A program made the translations under genes and the position numbers. The notes under the pieces were generated by a model. That model was not told the DNA's origin, searched no databases, and worked only from the letters and a program-made list of their open reading frames with translations. From Ailanthus altissimus (taxonomy: Eukaryota > Streptophyta > Magnoliopsida > Sapindales > Simaroubaceae): a stretch of DNA of 64,000 nucleotides. The stretch covers positions 14,332,001-14,396,000 of the forward strand of contig OX327697.1 of assembly GCA_946807835.1 (NCBI GenBank), read 5' to 3'. Below, piece after piece: positions 1 through 64,000 of the stretch (the first letter of the stretch is position 1; each line of letters opens with the position of its first letter).

Positions 1-79
1 TAGTGTTTCATTATAAGATAATGTTACAAAATTGTTTGTCTTGTCAATATGGTGTTAGACAGGTTACATCGGTGTTTCC

Positions 80-370
80 CAATATTACAAAATTGTGAGG
101 GATTGGTCAATATAATTTGGACTATGCCAGTTAAATATGAGATGAGGCAAATATATGCAAACGTACTGCCCAATATTGCTAAAGTATGAGGGTAGTATTA
201 GTAATATATATTTGATCATTGATAGGTTAGTCTAGAATACACTAACCCAATATTGCTAAAGCGTAAGGATAATGTGTATTTAGGATCAGTGCTAAGAGTT
301 ACATGAGATGCAATTGATAAGAGTTGTATACCTTTTGGGTTTATAAAGGCAAATATTGCTAAAGCTTGAG
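80..370 (+). repeat. Four iterated leader motifs, element A
   Basis: A motif of about 20 bp beginning CAATATT and ending in a G/A-rich GAG recurs at 80, 171, 248 and 350, spaced about 77-102 bp. Each copy sits between unrelated sequence in what should be the untranslated leader. The same four positions carry the motif in element B at 7,120-7,413, where it reads CAATATTACTACAGCGTGAG. Confidence 0.8.
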
Positions 371-559
371 ACTTGAGTAAAATATCAATGGGATCCACTT
401 CTCGCTATACAATTTAAAAAGTTAAAATTGTCATTTTCTCCTTTGATAGATTTAAGGGATTATGTAAAGCAGTGGGAAGGCGTCTTTAGATTAAAAAATG
501 TATAAAAGTTATACCATGATCTAAAACATCATTAATTAATGATTAAAAATGTTCCGCTA

Positions 560-3500
560 AACATCTACTAGGTATCTTATAGAGATGAGATTAGTATGAG
601 CAATTCCTTAGTATACTTGATCTTGGCATAACAACTATAAGGTACCAAAAAATATTCTGACTTGTTAATGAATTTGTATATAGTCCCAGATTCAGAAAAA
701 TTTGGATATATTATTGATCAAAAGATAATAAATAGATGTTTCTGATAATATCTCTTTAGAAGAGGTGAAAATTTATCAGATACGGATTGAGAATGATTTG
801 AGAGTCAAATCATATATCCTACCTCTAATATCTAATGATCTTCAATGGGAGCATGTGCATACACCAAATCATACATAGAGAATAGTAATAATGAAAAGTG
901 TTTCCATTATGATAAAGTTTGAAATAGTAAGTGTTACTATTCAAGGCACTTTATCTTAGAAAACTTAGACCCCTTAGATATAAGTTTACCAATTACAGAC
1001 ATTTCATTAGCATATGATGCTAAATGTGAAAAGGTATAAAATACCACCTATTCTACTCATATTTGTAAAGTGTTGTATGATTTAAGGAATGTTATAAAGC
1101 TATGAAAAGAGAAGCACGGCTTCGCGTAGGAAATGGAAATTTCTTAGAGTGGTAGCTTTAGGACTTTTTAGTCACTTTTATATTCTGGTAAAAGCATAAT
1201 GTTGTATAATTGTTATTTTGTGCCATACATTATCAGACAAATTATATCACTCCTTGTATTTGACAGAAAGAGTTATCATGAATAGATTAGGAATAGTTCC
1301 TCATATGTATATGATAAAGATAATATTTTTCTGACTGAGTGTTAGTTAATTAATGGCCATTATATCTTAAATATAATAGGAAATGTCTAGGTGAATAGAA
1401 CAAATAGTAGTTCGAAAACTTTGAATAATAATAACTTGTGGGACATAAGATTATGTCATATAGTTGTGAAACAACTATCCAATCTGGTTAAGGATAGACA
1501 GTTACTTGCTCTAATTATAAAATCTTGGCTAATTTATAAATTTTGGATTCGAGGAAAAATTACCAAATACTTATATAGGTATTATAAACCGACCCATTGA
1601 TTTATTGGAACTGTACATAATGATGTATATGCTCTAATGAATCATATAGCTGTTGGGTAAATTTTAATACTTCATTATCTTTATCGTGATTTATCACGAT
1701 ACTAACATGTGTTTCTGGGAAACAAAGGACAAAACATTTGAAGTATTAAAAAGGTTCTGACTTGAAGTAGAGACACAAACTCTCATGTATATTCAATATC
1801 TTTAATCAGATCGAGGCAGAGAGTATATGAGCAATGAATTCTTGAATAATTTAAAGGAGAATGAAATTCTTGCTCAATATAGTCCTCTAGGTACTTTTCA
1901 ACGCAAAGGTGTTTTAAAGAGGAGAAATTGAACTTATTAGATATGGTTCGATTAATGTTGAGATTACAGATCTTTTACAATATCTTTAAGGATGTGCTCT
2001 AGTAACTGCTGTTCACTTATTGAATAAAGTTCCATCCAAAATTGTTCCTTCTGTTCCATATATGATATGGATTGAAAAGAAACCATGTCTTAAGTATGTT
2101 AAGATAATAGTTCCACGATAGGATAAACTTGCACCCAAAAGGTATAAGTATCAGTTCATAGAGTATCCCAAACATTCTATGGGATAATTCTATGATCTAG
2201 ATGAGTGAAATATGTTCATTTCTCATTACATCACTTTCTTTGAGAAACAGTTTCTCATGGATCTTGTGATTATAAAATGTTTGAACTTGGTGAAGTCAAT
2301 CCAAAAATTATGAACCGACGATGGAACTTTAAGCTCAATCAAGTAAAATACTTTTAACATTATCTTTGTAGGTTAGAAAGGATATCAATGGTCACCTATT
2401 AGGTATGTTTGATACTTGAATATGCCCTTGGTGTTTTCTTAGTTGAAGAAAATGATCCTTAGACTTATAGAGAAGCGAAGTTGGACATCGATTTAGAAAA
2501 TTGGCAAGTGCCATGAAATCTGAAATTGACTCTATGCATGACATTTAAGTTTGAGACTTGGTTGTACTTCCCGTAGGAATTTATCCTATTCATTAGAAAT
2601 GAGTTTACACAGTAGAAGTGTGGGCCTAATATGAAGGTAAAGACCTTCAAAGTCTAACTGGCAGCAAAAGGTTATACTTAGTAATCTAGGATTGATTTTG
2701 AGGAAACCTTTTCATCAAAATCATGCTTAAGTCAATACAAATTTTGTTGTTTCTTGGACTCTGCTAGATTTTTCATTTTAACAAAGAAATCAGAGAGTCT
2801 AGTTTCATCAAAAATAAATAGAAAACATGTATGTTTAGAAAAGATAGTAGGAGCATAATTATCTTTTGAGTTCTTTGTGTGGATGACATACTCAATGTTG
2901 AAAATAAAATTGGTATGTTGCAAGTTAGTCAGTTATGAGTTATCTGAGTAAGAACTTCTCCATGAAAGATTTCAAAGAGACTTTATATATACTGAATAAA
3001 GCTTTATAGATATAGAGATAGAAGGCTGATAGGACTATCCCAATCTTTATACATAGACTATGTTCTAAAATGGTACAACTTTAATAACTGTCAGACAATT
3101 AATGTACTTTTTAGACATAACATTAATCTTTCTAGAAGGAAGTGTCCTTGGTAAAAGATGAAAATGTTAGAATATCTAACACACCATGTGCATTACTAAA
3201 GGTAGCTTGATGTACATTATGTTATGTACGAAACCTAGATCTAGATGATTGTAAATGTTACAAGTAGTATTAGTTTGATCCAGGTAATGGCCATTCAATG
3301 GCCATGAAACATATCTGATATACCTGAGAGGTATAAAGGATAAATTTCTGAACCATGGAGAAAGTTACTTACATATGGGAGGATACACAGACTTGGATTT
3401 TCAGTCTCGTTCGAATGATTAAAAGTTTATGTCTGGTTATGTATTTCTTCTTATCATACCATAGTTAGTTGAGATGAAATATAAACATCCACAGCTGATT

Positions 3501-3840
3501 CTACCTTTGAGGCAGAATATATTGTGGCTTAAGAAGCCTATAAAATTTCTATAGATATATAAATCAATTGCAACGCTTAGAATAGTTCTAAGCTTAATGG
3601 ATCCTATCACACTAAATACAATAATAACAAAAATTCATCAAGCAAAGAAGTCATAAGGCACATCAAAATTCTAATCAGGTAGACTTTGAATACCATATAA
3701 TTAGAAACGTTCTTAGCTATTAGAGATGTAATAATATCTAGGTTACATTCTATAGATAAAGTAGCAGACCCACTAACTAAACCCTTAAATCCTAAAGTGT
3801 TTGAGAAACACATGGAGATAATAAGTATTAGATATCATTG
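560..3840 (+). pseudogene. Copia gag-pol relic of element A
   Basis: Decayed polyprotein with many stops and frameshifts. Visible landmarks are a degenerate zinc knuckle near 899, a gag-pre-integrase block at about 1,391-1,500 (LWDIRLCHI, for the usual LWHxRLGHI), integrase SDRGREYMSNEF followed by YSPLGT at about 1,808-1,900, and RT from about 2,490. The RT active-site VDD is preserved at 2,879-2,887. RNase H ends with KVADPLTKPL near 3,760-3,787, the usual C-terminal signature of copia polyproteins. There is no intact frame longer than about 70 codons, so it cannot encode a working protein. Confidence 0.85.
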
Positions 3841-3866
3841 TGAATGGCACTAAAGCAAGTAGGAGT

Positions 3867-6548
3867 TGTTGGAAATGGTACTTACGTGCCATTCAAATAT
3901 TATATGAATATTAATTATTTAATATTTATACAACAAGCATTTCGAGTAAAATCGTTAATATTAAATATATATGGTAAGATGTTTGTAATGTTTCAGACAT
4001 TATATGATTTGATGAAGTTTAGATTTAGTCTAAAGAAATTTAGACTAGGGCTAAGAGTTAGCAACGCTGAAAGTTATAATTGCTAAGAGTTAGCAAGTAA
4101 TAAGAGTCAGCAAAATCTAAAGAGTTAGAACCTTGTCAGAAATAAGACAAAGACCCGAGGGTATATTGGCAATGACATAGTTGCAATTAGTTAAAAATAG
4201 TGCTAAAAAATGATTACAAGTATGTTCTCGAACGTTATAGTCCTGATCTATTTTTACTGATGCGGGTATATCAGTGAAAACCTTATTTAACATAGATTGG
4301 TGTATATCTATATTTGGATGGTCCAGATAGTTAGTCTTAGCAGACATCTGGACCATGAGTTTAGTAAAAGTTTGTATAGACATGTGGGTATTAAGTGATG
4401 ACTGAGTACTGAACAAACTCAATTAAGATCTCCAATAGACATCCCATAAAGCCATCAATGAGGATCATTTCAAGTTGAGTAGTATTTGTATTCCCTTAAC
4501 TTGAGCACCATGCTGGTCTTATGAGTGATCTACCATACTTAGGTTCCACAGATATTAGAGACCTGTTATGGTCTGACTGTTGGGTGACGTTGGGTATGCT
4601 TCGATGCTTATGGATTCAGCGTGTGTTGATATGGGATCAACTAGCTCATATAGGCGAGTTACTGATGCTCCAAGATTGTAGTCCAAAAAATCTTATGACT
4701 ATAAGTAATATACTCGGGAAAGAGTTTCCCATAGGATAAACAACATCGCAAAAATGTTTACGGATATTGTTTACAGGAATACGAATCTAGAGATAAGTTC
4801 ATGGTTGAGCATATGGAGATAAATGACGGAGGGATTATACGAATATATATTAACCTCAACTTGTATGGTTCAATACGCTATTTTGTTATTTTTATAATGT
4901 GTGTGTAGGGCATCGTTTATGGGCTTACGGAAGCATTTCATAAGATAATATGTGTGTAAACCTAGGGAGTCTCACTATATGAAGTGTACCCATTGTGCAT
5001 TGGGGTAGGGCACCAAATTGAATAGTTCAATCTAGAAAGTTTTAGGAAAGTCAGAATTATTTTAAGGTCTCTCAAGAAAATGATAGGGTTTAAATGTTAA
5101 TCCCAAGATCTTGGCAAGTGAGACTTGTCACTTCATCCTTTCCATTATATGCCAAATGTCATGTGATAATGACATATTTGTCATATATTTTCTCTTATTT
5201 TTATTTTGATATTTTATTTTATTTTTAGAATAGATGACTATTTATATGCAAAGTTTTCAAAATATGAGTCCATCGCCCTAACGCCACAAGGATTTTTGCT
5301 TCAACGCTAGAACAGTGATCGAAATAAGAAAATCAGAAAAGACAACTTATTTAAGTCGCGACTGGCACCCCAACGCCAGACCTTTATCATGCCAGCGACA
5401 GACCAGCGTGCCAGCACCAACATTCCACCGCTCTAGCAGTGAGGCTTATTACACGCAGCGCCCCAACAGTAGTGCGAGTCCTAATCCTATGAGAATTGAG
5501 ATTTTTAAGCTCATATCAATCCCTATAAAAGGGCACTCTACCTCAGACTTTAAAAATCACCCTAGAGCAATTCAAGAACACGAAGAATACAGAGCACAAG
5601 TGTTAGAGAGCAATAGAAGTTTAATTGAAGCAACCTTAGAAAAAGATTCAAAGCGTTTTTCAACATCAAGAGTATCTTAGGCAGTGCAATCAAGACAAAT
5701 TCGACGTCTATATCGGTTTGTTATTGATTTTATGATGATTTATTATTACCCAAGTGTGAGATTTAGTGGAACCCACTAGGAGTAGACTTGGTAACTATTC
5801 ATAAGGGGTAAAATGGTCATTTCACATATTGCTTATTTAATTGTTAAATAATCAAAATATCTCAAATAAAATAATATATTATATATTATATTATTATATT
5901 AAATAATACTTATTAGTTGTTAAGAATTATTTGTTTTTTATTATTATTTAATATAATAATATTATTTTTTTCCATAAAAGTATTTTATTTAATATTATAA
6001 TATATAATATTATTATTTTATTATGTGAGATATATAAATGTGTGTGAATTTGAGGGTTTGTGCATTTTGGCCCAGAGAGAGAGAAATTGAGAAAGAAGAA
6101 AGAAAAGAAGAAGAAAAAAAAAAGGAAAAAATAAAATTGTTTCATTTTTTCCTATGGTGTCATGAGAAGCAATTATGAATTGCTTCAATCTTCATTTTTT
6201 ATCCTTTTAGAGAAAAGGATATACACACACTCGATCATTTTTGGGTTAAGAGTTAATCTCATGCTGAATATGGGGCTACAGTTCTAGCTCACCAAGTCTA
6301 CCGAGTTGGTGACTAGACCTGCCTGCGAGTTGCTCTCCATGCAGACTCTGAGGAAATACGTGTACAACATTACACATTGAGGTGAGTTCTCAAGCCTTTT
6401 AATATATTAATGTGATTAATATATTTATTTATTGTGTTTATTGTATAATTTACGCTTTCGCCGCATTTAATATGTATAAGATACGTATTTTAGGCAATAG
6501 ACACAATTATACATGCATACACCCACATATATTAGATCTCCTACAACA
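3867..6548 (+). repeat. Shared LTR between copia elements A and B (2,682 bp)
   Basis: Begins TGTTGG and ends CAACA, giving TGTT...AACA termini. It is preceded by the purine tract of element A and followed at once by the primer-binding site of element B, so one LTR serves as 3' LTR of A and 5' LTR of B. Compared with the LTR at 10,632-12,748, the part before about 5,030 looks only about 70-75% identical, while the part after about 5,748 looks about 90% identical. The middle (about 5,035-5,745) has no counterpart of similar length. An A/G-rich run lies at about 6,085-6,130. Confidence 0.88.
5035..5745 (+). other. Heterologous segment inside the shared LTR, with TATA box
   Basis: About 0.7 kb replaces about 0.14 kb of the sister LTR (11,791-11,928). 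It contains a TATA box TATAAAAG at 5,524-5,531 followed by an A-rich leader-like stretch with several AAG/CAAG words. This resembles the U3-R part of a gypsy-type LTR or TRIM. A 121-codon open frame at 5,315-5,680 overlaps it but resembles no known protein and is not called as a gene. Confidence 0.5.
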
Positions 6549-6549
6549 A

Positions 6550-6561
6550 TGGTATCAGAGC
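6550..6561 (+). promoter_or_regulatory. Primer-binding site, initiator-Met tRNA type
   Basis: TGGTATCAGAGC one base after the LTR end. This is the standard primer-binding site of plant Ty1/copia elements, complementary to the 3' end of initiator tRNA-Met. It fixes the LTR boundary and the plus orientation. Confidence 0.93.
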
Positions 6562-7119
6562 CATTTAGGGTATATATGGGTGTTGGTTGAGTGAATGGAT
6601 ACAAAAGTTCTAGTGTAAATGACGCGTTTCAAGTGTTGAAACGGGTATGCCTATGGGTGTGCACTGGGCGCTGCAGCGATGTGAGTTGGCACCCCGGGGT
6701 TACTGTTCACTTAAACAGTAGCATATGAACAGTGTTTTTAATGTTCACAGCTACAATAATTTTGAATAGTATTTCAAATTTAACTTTGCATGTATAGATT
6801 TATGAGATATAATGATAAAAGTTATCAGTCTACATTATAATCACGGTTTATGAGATGCAGTAATAAGAGTTATCGGTCTGCATTATAAAACAGGAATTAT
6901 TTTTTTGTGTTGTAACCACAATAGAAGCCTTACTAGTGGGGGTTAGTTGTGCTTATATAGAAAAATTAATTAATTGAGGATCACTCTTTCTAGGAGAATG
7001 AAGACCAAGGATACAAAAATTTCTCTTAATGAGACTGAAGAATATTATATTATGAGATAATATTTTATTCTAATTCGTCTTGTCAATACGGTGTTAGACA
7101 AGTCACGTCGGCCTTTTTC

Positions 7120-7413
7120 CAATATTACTACAGCGTGAGGGATTTGATCAGTTGGGCTTGGACTATGTCAGTTAAATATGAGATGAGGCAAATATATACG
7201 AAAGTATTGCTCAATATTACTACAGCGTGAGGGTAGTGTCGGTAGCATATATTTGATCATTGATAAGTTAATCTAGAATACACTTACCCAATATTACTAC
7301 AGTGTGAGGATAAGGTGTATTCAGAATCAAGTGGTAAGAGTTGCATGAGATGCAATTGACAAATGTTGTCTACTTGTTGGGTTTGTAAAGGCCAATATTA
7401 CTACAGCGTGAGG
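7120..7413 (+). repeat. Four iterated leader motifs, element B
   Basis: The 20-21 bp motif CAATATTACTACAGCGTGAG occurs at 7,120, 7,212, 7,289 and 7,393, almost identical each time, with 77-104 bp spacing. The intervening sequences are not repeats of each other. The conservation between elements A and B in number and spacing argues for a functional leader feature rather than chance. Confidence 0.85.
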
Positions 7414-7599
7414 CCCGAGTAAATTTCAATGAGATCTACTTTCTGCTGTATAGTTTAAAAGAGTTTAAACTATCATCCTCTCATTCGAGAGATTATCAGG
7501 ATAATGTAAAACAGTAGGAGAGCGTTTTAAATCGAAAATATATAATTAGTATACCTATGATTTAAAACGTTTATTAGCGATTTAATGATCATTCCGCTT

Positions 7600-10500
7600 A
7601 CATCTCCCATTATTTTGGCCTGTCAACTCTAATAGCCACTACGAACCAGTTGGTGTGCATAGTTGATGCAGTCCAACTCTGAGGTACTAAGAATTACTCT
7701 GACTGGTGGATGAATCTCAGAAATGTTCTGGATTCAAAAAATTTTGGATTCATTATTGATTAGAGTTTGCCATAAGGAAATTCTGATAACACATTTCAAG
7801 AGGATTTGAATATAGAGGGTGTGACTCTCTTTGTGAATGGTGCTTCATCTTTTACTCAAAGTATATCTGGTGAGACTAGATGTGTAAGGAGAATAAGATG
7901 AGGTAGATACCCAGGATAAATCCTCAGAAGCAACATTTATCCAAAGATCAACAAGAGAACGTGTAGATAGAAAGTGTTTCCACTACAGTAAGGTTGGGTA
8001 TTGGAAATCCCTCTACCCTAGAAGCCTTATAATTGTCAGGAAGATTCCCACAAGTTTGTGTTTGACAAACATAGATATTTCTAAGGCATAAGATGTCAGT
8101 TCAAGCTGGGTATGAGATACCACACATCCCTCTCATAACTGCAATATATTGCCGGGATTGAGAGAGACTAGAATGCAATAACTTGTAGAAGTAAAGTTGA
8201 GAGTAAGAAACGGTGATTTTTTGCAGGTCTAAGTTGTTGGGCAACTTAACTTACTTCTTGTATGCAATACAACAGTTATGTAGCATAATAAGTATGATGT
8301 TTTATTAGCTGAATATCAGTTAATAAATGGATATTAAATACAATTAGAAATGTCTGTAGATCGAAATCCTTAAGTGATACGAAGCTGTGGTATATAAGTT
8401 TAGGTCATATAGGCGTGAGGCGCTTATCTGTCTGGTTAATAATGGTTGGATTTCTTATCTGATTATAAAGAATTAACCAGTTTATGAATAATGTATTCAC
8501 AGAGATGACCCAACATACCAGAATGTACATCACATCTCTTCGATCAGATCGAGGTAGTGACTACATTAACAACAAAGTTTTTCATTTGTTTAAGGAATAA
8601 TAAGGTTCTCACTCACTATAGTCCTCTGGGTACTCCACAATATAATAATATTTTACAGATAAGGAATTAAACTTTATTAGATATGGTCCGATCGATAATG
8701 AGTGTTACCGATCTATATCTATGAGAATATGCTCCAAAGACAGCTGTTTATTAAGCAAAGTACCATTAGAAGCTGTTCCTTTCATTCCATATGAGATATA
8801 GAAATAAAGAAAGTCATATCTTAAATAAGTTAAAACTTGGGATTGTCTTGCTTACGTAAGAGTTACGCAGCACGATATCTTATTTTGTAAGAGTTATTCA
8901 ACAGGATAAAACATCACCCAAGAGGTATATGTATAAGTTCATTGTGTATCATGTTAATACAATAGGATACTAATTCTATGATTCAGAGAATCGAAATGTG
9001 TTCGTTTCTCAGTTTACCACTACTCTAGAGAAAGAGTTTCTCATAGATCGTGAAAATCATAGAAAGATTAAACTTAGTGAAGTCAATCAAATATTCAATG
9101 AACCAAGGATAAGAACTCAGGCTCTATTAAGTAGTGGCCTTTTAGCACACTCTCCAAATGGGTCGGAAAAGATGTCTAGGTTACCTTTTAGGTATGGATA
9201 ATACTTGAAGGTGAACTTGAAGTTTTCTTGGTAAAAGAAAATCATCCTTGACCTATAGGGAGTTAATGTTGGACACCGATTTGAGAAGCAGCAAAAAGCC
9301 ATGAAAACAATATTGACTATATGCATCAAAATCAAGTCTGGGACTTGGTTAAGCTACTTGTGAGAATTGTTCTCATTGGTTGTAAAGAGTTTACAAAGAG
9401 GTAGTGGGAGCCGAAAGGAAGGTAGAGACCTTCTAGGCCCGATATTGGTTCTAGAAAGGTAATCCTCAGTGATCTGAGATCAATTTAGAGGAAACCTTTT
9501 GATCAATATTGATGCTAAAGTCAACTAGTATGTTATTGGCTCTTGCAGCACATTGTAACTTTAAAGTTTGGCAGATGAATGTAAATGACGGCATTCCAGA
9601 ATGGATATCTTGAGTAAGAGATATTCATGGAATAGGCTGGAGGTTTTATGTCCAGCTAGACTTCTGGTTTAATGTGCATGAAATGTCAGTGGGAGCATAA
9701 TAGTATACTTAATGCTCTTTATTGATGACATACTGATTATTGGGAATGATGTCAGTAGGTTATAATCGGTCAGAAGTAACTTGTAAGTGTTTCTCCATCA
9801 AGGATTTAAGAGAGGCTTCCTTTATACTACGTATAAAGCTTTATAGAGATAGAGCTAGGAAGCTGATAGAACTTTCTTAAATTATTTCACATCAATAGAC
9901 CTAGTGTTCATCTTTTGAGAAGAGTGTCTCTTCTAATGAAAGATGAGAGAGTTAGAATGTTTAACACACCAGATACATCAGTTCTTCAGAGATTGATGTA
10001 TGCTATGATGTGTTTGAGATCTAAGATCAGTTTGGCTGTAAGAGTTACGATCCGATTTTAGTTTGATTTAGATGACCACTATTTGATGGTAGTCAAACTT
10101 ATCCTAAGGTACCTTGAGGGTACAAAAGATAAGTTTCTGAAATATGAAGAAAGTAACTTACAATTGAGAAAACTTATGAAGTTAAACTTTTAGTTTGACT
10201 TAGATGATAGAGAGTCTACATCTGGAATGTGCTAATTCTCATTAGTACTAAGTGAGTTGGAATTACACTAAACTAGGATTCACTACAGACCTATATTGAC
10301 ATAGCAAAAGTGGTAGTGAAGATTCATAGGTTTGTTACTGGACTTGGAAGAGTTCCAAGACAGATGGATCATATCCTATAGTTTGCGACAAAATAAGGCC
10401 GTTGTACAAGCCGATGTGCCAAGAAGACACCAGTACTCTAATTATGTTGAGAGAAGTCTCACATGACTAGAGGGATCTTAGCTTAAAGAGATATAATTAT

Positions 10501-10605
10501 TTGTAGAAGTACTCTATAAATAATTTAGCGGACCCACATTCTAAGGCTATGACTCTATAAGTGTTTATGAAACACATAAAGTCAATGTGTATAAGATTCC
10601 ATCAG
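7600..10605 (+). pseudogene. Copia gag-pol relic of element B
   Basis: Order seen: gag start around 7,620-7,800 (NYSDW-like then LRNVLDS), degenerate zinc knuckle near 7,975-8,025 (KCFHYSKVGYWK, second Cys lost), gag-pre-integrase near 8,370-8,450, integrase with SDRGSDYINN and YSPLGTPQYN at about 8,545-8,645 and LLDMVRSIMS near 8,675. The RT active site FIDDILIIGND lies near 9,718-9,750. RNase H shows LRYLEGTKDKFL near 10,105 and LADPHSKA near 10,525. Many frameshifts and stops. The two catalytic Asp of RT survive but no long frame does. Confidence 0.87.
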
Positions 10606-10631
10606 GAATAGCACTAGAGCAAATGGGAGAT

Positions 10632-12748
10632 TGTTAGAGTCGATACTTACGTGCCATCCCTGAATGTACATATACTTGTGTATTTATACAAGTGTACATT
10701 CTCATTAAATCACTAATACCCATTAATATGGTACCATGCAATATAACGTTACAGACATTGTACGATCTAAAGGAGTTCAGATCAGATCTAAAGAAGTTTA
10801 GATAAGGGCTCATAATTAGCCACGCTGAGAGATATAAATGCTAAATATTAGCATAGCTAAATGTTAGCTAGTTATAATACTCAGCAGATCCAAGAGTTGG
10901 AGACTTGTCTATAATGGGACATAGACCTGGGAATATACCAGTAACTGCATAGTTGTACGAGTTGTAATCGGGTGCCAGAAAATACTAGTTATGCAAGTAT
11001 ATTCTTGAATAATTATCTTTGATCTATTTCTGCCAATGCGAGTTTGTCAGTGGATACCTTTAACATATAGATCAGCATATGTCATACTTATAGGGTATAG
11101 ATGGTCGTTCCTAGCCGATCGTAAGCTTGGAGGTCGTATTGACATATGGGTATCCAGTTAGGACTGGATATGGGACAGACTTACGAGGGCCTCCAATAAA
11201 CACCCTATGTAAGTCGTTAATGAAGGGTCCTCTTGAGTTGAGTAGTATACGTGGTCCTTTGACCTGAGTGCTACGGTGGGCTTGTAAGTGATCCACCATA
11301 CTTTGATTCCACGTATGTCACAGACCTTTCATGGTGTGACCGTTGGGTGTCACTGGGTATGGTCCGATGCTTATGGAGTCTGGTGTGTATATATATGAGA
11401 TCCGTCAGCTTGCATAGGGAGTTAGATATCCAAATACTTCGAGACTGTATCTCAAAAAGTTTTGTGACCACAAGTATAAATCCTGGGAAAGAGTTCCGTC
11501 AGAGTAAAACAATATGAAAAAAGAGTTTACACATATTGTTCAGTGAGATATGAGTCTGGAGATAAGACATGGATGAGCACTAGGAGATTTGACAATGATA
11601 ATCTATATCCCCGAACATCCAGGATATCATAACGGAAAGACTATACGTATGCGTTGTAACCTCAATTTGCATGGTTCAACGCGCTGATTTGTATATCCAT
11701 GACGTGTGCGTGGGGCATTGCTCCTGCGATATAGAGTGTACTCGTTGTGCACTGGGGCAGTGTGCCATATTAAATTGTTTAATTCAGTAATATTCAGCAC
11801 TAACTATAGGAATGCGTGCGTGTCTGTATTTAAGTGTTAAATACAACAATTAGTCAATAATTTTTATTTGCTAATTGTATAATGATACGTGGCGGATTGT
11901 GAACTCTCGGTTGAGTTTACCCAAGTGTGAAATTTAGTAGGACCCACTAGAGGTAGACTTGGTAACTATTTATGAGGGGCAAAATGATCATTTCACACAT
12001 TAATTATTTAATTGTTAAATAATCAAAATATCTCAAATAAAATATTATATTATATAATATTATTATATTAAATAATGCTTATTAGTTGTTAAGATTTAAC
12101 AATTATTTTTTTTTTATTATTATTTAATATAATAATATTATTTTTTTTTCATAAAAGTGTTTTATTTAATATTATAATATATAATATTATTATTTTATTA
12201 TGTGAGATATATAAAGGTGTGAAATGTGTGTGAATTTGAGGCTTGGTGCATTTTGCCCATAGAGAAAGAGAGAAATGGAGAAAGAAGAATGAAAAGAAAA
12301 AGAAAGAAAAGAAAAAAAAAATAAGAAAAAATGAAATTGTTTCATTTTTTCTTATGGTGTTATGAGAAGCAATTATGAATTGCTTCAATCTTCATTTTTT
12401 ATCCTTTTAGAGAAAATTATATACACACACTCGGTCATTTTGGAATTAAGAGTTAATCCCATGTTGAATATAGGGCTGTTGTTCTAACTCACCAAGCCCA
12501 CCGAGTTAGTGACTAGAACTGCCCGCGAGTTGGTCTTCATGCAGACTCCAAAGAAATATGTGTATAACGTTACACGTTAAGATGAGTTCTCAAGCCTTCT
12601 AATATATTAATGTGATTAATATATTTATTTATTGTGTTTATTGTATAATTTACGCTTCCACCGCGTTTAATATGTATAAGATACGTATTTTATTCAATAA
12701 ACACAATTGCACATGAATACACTCACATATATTAGATCCTCTATAACA
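10632..12748 (+). repeat. 3' LTR of copia element B (2,117 bp)
   Basis: Starts TGTTAGAG after the purine tract and ends ATAACA, so termini are TGTT...AACA as in the shared LTR. An AT-rich block (about 12,000-12,200), an A/G-rich run (about 12,270-12,335) and the U5-like end match the shared LTR closely. After 12,748 the sequence changes to a different element; the first five flank bases are GTTAC, but the partner target copy is outside the window. Confidence 0.88.
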
Positions 12749-14791
12749 GTTACATTTATAGTCTTCAAGGAGATCAAGTTGCCAAATGAGAATGAAGGCT
12801 ATTTTAGCATAGATATGGTGCATCTCAATTAACAAATTCTGCAGCTTAAAGACATGGATATATTAAATCCTCACATCTAAAAGAAGGCAGTGAAGTATAA
12901 AAAGAAATGAAAGAAGAAAAAAGTGCAGCACCCTGAAAAGAGGATTAAAGAGAAAGGCAAGGTAGAATCACTTTCCTAGTCTAAGATTAAAGTCTTTCTG
13001 AAGAAGCGCAACAAAAATGAAGCAAAAGCTACTGCCCATAGCCTATTTGCAAAGATATGAAAGCCTAAAGAGAAGAATGTCAGGAAGACCACATACAAAG
13101 ATGCCTCCACCATTACCTTTAATCCACCATAAGAATAGAAGAAGCCCCGTCAAGCCGACGATGTTAAATCAAGCGTTTCTTAGGAAGCAACCCAAGAATA
13201 TTTTTAATTTTAGATTTGTTTAAGTTTCAACTTTATTTACTTTCTTTTCATTTCTTTTAGGAATAAAACAAGCAAGTCGGGCATTCAAAGAAGCAACACA
13301 AGTAATTGCAAGCATTATGAGAGGAAAGAAAACAGCAGTTACATAAAGAGACAAAACGTTGCATTGCTTAAATTTCACTTACCATGGAAGTCTCTTACTC
13401 TCAAGTTTTTACTTTTCGACATAAGGAACAATATCTAATTTAAGTTTAGAGATGGGAAACACTATACTTGTGTTTATTTTTGCTGCATGAATTGATTGGT
13501 TGTCTTATGGGTTAATTTGTTTTTAATTGCCTAGTTTTGATTGAGATGATGATTATTAGTCTATAATAAGAACTAGAATATTGGCTGAATTTATTTTTAC
13601 AAGTCTCTAGGAAACAATAATCACTTGAGATACTTCTTATATCTAGAATCTCAAACTAATTTTGACTTTATGTTTGATCACTTCTTTTTAAGCACATTGA
13701 ATTAAGCTTGTAGTAGTTGAATTTTTTTGTGCTTAGAGATACTATTGCTTAAGTTGTTCACAATAGTCTTGAGGACCAACACTTTAGAACTTGCTTTATT
13801 ACTACTTGATGCAAAATCCTATGAAACACATAAACAGAAAAATGACATTAGGCCATCTTTGAACCGATTAAGCCTTTTCTAGCCTACCTTAGATGTATAT
13901 TTATCCCTGGTTACCTCTTTTGAGCCTAAATACCCATTTTTTTTGTTTAACCACATTACAAGCCTCAAGACTTTAAGCTTTTTTATTATAAAAATTACTC
14001 ATAATACCATAAACCTTGAGTTAACTTAGAAATATTCTTAAAAGAAAAAATGTTGTAGATTTATGAAAAAAGGGTATTGAAGTAAAAAGCAATTAAGCCT
14101 TGAAGGCACTTATCAATCTAAGTTTAGAGGTGATTCAATAAAAAAAAAAAGAGAAAAAAGTCTTCAAATTCACAATACCCCCAGTTGAAGAAAAAGAAGA
14201 AATTATTTTAACAAGAGTGATTAAAAGAAAGATGGAAATATTATAAGTTTAGGTGAGGAGATAAATCAAGTAAAAATGGATCAAGAGGTTCTAAGTAAAG
14301 TCTAAGTATTCATATTTATATCTTTATATTACACCTTGACCCTAGCCTTACGTTACAAGCTAATTAAAGTCCCAAATAGATCCCTTGACATGTGTCTTTC
14401 TACATTAGTAGAGAGTAGTATGAAGAGCAAGTTTATGGTAGTATTATTATAAATTAAAATATATTGAGACATCATATTTTAGTACTATTTTAAGCTATGA
14501 AGTAAATCTATATTTCATTTGACTATTTACTTGCTCATTATGCACACATACACAAGTAATCATTTATAAGAGAGAATGAAGAACTTGATGAATGGTATCA
14601 TTAATTGTGGAGATTTGTCTATTAATTTCTAAAAATACTTGTGCCATTTCTATAGTCTTTAAGACAAAGAATGCGATCCTCTACTCAATCTAGTTTGTTT
14701 TTTGTTTTTTGTTTTTTGTTTTCATTTTATTTTGAGTCAATAATAAATTGTGAATGTTTGTTTTTGTTTCCTTAAGAATGAGCAAAGTCTT
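12749..14791 (+). mobile_element. 3' noncoding part of a plus-strand Ty3/gypsy element (Athila/Tat-like)
   Basis: The motif GCGTTTCTTAGGAAGCAACC near 13,173-13,192 matches the sequence that commonly follows pol in long plant gypsy elements (from memory GGGAGGCAACCCA). It is followed by about 1.6 kb of T-rich noncoding sequence ending in GAGCAAAGTCT, a decayed counterpart of the pre-LTR polypurine region. A short frame at 13,017-13,223 (68 codons) is a likely end-of-pol remnant with no recognisable domain. The left end was cut by the copia pair. The lineage assignment rests on remembered noncoding motifs. Confidence 0.5.
14690..14724. repeat. (T6G)n-like short repeat
   Basis: Four TTTTTTG units in a row just before the gypsy LTR start. 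Confidence 0.85.
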
Positions 14792-16131
14792 TGTTGTTTT
14801 CAATCATATATAGGTTTACAAACCAAGGTGTGAAGATTCAGGATAAAAAAGATGCAAAACAGAAGCAAAACGACAAAGAAATGACAAACCGATACTACAG
14901 GCCTGGGAGCCCGGTGCCTATGGCTAGACGTCACAGGGTCTAGGGCAGAATGTAGTGAGCCATGGTGCCCACTCCCAATGCCGTATTGCCCAAGAGGTTT
15001 CCACCAGTTGAATGTTTTCAAGTCTAAGAGTCGTGGCATTGCCCAAACCCTAACGCCGCAGTGCCTGTGCGACAAATAAAACCCTCTCTCAAATGTCCTA
15101 ATTTGACTTAAATTCAAAGCCCCTTGACCCTAGGGTTATGAAGACCTATAAAAGCACTCTTTTCTGAGCCAAAACATAGACAATAACAGAGGCAACTTAG
15201 GGCAAACATAAACACATCACAAAACAAGAGATCAAGGCAAGGATTTAGAGATTCAAGATCAAGAATTGAGCATCAAGCCAAGAAAGAGAGAGAAGCAAAT
15301 CAAGGCATCTTCTTAATTATTTTCTCATCTCCTTTTATTCATTATGTTCTTGTCGTTGTTATTTTTTGTCGATTATTTTGATACTCTTAGATTTTTTATG
15401 AGCTAAACTTTTTTTATCTTACCTTAGACTATTTTAACCTAATATGTACTTAGATTTATTGACTCTTTTAGTTTATAAAATTAATATATATAATTGATTC
15501 ATTCTATCTTGTGTTTAATACTTTGGTTATATCTGGCCAATATTTTGAATGATCAAGGAACCATAATGAACTCGATGAAGGAACTTATATATTTAGCCTA
15601 GGATAGTTTTATGCATGATCATATAGAAACAACTATGAGTTCCATGTAGGATAAAAATATACCTAGATGGCATGTATGGTATTATTTAGTCCTATTCTTA
15701 ATGAATTGCATTCTATTTGGATTACCATAAACATTTAGGTAATTATTAGAGTGTAATATATTCACTTGATCATCAACAAATGCTTATTATGAGATTAGAG
15801 TCTAGCCAACAATTATTATTAAGGGATTAATTTAGAGATTAATAAATCTAATAAAATATTAAGGGATAAGTCAAAACCTGAGATCCCTTTTGATTAGTGA
15901 ATTCAACCCTTATTTCTTTTGCTTTATTTTATGTTTAATTTGGTAAAAGTAGATTAATTAGATAAATTTTATCTTTTGATTCATCTGAATAAAAGTTAAG
16001 TAGAATTCATTGTAGTACTTGAATGTAAGAAGTAGATTAAATAGTCCTTGTAGAAATTATATCTAAACTTAAATCCTATATTAATTGATACAATAACTTG
16101 TACTTGCGTTTAGCTATTATTGCATACATCA
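14792..16131 (+). repeat. Ty3/gypsy LTR (about 1.34 kb)
   Basis: Starts TGTTG after the decayed purine region and ends CATACATCA. A TATA box TATAAAAG lies at 15,147-15,154, followed by an A/G-rich leader-like R region, T-rich sequence, and a CTTGTACTTGCG word about 30 bp before the end, as often seen in U5 of plant gypsy LTRs. No primer site follows, so this is a 3' LTR; the sequence after it is a gag on the other strand. The start could be off by a few bases. Confidence 0.55.
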
Positions 16132-17474
16132 ATCGCCTTCTTAAGTATTAGGCACTTGTATGGTCCCTCATTGACTATCTTAGCCAAGTAGATCTCTTCT
16201 TCTGAATCTGTGTCATCAAACTCACTTTCTAACCTAACTTGTATTACAGCGACTTCAAGTTAATTCTTGTAGTAGGTTCCTTTAGAGGAAACTTCGGTGA
16301 TCTAGGTTTGACACTGAGACCGAAGTTTCCTGAATCAGCTGATGTATTTTGTAATTAATTTACCTAACATCTGCATCACTCTAGATAGGTCGACTATAGT
16401 GACTTCTGGAGGTGGCCTATAAAATTCAACATGGAACTTATCTTCTATCTGCTCTTAACTAGCGATTGACTCTGGCATTAAATTCGTATACCAAGTGAAA
16501 GTAGTCTTGGTCAATAAGTTTCCAAACAACCTTAATTTTTAGAAAAGCGATGAACTGGCTTCACTACATTGTACTGAATCTAGAAATATGCTTGAATGTA
16601 GTTATGTTCTCTTCACCATAAAATAAAAAGAATTCATGGATATTATATCCCTTTAGAAAAGGGAACAAAGAATCGACACTATAGGGGTATGGCTTTCTAT
16701 AGAATGAGTGAGCCATTGACTTCAAGTTGACTCTCATGTTCTGTAAAGCTTTGGCTAGCATGTTCCTATCAATCTCACGTCTCGGTGAGCTTGGTAGCCA
16801 AATAAGTTCCATGGACCCAAACTGGATCGGCGATTGGGTTTAGTTGATCTACTAAGAAGTTTGGTGGACAGGTTGGTGTAAAGTTCCTAAACTGATCATG
16901 TTTCCAACCTAATCATAGCTAAATATTTGTCCTTACTGGGTTTGTTAGGCCTATAAGTTTGTAGAAAACTCTCTTAGGTCACCTGAGAATATTAATTAAA
17001 CTATATGGCAGATTGGATTGACTATAACTTTGTCATCGCCGAGGCTCCTGGAGTTTAGAGTTTGGTCAATCTTGGAGAATAGTTATCAGCTTTATTTGAT
17101 TCTGCCTCATAGATTCTAAGTTTTTTAAAATACTTCGACTTATGTTATGATTGTCTTCTATCAGTGGTCGAAATATGGCAACCATCTGATTTGTCAACAG
17201 TATGCCGATATGTTGATTTTTCAAGGTGATTTAGAAAACCAATCCCTAAACGTCAGTCGTGGAGAATGACCTAAAGGGTGGAAGAGTCTCTTTGTAAATC
17301 TCCTCCCAACTGTCGATTCAATAAGTCAACCTCGGTATGAGTTAGGTTTGCCTCTTTTAGTACAGAATTTACTGGATCTCTAACCAGAGGAGGAGATGTA
17401 GCCATGTTAGATATCTCAAAGTTGTTCTTTCCAGGTTTATTATTTTTTGTCATTATTCTAGTTGTTACTCGCAT
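16132..17474 (-). pseudogene. Ty3/gypsy gag relic (retrotransposon gag domain)
   Basis: Read on the minus strand, the N-terminal part spans 17,474-17,271. A middle frame (16,812-16,564) carries PYPYSVDS and GYNIHEFFLFYGEEN, matching the PxGYxxPxFxxFxGE block of plant gypsy gag. Around 16,530-16,390 it reads LFGNLLTKTTFTWYTNLMP and then FHVEFYRPPPEVTIVDLS, the core of the retrotransposon gag family. The C-terminal part near 16,160-16,220 is acidic. Frameshifts and an in-frame stop separate the pieces. The frame is interrupted at 16,131 by the gypsy LTR. Confidence 0.8.
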
Positions 17475-17830
17475 ACAAAATAGAAGGCCCTACTAGGTGT
17501 ACTAAAAAAATGTTCGTGCTGAAAATTTAACATAAGGATCCATATATGTTTGGTGCTCTACTAGACTAATGTGAGCCTTAGAATCATCAGAAACAGAGAC
17601 TTGGGGTTTGCCAAATAAGGTTAGGGCCTGAGCTGTGAGATAGCAATTAAAATTTAGAGCTTGGATACTTCACGGAGAAGAACAAGTAAAGCTTAACAAT
17701 TAGGCTATAGGGTTCAACAAGTACGGATGAAATCTTGGGTTGAAAACGAGAAATGAATATAAAAGCTAAATTAAGAGAAAAAGATATTATGCAATATTTG
17801 GGCCGGCATTAAAAATGGGTATCGATCCTA
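17475..17830 (-). other. Leader of the minus-strand gypsy element, with decayed conserved block
   Basis: Just upstream of gag on the minus strand, at 17,504-17,486, the sequence reads TAGTACACCTAGTAGGGCC. From memory, plant gypsy leaders carry GGCACGCC-GGTGGGACC at this place; the differences are mainly G-to-A, as expected from cytosine deamination. Nothing else is recognisable up to 17,830. Confidence 0.4.
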
Positions 17831-18677
17831 TTTATAATTATATCTAACATCTTTTGTAACTAAAAATTTGCTTCTCCTAGATATTTGGCTTAAAAATCTA
17901 CCTAGTCCTATCATCACCATCACTAATAATGTCTTTAAGATTATTGCACTCTTCTTTCTAAAATTAGTAAGCATAATGGGAAGAACACAACTTTAAGGTC
18001 ATGTTTTTCTTTTAGAGAGTTAATCACTTGAAACAATTGCCTCAAATCATGCAGAGCAGATTACCAAAGATAGATTAAACCAATTCAGCATTTCTTCATT
18101 GCACTGGAGTTTAAAACCATTTTCAGAGAGATTTGTTCTTGAAATGTATAATATTTTGATTAGCAATCAAAATTATCAAACTACTATGGACTTTACTATT
18201 CATACAGTACATTATTACTTTTTGGTACTATATAGATACAATTATTGAGTTTTTAAATAAAAAATTTGTTAAACCTCTTGAAAGTTAATTTGTACTATTA
18301 CAGTCATAATGGCATTTTTTCTTTTTTTGATATTAACAAATGCTAAGGAGTTTTTTATAATTAAAGAATCTATTAAAGGGGTAAATTATAAATTTCTATT
18401 AATCGTTATGGATTGGATACGAATAAAGTTTTTTAATCACACTAGTTGTATTGTAACGAAGGAATAGATTAAATAAATATATTTTTGTTGAAGATTAAGG
18501 ATGAAGCTTTTTTACTATCTTATTGTGTAGATAAGAATTGGATGAACAGAAGATGTTGTAAAAATTAAAAAAATTGAAGAAGGGGGAATAAAAATTAAAA
18601 TTTGAGGGCAGGCAAATGGTGGAGTAGGGAGGTAGGAAATGAAAATGACAATTTATTTATTTATTTTTAATTTTTAG
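17831..18677. other. AT-rich spacer
   Basis: About 0.85 kb of AT-rich sequence with several poly-A/T runs. I see no coding signature, LTR end or repeat pair here. Confidence 0.6.
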
Positions 18678-18686
18678 ATTATTATA

Positions 18687-19841
18687 TGAATAAGAATATT
18701 TTTGTCCCACGATTTTGACCTAATTCTCAATTTTATCCCACAAGTTTCAAAAAACCCAATTTTTTCTTAGTCCTTTAATAAGATTCAGTTAATTTTAACA
18801 CTGGATGGGCAAAACAGTCACCCTACAATCAACTTTAAAATGGCCTGATACAAAATATTCACGTGTCAATCACTGATTTGTCACTTAAATAATAAAATAA
18901 AATAATTAAATAAAAAGAGAGCAGCCGCCGCCACCGTCGTCAGTTACTAACCGACTGCCAGTGACTAATTGCGATTCGACTCAAAATTGACATCATTAGA
19001 TTTAAAATTTTGTGATCTACGCAATGGTATGATTTTTTTGGTTAACGGAGTACCGTAGATGTGCCAAAAGTGGAAATAAAACACTATAGGAGGCGGCGGC
19101 CACCGGCATTCACCGTCAAACGATGGGGCAGTGGCGTGCAAGGCCCTCACAATTGGACAGATCGACGGCCGATCTATCCAACGTTGGGGGCCGTGCACGC
19201 CACTACACCACTGATCGACAGCGAACGGTGGTGGCCACCGACAACACCCCCCACCGCCGGTCGCACGTCAAACGGCAGGGCAGTGGCACCATCCAACATG
19301 CGATCGGAGGTGAGGGGTGTTGCTAGCGGCCACCACCATTCATCGTCGAACAGTAGGGCAGTGGCGCCGCTCCACTGTGGCGTGCGGTGGCCGCCACCCT
19401 TCCCCCATTTTTGATCTATTTGTTGGCCACGTTCTTATTTTCTTTTGACAAAAATGATTCCACCATTGTGTAGATATAAAATAAATAAATTCCAATCGCC
19501 AGTTTTGGTAGTTCAGTTTTATTTATTTTAATTATTTTTTAATATAAAATAAAATTTTAATGAATATTAAATTTTGAACCTATTAAAATGCGTCACGTGT
19601 CTTTTTATTTTTAATAGCCTATTAATAACCGACACGTGTACATTGTATAATGTACTCATATTACCATTTTTAATTAACATAATAACTTAGGGTAAAATTG
19701 TCAATATACAATCAAATGAGATTTTTCAATTAAATTTAATGAAATCTCTCTAATAGACTAGGACAAAATTAAAATTTTCAAAACTCATGAATTAAAATTA
19801 AAAATTAAGATAAACTTGTAGAACAAAAATGTTCTTATCCC
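18687..19841. mobile_element. Mutator-like non-autonomous DNA transposon (1,155 bp)
   Basis: The left end (18,687 on) and the reverse complement of the right end (to 19,841) align over about 112 bp at roughly 70% identity: TGAATAAGAATATTTTTGTC against GGGATAAGAACATTTTTGTT. Both are flanked outside by the 9-bp direct repeat ATTATTATA (18,678-18,686 and 19,842-19,850). Long inverted ends plus a 9-bp target duplication are the mark of Mutator-like elements. The core is GC-rich (Pro/Arg/His-coding in several frames) and shows no transposase, so it is non-autonomous. Open frames in the core are by-products of GC content. Confidence 0.75.
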
Positions 19842-21282
19842 ATTATTATACTTGTCAAATATCACATCATAGGGTAATGGTGTTTCTTTATATTTAATAA
19901 AATTGTTATAACAACAAGAACTAAAATGATTTTTTTTTTAAATGAGAGACCTTTAGGATAAATACCCTTTTCAAGCGGCCACCACCGTTCACCGTCGAAC
20001 AGTGGGGCGGTGGCGCCACCGTCGTTCCACTGTGGTGTGCGGTGGCCGCTACCCTCCCCCTATTTTTGATCTATTTTTTGGCCACGTTCTTGTTTTCTTT
20101 TAACGAAAATAATTCCACTATTGTGTAGATATAAAAAAAATAGAATCCAATCGCCAGTTTTGGTAGTTCAATTTTATTTATTTTAATTATTTTTTAATAT
20201 AAAATAAAATTTTAATGAATATTAAATTTTGAACCTATTAAAATGCGTCACGTGTCTTTTTATTTTTAATAACTTATTAATAACCGACACGTGTACATTG
20301 TATAATGTACTCATATTATCATTTTTAATTAACATAATAACTGAGGGCAAATTTGTCAATATACAATCAAATAAGATTTTTCAGTTAAATTTAACGAAAT
20401 CTTTCTAACGGACTAGGACAAAATTAAATTTTTTAAAACTCGTAGATTAAAATTAAAAATTAAGATAAACTTGTAGAACAAAAATATTTTTATCTCATTA
20501 TTATACTTGTCAAATATCACATCATAGGGTAACGGTGTTTCTTTATATTTAATAAAATTGTCATAACAACAAGAACTAAAATGATTTTTTTTTTAAATGA
20601 GAGACCTTTAGGATAAATACCCTTTTCAAGCGGCCACCACCGTTCGCCGTCGAATAGTGGGGCAGTGGCGCCACCGTCGTTCCACTGTGGCGTGCCGTGG
20701 CCGCCACCCTCCCCCTATTTTTGATCTATTTTTTAGCCACGTTCTTATTTTCTTTTGACAAAAATAATTTCACCATTGTGTAGATATAAAAAAAATGGAA
20801 TCCAATCGCCAGTTTTGGTAGTTCAGTTTTATTTATTTTAATTATTTTTAATATAAAATAAAATTTTAATGAATATTAAATTTTGAACCTATTAAAATGC
20901 GTCACGTGTCTTTTTATTTTTAATAACCTATTAATAACCGACACGTGTACATTGTATAATGTACTTATATTACCATTTTTAATTAACATAATAATTGAGG
21001 ACAAATTTGTCAATATACAATCAAATGAGATTTTTCAGTTAAATTTAACGGAATCTTTCTAACGGACTAAAATAAAATTAAATTTTTTAAAACTCGTAGA
21101 TTAAAATTAAAAATTAAGATAAACTTGCAGAACAAAAATGTTCTTATCCCATTATTATACTTGTCAAATATCACATCATAGGGTAATGGTGTTTTTTTAT
21201 ATTTAATAAAATTGTCATAACAACAAGAACTAAAATGATTTTTTTTTTAAATAAGAGACCTTTAGGATAAATACCCTTTTCA
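19325..21282. repeat. Three tandem units of about 650 bp (right half of the Mutator-like element plus flank)
   Basis: Units start at 19,325, 19,974 and 20,629, each opening AGCGGCCACCACC, and end with AAATACCCTTTTCA. Each unit holds part of the GC-rich core, an AT-rich stretch with CACGTG motifs, the right inverted end, the ATTATTATA target copy (19,842; 20,497; 21,151) and about 120 bp of flank. Because host flank is inside the unit, the amplification happened after insertion. Unit-to-unit identity looks above 90%. Confidence 0.9.
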
Positions 21283-22725
21283 TCAAGGATGAAAATATTA
21301 TTTCTCCTAAAAAATAAGATGATCATAAAATATAAATAATGCATCTTCAGCATTAGCGCTAACTGCAAATGCTCTAAAAATCACTGAAATTTTCAATTCA
21401 GTTGTCACCCACAAGTGGTGGAACTGCCTTGGAGCTCTCTAAGTCCCAAAATATTTTTAAAATATTTTTTGAAGATTTGTTTTTTAACTTAACAATTTTT
21501 TTTATATAATTCATATATTTTAAAATAAATATTTTATTATCTTTCTCTCCAAAATTTTAAATCTATCATTAAAATTTTTATATAATTAAACTTTAACTCA
21601 ATAGAAATTTTAACTTTAACATTTATCCTTCACCCCACCTTAATTTTTAGTTCCATCCTTCGCATGATTGTGAAAGACTTCGTCATTTAAATAAAACGTA
21701 ATTGAAAAAAGAGAGCAACCAACAATAACAGAAATGTTTGGTTTGTTAGGAGAAACAAAAGGTTATTATCATCAATATTTTCAGGGTATGGATTAATATC
21801 ACAAATATATAAAAATTTAAAAAATAACTTATAAAACTAAAATGAGAAAACTAAGCATCAATACTCAGCCATTAGACAATTTGTTGTCAAAGTTAATAAG
21901 ATAAGAGTAATAAAATGATTTCTCACATTTTAATTTTTAACAAAATATTTTTTATATATTTTTAATTTTAAAAACCCTAAATTTCATCTTTCTTTTTACA
22001 AACTCTTAACACCTTCAAATCCTGCTAGCTGCCGCCATCACAACCATGCCCATCGCCTTCACCAAGCAAGGGTCGCAGCAGCAGCAACAAGACCATTGGG
22101 CATGACCAAACAAGGGTCACTGCTACAGTGCCCTTTCACACTATAAAAGCTTGGTTCCGTCCCCACCATCTAAGACCGAGCCCACTAAAGTGCACTACGA
22201 AATCTTCTATTAAAGATTTGCCAATATCAAAACCAGTAAAACACATAGTCAGACCTTATGATCCAACAAATGCTGGGCGGAAATGTCTTCCATCCGATCG
22301 CGAAGAAGAAATTGCAACAAAGTGATTAAAAAAGATTAATCAAATAAAGGCTTGAATATTTGGGTCTTCTTTGTTTCCATATTGAATTTGCTTATTCACC
22401 TTTTTTTTTTGAAAAATAATATGTTTCATTATTAAAAATCTGATTTGAGGAACTATAGTGGTGTTATTGATGTAAATTAATTTTTTCAAAAAAAAATTTA
22501 CTATCTTCAAACTATGATTCGGGAAAAAAGGAAGCAATTGATGAATTTTTTTTAATAATTATTAAAATTAATAATTTAAAAAAATTAATAAAATAAAATA
22601 TAATCATGGTAAAATAGTATTAAAGGTACGGCATATTTCTAACAATTATATATTAATACATATTTTTATAACTCTTTAAATTTTATATGTTATTTGTTAA
22701 ATTTTCGAGTATTTGAAATATTAGC
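21283..22725. other. AT-rich spacer with a GC-richer island at 22,018-22,330
   Basis: Mostly AT-rich and featureless. The island at 22,018-22,330 contains a CAGCAGCAGCAA run and a 65-codon frame (22,128-22,325) whose protein I do not recognise. It may be a gene fragment or transposon filler. Confidence 0.4.
22718..22725. repeat. Left target-site copy of the hAT element
   Basis: ATATTAGC, matching ATATTAGT at 28,246-28,253 at seven of eight positions. Eight bp is the usual hAT target duplication. Confidence 0.6.
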
Positions 22726-22973
22726 TTAAGGTGGATAGAATTTTTAATCCCGAACTAAAATGATCTAATTCATTCCAAAATTTTGGATGAAAGATTAAAA
22801 AATGAATCATGACTTATTTAGAATAGAATTTATTATCTAGAATGGGTCAGCTAAAGTTTGAAAATTTTCAGAATAAAATCGAAAATTTTCTAAACCAAAT
22901 TAGGAATTTTCTGACTAATCAAATTTTTTTTTTTAACTAGTGACATAGAACTTCATTGTTTCAGTGACACCAA

Positions 22974-23060
22974 AATGACGTCGTTTTGTATTGTAATTTT
23001 TTTTTTTAATTAGTTCAAACGGCACCGTTTTAGTAAGGCCATAAACGACACCATTTTGAA
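22974..23060. repeat. Three palindrome-like motifs near the hAT 5' end
   Basis: AAAATGACGTCGTTTT at 22,974, AAACGGCACCGTTTT at about 23,018 and AAACGACACCATTTT at about 23,043 are variants of one near-palindromic word, spaced about 25-45 bp. Iterated subterminal words in hAT elements commonly bind transposase; that function here is inference. Confidence 0.5.
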
Positions 23061-24406
23061 CTAATATACGGGATGAGGCAGAAACCTCACCACCAACACC
23101 CACCTAGCGCGGGCCAGCACCCGTTTCTGACTTTCTTCTCGTCTCGCCGTCTTTCTTCTCCGTCCGCCATTCCGACGTGCCACCGTCAACCATGTTCTGC
23201 CTTCTTTATCATCGCCCACCCTTCCACATGCGGACACGTCACACGCCTTTGACCTGCAAGTTGCAATGATGTCGTACACTTATCTAGCCACCGCCACGGC
23301 CAATTCGTCATCTGCCTACAGGGGTCCATTTGCCGTTTGCCATTTGTGTTGTGTTGCCGACCGACAACATGCTTCAATTATTTTCAATTATTTGAATCTT
23401 TATTAGTTTAATGAATTATCAATTTCAATTATTTTCTTTTATAATAAAAATTATTAATAATAAAAATTAAACCATATATAATATAAATTAAAAACAAAGT
23501 TGTTTAAATTTGCCATTTGTAGTGTGCCCTTTGTTATGATGTATAGTTATTTAAATTTGTGATAGTTTATAATTATTTTTACTTATAGAAAAGAAAATAA
23601 TGAGCAATTGAATTAATATTTATGCTATTGTTATTATGTATAGTTATTTAAATTTGTGATAGATTATAATTATCACTTTGCTTTATCAACGATAAAGAAT
23701 GTACTTATCCAATGAATTTTTTTTTTGAAGCGTAAATATTAATTTTATTTTAAAAAGTAACTTTACAGTCCAAATAAAAAATTACAGTAAAGTTGTTCGG
23801 GATCGACACTTCTTCGATTCTAGATCTAGCTGCTTGCAAGTTGTATGGTTTCAACTTTGAATTTCAAGTTCAAGCTGCAAAATTAATTTACTGTTGTCGT
23901 TTAGGTCATAAAAGTTTTTTTTTATAAAAAAAATTATAATATATTTATTTTTTTTACTCACAACTTAAAAGGAAGGATCAAACTTAAATAAAAATGTGAG
24001 ACCTTAAAGGCCTTGACCGAGCCCTATGTTCATAAAAAAAATTTTAAAAGCTTCTTTTATATAATTGGATTTAGTTTATATTTCTTGTGCATGTTTATGT
24101 AAATTATAAAGGTGATATCTCATGTTTACGTAAATTTTAGTTGAGAAATTTGTTAAGATTAAATCAGTTTTTGTGCTCTCGTTTTAATTAAACGCTAGAG
24201 TAAAAATATAATTATACTTTTGTTTTAATTGAAAAAATTAAATTTAATTAAGCATATATATTATCAATTATCATGATCTACGTTTAAAGCAAATAAGCCT
24301 ACATGATTATTATACTTTTATTTTTAATTAATTTATACTTATTTGAATTATTTTCATCAATTATGTTTTAAATTAATTATACTTATTTGAATTAATTTGT
24401 TTGTCG

Positions 24407-26500
24407 ATGATGAACTCATATTCAAGTTTGGCTAATAATATTATGGACTTACATTCTAAAGATGAGATTGAACGAGATCAAAACAACTAAGAAAGAGTTT
24501 TTCTTCCGCCACACCTTAATTCAAAAAAGAGACATAAAAAGTCTATGCCATAAGAATCAGCACAAAGATCGAATGTATAGTTGCACTTTAAAAAATATAT
24601 AACCATACAAGACAAAGCCAAATGCATTCATTATGGTGCGTTGCTTGGTTGTCATTCATTACATCACGGAACTAGTGGTATGCAAAATCACTTAAAGAGA
24701 TGTGTGGAGTACTAGAAGAAAGTGATTGATAAGCAACAACAAGTTTTTGGTAAAGAACCTACCGAAAAAGATAGGGATGATAATAATGTTGTGTCTAGAG
24801 GATGGAGTCAAAAAGCACGACGAGAAGCGCTTGTTAAAATGGTGGTGCTGGATGAACTGCCTTTTAGTTTCGTGAAGAATGTTGGGTTTTACTATTATAA
24901 TAGTGTAGCAGTTCTCAAATTTGATGTCCCGTCTCGTAGAACCATAACAAGAGATACAGTTGAATTATTTAGTTTAGAGAAAGACTTGTTGAAGAGTTTG
25001 ATTAATGGACAACGAGTGAGCTTGACCATCGATATTTGGACTTTCATTCATAATCATAATTATATGGTTGTCACAATTCACTTTATAGACAGTCAATGAC
25101 ATTTACATAGGAGAATTTTGAAATTTTCTCCTCTTTCAAATCTCAAAGGATAAACAATCAAGAAACAGCTGGAAACTTGTCTGGTGGATTGAGACATTGA
25201 AAAAGTATTCTCCGTAATAGTTGATAACGCAAGTGCCAACGATGTTGTTATATCTTATTGAGGAAAAAATTGAAAACTTAAAGAGAGGATCATTTGTTTT
25301 GAATGAGGAATACATGCATGAGCGTTGTTGTGCACACATTTTAAACTTGATTATAACAAATAGGTTGAAGGATTTGAATAAGAGTATGGTTACAATATGC
25401 AATGCAATCAAATATGTTAGATCTTCCAAATCGTGATTGAAATCTTTGAGAATTGTATAAAAAGGGGAAAGATTGAGTGTGACTAGGTAGAATTTCACCT
25501 ACTTAATGTTGTTTTCTGCATTGAAACTTCATATAGCTATTGATATGATGGTAGAGGAGGATAATTTATATGGGAGTTATTTTTTAGAGAAAAATGGAAA
25601 GAGAAACTAGGGCCACCAGTCAGCTCGGGTTTGGAAATTGTTGACAATTTAAAATCATTTTTGTATTCTTTCTGTGAAGCAACATTAAAATTCAGTGCTT
25701 CATTAAGTGTGACCTCTACTAACTGCTTCAATGAGATTTGCATAATACATTTTCACTTAACCAAATTAAGTTAAAGTGATGACTTTTTGTTGAGAGTCAT
25801 AACAAATAAGATGAGATTAAAATTTGATATATATTGAAAATCCACAAAGAGGATTAACAAGATGTTGATAATTGGTACCCTTTTTTATATACAGAGCAAG
25901 ATGCAGTTCGTTGTATTTTGTTTTGCAAAATTCTTTAATGATGGCAGTGTAAGAGTTAAAGAAATGAAATACCTTAGCAAAGAGTTATTGTTAAGGCTTT
26001 ACGAAGTCTATAGTGCATAGCATGAAAAATTATAGTGTAATACATCTAGTAGTACTACTATGGGTGGGAATAGCAGTAGTAGCATGCTTGCTTCACAATT
26101 ATAACTATTTGGTGGCCTTTCTTTATCCTCACTAGTTTTAGATGTTAGGCAGCACGATGACCTTGAATGAATACATTAGGCTTGCAAAAGATGATATGGA
26201 TTTGAAAAAAGTGCATGAGATGGAAAGATACTTAATGAATAGAGTTGAGAATCCTTGCAACTCACATTTTTATGTTTTACAGTGTTATAGGTTGAATGGC
26301 GAGAAATATTCAATTTTGGTACGTATAGCTAAGAATGTGCTTGCTATACCAGTATTTACTGTGACCTCTAAGTCAATTTTCAGTACCGGAGATTGTATCC
26401 TTGATTCATTCTAAAGTTCATTGACTCTAAAAGTAATTGAGGGCTTTATATCTAGACAAAATTAAATGCGAAGTTAGCTTTTGGTGGTTAAAGTGAAGAG
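24407..26500 (+). pseudogene. hAT transposase (BED zinc finger, RNase H fold, C-terminal dimerisation region)
   Basis: A near full-length transposase relic of the RICESLEEPER-like BED/hAT type. A BED finger is visible at about 24,610-24,715: DKAKCIHYG, then GTSGMQNHLKRC; one Cys of the finger is replaced by His or Tyr context. Next comes a readable 125-codon block at 24,722-25,099 with ALVKMVVLDELPFSFVKN, FDVPSRRT and SLTIDIWTF, followed by VDNASANDVV, a CCAHILNL block near 25,328 and a dimerisation region at 26,142-26,470 with LAIPVFTVTSKSIFSTG. Several stops and frameshifts, but no large internal deletion. Confidence 0.9.
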
Positions 26501-27139
26501 AGAATCAGCATTGCTTGCAAATGTTGGGCATTATGACAAACTAGAAACATGTAAGTAAAACAATGTAAATTACTATAACAAACTTTAAATATTTATACTT
26601 ACATTTTATTAAATATTATTTGCAAATCTATTTTTTTTCTTTTTGTGAATATTATTATTTTTCATGTAGAGTTTACACAATTGTCAATGCAAAAGCCTTT
26701 ACCAACATTGCAGTGCAAAACTTGTTAATTAGATGTTTTTTTTGATAAAATTTTAATTTTTAATTATTCTTTATTTATTTATTTATTGATATGTTTCTTT
26801 AGCATAATAAGTTATATATATTTTTTAAATGCAACCTTGTAAATTGCCGTTGCAACTAAAGACCAGATTGCTAATTTTAAATACTTATGTTTCATGAATT
26901 TTGAACATACTAATTACTTAGTATGTTTTTCTTTTTAGTGGATAATGTTTGATGCATCTTGCATATCTCTCTAGAATGTTATGCTATATTCCATTAATTG
27001 GTTATGGAAACATGGTTGGTTGTGATTGTGAATGTTTAATGAATCGGTGAATGTAATTAAGGGCATTTGTTAGAGTTAGTTTGAGGTTAGAATGTGGAAA
27101 CAAATATTTGAAAATTATATTGAGGTGTTACAATTTTTT

Positions 27140-27990
27140 GCAGGTTATTATAATTTAAGGGAATGTCCAAAAATTAGAAAAGATTATGTTGAACTTTTCA
27201 AAATATATTAATATAATTAAAATTAAAATTTATCATTTTAGAATTATAACATTTAATACAAGTGACATCAAAATTAAATTTGTCGTTTTAAAATTATAAC
27301 ATTTAGCGTAATTGAATTTAAAATTAAAATTATAACATTTAATATAATTGAATTTAGAATTGGAGTTGAATTTGCCAATTTGAAATTATAAAAATAATTA
27401 TCTGTTAAATTTTAACTTAATAGGAAAAAGAATTATAATATTAAACGTAATTAAAATTAAAATTAAAATTAAAATTATAATATTTAACAAATTTGAAATT
27501 AAAATTAAATTTTGCCAATTTGGAATTATAAAAAAGTTAACCGTCTAATTTTAACATAATAAAAAAATTATAACATTTAACTTTATTGAAATTAAAATTA
27601 TAAAATTTATTGTAATTAATATCAACTTATATTTTTCATTTTGAAATTATAACATTTAACTTTATTAAAATTAAAATTATAAAATTTAGTATAATTAACA
27701 TCAAATTAGATTTTTCGTTTTAAAATTATAACATTTAACTTTATTGTATTTAAAATTATAATTATAATTATAACACTTAATGTATTTGACATCAAAATTA
27801 AATTTATAACCTTTAACGTAATGAATTTCAATAGAATTAATTATAACATGTAACGTAATTATAATTAAAATTATAATTAAAATTTATAACATAATAGTAA
27901 TTTAAAATTGAAATTAAAATATAATATTAAATATTTAATATAATTATAATTATAATATTTAACATAATAAAAATTAATATTCGATTTAAA
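27140..27990. repeat. AT-rich degenerate minisatellite in the hAT 3' part
   Basis: Words such as AAATTATAACATTTAA and AAATTAAAATTAAAATT recur about a dozen times with irregular spacing, probably from slippage or unequal exchange of a unit of about 50-70 bp. Confidence 0.6.
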
Positions 27991-28245
27991 TTTTTTTTCA
28001 AAAAATGATTAAAAAATATCCAACTCAAATTGAACCGAACCTAACCCAAAACCAAACCAAAATGGAGGCGTTTTTACAAGTTCCAAAAAATATATAAATT
28101 TCTAACCCAATCTGTCTCAACCCAAGTTCGGGTCGGTACAGATCCTGATCTAAGAATTGTCCCAATCAAGATAATTTCCCGCGTCCCTAACGAGACTTAG
28201 GTTGGGTCGAGAATTTTCAAACCCGACCTGAACTTGCCCAGCCCT

Positions 28246-28440
28246 ATATTAGTCAATACCCTGTGGGCATTGACAATAATAACCCAACAACAAATAATAA
28301 CGTGGCACCAACATCACTGGAAAAATATATTTCCCTAAACATTTAGGTTTTGCAGGTTATTTTTCAAACCCTCGGGTATTTGGGATATTAGCCAACACCC
28401 TGAGAGTATTGACTAAGATAACCCAACTCTATCAAACTTC
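28246..28440. repeat. Pair of related flank repeats right of the hAT element
   Basis: The block from 28,246 (ATATTAGTCAATACCCTG, later AATAACCCAAC) is repeated with changes from about 28,384 (ATATTAGCCAACACCCTG, later GATAACCCAAC), about 140 bp on. The second copy also has, on its left, the sequence that lies left of the hAT insertion at about 22,705, and so acts as an unoccupied paralogous site. Confidence 0.75.
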
Positions 28441-28823
28441 ACAAACACCACACTGACTACCAAGGAGAAGAGAAAGACTAGCTTGTTGCAGAAACCCTGC
28501 TATGGTTGCACAATTAGGAGCCAAGGTATATATAGGATCACCAAATACAATTTCCATCATGGTTATATTTTGTGTGTGTAGGAGAGATCAAAATATCTTT
28601 TCAACTGGAAACATGCAAGCAAATCTACTTGAAGATTGAATGACAACCATGCCCAAGTGACATTCCTCTTCTCCTAATATCTGAGAATGCAATAGTGGAG
28701 AAACTAACAAATTCCCTAACAAGCCATAGGTATAACAACACATGAAAGAAGATCCTTGAACATGGGTACAACAAAATGCACAAAACATCGCAAAGAGAGT
28801 TGTAAAAGATCCTATCTTGATGC
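28441..28823 (-). other. Probable 3' UTR of the RSRC2-like gene
   Basis: Single-copy-looking sequence after the stop, before the flank repeats of the hAT site begin. No canonical AATAAA was identified, so the 3' end is not fixed. Confidence 0.4.
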
Positions 28824-31800
28824 TTAAAGACCTAATCCAACTGTTCGTCCATCTCTCCTTCGAAGTCCAGCAGTGTACTGCTTCTCTAAATCCAGTTGAA
28901 GTTCCTTCTGCTTCTCTGCCTGGAGGAGACTGCTGCCATCTTGATTGTTTGGTCTGCTCTCTACCTTCACATCGCCCTTCACACCCTAAAATTGGCCATA
29001 TGTACCAAGGCAACCTCAGACTCTAAAACAGTGTTAGTAGGTAAATAAACTCTGAGAACGGCATACAGGGGCGTGCAACAATGGGTTCTGTTTCATTGTT
29101 ACCATTACAAACTACTATAAAAATATCATTGACAGGAAAACTAATAAGACGTTGATCCAAAAAAACAAAAGGGCAAAAGTGAGACATACCATGAGTTTGT
29201 TGAACTTCTCCTGTCGATCATGATCACCAAGCAACACAGCAGTCCATCGATTACCGGACTGCAAAAATTGCCAACTGGGATTTAACTAGACAATATGGAA
29301 AGAGAAAAGGAAAAACTGATGGTAGATTAGTATAATCGAACCAACAAGCCAAATATAATTAGAGAACTCCTCAGAAATACCTCTTCTGCAGTTGTGCTCA
29401 TTTTGTTCCCCCACAGCAGCTTCTTCTTTTGGTCAGTAGACATGTAACCAACCCCAACAAGGTTCCTATTAACTGCATTAAGAAAACAAACTTGCAAGTG
29501 AGAAATAACTCTAGGATGACCATTACATTAATTCAACATGAACTACATCTGCGGTGTGCTTGGTCATTGACCCAAAAAGGATCCTTTCCAATTAGTTCCG
29601 GATGCATTTGAAGGCTTTTTCCTAGGGGTTTCTCTTTTAACATGGATACAGAAAAAGAAAGCTCCATTCTAAAGAGCAAAGAAGAATGACTTATTGAAGT
29701 GGACTGGGGGGTTACAACAAAACAAAAACAATGTTCAACCAAGTCTGTATAATGGAGAACAGAGCCCTTTAACACTGGAAACAAACTGCCCAGATAAATT
29801 TTGGAAAAAAGAGGAAGAAGAAGAAGCATAAGAGGACCACTTTTCAGTTATAAAGAATACAAAAGAAGGATGTATGTTGGATCTCCTCAGAACATAAGAG
29901 TCAGCTTGCACCTCTTGGAATAAAAATACCTGCTTTGTAAGACAGTTAAATGATATGAAAAATTCTCCACAGAATATAAGAAGTGCAATAGAATCAGCTC
30001 TTCTGTAAGACACCATAATTCGCTCTCTAAAATGGTCCATTAGCCCCAGACAAAAATGACTTCTACTTGCTTACTATATCAACATTGTCTTTTGTGAAAA
30101 ATGAAAAATAAATAAAAAGAGGAACAGAAAAAGAAAATCTAAAATTCTCCATTACACTAAAATAATATAGATATGACTGAAAACACTTCTTCAAACTGTT
30201 TCTTTGACTTAATAAATACAAATTTCGCAACAAAATAAATTAAATGTGCTATCCTGAATTTATGCCTGAGTAATGAGACCCCAAACACATTCATGGTACT
30301 CAATAGGATTACAGAGATAGGACATACTAGCCAGAAATTATCAACCCCTGAAATTATCAAACCCCTCCAAGTTATAAACAGATACATTATCCCATCAAAA
30401 AGTCAATCAGAACTAATCAAAAATCACTAATCAGTAAGAAAACCAAAAATTTTTGCTAACATATGAGAAGAGGTTTGACAATTATACCATGTTTCGTGAC
30501 ATTAAATTCATAGGCCATGGGAAAACATATATAAAAGAGAAGCAAAACACGGGATGAATAAACTCAAACAACTGTTTAAATTGAAGTATAGGGAAAAAAA
30601 AACAAATTTACTTTGCTTTAGCAGTAATAATATTAATCAACTGCTATTAGCAATTACCGATTAGCTTCTGACAAGGGAGCTGCTTAAAAGGAGATGGATT
30701 GAGGACAAAAGATATAAAAATAAGCACTCCACTACCAGGCAACACCTTCTAGTAAACTAGAAAAGTTGAACACAAATTGTTGTTCAATAAAAAAAATGAC
30801 AAAACAATATCTCCAAAGCAATTGGTGTTGAGGCAAAGGACTATCTTCAAATCCATCTTAAAAGCCCTATAATATAGTAAAATCAATGACTAAAATAAAG
30901 TTTTTCAGGACAATTGTGAAGCAAATATATAATCTAACAAGGAGATGGTACTTGTATACAGGCATTTCATACCTAATTCAGCTGCTTTCATTGCAGCAAC
31001 TTTTGCTGCATCTAAATCATTAGCAACTGAGTCATTGGCCAGGGCCTGTGCAAGAGACTCATTACCACCTTGCATTGAAGTTGAAGACATCTTTTCAGCA
31101 GCTACAGTTGCATATGACTTTGAAATTAATCATATAGCAATAAGATAATGATTAAATGCATATAAAACAATTGGAAACAATCATACATAACAAGTAATGC
31201 AAAAACATGAGAATATCAAAAGATGATTACCATCTTTCACATAATCAGCACCCTTGTCCCAGTTAGAGAACTTCTGTCTTTTGGTTAGAGTTTCTAGTTT
31301 TTCACTTACCAAATCAGGTTTATCTGCTCTATTATATCGGTCTTTGACCCTGTTAGTTGCACTATCTTCATATTTCTTCTTTTCCTCTTTGGCAAGCTTC
31401 TGGCCATCCAGTTCCTTTAGGTCATTCCTATACGCTTCCTTCAAGCGGTACCCACCACTCTCTCTGCCAGAAGATGAGTCATTTCGACGACCTCTGGATT
31501 CTTCATACACAGCTACACAATCATTTCTATAATCTCCTGAACTCTGGTGATCCCATTTTTCATCCCGGCCATCTCTGTCCCACTTATGCCAATCTCTATC
31601 TGTCTCTTCTGAATTTGAGCTTGTGTGTCTCCTACTTGATCCACCTCTGTCAGATAATGAATCCTTATCTTTATATTTCTGATGTTCTAGATATGCTGAT
31701 TCTTTCTCCTTATCCTTGCTTCTAGGCCCAGTAACATCATATTGATCATGGGAAGATTTGTCTCCACTGCACAAATACTCTTTTGACCTGCCATGATCAT

Positions 31801-33379
31801 GTTCCTGTCTTGTATACTCTGAACGATTGCTGGCCCTTGACTCCCGACCAGAACGAGAGGATAACCTCTTATAGGTTCTATCATCATCATTTGCATACCT
31901 GTCACGTCTGACACAGTCATCATCATTCCTTGAGTAACCATGAGAACTCCTGGAGGATCGCCGATCAGGGTGTCTATATGAATCACCACCTCTACCGTGG
32001 TGACTTCGACCAGGATCCCTGTCTAATTCCCTCCCATCATCCTTCCTTCCTCGTTGAGGTTCAGAGACTCTGGCAGGATCTTCCTTTGAAAAGGTTGGAC
32101 TTGAATTCTGGTCACGCTTAGGACTCCCTGTATACAAACAATTGTATCATTAGGCACAAGTAACCAGTAAGAATACTGAGTAGCAAACACACTTTGATCT
32201 GCTTTCAGGTCTTGTAAAATAAAATTCTTTTTAAAGCACTTTTGTTCACACTCATTGTGACTGACCAAACAAAACATACAGATTCCTTTCTCCCATATGA
32301 AGCTTCAAGTCCGATAGGCAATAACATCACCAGCAAGGACTGGTTCCAATTATATAATCGTAATATAGATAATTCACACTCCAAGATAACCCACAATTTG
32401 GATAAAATTTCAGACCTACAGACATGTTGTCGCATGATTAAAATGGATGCCTGACATTCTAACCATCCAAAAGAGTCATGATTTGTCTACCTTCACTGTA
32501 TAAATTCACTTTATTTAGTTATAGAAAACATATACACAACACGAAAAGTACAGAAAGAGAAAATCCTTGCATAACATGCTAACATAAGGGCACATCTACT
32601 TTACAATTTAGAATGTACTATCCCATGAATGCAGTTTTATAATGCCAATTCTCTTACTGAAGAGCATCACATCAACCATAACAACAGACCTTGTACAAGA
32701 ATGAATTCCATCTCCATCCAAGACAGCCATTGAACATACAGGCATCTACCTTCGACAACCACTCTTACAAACTTACTTCACGTTACAGCTGAACTTCCTA
32801 ATAAGCATGCCCTTGATTTCCAACCAAAGTCAAGAGGTAGAAATCCCCTTGGGGCAACATATCTGAGATATTACATCTGAAAGTTTCCTCATCCAGTGTC
32901 AACAATAGTTCCCAGTTGCAAACCCAATGCAAATGCACATGAGGCCAAGGAATTTCTAGGTGGCTACAAAAAGGACTTTATCAATAAGACTTATGTTCCC
33001 CAACCAACTATAACCATCCTACATTGTAACACGCAATCTTCTCTAATTCTTACCCGCACAAATTCCAGGTAAAAGAATAAACTATATGAATTTATATCCC
33101 ACTATTTCAAACACAACAAAGCAAGAAAGCAAGGATTAATTGAGTACAAAATAGACCCTCATAAGAGAAACCCGCATTAAAAAAATGCCAAAGGAGAAAA
33201 TAATATCTTGCAAATGCAAGTATAAGTTTCTAGTAACTATTAATTACATTGCCCGAAAACTAACCATCAGATGAAGACAACCAATTGGCTGGGGAACGAC
33301 GCCGATATTGCCTACTAGCTGCATCATTTGACGGCTTACGGAATGAGGCTTGTGCGTTCGAAGTATCTGGAGACTGCAT
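28824..33379 (-). CDS. RSRC2: RSRC2-like arginine/serine-rich protein with C-terminal SMAP-type domain (6 coding exons, 487 aa)
   Basis: The exons on the minus strand are 33,379-33,265, 32,127-31,231, 31,101-30,973, 29,472-29,381, 29,258-29,190 and 28,985-28,824, all with GT-AG introns and matching phases, giving 488 codons with the stop. Residues about 39-337 are low-complexity, rich in R, S, D, K and H, as in nuclear splicing-related RS/RD proteins. Residues about 350-380 carry NDLDAAKVAAMKAAEL. The end has MSTDQKKKLLWGNK, then GDHDRQEKFNKLMGVKGDVK, the small-acidic-protein (SMAP) type domain shared with animal RSRC2. It ends RRRDGRTVGLGL. A nuclear RNA-processing role is inferred from the family. 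The reading frame is intact and this is the only intact gene seen. The start is the first ATG after a probable 5' UTR intron acceptor (33,392). Confidence 0.88.
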
Positions 33380-33660
33380 CTTCAAAAAACCCTAAAACAA
33401 AATGAAAGATGTGAGCATTCTCACTTCACCTTACACATTTTCACAGCAATTGAAATCACACCCAGAAGCCCTAACGCCACAAAACCTCACAAACAACAAA
33501 AAATTAAAAAAAGAAAAGAAACAAGAGTTTTATATTCGAATTTGTTGCAATAAAACAGGAAAAAATGAAAAGCGATTCTAATAAAGCCGGAATCAAAGGT
33601 ACTGCAAGAAAGTGAATAGAGAGAACCTGAGGGTTTTGGGGTTCAATTGAAAAAAGATTG
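33380..33660 (-). other. Probable 5' UTR of the RSRC2-like gene, with an intron
   Basis: On the minus strand TTTTGTTTTAG lies 12 bases before the ATG and looks like a splice acceptor (after 33,392). Upstream sequence is pyrimidine-rich with AACCCTCAG|GTTCTC near 33,627 as one possible donor. No convincing TATA box was seen above 33,660. Confidence 0.45.
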
Positions 33661-34935
33661 GTTCATTTACTTGGTAATGTTTGGTGCGATGATTGGTTTA
33701 GGGGTTCTTGCCATGTTTCGGTTTGTGGGGGAATTTGGGGCCTTTAGTTCTGATCACAGGAGGTCTAGTTCACCGAGGGTGCTCTACGTGGTGCTTGCTC
33801 ATTTGCTATGACGAAAACAATTCTGTTTTAATAGTCATTTACCCCTTTCTTCAAATTTTTTTGAAGGAAAATAGACGCTTGCACCCATTGTTCCACCGAA
33901 TGGAGCACAAACATCTCAATGAAATGTTTTTTTAAAAAAAAAAGAACACGTGGATATTTGTCACATTGCAGATACTTTAACTTTGATTAAAATTAGGTAA
34001 AAAAAAAATTAGAAATTAATCTAAACTACTGATTTAGTTCAATTTTTAATATAAAAAGTTAGTTAGTTATCTTAAATGAAGTAATTGATCTGTTCAATTT
34101 GATTTTGATCTGACTTTTTAAATTTAAGAGAAAATCAAATATTTAAATAATTTCATAATTAAATACCATGTGGCAGTATTTTATTAGACGGTAAAAAATA
34201 TTAATATGAGTTGTCCACACAATATAGCTCACAATAAAATTTAAAAAAATCTAAAATTCTATTGCCATAATTTGTAATTCTAATTCCCAAGTATTTTCAA
34301 ATTACAATCCCTAATAAGATAGAACAAAAGCCTCTAATATCTCTATTTGCTATTCTACACTTTTATTGCCCGGTGGCGTCTACAAGTCATAGCTCACTCG
34401 ACACTCACGATTCTCTCACTTTCCATCTTTGGTATCCTTCTGACCTCCTTAAACCCTAACCAACCATTCATGTGAGTTTCTTTTCTCTCTCTTATTTGAT
34501 TTAATAAATTATTAGGTCAATGTGTTTAATTATTTCAATATATGTACTCTTGTTTTTTTTTTGTTAACTCTTCATATGCAATTATTAGAAAGTTTGTTTC
34601 TAATTTGATTAATGCTTAGTTTTTATTTTTTCAATAAATTCAATCTATTCTTAATTTTAAAAAATTTGAAAGCTTTGCGTTCTGCATGTCAAAGTTAAGG
34701 TCATGGCTTTCTCACAGCTAAAATGAGAATGTCAATTTTCTACTTCCATTTTCTTTTCTTTGTCCTCTCATTTCATGAATCTTTCTAGGAAGCAAAATAA
34801 AGCATTTTCTTTCTTTCTTTCTTGGTATTTCTACATATTTTATTAACTAGGTTAAAGCGATGAAACTTGAAAATTATCATACCAAGAGACTCTTAACATG
34901 CCATTATTTTCATTCCCTATAATTGGTTTTAAAAT
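33661..34935. other. Intergenic; UTR-like island at 34,380-34,480
   Basis: AT-rich apart from a pyrimidine-rich, ACCCTAACC-containing island at about 34,380-34,480, followed by CAT|GTGAGTTTC, which looks like a 5' UTR exon and a splice donor on the plus strand. No following exon was found before the copia element at 34,936 or after it, so it may be the orphan first exon of a disrupted gene. Confidence 0.35.
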
Positions 34936-35512
34936 TGTTAAAAATTACAAGTATATTTCAAATAAACAAGTGTATTTCAAGCACATAAAATTGAAAAAAA
35001 AGAATCAAGGAGAAAAGAGAAGGAAAAAGCCAAGTTGTTGGAAAAAAGCTTGGGCACTGCAGCTAAGAAGCAGTGTCGCGGCGCTCAGTGCTTCCTGGCA
35101 CTGTGGCGCTCAGTGTTGGAGATGTGACCTTTGAGAAGAGCCACTAAGCTTCCCAAACGTGTGGTCTTTTAAAGAGGTTTAGTGTTTCTCCTGAGAGACA
35201 TTTCCTATCTATATATTGCAAACATATCTTTATTAGAAATAGAACTTTAATTTTTCCTTCTCTTTGATTTATAAATTCTCTACAAATCAATTCAAATCCA
35301 TTTCAAAGTAATTACTTATTGTCCAAGAAAATTACATAAAGTGTGCACTCTTGCAATTTCACTTGTCACTGAATCCTAGAAACTATACCACTATACAAAC
35401 CATTTGCATTTTGATTAATAATCTTGAAGGGGTAGAAATAGTTGTAAGGATAATGCATAGCACGCCTTGACAACTAAAAAAAGTTATGTCCATTCTTTTA
35501 TTTTTTCTAATA
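34936..35512 (+). repeat. 5' LTR of copia element C
   Basis: Terminal repeat of element C. A tract around 35,040-35,130 is GC-richer, followed by CTATATATTGC near 35,209, which may be the TATA region. Ends TTCTAATA, where the right copy keeps TTCTAACA. Confidence 0.8.
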
Positions 35513-35739
35513 TTCTTAAAACTATTTCTATAAATACAACTTATGATTCCTCTTTATTAGCTGTAACCAAATTATTATCGAGGCTACTAAAATTGCACCA
35601 TTTGATCGAGTGTTCGACACTTTAGATGTGATGAATATGGTAGAGTCTTTTAGACCAAAGGTTGATAAAAGAAAATTACAAAGAAGAATTCCCAAAATAG
35701 AGCAAGGCAAACAAGGTATGCTATAATACCATCTTACAC

Positions 35740-38700
35740 ACACTTTCCAATGAATTATATGATGCTTATTCAATATATAAAGAGGCACATAACATTTGGG
35801 GCACAACTAATGAAAAAATATATCATTGAAGATGCTGGTGGCCAAAAGTATATTGTTGCAAATTTCTTAGATTTTAAAATATCTAAAGAAAAAGATGTAA
35901 CATCTTAAATTCATGACTTTCACCTAATGATTAATGATTTAAGGAATGAGGGTATTATTATCTATAACCTTTTTTATTAGTTGCTTAATTGAAAAATTAC
36001 CAGAATCTTAAAAAGATTACAAGCATAAAAAGAAACATTTAAAGTTGGATGATACTATAGTGCATATTAGAATTAAAGAAAAGAATAGCTAATAGGAGAA
36101 CAATGAGAAGGGCAAGAAAATTGTTTATAAAGCTAACTTGGTTGAAAATAATTATAATCCAAGTGAGAAGTATCCTAAAACCACAAACAAATCATACCTT
36201 AAGAGTTCAAAGTCCTCATTCAAAAAGAAAAGTAATTGTTTATTTATGGTAAGGGTAGTCATTTTGTTTATCAGTGTAAATACAGGAAAAATGATAAAAA
36301 GGAAAATAATAAAACTCTTAAAGCCAATTTGGTTGAGGGAGATGATGTAATAGTCGATGTTGTGATTTTTCAAGTGAACATGGTTACAAATAGCAATAAA
36401 AAGTAGGTTATGGACTCTGGAGCCACAAGACACATATGTGTTGATAAGAGTGTATTCTATGACTATGTTCAATTAAGAGAATGAGAAGAACAAGTTTATC
36501 TTGGTGATTCTTATTCTACACATGTAGTTGAAAAAGGAAGGTTCTTCTTAAGTTAACTCCTAAAAAATCTCTTGCTTTGAATAATGTATTACATGTTCCA
36601 AATAATCTCATTTTTATATTTATGCTTAGTAAGGCAAATTGTCAAGATCTCATTTGAAGGAGACAAAGTTGTAATGACTAAGTATAGGACATTCACTAGA
36701 AAAGGGATATTGTTTTAACGATTTGTTCAAACTCAATGTACTTGATACAATTATTATTAATGAAAGAACTTTTTTAATTAATATTGTTGAGTCCTTTAAT
36801 TTATGGCATGATAAAGTTGATCACTTAAATTATCTTTATTTAAAGAAAATGAAAAGAGTTGATTTACTTTATAATATGAACTTAGAGAATGTTCATAAAT
36901 GTGATGTATGTGTGGAAGGAAAGTCCATAAAGAAAAATTGTAAACTAATAATTCTTAAAGAAATTGAATTACTCCGTTTAAAACATAGTGACCTTGGTGA
37001 TCTTAAAGATGTCATGACCACGAGAGGAAAAATGTTTTACAAAACTTTTATAGATGATTTCTTAAGATATACCAAAATAAATCTATTGAGAAATAAAAAT
37101 GAGTCATATAATAAATTCTTAATTTATAAATTAGAAGTGAGAATCAAGTTGGAAAGAAAATCAAAAGGTTAAGAACTTATCGACGAGGAGATATGTGTCT
37201 AAAATGTTTAATTCCTATTGTGAGGACAATGTAATTATACATGAAGTCATACCTCCATATTCTTCTGAATCAAATGAGATAGCTAAAAGAAAAAATAGAA
37301 CTCTAAAGGACATGATGAATTATATTTTGATACATTCTAGCGCACCTATGAACTTTGGGGGTGCAATACTTATTGCTTGTCATATATAAAATAGAATACC
37401 ATACAAAAAAAATTAGTATTACATCTTATGAATTATAAAGAGGCCATGAGTCTAATATATCATATCTCAAAGTGTGGAGGTGTCTTGTTAAGGTCTTAAT
37501 TTTTTATCTTAAAAGAAAAAGGATGGGATCTAAAACAGTTGATTGTATGTTTATAAGTTATGCCCAGATTAATGCTACATATAGATTCTTGGTATTAGAA
37601 AATACCATTGATTTATTTGATGCAAATAACATAATAAAATCTAAAAATGCTTCTTTCAGACTATATTTCCTAAGAAAACCAAATTGAAAAAACACATTGA
37701 CTCTTTTAGAAGTACATGATGATCTTCCAAAAAGTTCTAATAATGAATTGAGAAGAAGTAAAAGAATAAGGAAAGCCATAAAATTTGTTAATGATTTCTA
37801 TGTCTTTCTTATAGAAGAGAACCATTAAATATTTAGAAAGGCCATATCCTCTCATGATGCTCCTTTTTGGAGAGACTATTAATGATAAAATCAACTCCAT
37901 CATGAGTAATTATTTATGAAAAATTATTGATTTGCCTTTTGAAACCAAGCCTATTGGTTGTAAATAGATCTTCAAAAGGAAGATAAGGGATAATGGTTCA
38001 TTTGAGAAATATAAGGCAAGATTGATTGTCAAAGAGTTCACATAAAAGAAAGATTTAGATTACTTTGATACTTATGATCTTTGTCAACTAAGTTTGATAT
38101 GAAAGATATGAGAGAAGCTGATGTTATTCTTGGGATTAAGATAATGAGAACATCTAATGGTTTCACCTTAACCCAAGAATATTGTGTAGATAAATTCTTG
38201 AAGAAGTTTGGGTATGTTACATGTAAATCGGTGATAACACCTTATAAGGCTACTATTAAACTTTGTAAGAATATTGAGTATACTGATAATCAGATTTGTT
38301 ATGCCCAATTAATTGATAGTTTCATGTATTTAATGAATAATATTAAGCCTGATATAACATTTGTTATAAGGAGACTGAGTAGATATACTCAAAATTTGAG
38401 AAAAAAGCATTAGAGTGTCTTAGATAGACTTGCAAAATATTTAATAAGCACTAAGAATTACAGACTCACTTATAGTAGATCACAACCTATGCTAGAAGGT
38501 TATTGTGATGCAAATTAGATCTCTAAATCTAATAAGATTAAGTCTACTAGTGGATTTGTGTTCACCTTGGCTGGAGGTGTTGTGTATTGGAAATTCACTA
38601 TATAGATATATATAGCTTGATTTACAATGGAGTCTGAGTTGATAAGTTTAAAAAAGACTTGTTCAAAATTAAGTGGTTGAGAATACTCATAACTGATCTT

Positions 38701-38960
38701 CCAATTAACTCTTATCCTCATACATCAATTTTAATCTATTATGATTGTCTAGTTACAATAACTATAGTGAAGAGTAAAATCTATAATGAAAAAAGACATA
38801 TACGTCTAAGATATGATATAATTAAGCAGTTGCTAGAATCTAATATGGTGAGCCTAAATTTTGTGAGGTTAGAGATGAATTTGGTCAATACTCTTACTAA
38901 ACCACTAAATAAGAGATTAGTGGAATACGTCGAGGAAGATGAGATTTTGCCTATAACATA
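35740..38960 (+). pseudogene. Copia gag-pol relic of element C, RT core deleted
   Basis: Gag is readable near 35,830-36,350. Protease DSGATRHIC lies at about 36,410-36,440. Gag-pre-integrase and integrase start are open at 36,723-37,172 (LWHDKVDHLNYLYLKKMK, CDVCVEGK, HSDLGDL), and the integrase core continues at 37,195-37,389 (YCEDNVIIHEV, PPYSSESNEIAKRKNRTL). RT begins near 37,930 (KPIGCK-FKRKIRDNGSFEKYKARL), reaches DYFDTYD at about 38,058-38,078 and jumps straight to TKFDMKDMREADVILGIKI, which normally follows the YVDD palm. About 0.5 kb with the active site is therefore missing. RNase H (SKSNKIKSTSGFVFTLAGG) and LTKPLNKRLVE follow. Confidence 0.87.
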
Positions 38961-39533
38961 AGGCAAGAGTAATGGTAACCCTACTTATGTGATTGGAAAT
39001 CACATGAAGAAAGTTCATAAGGGTAAGAAAACGTCACTTGTTATCTTATTGTACTATTAATAATATATTGTAAATTCCTCCCTAAGGCAAGGTAGTACAT
39101 CTATAGTAAGAAAGGATAAGTTTTATACTTTTAATGAACTCCATAGCTAATTATTGTATAGTGGTATGTTATCCTACCGAACACATTTGATAAAGTGTCA
39201 CCTATGTGAGTGTGAAATTGGGTCAGTTTCTATGAGAGTTAGGCATGCATCTCTAGAGCACTCATAAACCAGGACAACATAAGGCCATAAAAGTGCCATA
39301 TCACTAGAAAAAAAATAAGTTACAAGAGATTTTGACATGATAATTTAATTTTCTACTTTACACTGAAGGAATGAAGGTTGATAGAAACTCTGTTTCATAT
39401 ATTTCCTATAAAATACGATTATTTTTTTAATGGTTGGTTCATAACTTAAAAAAGTACCAATTCATATATGTTAAATTCTACATTGATTTGGAGTTTATTT
39501 GCTCACTTGGTTTATTTGAAATATGTGAGGGAT

Positions 39534-40138
39534 TATTGAAAACAATAAGTGTATTTCAAATAAATAAGTATATTTCAAGTATACAAAGTAAGGAAAAAAG
39601 AATCAAGGAGAAAAGAGAATGGAAAAGCAAGCTGTTATAAAATAGTTTAGGCATTGCAGCACCAGGAAACAGCATTGCGGCGCACTGTGCTAAAGCTTAA
39701 GAGCCATATCACCAAGAAGCAGGGCCGCGATGCTCGATGCTGGAGATGTTACCTTTGAGAAAAGCTATCAAGCTTCCCAAATATTATAGCCTTTTAAAGA
39801 GGATTAGTGTCTCTCCTGAAAGACATCTCCTCTCTATATATTGCAGGCACATCTCTATTGGAAATAGAACTTTAATTTTTACTTCTCTTTGATTAACAAA
39901 TTCTCTACAAATCAATTCAAATCCATTTCAAAGTCATTACTTGTTGTTCAAGAAAATTGCATAAAGTGTGCACTTTTATAATTTCACTTGTCATTGAATC
40001 TTGAAAACTATACTACCATACAAACCCTTTTGCATCTTGATTATTAATCTTGAGGGGGTAGAAATAGTTTTAAGGACAGTGCATAGCATACCTTAACAAA
40101 TAAGAAAAGTTGTATCCATTCTTCTATTTTTTCTAACA
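39534..40138 (+). repeat. 3' LTR of copia element C
   Basis: Partner of the 34,936 LTR. The region between RNase H and this LTR (38,961-39,533) is noncoding. Confidence 0.8.
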
Positions 40139-42590
40139 AAAAATCAAATAAAAGTTAATTTCATGCCATGAAATCGAAAATATTGAACTAGGCTAAAACA
40201 AAAAAAAATAAGTCCGATTCGGTCTAATTATGACTTTAAATTTAGTTATATTCAATTCTCTCATAAGAGAGAATTGAATATCCATGAGCTAGTTTAATTT
40301 TTGCTAAAACTAGACCGAATCAGCCCATGCCACTCCTAACTTTGATTGAAAGTAACTTATAACCTTTGACAACTTGTTTACCTCATCAAACTTCCATAAA
40401 TTACACGTGGCATATTTATATTCATTTATTATAAAATATTACTTATTAACAACCATTATCACCTTCTGCCAATCAACGTCAATTGTCAATAATCACAAAT
40501 AATAGTGATTAGAGCTCAATCATTTCATTAGAGACATCTTTAAATTTCACTTTGGTGATCATGTTTATTTTGTTATTCGAGCAATTGAATGTAAAAATAG
40601 ATGGTGAAGGGAAACAATCATTGTAGTGATACTTTAAAATAGCGCATTATATTATACAACTACCTTAATCCCATATATCTGCAATAAGTAATTTCGAATA
40701 TATTGGTGATGCACTGTAACATCAATATCATTGGAAGACAATGTTACGATAATCGTCTTCTTTCCTTGTCTATATCTTTCTCCTTTGTTACACTTATGGT
40801 GAAACCGACACCATCATTATATAAACTATGAAACTTGGAGTCTAAATATGCATTCAATGAATCAGTTGGGTCTCAATGGATCTTATGATGTCAATTATAA
40901 CAAACAATGGGCAACGATAATTTATTTTTTAAATAATTAATTAAATTATTATTTAATTATGATTAAAGTATTCAATTAAATAATCTCTAATCCAGAGTTA
41001 ATAACTATTTGACCTTTTCAATTGTCAAAATAAATAAAATCTATCACTAACAAGAGTTTGTAGTGTATTTTTTAAATTATGAGTTTTCTCTTTTTTGAAA
41101 CTATAGGGTTTTAGGTTCTTTTCTCTTTTTTCAATATTAAACTATTAAAAAAAAAGTAATTACTTTGTTTAATAAGTTTCTATTTTTCTCATAAAATAAC
41201 CTTAGTTTTATTGATGATTTCGTTAGTCATCCCAGTGATTCCACTGCCACTCTTTTCTTTTTCTCCACTTCTTCCCCTATTTTCTTTTTGAAACTTTGAT
41301 TTGATTTTCAATTGAACTTTAATTTTAATTTTGTTTGCTTTGACTCCAAAATTGAGATTGAGGATTTAGGAGTTAAGGAATCGATGAATGAATTTGACCA
41401 TGCTGAAATAAGGATTAGGGATTTAATGAGTGTGCTATGAGATTTGGTGAATGTTGAGTTTGTAATGAGAAAATGAAACTTGTCGGTATTTTTTTTTTCT
41501 TAAAAAAAGAAGAAAAGTCATGGCAACCTTTTCTATTTTCTATTGTTTTTGCAAATAAAAAGAAGAATTGGCCGAGATGATGATGATGAAAAGAAGCTTG
41601 ATGATGTGATAATATGGTGGGTGGTTTTTGAATTTAAAATTTAATTTTTTAAAAAATATTTTGTCAAAATTTAAAAATAGATAGAACTCCTTTCAAATTT
41701 TATGCCACATATGCATTAAAAATTTGATAAAAATTAGACACATTTGAAAAAGATTTAACTCACTTTCTTCATGTTAACTCTGACAAAATAGTCCTTAAGG
41801 ATTGGGCATTACTGTCTATTTCGTAAACTAGTGAGTATAACTTTTATTAGGTCATACCTTAAGGGTATTCATGATAATATCCCTAAAGAAATATGTAATA
41901 GGAATAAATAAACTTGTGAAGATAATGATATATTTCTAAAAATACGGTTTGATACATTGTTTTCTTCTTAAACTATTGAAGTAAAAATGCATTAATTTTT
42001 TTTTTATAGAAAAGGATTATATAATTTTTATAAGTAAAGATTTTTTAGTAAATGCCTTTTTTTCTTAAAAAAAAGAAAAAAAAATTAGTAGAAATTGTTA
42101 ATGGCATAATATCCAATATAAGATACTTTAGAAGTTGGCAAACCTTTTGATGGTATAATAGTAAAAGTATGTTAACATTAAGGCTTAGGCTATTATGCTA
42201 CGATTATATACTTACTACGTAAAATGATGATCGTCGGATGTGGCCTTACAAGATCCAACAATTGTGTGTTTAAGCAACTCATTATTGTAAAGATTGGTTA
42301 CTAATTAAGTCAATTATGCTTTATTTATTCTAGATAGAAATTCCATGGAACTATAATAATCGTCGATCATAGACAATATTTATAAGTCACCTGTGAAGTA
42401 ATCGAAAAGATAAGTAGGTCTTTATTTTTTAGGGCATAACAGCGGTGCAAAGAAATCAAAGAAGAGAAATAGGTGCTCCGTTAATTAGAATACAATACAA
42501 GAGTAGTGTTTAGGCTCAGACAACTTGCAATAAAATATAAAAGTAAAAATGGTAAGTAAGCAATATATTATTTTAAACAAATTTTTGCTA
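40139..42590. other. AT-rich intergenic region
   Basis: No coding signature. It holds the stem-loop at 40,248-40,281 within a larger imperfect inverted repeat (CCGATTCGGTCTA near 40,214, TAGACCGAATCAG near 40,312) that resembles the inside of a small MITE. The rest is AT-rich with poly-A/T runs. Confidence 0.5.
40248..40281. repeat. Perfect 15-bp inverted repeat with 4-nt loop
   Basis: ATATTCAATTCTCTC, loop ATAA, GAGAGAATTGAATAT. It sits at the centre of the larger imperfect inverted repeat, so the whole 40,150-40,340 block is probably a MITE remnant. Confidence 0.8.
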
Positions 42591-42751
42591 GTTAAATCAA
42601 AATGTAAATGAGATTGTAGAGTATGCAGGTTGAAATAGTGCTGGAAGAGAAGAAGATGCATTACAACGATGACAAAATCTAGAAGAATGATAATGAATTA
42701 CACTTTCTAATGAATAAAAGTAATGAATTAATTCATATGATAAGTGAAGTG

Positions 42752-42832
42752 GCTAAGGTAGAAGACGATAGTAAAGTGGTCGGAGTATAAGACGATAGTA
42801 AAGTGGTTGGAGTAGAAGACGATAGTGAAAGT
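42752..42832 (+). repeat. Three tandem 27-28 bp units, acidic coding repeat
   Basis: GTAGAAGACGATAGTAAAGT and its variants occur three times in direct succession, each coding (V)EDDSKVVG with one stop from a point change. Confidence 0.75.
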
Positions 42833-43860
42833 AATCGTAGGGAGGATAGAAGTGGCGAAAGTAGAAATAATTATGACTTCGTAACTTATTTGTAAGAAAA
42901 TATAAATTATTATTTTATAGAACCCCTTCTTTTGTATTGTATAAGTGTAATGTAAATTGGTTGACATTTGACATAAATGGTTACAACAAGAAGGACATTA
43001 TAAACACCTTGAAAGCTAAAGTAAGAGAAGTTTCAATAACAATAGATGTGAGATCCATTACTCAGTTACTATTATATTATAGACATAAATACGATTAGTA
43101 AGTAATGAAAGGATGATATTGTCAGATACGGAAGAAAATAAGAGTAGCATATCAAAAAATGCCACTAGACAGAAAGCGTAAATATCATATGGATAGTTGA
43201 ACTCGGAGAACATAAAGACAGAGAAGTGAATTTGAATCTTAAGGTGCTTCAAAATGGTTTTCGGGAGTGGTATTAAGACTAATAAAGAAACAACAAGAAT
43301 ATGAACAAGAGACAGGGTTTAGGAATCTTATCCAATTGAAATGTTGTTAATTGAAAAAGAAGCTTTGTTGGTTGCTAGTTCAAAATATTAATATGGTTAA
43401 ATTGACATTAAATGTACATGGGCAAGAAATTATTGCGACTTCAAAAATATTTTTAGCGATAATGGTATAGTTGATGGTGGAATTCCTGTATAGTTAGATG
43501 TTGATTTGTTAATCATTCAAAGACTAAGATATTTGTTTGTTCATCAAAGCGGGGGATACACATTATAGCTATTGAGGAAGTATTGTTGAAACGTAATGTC
43601 ACCAATGAGGATTTTAAGGTTGCACTTTTCACACTAGAAACAATTTTATGTCCTGTTGATGAATCGTATGTCAATGTTTTTATTTTGTATTCATTAAGAG
43701 ATGCAAATTGCATTCAACAAAGGAATTGATTATCATATTATTTTAAGAAGTTCGTTGAAGGTTTAACAAGGTTTAAAGAGGAAATATTAGGATATAAGCG
43801 ACTATATTTTGTTCTTGGAGGTATGTTGGTACTCCTTAAAAGTAATTGAGAATTTAGTGT

Positions 43861-43861
43861 G

Positions 43862-43904
<43 letters not shown>

Positions 43905-43938
43905 CAACAATAATAATAATAATAATAATAATTAATAA
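43861..43938. repeat. (ATA)n microsatellite
   Basis: About 25 trinucleotide units, interrupted once by ACAACAACA. It falls inside the decayed gene above. Confidence 0.95.
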
Positions 43939-44700
43939 TTATAACGATGATATGATGATTGTAATAACCTATGTTTGATTATGCATCTATTATACTTGAA
44001 TTTAGTAAAGTATAGAGGTTTAAAGGTAGAGATAACATTTCCAGTAGTTGTGGGTTGGGATAGCAAGCAAATAGGTCGATTTGTAAAGTGGTGGCCAAAT
44101 ATGGGGGCTTTAATAGCTTAGAGGTATGGACGTGCATAGAAAATAATGTTAATTGTATTATCATATGTAAAGTAGAAAGTTGGAAGATTGTGTGATCAGC
44201 TTATTTTGACCTTTATTGTTATGTTTATATGCAAATATCTATACGGGCATCGTGCTATAATGTGGTTGGAGGTAATGAAGAAGGTTCGTTTTGACATGAC
44301 GTTAAAGAGATAATAAATTTCCAATCCATTGAGGTTCTATGGATGTCTTGATGTGTTATCTCGCAATTTAAAGGTAGTCAAGAAAATGGCAAGGCAAATA
44401 ATGAGTCAAATTAAAGGGGTAGGATCAGTAGTAGATCTGATTGGTCAGTATTCAAAGCAGGAATTAAAAGATGGAATATAGGTTGTTTCCATGCTTCAAT
44501 CGTTGAGGTTTCTTTAGATGATTATAATGTAAATGCAAGGTGGGAGAATGAAATTGTGAATTTTGATAGAAAGAACAATAATGTACATGATAATATCGTG
44601 GAGCAAACATTATAGTTGATGTAGATATTGGAAATGATTATGCAAGAGGCATTTGCTGACTCCCCAACTCATGAGGTGGCATATCAGGTGAAGTAACAAA

Positions 44701-45545
44701 AACGTATGGCAATTTTTGTGGACCTTTGCATTACATTTAAGATATAGATATACATTTGAAGATTTTAAGAAGAGAGAATGCCATATATTTAAGTTATAAG
44801 AAGAGATTAAACATAAGAAAAATATATAAAGAAAAAAAAGAAGTTTTATAGAAATTTAAAGTTGGTGAAAAATGAATCAGGGGAATATGATGTTAAAAGT
44901 TGATATATAGTTACACTACCAATAACAAAAAAACTAAAATTAATGGGAAAACACAATAGTGTTGACAGAAAATTGTTAATGCGATAAAGGTTAATGTAAT
45001 TAAATAATTTTGAAAGCATAAAGAACATACAAATTGAATAACTCTTTTGTGAGCACCATCGCCAAATTTTTGACACGATTGTCGTGCATATAAATATTGT
45101 CCTTCTCCTTGCCACCAGTATCCATCTCTTTTATGTGGCAACATTACATGTGACATAAAACATTAATTTTCATGACGCCATTGCTACTACATCCACTCTT
45201 GTCGCATCTCTAATTTTTGTGTAATTTTGTTCTTGTGCATTTGATGTTTATCCCATTAACAGCTTAACATTTTTCTTCTATCTCTCAACATCATTATATT
45301 GGGTATGTAAACAAGGTTTTTTTACCTTCATTACCGTGAATATGTGACTGTATGTATGCTTATTATTTCTTTATATAGGTATAAGCAGTGAATTATGGTT
45401 CTATGCACATCAAATTCCACCATCTAAATATCTATATTATCTTCAAACAATCTAATAGCGTTATTCCTTCGGTTTATATCAAACAACAATTGGTTAATTG
45501 TGATGAGGTCATAACTAGCAAATGGAATACATATCCTATTCAAGT
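44701..45545. other. Spacer without recognised features
   Basis: Moderately AT-rich; short frames on both strands match nothing I recognise. Confidence 0.5.
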
Positions 45546-45549
45546 TCTA

Positions 45550-45687
45550 GTTAGTTCGGTTGTAAGGGCTCAAGCTTAAAGTTTCAAGGAAACTCTCAAT
45601 GGACTAATTCAAAACATTTGGGCTCAAGCTGAAAATGTAACACATGTTCCACAAGGTTGGATTTCCATGATTCAAGCTTTGGAATAA
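45550..45687 (+). pseudogene. Possible C-terminus of a gypsy pol upstream of the LTR
   Basis: Reads VVRAQA, stop, SFKETLNGLIQNIWAQAE and ends in TAA at 45,685-45,687. From memory, plant chromovirus-type polyproteins often end with a TRARAKxFxEALNGLIQ-like tail just before the 3' LTR. If right, this LTR has pol on its left and a primer site on its right, as in a tandem or recombined element. Confidence 0.4.
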
Positions 45688-45728
45688 TATATAAGAATTC
45701 CTCAGATCACAAATTTTGACTCATCAAA

Positions 45729-46259
45729 TGTTGAAGGATATTATTAATGGAGGACATTCCATTTAGGCCTTGGTAATCTTAAAAGAAATTATTTCAGCAG
45801 CCATTTTAGACTTTACTGTATTCCAACAACCATTTTAGACATTCCTTTGTTGTATTCCAATAGCCACTTTAAACCAACAACCATTTTAGACTTTGCATTA
45901 TTGTATTATTTTGAATTTTACTTGTTCTTGATTTTTCATATACACTTTTCACATTTGTAACTTGATCTTAATGGTCTTTGTATAAACCATGAGATTAAGA
46001 GTATGGGCATTCAATAATTTGATTAAGAAAATTCTCTTTGGTTCTTTTAGAACTATTTGTACTTATCGAAATAATTTCTGTAGTGTTCTCCTTTGACTTA
46101 TCATTCAATCCTTTATAATTGATTGTGGCATCTTCATTATACTAAAGTTCTTGTTTCATTATATGCAATGGGTCATAGTTTCATATAAATCTATTCCTAG
46201 GCGGTCTTAGGTCTTTCTTGATCCACAACTTTCTTAATTTCTTGGTGTGGATCTTATTA
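45729..46259 (+). repeat. LTR of chromovirus-like element D (about 531 bp)
   Basis: Ends GGATCTTATTA directly before a decayed primer site; the last about 210 bp match 49,976-50,181. The start at TGTTGAAGG is a best guess. The U3 part has three direct repeats around CAACCATTTTAGAC (45,799-45,895). Confidence 0.6.
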
Positions 46260-46261
46260 GT

Positions 46262-46273
46262 TGGTATCAAATC
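46262..46273 (+). promoter_or_regulatory. Decayed primer-binding site of element D
   Basis: TGGTATCAAATC, two G/C-site changes away from TGGTATCAGAGC, two bases after the LTR end. Confidence 0.65.
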
Positions 46274-46740
46274 CTGGCACTCTTTGCATGTTTACCTATC
46301 TTTTTTTTTTTAAAGTAATAAAATTAAAGTGATATTGAGATTCAACTCTTGTAATTCATGTTTCAATTTTACATCTTTGTGTTCCTTTTTGATTCCATAA
46401 ATATGAATTTCTTGCTTCAAAAAGAAAAAATCTTAAATCCGTGACACTGCCTTATTTTTGAAGCCTTCTAATTTAAATTACTCTTAGTAAGTTCTTGGTG
46501 AATTGTTACTAGATTTTGTGATGTTGGTGTGATTAGTTTGATAAGAACCTATAAAGGATTACACTAGTGAAAAAAATGCAAGAATGGTAAGCACATAAGA
46601 GGGTAAGAGCCAATATGTGAGGGAGTGTATGAGGTTCTTTTTTTTTTTGTTTCTTTAACTTTATTTTGCAGTAAACATGTAAGAGAATAAGAACAAAAAT
46701 ACTTTAAATGTGCGTCAAAAGAGGTTGATCTGAAGTTTCT

Positions 46741-46971
46741 TATAGAAGCTTTAAAATGTGAAATTAGAAGAGTGTTGAAAGTAGAGATGGAGTAAGTTCA
46801 TAAACAGATAGATCGGGTAAAGAATGTGTTTAAAGCATTCTTATAGAGCATTCTTAAAGCATTTTAAAGTTTTTTATAGAAGCTTTAAAATGTGAAATTA
46901 GAAGAGTGTTGAAAGTAGAGATGGAGTAAGTTCATAAACAGATAGATCGGGTAAAGAATGTGTTTAAAGCA
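46741..46971 (+). repeat. Identical 97-bp direct repeats in the gag 5' part
   Basis: 46,741-46,837 and 46,875-46,971 are identical over 97 bp, separated by 37 bp that contain shorter TTCTTA/AAAGCATT echoes. Complete identity in an otherwise decayed element indicates a late duplication. Confidence 0.93.
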
Positions 46972-46994
46972 ACCACAAAATGCTTTTAATGTGC

Positions 46995-46998
<4 letters not shown>

Positions 46999-47031
<33 letters not shown>
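46999..47031. repeat. (GA)n microsatellite
   Basis: About 16 uninterrupted GA units right after the 97-bp duplication. Confidence 0.95.
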
Positions 47032-47034
<3 letters not shown>

Positions 47035-49663
47035 AACCTAGGGAAATGAAAGTTGAAGATGAAGATTATTATGGGGGATGGTTTTGGTGAAGAAAATGAA
47101 CGGGATTTAATTATTAACAATAAGGGATATGGTGGGTGATTTAGAGAACCTAGGAATCAGGAAGATAATAACTTGTGTAGTATTAAGATTAAAATTCTAT
47201 TGTTTTAAGGCAAAAACGATCCTGAAGCTTGCCTAAAGTGGGAGAAGAAAGTAGAAATAGCATTTGATTGTCACAATTATTTCTAGCTTAAAAAAGGTAA
47301 AATTGAGCCATTGAAAATTTTGATTATACGATTGTTTGGTGGGATCAACTAGTGTTAAATAGAAAGCGAAATAAAGAGCGTCCAATAAAGATGTAGGAGG
47401 AAATGAAAATCGTGATGAGGAGACTGTTTGTTCCAAGCTATTACTACTGTGAATTATACCAAAAATTATAAAGTCTTACACAAGGTAATTAAAGTGTAAA
47501 GGATTATTATAAGAAGATGAAAATCGCTACGATCCGAGCAAATGTAGAGGAAGATCGAGAGGTTACTATAGCTAGATTTTTGATTGGTTTGAACTGAAAA
47601 ATTGCTAATTCGATGGAATTGTAACATTATATGGAGTTGAAAGATATAGTGCACATGGCTATCAAAATTGAGAACCAACTCAAGAGGAGTGGCAACAGTA
47701 CATGGCAAAACCCTAACTCAGGTTGATAATGCAGGGAACATTTTATGAAGAAATATGAGAAACAAGCCATAACTAAGCCCAAAATCGAGCAAAAATAAAA
47801 AGCAACCAGTTATAGAAATCAAGGTAAATCTGATTCTTTCACAACTTAAAATTGTGGCATTAAGTGTTTAAAATACCATAGTATGGGTCACATAGTGAGC
47901 CAATGTCCAAACAAAAGAGTTAAGATATTGCGAGATAATGGTGAGATTAAATTTGATGACAAAGAAGATAACTAATCTATGCCACAATTAGAGGATGTTG
48001 TTGATGATGAGGAATACGCTGCCTAAGGTGAATTATTTGTTACAAAGAGTGCTCTAAGTATACAAGTCAAAGAAGATGATGAAGTGTAGCGAGAAAACAT
48101 CTTTCATACTAGATGCCACATGCAAAACAAGGTATGTAATGTGATTATTAATAGAGATAGTTGTACTAATATTGCTAGCACTACAATTGTGAAGAAATTA
48201 GGGCTGCCAATAATTAAACATCCCCGGCCGTACAAATTGCAATGACTCAATGATAGTAGTAAGGTGAGGGTTACTAAACACGTATTAGTTTTCTTCCGCA
48301 TCGAAAAATATGAAGATGAAGTTTTATGTGATGTAGTTCCATGTCAGTTGAACACTTGTTACTAGGCCAACCAGGGCAATTGGATCGGCGTGTTAAGCAC
48401 GACGGTTTCACTAATAAATACTTATTTATACTTAATCAAAGGATAATCACTCTAGTCCATTTATTACCAAAACAGGTCTATGAAGATCAAGTGAGGTTAC
48501 AAAAGAGAGTGATAAAAAAAAGAGTTAGAAAAATAAAACAAGTGAAAATCAAAAAGAGAAAAAAGAGGTCGAAAAAAATGAGAGAGAAAACAAGAGGACA
48601 GATTCGGCCATTGAGAGAAAAGCAGAGAGAAAAATAAATTTTTATGCAAAAGCGAGTGAAATAAAAAGAGCAATATTTTTAAATTAGCGAATGATTGTAC
48701 TTTTGTATAAAAAGACGTATTTAAACACTAACCAACTTGACACGTCTTTGCTTAGCTCAATTGTTTCTCTTTTGTAGAAGTTTGATTATGTCTTTACTGA
48801 GAAGGTTCCATATAATTTACCTTATATCGAGGAATTAAACATCAAATCAATTTCATGCTTGATGCTTCTATTTCAAATTGACCAACCTATCAAAATAATC
48901 CCGAGGAGGTAAAAGAGCTACAAAGGTAGGTTAGTGATTTGATATAAAATGGGTATGTAAGGGAAAGTATGAGTCCATGCTTCATGCTAGTAATTTGGGT
49001 TCCTAAAAGGGATGGATCATGGAGAATGTATGTTGATTGCCGAGTAATAAACAATATAATGGTAGAGTATCATCATCTTATTCCTCGCTTAGATGATATA
49101 TTAATGAACTGCATGGTGCTTATGTATTTTCTAAGATTGATTTAAAGAGTGGGTATCATCAAATAAGAATGAAAAAGCGTGATGAATGGAAAACTACTTT
49201 TAAAATAAAATATAGTTTATATGAATGGTTAGTTATGCCATTTGGATTAACTAACGCACCAAGTACCTTTATGTAATTAATGAACCATTTCTTACGTGTA
49301 TTTAAAATTCAGTTTTGGATGTACTTAGAAAAGAGAGGTTATTTGATAACTTAAAAAAGTACACCTTTTGTATTGATAAGCTTATGTCTTTTAGTTTTTT
49401 TGTGAGTGCACAAGGAATACAAGTTAATAAAGAGAAGGTCCGCGTAATTCAAGAATGGTTGAGTCCCAGAGTGTAGGTCATATTCATAGTTTTCATAAAC
49501 TCGCTAGTTTTAATAAGAGATTTGTGAAAGACTTTAGTAGCATCATCGTACCATTTACCAAAGTTATTAAGAAGAACATTGGATTTAAATTAGAAGATGA
49601 ACAAGAGAAGGCATTTCAACTAATTAAGGAAAATTTAACTCATACCTATTTACTTACTTTGCC

Positions 49664-49975
49664 TGATGGGTACAAGGACGAGTTGCTAAGGCAATAAAAG
49701 AGGAAGGTCCCGGGCTCGATTCCTTGGGGGTTCCTGCATGAGTTGGATGTGTTGGGGCACTAGCTTGGGGATCTACTGATGAACTCTAAGAGTTAGGGTA
49801 GGCCCCAATACCTTGGCCTTTTGTCAGACTATATGGGGCCCACTAACTCCTTGGTCCACCGGCATCCCAGTACACAATTACTCAGGTTACCTGCGCCCCC
49901 AAGGAATCGAACCCCCGCCCCCATCTCCATAGAGGCCTTATAAGCATTTAGAGGTTCGTCCTTGTACCCATCAGG
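49664..49975. mobile_element. Fold-back insertion made of two head-out SINE-like arms
   Basis: The left arm opens at about 49,661 with CCTGATGGGTACAAGGACGA and the right arm ends at about 49,975 with its exact reverse complement. Further in, both arms carry C(T/G)CGATTCCTTGGGGG in opposite orientation (about 49,711 and 49,886-49,905). GGTTCGATTCC on the minus strand fits a Pol III B box. The arms differ elsewhere, so this looks like two related elements joined tail to tail rather than one palindrome. It interrupts element D between RNase H and the 3' LTR remnant. No target duplication was found. Confidence 0.6.
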
Positions 49976-50181
49976 ATTGAACTTATCGGAACAATTTTTG
50001 TGACATTCTCCTTCGATTTATCAATCAATCATTTTATAATTGATTGTGGTGTCTTCATTATACCATGGTTCTTGCTTCAATATAAGCAACGGGTCACAGT
50101 TTCATATAAAGTTATTCCTAGATAATCTTGGAGTCTTTCTTAATCCATAACTTTCTCAATTTCTTGGTATGGATCGTATCA
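49976..50181 (+). repeat. Truncated 3' LTR of element D
   Basis: Matches 46,052-46,259 (GATTGTGGTGTCTTCATTAT, CAACGGGTCACAGTTTCATA, ending GGATCGTATCA). The U3 side is missing. At 50,182 the sequence passes into the FAR1-type pseudogene. Confidence 0.8.
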
Positions 50182-50194
50182 AATGGTCATCAAT

Positions 50195-50804
50195 CCCTCC
50201 GTTTTTTTTTGCTAATAAGTTTGAACACATTAATTGTACATATCATACTTGTGTCTTCTTCGTACTATTTTTAAGTGCATAGTCATAATAGACATGCCAT
50301 TAACGGACTAAAAATTATCACATGCCTATGTGTTTCTTTGTCTGTCTAACATCATGTCCATCTATATAACAAACGCGTAAAACTTTACTTTCTTATTCAC
50401 AAACTAATTTATGTATGCTTTTCCCACCTCTGTGTGCTTCTCATACCAGTAAGGAATATATCATGTAGGAATATCTCTACCCATAAATGACAATCTTCAT
50501 AAATTTTGTTCACCCATTCATTATTATAGAGGTTAAATTTCTCTACCATGTCCTACCACTTATGTAGAATTTCTCCTCTAACTCATGCATGAATATACAC
50601 TCGTTAAAATCCTAAGTGAAATTTTTGTTAGACATATTAGTTTAAGCATTCATTTCCAAGTGCCAACAACATAGCCAGTGAACCCGATTCAAGTAGAACC
50701 TTGTTGATCCATTCGTATAACCCTATCACCATAAGTCAGCATAACTCTAGGCTTCTTACCATAAATTGCCTCTATAAACGTTTCTAGCAACCACTTATAG
50801 GTGT
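50195..50804 (-). pseudogene. FAR1/MULE transposase relic, C-terminal segment
   Basis: Minus strand from 50,804: TYKWLLETFIEAIYGKKPRV, then TYGDRV (usually TDxD, catalytic Asp changed to Tyr), VEKFNLYNNEWVNKIYED, MRSTQRWE and NKKVKFYAFV; near 50,260 SVNGMSIMTMHLKIV, and VFKLIS just before 50,195. These are the MULE transposase core and following region of FAR1/FHY3-related proteins. It continues without a gap at 62,347 across the Athila-like insertion. Confidence 0.82.
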
Positions 50805-52237
50805 TGACACTTCCAGAATATAGGAGTTTATTTCCAAGTGCAGGATTGTCGAAGTAATAAATAACCTGGTAAGAATAGGGTCGATCCACAGAGAAGTAAA
50901 ATTAAAATTACAAACTATAAATACTTTAAAGACAATTAATGCAGTATAAGATGTTTGCAAATATAAATTCAATTAACCAATTCAAATAAAAGCTAAGGTT
51001 AGAGGGATCCACTCTTAGCATAAGAAGTATTAATATATTTAACTCTTTTTATAACTCAATTGAAATCCTCACACAAAGGAGGTTCCAACCGGAAGATATA
51101 ATAATTAAAGTTCATCACCATTTATATATTAACTAGTATTTATTTCTTTCAATTATTATACACCAAATCTTATAAATGGGTTCAAGTATTTATTATGCCA
51201 ATCTTTATATTTGTTTACAATAAATCAAGATTATCACTTTACAAGAAAGGGTAAATACGCCAAATCTTGTAAATGGTTTCAAGAATTCATTGTTCCAAGT
51301 ATAAAAATTGTCTATAATAAATCAAGAGGCACCACTTTAGAAAAAGGTGTATTAATATTATAAAAAAAATAAATACATCATATAAATTTGCATAACTTAA
51401 GAATGAAGCATTAAATTCATGAATAATAATTAAGTATATCTTATTACCTTGTCAAGAGTTTTACGCTTTCACCTTAGCATAAATAAAATTACTTAGACAT
51501 AATAAAACTAAAGAAAAAGAAAAGAAATGGAAGAAGAGATAACATGACTTTACAATAGTAAACAAGGGAAATAATATTACAAAGAGATAATAATAAAGAT
51601 AAGTATTTTAAACTAAAATCTAGCTCTTTTATTACATTTTTTTTGGGCATAAACATGCTACCTATTTATAGAAAAACATGGATAAATCGAGACTAATGAA
51701 GAGGGAACCACTTGGATGATAAAAGTCAAGAATGGTGGTAAATAATTTACATTGATTATCATTAAGGTACTCACTTGATTATCCAATTGGGAATTAATGT
51801 GATCCGAATTAGCTGTCACTCAAAACATAAAAGTTATAGATAAGTCTCTTGTCTTTCCAAATTGAGTTGTCTCATATGTATTAGATACGTATTTCTATCG
51901 TTATAGGCTAAATACTGATGACTGTTCTGATTGGGCCTGTACTACAGATCAGTTCTGTTCTATGCCATTTTTACCCTCTAAACACTCAAATTTCAAAGGC
52001 TTTATGAAATATAATATGTTATCCCATTAAGTCAGATCTTCACAGGATAAAGAATTACTCCAATTGGAATCTTAGGAAGAAAGTTATGCCTATTTTACCG
52101 AACCTGCCACAAAACAGTTATAAAGCTAATTAGGTACAATATTGTAAACATACATAAGTTAAGGGGGTTAAAGACACTAGTAATATAAAATAATGATATA
52201 AAAAACTTATTAAATATGTAATTTCAAGTGTTCATCA
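50805..52237 (-). repeat. 3' LTR of element E (1,433 bp)
   Basis: TATA box TATAAATA on the minus strand at 51,670-51,663. Slightly longer than the 5' LTR because of an extra about 60 bp near 51,300-51,370. By-eye identity about 92%. Confidence 0.93.
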
Positions 52238-52262
52238 CACCCTCCAACCAGCTTATTGCTAG
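52238..52262 (-). promoter_or_regulatory. Polypurine tract of element E
   Basis: Minus strand AGCTGGTTGGAGGGTG immediately before the LTR start; it is preceded by CTAGGGACTAGCAATA, a common neighbour in this clade. Confidence 0.75.
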
Positions 52263-53622
52263 TCCCTAGCAGTTCAAGCATAAATAAAATTTGAACACTA
52301 TCTAAGTATTTCAAACAAAACGTCAGTTCAAGATCACAATCACTATAAGGGTTATTTCAATCATAACTTCTAAAATTATGTGTGTGTGTATGTGAATTAA
52401 GCCTAAGCCAAAGCCTTCTTACCACAAACCAAACATATATAGCCTTGAAAATTATTTTCAAGTAAAAGCCTCAACTCTAAATCCTCACAGGTGAATAACG
52501 TGTTAAATGGGTTAGGAATTCACTCATAGAGTTGGAAAACAGATAATCGCTTAAGAAAAGGTTACATTTAAGGATAAACAAACAAATTAACATTGATCTA
52601 AAGATAAGAAAATAAATTATTTAGAGTCAAACTATTCTTTTCACATGCTTGCTTCAGGACTTTAATTATTTTATGCGAATCTTACGAATAAAGAGTCCGG
52701 TGATAAAATTGATTCCTAATGACTTTTGTCTTCTATAATTGAACGAAGACTTTATTGAATTGAATTGACTTATTTTTTTTATACTATTTTTTTTTGTGTT
52801 TTTTTGTATTTTTTTAAAGACATAAGGAATTATTACAAAGAGCAATTTATCACCATAATACTTTTTCAAAATTTTTATTTTTTTATTTTTTTATTATCCT
52901 TCAGCTAAGCAACCAAATCATTTCTTATCCCAAATAATGTCATTTCAGACAAAAATTAACAATTTCAAAAGATCAATGAAAGTTCGTAAGCTATTATCTC
53001 AAATTTCTCCACTTACTCACAAAAGATTTGTGAGTTTTGAAAAGAATATATACTTAAACATGAAATGTTTCTTGACTATATATATTTAATCATCCATTTT
53101 ACCACAAGATTTAGTATTGTGCTCAAAAAATAATTTTGAAAGTTATTCTTTAGTAACCTAGATAGAAAAAGTGATTTAAAATAAATAATTTTGAAATCAT
53201 AGTAAAATAAACTTATTTACGCAAGAGTTATCAAAAACTTAAGCAACAAACAAATATACGTAAAATGCATTAAAAATAAACTAATTAGAATGTGTTTCAA
53301 AAGTTTAATAATGTACTATTTATTTTGCCATTCTAGAACTAGAATACTTCTCAAGAACGCATAAATAAACATTTTACTCACGCTATTTATGATGAACATG
53401 TTTTAGAGAACAAAGTGATGATAAAAAAAATATAAATAACACTAATATTATATATCAACTATTCTACCCCCAACCAGATTGAGACATTGTTCTCAATGTC
53501 AAAATATAGAAAGAGTAAAGTATAGAAGATATTACCTAAAACATTTTTTTATTAAAAATTAAACCTACAACAAAATAAAACAAGCCACACAAAATGATTA
53601 AAAATATATAAAAGTAGATAGG
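52263..53622 (-). other. 3' noncoding region of element E
   Basis: AT-rich with long T/A runs (52,760-52,900). Holds the TTGAGAACAATGT/TTGGGGG motif near 53,470-53,505. No coding signature. Confidence 0.7.
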
Positions 53623-54292
53623 CTATAGACGAAGCGTCAAATTTATCTTGCGTTTCTTTTCACTGTCATCAGTATACCAATCTATCTGACTTATTGTTGG
53701 ATCAGATAGAGGTGTAAAAGCTTGTAGTTCATCGAGTAACTGATCAACAGTTGAAGCAGAAATAAGGATCTATCGTGCTGCAGATGAGACGAATTATTTT
53801 TCCACTGCATAATCAAGAAAAGATAACAACCCATTATAAAAATCATCAATATTTAACAAACCAATGAGTTTTTTTTATGGATTTACAATTGTTCCCATGA
53901 GACAATTTAAAAAATTTTCTCCAAAGTTTCGAAACCTCCAAGTAGAGCTATGAAGGCATCAGCATTCTGAAGCGTAAAAGACATTCACTCATGCATTGAT
54001 GATACCTGTAACTCATCCCCAATTATTTTTCCTACAATATTTTCAACAGCTAGAGCCTTTGGTATGATACCCAAAACTCGACTGCCTTTATTTTGTGTAG
54101 CTATTGCCACACATCCCATTAATCCAAGACTGCCTCCCCTATATACTAAATGAATATTTTGCTCAGCTAACACCTTACCAAGGTTTCTGTTACTTCTACA
54201 AACTTTTTAATTTTTTCAAGGCTAGATCCATAGAAGACACAAATTTTTATGAATTTACGAGTTGATGTTCCTTCCATTATTACACTCACCAT
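53623..54292 (-). pseudogene. Intronless LOG-family (cytokinin riboside 5'-monophosphate phosphoribohydrolase) gene copy
   Basis: LOG enzymes release active cytokinin base from its ribotide in the cytosol and nucleus. On the minus strand the copy starts ATG at 54,292 (second in-frame Met at 54,277) and reads KICVFYGSS, VLAEQNIHLVYRGGSLGLMG, GSRVLGIIPKALAVENI, DELQVSSMHE, NADAFIALLGGFETLEK. After frameshifts come SVSTVDQLLDELQAF-like and KKRKINLTLRL with a TAG at 53,623-53,625. The span, about 223 codons, and both ends match a full LOG protein, with no introns although plant LOG genes have several. The catalytic PGGYGTxEE is changed to LGGFETLEK, the nucleotide-site GGGS to RGGS, and MHER to MHE-stop, so it is inactive. 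It lies in sense orientation between integrase and the 3' LTR. Confidence 0.87.
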
Positions 54293-54342
54293 CTCTCTTG
54301 AATGATTTTGAGTTTGTATAAAGATGTAAAAATAATGCAATG

Positions 54343-54350
54343 TATTTATA
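54343..54350 (-). promoter_or_regulatory. TATA box upstream of the LOG-like copy
   Basis: CTCTATAAATACATTGC on the minus strand, about 51-58 bp before the first ATG, followed by an ACAAACTCAAAATC leader typical of plant 5' UTRs. This suggests that the captured segment included, or acquired, a promoter. Confidence 0.6.
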
Positions 54351-54603
54351 GAGCCAAAAGGTGTTGTAAAGTTAAGTTACATGGGCTGTTGGCTTAAAAT
54401 ACAAAATTTTCAATACCTTTTTACCAAATTTCAAATTGTTAGCTGGAAAAGTCACATGAGTGGTTGGTTGGTTGTTGGAAAAGATGTTTGAGTTTGAAAT
54501 GAAACATTTAAAAAAGACAGCTATAGTAATATATGAATAAGTAGTTGTGATTGTGGCTCATATCGTCCTCTGATTTTACGTACAGTAATGTTTTAAACAC
54601 CCT

Positions 54604-55152
54604 CTATGGGTCGGGGATAGGCTCCCCATCTAATTTTCTTATAAATTGACAAATAGGGTCTTTTAAAGTCATATTTTCGAAACTGTGCCACTCATGTTCT
54701 TTTAGCAATATGTCCCATAATTCAAAAATTATAATATACACAAATCCACTAGGATGCGTCTCAAGAGTCAATAAGATATCATCTAAAGACTCCTTATTCA
54801 GGCCATCCTTAATGAACCTAATTTTATCTTCGCGATTTACTGACACCATTCTTAAAGTGCGACAACGTGTGTTGCAAGTCATGCATCCATACTTGTAACA
54901 AACGCTTAACTATTTTACTCTTCGTTTTTTTACAAAAGATCTTTTACCTAAGCCAGGCATGTAGAAAATTAATGAGTCTAAAAATTCACCTATCAATCAA
55001 ACTTTTACTTCAATTAACCAACGTAAATCAACAGGTATATTCATAATCATTAATAACCTTAATCTTTCACATCTTGCTTGGTAAATTTTCTTTAAGAAAT
55101 TTTGAGGCAATGAAGGAAAACGCTTTTTCAAATTCTTTAGAATGTCATCCAT
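54604..55152 (-). pseudogene. Unrecognised 182-codon frame in element E, two in-frame stops
   Basis: Starting MDDILKNLKKRFPSLPQNF, one frame runs to a TAG after LDGEPIPDP, broken only by stops after IEVKV and after KKRRVK. A Cys cluster CYKYGC-MTC-NTRC lies in the middle (residues about 87-98), followed by VSVNREDKIRFIKDG, LLTLETHPSGFVY and FELWDILLKEHEWHSFE. It could be a captured host gene or an element-specific ORF in the env position; I do not recognise the family. A splice-acceptor-like TTTTTTTAACTTGCAG lies upstream (about 55,293), where spliced ORFs of such elements begin. Its good preservation compared with pol is notable. Confidence 0.6.
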
Positions 55153-55351
55153 TTTTTTTAGAAATGGGGAAGAAGAGAAGGTATCAGTAATTATGGAAAA
55201 CTGACAAAACCGACTTGAAATGTCACAGAGTACCATTATCCGCTACTTAACCGGGGTGCAAAATAAAACTTTAACAAAAATATTAAATTAACCTGCAAGT
55301 TAAAAAAAGGTTAGAAGAAGAATAAATATATATAAATATGTAAAACAAAGA

Positions 55352-56560
55352 TTAATTGGTCTTATAATAAAGATTCGATAGGGACACAAATTCTTTATAA
55401 AAAACTTGATTTTCTAGAAATAGTTTGAGTTTTGGCCTATTTACCTTAAACACATTCCCATTTCTAAGATTTTCAATGTCAATTATTCCATAAGGGTACA
55501 CATGTTTCACAATAAAAGGGTCACTCCATTTTGATCTTAATTTTTCAGGGAATATGTGAAGTTGAGAATTATAAAGCAAAACCTTCTGACTAATGTCAAA
55601 TGTTTTTCTCTGAATTTTTTTATCATGAAAAGCTTTTATTTTAGCTTTATGAAATTTTGAATTCTCATATGCATCATTTCTTAATTCTTCAAGTTCATTT
55701 ATTTGTAATTTACGTATGTGTCTAGCAGAATCAAGATTTGCATTGAAAGTTTTAATGGCCCAGTAGGCTTTATGCTCAAGATCCACAGGTAAGTGACAAG
55801 GTTTTTCATAAATTATCCTATAAGGAGACCTACCCAATAAAGTTTTAAAAGCAGTTCTATAAACCCACAATGCATCATTTAGTCTTAAAAACCAATCTTT
55901 GTGATTTGGATTTATAGTTTTTTTTTAAAATTTATTTTATCTCTCTATTTGCTAATTCAACTTGTCCACTTGTCTGAGGATAATAAGGGGTGGCAACCTT
56001 ATAAGTAATACCATATTTTTTTATTAATATTTTTAATGACCTATTACAAAAATGCTTACCCCCATCATTTATAATGGCTCGGGGGATTCCAAATCGACTT
56101 AAGATATTTTCTTTCAAAAATTTTATGACTGTTTTATGGGCATTATTTTGACATGGAATAGCCTCAATCCATTTTGAGACATAATCTAATGCAACTAAGA
56201 TATACATAAATCCAAATGATAGCGAAAATGGTCCCATGAAATCTATCCCCCAACAATCAAAGATTTCAATTACAAGAATGAGGTTCAAAGGCATCATGTT
56301 TCATTTTGAAATTAATCCCAACTTTTGATAATTTTCACACGTTATTCAAAATACATATGTATCTTTAAATAAAGTGGGCCAATAAAATCTACACTGCAAG
56401 ATTTTTACAGCTATTTTCTTTGATGAGAAATGTCCCCCACATGCTTCAGAATGACAAAATTTAATAACATTACTTACCTTATTATCGGGTATGCATCTTC
56501 AAAATATTTGGTCATGACAATATTTGAAGAGATAAGAATCATCCCAATAAAACTTTCTTA
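55352..56560 (-). pseudogene. Integrase of element E
   Basis: HHCC region near 56,330-56,460 (HSEACGGHFSSKK, QCRFYWPTLFKD, second Cys of CxxC changed to Tyr). The core at 55,932-56,297 shows [18 protein letters not shown] and [10 protein letters not shown], so the D,D,E triad is kept. The long C-terminal frame 55,352-55,870 starts [17 protein letters not shown] and ends with a [17 protein letters not shown] block. Two stops lie between core and tail (55,871-55,931). Confidence 0.9.
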
Positions 56561-56612
56561 CCTTAGTTAAAAATTTCTTTTTGTCTTGAGCATTCCATTG
56601 AGGTGGCTTTTC

Positions 56613-57835
56613 TCATGTTACAAGAAAATTAACAATATTAGCATACCAAGGCATTGTAACAGTAGAAAATAAAAATTCACCAGGAAAAGAATCATTAGTA
56701 GGTGTTATTTCTATTGATGAATCTGGTGCGAGTCTTGATAAGTGATCTGTAATAACATTCCCAGCACCCTTTTTATCCTTGATAGTGATAATAAATTCTT
56801 GAAGCAATAGAATCCATTGAATTAGTCTTGGTTTTGCATCCTATTTTAACATTAAGTACCTTACAACAGCATGGTTAGTAAACACAACAGTTGAAGAACC
56901 AATTAAGTAAGAATGAAATTTGTCTAATATAAATATTACAACAAGTAGTTCTTTTTCAGTTGTTGTGTAATTCATTTGTGCACTGTTTAAAGTTTTACTT
57001 GCGTAATAAATTACATAGGATTTAACTTCCTTTCTTTGTCCTAATACAACACCAACATTGTAGTCATTAGCATCACACATGAGCTCTAAGGTAAAAACCA
57101 GTTAGGAGATTGTATGATAGGAGCAGATGTTAAGAGGTTAATTAATTTTTTAAATGAATTTTGACACTCTTGAGTCCATTCAAATGATACATCTTTTACT
57201 AAGAGGTTTAGATATAGCACAAATGTTTTTGATGAACCTCCTATAGAATCCAGCATGTCCTAAAAAGGATCAGACTTCTCTGACTATTTTTAGTGGAGGC
57301 AAATGTGTAATGAGTTCAAATTTTGCCTTATCCACTTCAATTCCTTCAGAAGACACTACATGTACCAAAAAAATTCTAGAAGTAATCATATAATGACATT
57401 TTTTCCAATTCAACACAAGACTCTTTTCTTCACATCTTTTTAAGACATTTTCTAAGTTTTCAAGACAATTATCAAAAGAATTTCCAAACACAGTTAAATA
57501 ATCCATGAAAACTTCTAAATAATGCTCAACCATGTCACTACAAATGCTTAACATACATCTCTAAAATGTTGCTGGGGCATTACAAAGTCCAAACGACATT
57601 CTTTTAAGCAAAGGTCTCAAAAGGGCATGTGAATGTAGTCTTTTCTTGGTCCTCTAGTGCTATAGGAATTTGATAATAGCCAGAATAACCATCTAGAAAG
57701 TAATAGTAAGGATGTCCTGCTACTCTTTCTATAATTTGATTAAGGAATGGTAAAGGAAAATGGTCTTTTCTAGTGGTCGAGTTTAACTTCTTATAATCTA
57801 TGCACATCCTCTAATTAGATGAGACTCAAGTTGAT
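56613..57835 (-). pseudogene. Reverse transcriptase and RNase H of element E
   Basis: RT block 57,807-57,604: MCIDYKKLNSTTRKDHFPLP, IERVAGHPYYYFLDGYSGY. Then MSFGLCNAPATF after a stop. In 57,554-57,270 the palm motif reads VFMDYLTVFG: the second catalytic Asp of FMDD is Tyr (codon at 57,498-57,500). RNase H begins MCDANDYNVGVVLGQRK (57,080) with YYASKTLNSAQMNYTTTEKE and continues through HLSRLAPDSS near 56,740. A substituted palm Asp means RT is dead even without the stops. Confidence 0.9.
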
Positions 57836-58329
57836 ATTAACTCACATTTTTCATTTTTAATGACTGTGATTCCAGATTTTTTTGGTACTACCTGAGTAAG
57901 ACTTACCCACTTACTATTTGAGATAAGATAGATGATTCATACTTCAAGTAATTTAAGAGCTTCAGCTCTCACTACCTCTTTCATATGTGGATTTAATCTC
58001 TTTTGAAGTTGTTGGGAATTTTTGGCATTATCCTCTAAATGTATTCTATGTGTGTAAATCAAAGAATTAATGTCGTTTATATCTTTTAAAGTCTACCCAA
58101 TTACATTTTTATGCATTTTCAATAATTCAATCAACTTACCTTCTTGTTCGCTTGTGAGTGTAGAAGAGATTACCACCGGCTAAGTTTGTTTCTCTTTAAG
58201 AAATGTATATTTCAATTCTTCAGGCAGAGGTTTTAACTCTAATTTTGAAATTTCGTTCTGTTTGTCCTCATTTTCTCCTAATTCTTCAAACTTTGATTTC
58301 TATCATTTATTTTCAATCACTTGTGCACA

Positions 58330-58850
58330 GTCAAGTAAAGAACATATGTCAGAGATTTTAGGATCTAATTGTATAGTTGACTCAAATGAATTTATTAAAT
58401 ACATTTCTAAGGGATCGGTAAAACTCTATTTTTGAATATGATCCTCCACAATCGTTTCAATCATGTCGATTTCTTCACTTTCATCCTCCCCCTCATGTGG
58501 TTGCTTACACATATTGAAAACATTAAGCTTAAGTGTCATATTTTCAAATGAAAGCTTCATTACTCCATTCCTGTAATTAATCAAAGTGTCAGAAGTTACT
58601 AAAAATGGACGACCCAAAATAACAAGTATCGGATTACATCCTTTAACAGGTTTTGTGTCTAAGTCAATAAAATCCACAAGATATATGAATTTATCAACTT
58701 GAACTAAAACATCTTTCACTGTCCTTCTTGGTACTTTTATTGATCTATCAATAAGCAAAAGCGTTACTGTAGTAAATTCACATTAGCACCAAGATCAAGT
58801 AAGGTTTGTTCAATTTTATGACTTACAATAAATCATGAAATTATAGGATA
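58330..58850 (-). pseudogene. Protease region of element E
   Basis: LLDLGANVNLL near 58,810-58,780 keeps the DxG-type aspartic protease motif. After a stop, the 110-codon frame 58,758-58,426 has KVPRRTVKDVLVQVDKF, VILGRPFLVTSDTLINYRNG and LSFENMTLKLNVFNMCKQP, a hallmark of Athila elements. Confidence 0.88.
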
Positions 58851-58899
58851 ACTAGGGTCTTTATATTTCAAAGCATTATTGTTCTAAAGAATGACACTT

Positions 58900-60337
58900 A
58901 CTTGTTCAGCTAAAAATGCTTTCTTTTTCACATGATCCGCTTTAAAGTTTTGAAAAAGACCTAGTTATAAAGACCCTAAAAATGGTTGCCCACACTTACT
59001 TTTTGAAATCTTCAAATAGGTAAAAAGTGATAACCGCTTTAACTTAATCCATGTGTTGCCTTTCTAAAGTATATGCATTTGAGTTGTGTTGTCATTTGGG
59101 GTTTGGTTGTGGTTGAGAAGGAATTTTTCTTTCTCATGAATGTTCAGTATGGATGCAAATTTAGTAAGAGTATCTTTCAAATCAGCAAAAGTTTGAACAT
59201 TTTGAGAATTAATAGACTATTGCTTTTCAATGAATGTATGCAAAGATTTTTAAAGATTATTCCTAGGAGGTAGGACATATGGTGCATAAGCTTGATGGTT
59301 GTGACAATTTTGGTGTAGTTGGAAAGGTGGTTGTGAAGCCTGTGCTTGAGTGTCATTCCTCCAACTAAAATTTGGGTGATTTCTCCATCCAAGATTGTAG
59401 TTTTGTGAATATGGGTTATTGTTTGACCGGTTGAACGTGTTTAGAACATTGACTTGTTCATGGAGACATTCTCTAAATGCAGGCAAAGTTGGGCAACCAT
59501 TGGTAGAGTGGTCATGGGTTTCACAAATGTAACACACAATTTCTTGAACAAATTTTATTTGACCACTCTTTTACATTTCTAAGGTTTCGACTTTTCTAGA
59601 TAAGATGCTAATTTGGCTTGAAGGTGCCTCACAAGTACTAGCAGTGTCCTAATTTTGAGCATTTTCTGCTAATAAGTCTAGATAATTCATTGCCTCTTTT
59701 GGGTCTTTGTCCTTAAATGTTCCATTACACATCATTTCTACCATTTGCCTAACTTGGGGTGTTAAGCCCTTATAGAAATTTGAGACTAGTCTCCATGTTT
59801 CAAAGTTATGACGGGGACAGGTATTAAGTAATTCTTTATACATTTTCCAACATTAGTAAAGGGTCTCTCCTAGTTTTTGGGCAAAAGTGGTAATTTTTCT
59901 TTTGAAAGAATTTGTTCTATGGGAAGGAAATTTTTTTTCAGGAATTGTTGTTGCATCTCATCCCATAAAGAAATGGATCCTGGCCTAAGGTTTTGTAGCC
60001 ATGTTTTAGCTTTATCTTTTAAAGAAAAAGGGAAAAGCTTAAGTCAAATTGTATTCATGCTATAATTTTAGTCATTATACGTGTTACACACTTCTTCAAA
60101 TTCTCTTAGATGTAGATAAGGGTTCTCTGCATCTAATTCATAAAAAGTGGGTAAAAATTTGATAATGTCTGGCTTAAAATTAAAATGTGTTGCATCCGGA
60201 GGAAAAATTAAGCAAGATGGTGCACCGGTTCATGTAGGGTTCATGTAATCTCTAAGTATTCTAGGTCGGTTATGGTCATTATGTTAGGACTGATTGTCCT
60301 CTGGGTCTATGAGTCCTTCAATTTGATTTTCGGTCAT
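58900..60337 (-). pseudogene. Gag of element E
   Basis: Starts MTENQIEGLIDPEDNQS at 60,337 (first Met after the leader), then a stop. Core block near 60,030-59,900 (LKLFPFSLKDKAKTWL and LRPGSISLWDEM). A frame at 59,843-59,649 has LVSNFYKGLTPQVRQMVE. An intact CX2CX4HX4C zinc knuckle, CYICETHDHSTNGC, lies at about 59,534-59,490, followed by Asn/Pro/Gln-rich sequence. Several stops. Confidence 0.88.
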
Positions 60338-60643
60338 GGTGTTAATTGGTGAAAAATGAGAAGATGAAGAAAAATTCAATAAATTGTCAAAGGAAGTTCT
60401 GAAATTACCTTTCACCAAACGATGAGAATTAGGATCTTGAAACCAACCGCTTATATAAAGAAATAAAATAAAATACAATAACAATAAATAATATAAATAA
60501 ATAAATAAAATATTAAACATAGGTAAATAAGATAAGTAAAACTAAAATTAAAATAAAATAAAGATAAATAATTAGAAGTTAGATTAATAATATTAGATTA
60601 GTTAATAATATATATTATATAATAAAAAGTTAAGAAATAAAGA

Positions 60644-60931
60644 GTAGGAGGCTTAACCTTCCATAAAAATAAAAAGTGAATAATAAATCAAATAAAACAA
60701 GTTAGGAGGTTTAGCCTTCTATGAAAATAAAAAGCGAATAATAAATAAACTAAAGTAAGTTATGAAGTTTAGCTTTACATAAAAAAAAAAGTGAATAATA
60801 AATAAAGTAAAGCACGTTAGGAGATTTAGCCTTCCAAGAAAATAAAATTCGAATAATAAATAAAGTAAAGCAAGTTAAGAGGCTTAGTCTCCCATGAAAA
60901 TAAAACAAACAAACAAACAAACAAACAAATA
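60644..60931 (-). repeat. Five tandem 57-58 bp units in the leader of element E
   Basis: Units start at 60,644, 60,701, 60,759, 60,816 and 60,874 on the plus strand, each like GTTAGGAGGTTTAGCCTTCC followed by TGAAAATAAAA(A/G)GCGAATAATAAATAAA. The array lies between the primer site and gag and ends next to a CAAA repeat (60,903-60,930). Confidence 0.9.
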
Positions 60932-60954
60932 AAATGTTAATTTCACTTCCTCTA

Positions 60955-60971
60955 CAACGGCGCCAAAAACT
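60955..60971 (-). promoter_or_regulatory. Primer-binding site of element E, tRNA-Asp type
   Basis: Minus strand TTTTTGGCGCCGTTGTAG directly after the 5' LTR. TGGCGCCGTTG is the usual Athila/Tat primer site; the last bases differ from the canonical GCCGG. Confidence 0.85.
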
Positions 60972-62342
60972 TGACACTTCTAGAATATAGGAGTTTATTC
61001 CCAAGTGCAGGATTGTCAAAGTAATAAATAACCCGATGAGAATGAGGTCGATCCACAGGGAAGTAGAATTAAAATTACAAGCTATAAATACTTTAAAGAC
61101 AATTAATGCAGTATAAGATATTTGCAAATATAAATTTAATTAACCAATTCAAATAAAAGTTAAGGTTAGGGGGATCCACTCTTGGCATAAAAAGTATGAA
61201 TATATTTAACTCTTTTTATAACTTAATTGGAATCCTCACACAAAAGAGGTTCCAACCGGAAGATATAACAATTAAAAGTTCATCACCATTTATATATTAA
61301 CTAGCATTTATTTCTTTCAATTATTATATACCAAATCTTACAAATGGGTTCAAGTATTTATTATGTCAATCGTTATATTTGTTTACAATAAATCAAGATT
61401 CTCACTTTACAAGAAAGGGTATATACGCCAAATCTTGTAAATGGTTTCAAGAATTCATTGTGCCAAGTATAAAAAATAAATACATCATATATAAATTTGC
61501 ATAACTTAAGAATGAAGCATTAAATTTATGAATAAGAGTTAAGTATATCTTATTACCTTGTCAAGAGTTTCACGCTTTCACCTTAGTATAAATAAAATTA
61601 CTTAGACATAATAAAATTAAAGAAAAAGAAAAGAAATGAAAAAAGAGATAACATGATTTTACAATAGTAAACAAGAGAAATAATATTACAAAGAGATAAT
61701 ACAAAAAATAAGTATTTTGAACTAAAATCTAACTCTTTAATTACATTTTTTAGGTATAAACATGCTATTTATTTATAGAAAAATATGGAAAAATCCAGAC
61801 AAATGAAGAGGGAACCACTTGGATGATAAAAGTCAAGAATGGTGGCAAATAATTTACATTGATTATCATTAAGGCAGCTACTTGATTATCCAATTTAGAA
61901 TTGATGTGATTCGAATTAGCTGTCACTCAAAACATCAAAGTTATAGATAAGTTTCTTATCTTTCCAAATTGAGTTATCTCATATATATTAGATACGTATT
62001 TATATAGTTATAGGCCAAAAATTGATAACTATTTAGATTGGGCTTGTACTGCTGATTAGTTCTAATTTAGGCCATTTTCAACCTTTAAACACTCGAATTG
62101 CAAATGATTTGTGAATATAATATGTTAGCGCATTGAATTAGATCTTCACAGGATCAAGAATCACTCCAATTGGATTCTTAGGTAGAAAGTTATGCCCATT
62201 TTACCGAATTTACTACAAAACAGTTAAATGCTAATTAGGTACAATATTGTAAACATACATAAGTTAAGGGGGTTAAAGACACTAGTAATACAAAACAATG
62301 ATATAAAATCATTATTAAATATGTAATTTAAAGTGTTCATCA
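60972..62342 (-). repeat. 5' LTR of element E (1,371 bp)
   Basis: TATA box TATAAATA at 61,777-61,770 on the minus strand, equivalent to that in the other LTR. It ends next to the primer site. Confidence 0.93.
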
Positions 62343-62640
62343 GGTGTTTTCCATCTTCACTAATAATAAAGTAGACCTGAAAATAGTTGTTCGTTTATAA
62401 TGGTTCACCCTAAGGGACGACACGAATGGCTTGTTGTATGCTTTTGTCTGATATGTTTAATTGAAGGCCATAACATCACTAAAACAACAGTAGTTAGCCC
62501 GTAAGCCCCTATCATACCAAAACAAATCTGCTATATGTTATTTAAATATAGAGTGGATTTATAAAAGAAACCATGGTTTGTAACTCTCTTCCTCTTAATT
62601 GAAAGACAAAAGGTACAAAGTAACTGCATAAGATATACTT
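62343..62640 (-). pseudogene. FAR1/MULE transposase relic, N-terminal-side segment
   Basis: Minus strand reads FFYKSTLYLNN, DLFWYD, DVMAFN-stop-TYQTKAYNKPFV (first catalytic Asp now Asn) and VNHYKRTTIFRSTLLLVKME, ending NT at the insertion. The next residues, YKWLLETF, are at 50,800. This is the same pseudogene split by the Athila-like element. Confidence 0.8.
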
Positions 62641-62726
62641 GTAAGCCTATAAAGTTTCTCTCTAGGCAGTAAGCTTATAGATCTGAATTTTGTTTGCTTG
62701 CGAACTCTACTATCACTTCCTCAATC

Positions 62727-64000
62727 ATGGAAAATATTCAAGCTCTATGAAATTCTTTTTCAATTGATAATTCTCACAACGAAGAGGTCATAGGGATTTT
62801 GAAAGCGGTGGTCAGGAGACATCAATCTGTAGTAAAATTTGGACTTTTTGTCAGTCTTGATAAGGAAAAACTAGCAACGAGATGCATTTAAAACATAATG
62901 AAAAACCTGTGGCGGCCTAATGGGGACCTCAAATTTTAATGGTTAGGTGGAACCATTTTTTTGTGCGAGTTTGCACTAGAAGAAGACCATATAAGGTTGT
63001 TGGTGTCTGAACCTTGGAATTTTAACAAATTCCTCCTGGCCATGGAATCAACCGTAGAGGAAAACCCGGTGGTAAATCCTACCTTTCGGCAAACACCATT
63101 TTGGATCCAGGTGTACAATATACCGATAATCCACATGAACGTCGAGACGGCCAAACTGATCGGGAATAAAATTAGGAGCTTTTTAGACGTGGATGCTAAT
63201 GACTCAGGATCATGCATATAGAGATTTCTTCGCATCAGAGTGAGATTATTGACTGATCAACCAATAAAAAGGGGGATTTTCCTTAAATTAGGGTCAAGTG
63301 AAAATCTGATATGGCTTGATTTCAAATACGAGAAGCTACCGGAGTTCTGTACCCTTTGCGGATTATTAGCTCATGTTTACTGTGAGTGCCTACGATCCTA
63401 CCCTACAGTCTTAAAAAAACCCGGTAACTACCGCTATTCAAATAACATCAGGTGAATAGAAGTTATAAGACTTAGAAGTCCCATTCAACAAAGGAAAAAC
63501 TCAGAAGCTCTTTTGCTCCTTTTTTCGAAGACCCCAAACAAGCTTCTCACTAAGTCACAGATGAATGAGGATCAAACAATGACAAAGCATAAATCAAGAT
63601 CAACAATATTGATGATCACAAGTCCACTGACGTTGGTAATATCTGCCCAGCGAGAGAAACCCAAATCACAGCTAGTAGATTGTCAGGGAAAGGCCCCGAC
63701 AACCCAAAAACACCAACAAATATATGCCATACTTTGCAGAACAATAATGCTACAGGTGAAAGCTTTTGGCATGGTGGAAAAGAATCTTTTGATGGTCACT
63801 TGAACTACACAAAAAAGATTGATAGGGCACGCGTAGTTGACACCAAAGCAAAGGGAATCTCGGGTGTACAAACAAAAGTCTTTAATGGCTCTAACATGAA
63901 CTCTCAAAAGGCATGTGACGGGTATATCAACCAAATAGAGGAAGCATGGCAAGGACTTCACAAAAGGGCTGCAAATAATCTGGATACATGTGTAAGTAAT
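62727..64000 (+). pseudogene. L1-type LINE ORF1 (DUF4283 and zinc knuckle), runs out of the window
   Basis: Starts MENIQAL at 62,727, then a stop. After LWRPNGDLKF, an open block 62,961-63,221 reads EPWNFNKFLLAMESTVEENP and TPFWIQVYNIPI-HMNVETAK, the DUF4283 domain of plant LINE ORF1 proteins. The next block, 63,240-63,455, has KRGIFLKLG, WLDFKYEKLPEFC and the CX2CX4HX4C knuckle CTLCGLLAHVYCEC. Frameshifts and a TAG at 63,219-63,221 break it. Past 63,500 it is the variable C-terminal part. No endonuclease or RT is in view. Confidence 0.85.

What the first reader, a model, noticed from the sequence alone, without database searches (positions are those of the whole stretch)
53623..54360. Intronless LOG cytokinin-enzyme gene carried inside an Athila-like retrotransposon, with its own TATA box
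Seen directly: within the 11.5-kb element bounded by LTRs and the GGTGT duplication, downstream of integrase and in the same orientation, there is a full-span LOG-family copy (KICVFYGSS to INLTLRL-stop), free of introns, with a TATAAATA box about 50 bp upstream. Known: plant LOG genes have several introns and activate cytokinin; Athila elements normally carry only an env-like frame here. Inference: a processed LOG transcript was captured by the element, and a promoter was kept or acquired. This copy is dead (PGGYGT changed to LGGFET, stops), but sibling copies elsewhere could be intact and would make a mobile hormone-activation gene.
Basis: partly seen in the sequence, partly recalled or inferred. 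Interest (0 to 1): 0.85.

Follow-up and report, generated by a model that had tools for sequence, protein, structure and literature searches.

The report
Plant retrotransposon with virus-like and hormone genes
A decayed plant jumping gene carries a dead copy of a gene that activates the growth hormone cytokinin and, just before it, a relative of a silencing-suppressor gene of plant RNA viruses; relatives with full-length frames of either gene occur in several orders of flowering plants.

Summary
In detail: a dead, intron-free, full-length LOG copy (54277-53623, minus) lies in an Athila-type LTR retrotransposon (50805-62342, GGTGT duplication). LOG domains in such elements are already in print (Citrus, Populus; PMC9289625, citing Steinbauerova 2011).

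In a 43-row tree the 39 element-type LOGs form one clade (94/91, just short of the 95/80 mark) apart from the three ordinary plant LOGs included; 75 of 99 listed relatives of 195+ residues keep PGGxGTxxE. (2) Between integrase and LOG lies a second gene (55152-54604): a basic, cysteine-rich protein whose relatives match Pfam Carla_C4 (24 of 34 at E<=0.01, best 2e-7) and Viral_NABP (22 of 34, best 2.5e-8), families of carlavirus silencing suppressors. It adjoins LOG in gene models of Acer, Citrus, Rhamnella, Orobanche. Five literature searches (open PMC only) showed no report of it. (3) A relative, L029, has integrase, this gene and the downstream motif but no LOG.

Best reading: a decayed member of an old eudicot lineage with a two-gene 3' module. 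Host manipulation is inference; 10 of 11 readable joined models have an altered LOG active site.

The parts
50800..50804 (.). target-site duplication GGTGT (left copy)
50805..52237 (-). 3' LTR
   Evidence: 1254 of 1368 aligned bases identical to the other LTR, K2P 0.089
52238..52249 (-). polypurine-tract-like sequence abutting the 3' LTR (GGTTGGAGGGTG)
   Evidence: own reading
53465..53498 (-). motif CATTGAGAACAATG..GGTTGGGGGTA downstream of LOG; a like motif in L029 (2576-2610), where LOG is absent
53623..54277 (-). LOG pseudogene, intron-free, three frame pieces, internal stops, active-site motif altered
54343..54350 (-). TATAAATA in the LOG leader; the leader gives the same 20 residues in sibling P0112
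   Evidence: not significant by itself
54535..54603 (-). conserved tail after the amber codon of the CRP-like gene (..SHNHNY)
54604..55152 (-). virus-CRP/NABP-like gene (pseudogene; one frame, two internal stops at 54997-54999 and 54910-54912), ends at TAG 54606-54604
   Evidence: the best relatives are 60-65% identical over 182-203 residues
55222..55256 (-). conserved non-coding block between integrase and the CRP-like gene
   Evidence: alignment with L029
55352..55924 (-). integrase, C-terminal part
   Evidence: no Pfam match of its own
55932..56300 (-). integrase core (rve)
   Evidence: E 4.4e-15
57270..57560 (-). reverse transcriptase fragment
   Evidence: E 2.9e-5 (24.3 bits, below the curated cut-off 29.6)
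58426..58782 (-). protease region fragment
   Evidence: match to P0165, which carries an aspartyl protease domain; no convincing Pfam match of its own
59250..59570 (-). gag fragment, by position and by similarity to Populus proteins P0155 and P0147
   Evidence: no Pfam match of its own
60955..60965 (-). primer-binding-site-like TGGCGCCGTTG next to the 5' LTR (Athila-type by recall)
   Evidence: own reading
60972..62342 (-). 5' LTR
62343..62347 (.). target-site duplication GGTGT (right copy)

Best explanation
The window holds a decayed copy of an Athila-type LTR retrotransposon belonging to an old eudicot lineage that carries two extra genes after integrase: first a cysteine-rich, basic protein related to the nucleic-acid-binding silencing suppressors of carlaviruses (CRP/NABP), then an intron-free LOG gene for cytokinin activation. 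LOG most likely entered the lineage once, long ago, between the CRP-like gene and the conserved motif before the 3' LTR, and has been carried, altered and also lost since. Most likely mode of action (inferred): the CRP-like protein loosens silencing and/or acts on transcription, while LOG makes active cytokinin locally, together keeping the host cell in a dividing, meristem-like state in which the element can be expressed and reach the germ line. In this copy both genes are dead.
For: Shown: complete LTR element with LOG inside. CRP-like gene upstream of LOG on the same strand, best relatives 60-65% identical. Relatives match Viral_NABP and/or Carla_C4 above curated cut-offs in 6 of 10 scanned (P0125 34.1 bits vs 23; P0167 25.0 vs 20.9), and 22 and 24 of 34 members at E<=0.01. 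Linkage elsewhere: of 65 hits, 12 carry both CRP and LOG Pfam labels and 5 more (the query P0077 among them) carry a LOG label and match the CRP query, in Acer, Citrus, Rhamnella, Orobanche and Diplodiscus; three Citrus models join integrase and the CRP-like part, and Rhamnella P0183 reads integrase end, CRP end and LOG in one model. The Melia LOG model begins with residues matching this element's 5' internal leader. LOG tree: the 39 element-type rows together, 94/91; Paulownia, Rehmannia and Orobanche rows in one clade with two unnamed rows, 100/99. CRP-like gene between window and L029: dN 0.234, dS 0.708 over 180 codons, although the window copy is dead. L029 shows the LOG-less arrangement. 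Functions of viral CRPs (silencing suppression; CVB p12 as a transcription factor inducing hyperplasia): passages of PMC12172455.
Against: No function was tested. Of the 17 CRP-LOG gene models the LOG active site could be read in 11: it is intact in one (P0077, Acer) and altered in ten; the four readable Citrus models share the same kind of change. 24 of 99 LOG relatives lack PGGxGTxxE and only 49 of 99 keep both it and M[HQ]xR. Four of 10 CRP relatives scanned stay below both curated cut-offs, and 10 of 34 do not match Carla_C4 even at E<=0.01. The window CRP piece itself has no Pfam match; the AlphaFold model of a relative is poor (pLDDT 59); no real viral CRP was aligned. Only three ordinary plant LOGs were in the tree. 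In the CRP tree 15 of 54 inner branches are open and the window's place is unresolved. Gene models that join genes may be annotation merges. The host genome could not be searched.
Confidence: 0.7

Rival explanations
1. The LOG is a passenger only: a host gene transduced by the element with no role, kept by hitch-hiking or decaying at different speeds.
For: This copy is dead; 10 of 11 readable CRP-LOG gene models have an altered active site; 24 of 99 listed LOG relatives lack PGGxGTxxE; LOG is absent in L029.
Against: Full-length frames persist between named rosid and lamiid proteins at 48-63% identity (25 of 30 pairs compared; P0014, the sixth protein set against the lamiids, has no named host), and 75 of 99 listed relatives keep PGGxGTxxE.
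Confidence: 0.22
2. The LOG copy is a separate later insertion (processed pseudogene made by a LINE) that happened to land in this Athila copy.
For: Intron-free; cassette present here and absent in L029; 8-bp direct repeat AAATGTTT near the edges.
Against: Such a repeat is expected by chance (821 of 2000 shuffles, 920 of 2000 random window pairs); no poly-A (longest run 7); the same CRP-LOG order occurs in gene models of Acer, Citrus, Rhamnella and Orobanche; leader residues shared with P0112.
Confidence: 0.03
3. LOG and the CRP-like gene were acquired independently and repeatedly by different Athila lineages, so the shared order reflects a favoured capture site, not descent.
For: LOG-bearing CRPs are scattered over the CRP tree, with LOG-less L029 among them, and several forks are open.
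Against: The LOG tree shows one clade apart from the three ordinary LOGs included (94/91), with the named lamiid members together.
Confidence: 0.1

Closest known systems
LOG (YgdH domain) in Ty3/gypsy LTR retrotransposons of Citrus sinensis, C. clementina and, without their filter, Populus trichocarpa (PMC9289625, section 12 read; it cites Steinbauerova et al. 2011, not held; its abstract, recalled, mentions two Athila-like elements with similarity to LOGL4)
   Same: LOG-related frame in a gypsy-type element
   Different: Section 12 and the passages seen do not mention a CRP-like neighbour, a single-clade origin, Malvales, Rosales or Lamiales for this domain, or a LOG-less arrangement; its supplement was not seen
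Cysteine-rich/nucleic-acid-binding proteins of carlaviruses, allexiviruses and mandariviruses (Pfam PF01623, PF05515; PMC12172455, passages)
   Same: Pfam matches above cut-off in 6 of 10 relatives scanned; basic stretch followed by a small cysteine cluster
   Different: Carried by an LTR retrotransposon, about 185 residues, with its own conserved C-terminal half and a conserved tail after an amber codon
AlkB-like m6A demethylase domain in Phalaenopsis Ty3/gypsy elements (PMC9289625, section 12)
   Same: Plant gypsy element that took up and kept an extra enzyme
   Different: Different enzyme and host group; in that paper found in two Phalaenopsis species only
Athila elements with env-like or other extra frames (recalled; PMC6317226 passages: Athila ORF-1 domain in 16% of Athila elements)
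   Same: gag-pol order, extra frames 3' of integrase
   Different: Here the 3' genes are CRP-like and LOG; no other open frame of 90 residues or more lies between integrase and the 3' LTR; env-likeness as such was not tested

Membership tests
Athila lineage (Ty3/gypsy, OTA) | LTRs, target duplication, integrase downstream of reverse transcriptase | tested here: met
Athila lineage (Ty3/gypsy, OTA) | Athila-type primer-binding site (tRNA-Asp; recalled) | tested here: inconclusive
   TGGCGCCGTTG next to the 5' LTR; compared with a recalled motif only
Athila lineage (Ty3/gypsy, OTA) | RT/integrase tree placing it in Athila and absence of the Tat aRH domain | not tested
   no reference set of lineage proteins fetched
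LOG phosphoribohydrolase | family profile match over nearly full length | tested here: met
LOG phosphoribohydrolase | PGGxGTxxE active-site motif | tested here: not met
   window copy LGG.ET; 75 of 99 listed relatives of 195+ residues keep it. The window copy is a pseudogene of the family
Viral CRP/NABP (PF05515, PF01623) | profile match above curated cut-off | tested here: inconclusive
   met by 6 of 10 relatives scanned for at least one of the two (P0125, P0128, P0130, P0147, P0165, P0167), not by P0122, P0126, P0152, P0157; the window's own longest open piece had none at E<=1
Viral CRP/NABP (PF05515, PF01623) | basic stretch plus cysteine cluster | tested here: met
   98 of the 182 proteins P0122-P0303 hold both patterns, fragments included; in the window one cysteine of the first pair is changed
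Viral CRP/NABP (PF05515, PF01623) | RNA-silencing suppression | not testable with these tools
   needs an assay
Processed pseudogene of LINE type | poly-A and flanking target duplication | tested here: not met

The most novel reading that the evidence does not exclude
A plant retrotransposon lineage has for tens of millions of years carried a virus-like two-gene host-manipulation module: a protein of the kind with which RNA viruses suppress silencing and induce hyperplasia, and a cytokinin-activating enzyme. Together they would create a silencing-relaxed, dividing cell state that favours transposition, making this a mobile hormone gene and a genetic bridge between RNA viruses and LTR elements.
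Probability: 0.28. Interest if true: 0.92.

Novelty: new variant of a known kind. Interest (0 to 1): 0.7.

Why it matters
Plant transposons often take up host gene pieces, but an extra gene kept as a full frame across plant orders is, by PMC9289625 and as far as I know, rare. Here the extra genes are a hormone-activating enzyme and a homologue of RNA-virus silencing suppressors, side by side. If the products are active, an LTR element would be acting on host growth and silencing the way a virus does, and the question whether plant retrotransposons encode silencing suppressors becomes directly testable with natural full-length proteins.

Tried and rejected
Later LINE-type insertion: rejected (no poly-A; edge repeat at chance level; shared gene order). 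TATA box as sole proof of a promoter: rejected as not significant; the leader of P0112 is the better, still modest, support (residues compared, its DNA was not seen). PDB profile search of the CRP-like family: no match at E<=1. Viral-contig scans: nothing of this family; one search gave 28 distant LOG-like loci in viral contigs, not used. Plasmid tblastn of P0125: no match. A fold of the RNA around the amber codon of L029 was unremarkable (z -1.21, 22 of 200 shuffles at least as good). Rfam scan of the window: no match. The first dN/dS run on the CRP-like gene used a wrong frame in L029 and was replaced; the integrase figures stand. Alignment A4 was made but not used. Rows left out: the LOG tree used 39 of the 120 listed hits (P0118 and the LOG part of P0077 among them); the CRP tree used 56 of the 185 distinct proteins listed. 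The 120 listed LOG hits are the best of 179, the 120 listed hits the best of 780 at E<=10; viral CRPs, if among the rest, were not seen.

Literature: searches for the CRP-like family together with retrotransposons were no paper; one review in which the two words occur apart, passages seen; three papers, titles and abstract starts seen only. The library holds open PMC papers only. Searches were about LOG and extra frames.

Full report
What is there. The minus strand of 50805-62342 is an LTR retrotransposon with TG..CA ends, LTRs of 1433 and 1371 bp (1254 of 1368 aligned bases identical, K2P 0.089, about 3.4 to 6.4 million years with recalled rates of 1.3e-8 and 7e-9) and a GGTGT duplication. 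The integrase core gives E 4.4e-15 and a reverse-transcriptase fragment 2.9e-5, the latter below its curated cut-off; other gag-pol stretches match Populus, Citrus and Orobanche proteins. A primer-binding-like TGGCGCCGTTG follows the 5' LTR, which I recall as Athila-type; the lineage was not tested by a tree.

The LOG copy. From ATG 54277 to the TAG ending at 53623 the strand reads as a full LOG without room for introns, in three frame pieces with stops. It aligns with Arabidopsis At2g37210 over query residues 5-203 of 219 (E 6.2e-49) and with Pfam PF03641 at 8.6e-27. PGGxGTxxE is broken. The TATAAATA at 54350 is real but expected by chance in about one of five such stretches (434 of 2000 shuffles). 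A sibling protein fragment, P0112, happens to be read through the leader and gives the same 20 residues SINTLHYFYIFIQTQNHSRE as the window's translation from the TATA box to just before the start codon, so the leader is shared with at least one sibling.

Relatives. A search of 5.8 billion proteins gave 179 hits at E<=0.001, 120 listed. The nearest, P0001, is 80% identical and full length. The list is dominated by many-entry families of Reevesia, Orobanche (one cluster of 244 sequences), Paulownia and Xanthoceras and by unnamed records; I did not test for each hit whether it lies in an element. The Salvia entry P0118, named log1, groups with the Arabidopsis LOGs. Of 99 listed hits of 195 residues or more, 75 keep PGGxGTxxE, 61 keep M[HQ]xR and 49 both. 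A 43-row tree puts the 39 element-type rows, the window included, in one clade (94/91, just under the 95/80 mark for a starred branch) apart from AtLOG3, AtLOG8 and Salvia log1; Paulownia, Rehmannia and Orobanche rows sit together with two unnamed rows (100/99). I read this as one old capture before rosids and lamiids parted, with the caveat that only three ordinary plant LOGs were included.

The second gene. The gene models P0077 (Acer) and P0104 (Orobanche) have a piece before LOG that matches window 55056-54535 and 55062-54535. Searching with the piece of P0077 gave 65 proteins, most labelled PF01623 Carla_C4 and many PF05515 Viral_NABP. Scanned anew, 6 of 10 exceed a curated cut-off: P0125 scores 34.1 bits on Viral_NABP (cut-off 23), P0147 and P0167 25.1 and 25.0 on Carla_C4 (cut-off 20.9); P0122, P0126, P0152 and P0157 exceed neither. 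Over the 34 members of A2, 24 match Carla_C4 and 22 Viral_NABP at E<=0.01, best 2e-7 and 2.5e-8. The window copy runs from 55152 to a TAG at 54606-54604 in one frame with two internal stops; its best relatives are 60-65% identical. Its own longest open piece has no Pfam match, so the assignment rests on the relatives. A search with the core gave 780 hits at E<=10, 120 listed, among them Populus (one cluster of 74), Orobanche and Striga. Viral CRPs are described as silencing suppressors and pathogenicity factors, and CVB p12 as a transcription factor inducing hyperplasia (PMC12172455, passages).

Linkage. Of the 65 proteins, 12 carry both CRP and LOG Pfam labels and 5 more (the query P0077, P0104, P0121, P0172, P0183) carry a LOG label and match the CRP query; hosts are Acer, Citrus, Rhamnella, Orobanche and Diplodiscus. 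P0152, P0171 and P0176 (Citrus) join integrase to the CRP-like part, and P0183 (Rhamnella) reads from integrase through the CRP end into LOG. The Melia LOG model P0065 starts with residues matching this element's 5' internal leader at 60448-60389 (14 of 20 identical, E 3.8e-5). Such gene models may be annotation merges, but they show adjacency on the chromosome.

Against an active enzyme everywhere. In the 17 joined models the LOG active site could be read in 11: P0077 keeps PGGxGTxxE, the other ten do not (P0104, P0121, P0150, P0157, P0158, P0166, P0167, P0170, P0172, P0181). The four readable Citrus models share a GDL.TLEALIT-type change, the two Orobanche models P0167 and P0181 share PGGYDTLNE. 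Gene models that fuse neighbours may favour decayed copies, but a shared change may also mean that LOG took another role there. Stand-alone relatives fare better (75 of 99).

The empty site. A scan of genome contigs with A2 found one locus, L029, a 3330-bp contig binned into a bacterial MAG that reads as plant element DNA: integrase in an open frame 104-1594, full-length CRP-like gene 1787-2344, TAG, conserved tail, then CATTGAGGACAATG..GTTGGGGGGTA with no LOG between. Window 56947-54531 aligns with L029 3-2420 (70.7%), and 53541-53467 with 2533-2607 (75.3%); 989 bp in the window thus stand against 112 bp in L029. As LOG-bearing CRPs lie on several branches of the CRP tree and L029 among them (with 15 of 54 inner branches open), loss in L029 is as likely as a primary lack.

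Selection. Between window and L029 the CRP-like gene gives dN 0.234 and dS 0.708 (180 codons); the integrase C-terminal part gives 0.294 and 2.163 and the core dN 0.113 with saturated dS. So the CRP-like gene was under purifying selection for much of the separation. For LOG no second DNA copy was available; persistence of full frames at 48-63% identity between named rosid and lamiid proteins (25 of the 30 pairs compared) is the only evidence.

An amber codon. Of 52 proteins with the C-terminal CRP motif, 42 end exactly after it, and the 10 that go on have Y (4), W (1) or Q (5) at that codon, each one base from TAG, followed by a conserved tail ending in SHNHNY or close to it. Window and L029 both have TAG there; the 22 comparable tail codons give dN 0.132 and dS 0.677. 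This suggests leaky termination, or a conserved nucleic-acid element; two DNA copies cannot decide.

What is known. LOG (YgdH) domains in gypsy elements of Citrus and Populus are in print (PMC9289625, section 12 read, citing Steinbauerova 2011, which is not held). For Carla_C4, Viral_NABP or carlavirus CRPs together with retrotransposons, searches gave no paper, one unrelated review and three papers of which I saw titles and abstract starts. A 2026 review of gene capture in plants (PMC13317346) has no occurrence of cytokinin, Athila, YgdH or carlavirus in its main text.

Verdict. The new part is its neighbour and the age and breadth of the pair. That the pair acts on the host is inference.

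Noticed in passing
54606-54604 and 54603-54535; L029:2345-2416: Amber stop at a fixed place in the CRP-like gene, followed by a tail conserved as protein; 10 of 52 relatives have Y, W or Q there and read on, 42 stop. Possible programmed readthrough.
   Followed up: partly
55256-55222: Non-coding block CCCGGT.AAGT.GCGGATAA.GGTACTC.GTGAC between integrase and the CRP-like gene looks better conserved than its surroundings in the alignment with L029, with a TGCAG upstream in both; possibly a splice acceptor region.
   Followed up: no
60448-60389: The annotated LOG gene of Melia azedarach (P0065) begins with residues matching this element's 5' internal leader, as if LOG were expressed by splicing from the element's leader.
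   Followed up: partly
L029:1-3330: A contig binned as Candidatus Nomurabacteria reads as plant LTR-retrotransposon DNA, probably a contamination of that genome.
   Followed up: partly
P0157, P0158, P0166, P0170 (Citrus); P0167, P0181 (Orobanche): Altered LOG active sites that are shared within a host (GDL.TLEALIT in Citrus, PGGYDTLNE in Orobanche), perhaps LOGs that took another role.
   Followed up: no
36678-38413: Remains of a Ty1/copia element (gag_pre-integrs E 2e-10; RVT_2 fragment E 2.4e-7, just below its cut-off).
   Followed up: no
60608-60953: Tandem repeat of about 58 bp just inside the 5' LTR.
   Followed up: no
46112-46200 and 50033-50121; 49100-49324: Two 89-bp direct copies (87%) left of the element; 49100-49324 on the + strand weakly matches a Citrus element protein (35%), hinting at another gypsy remnant.
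   Followed up: no
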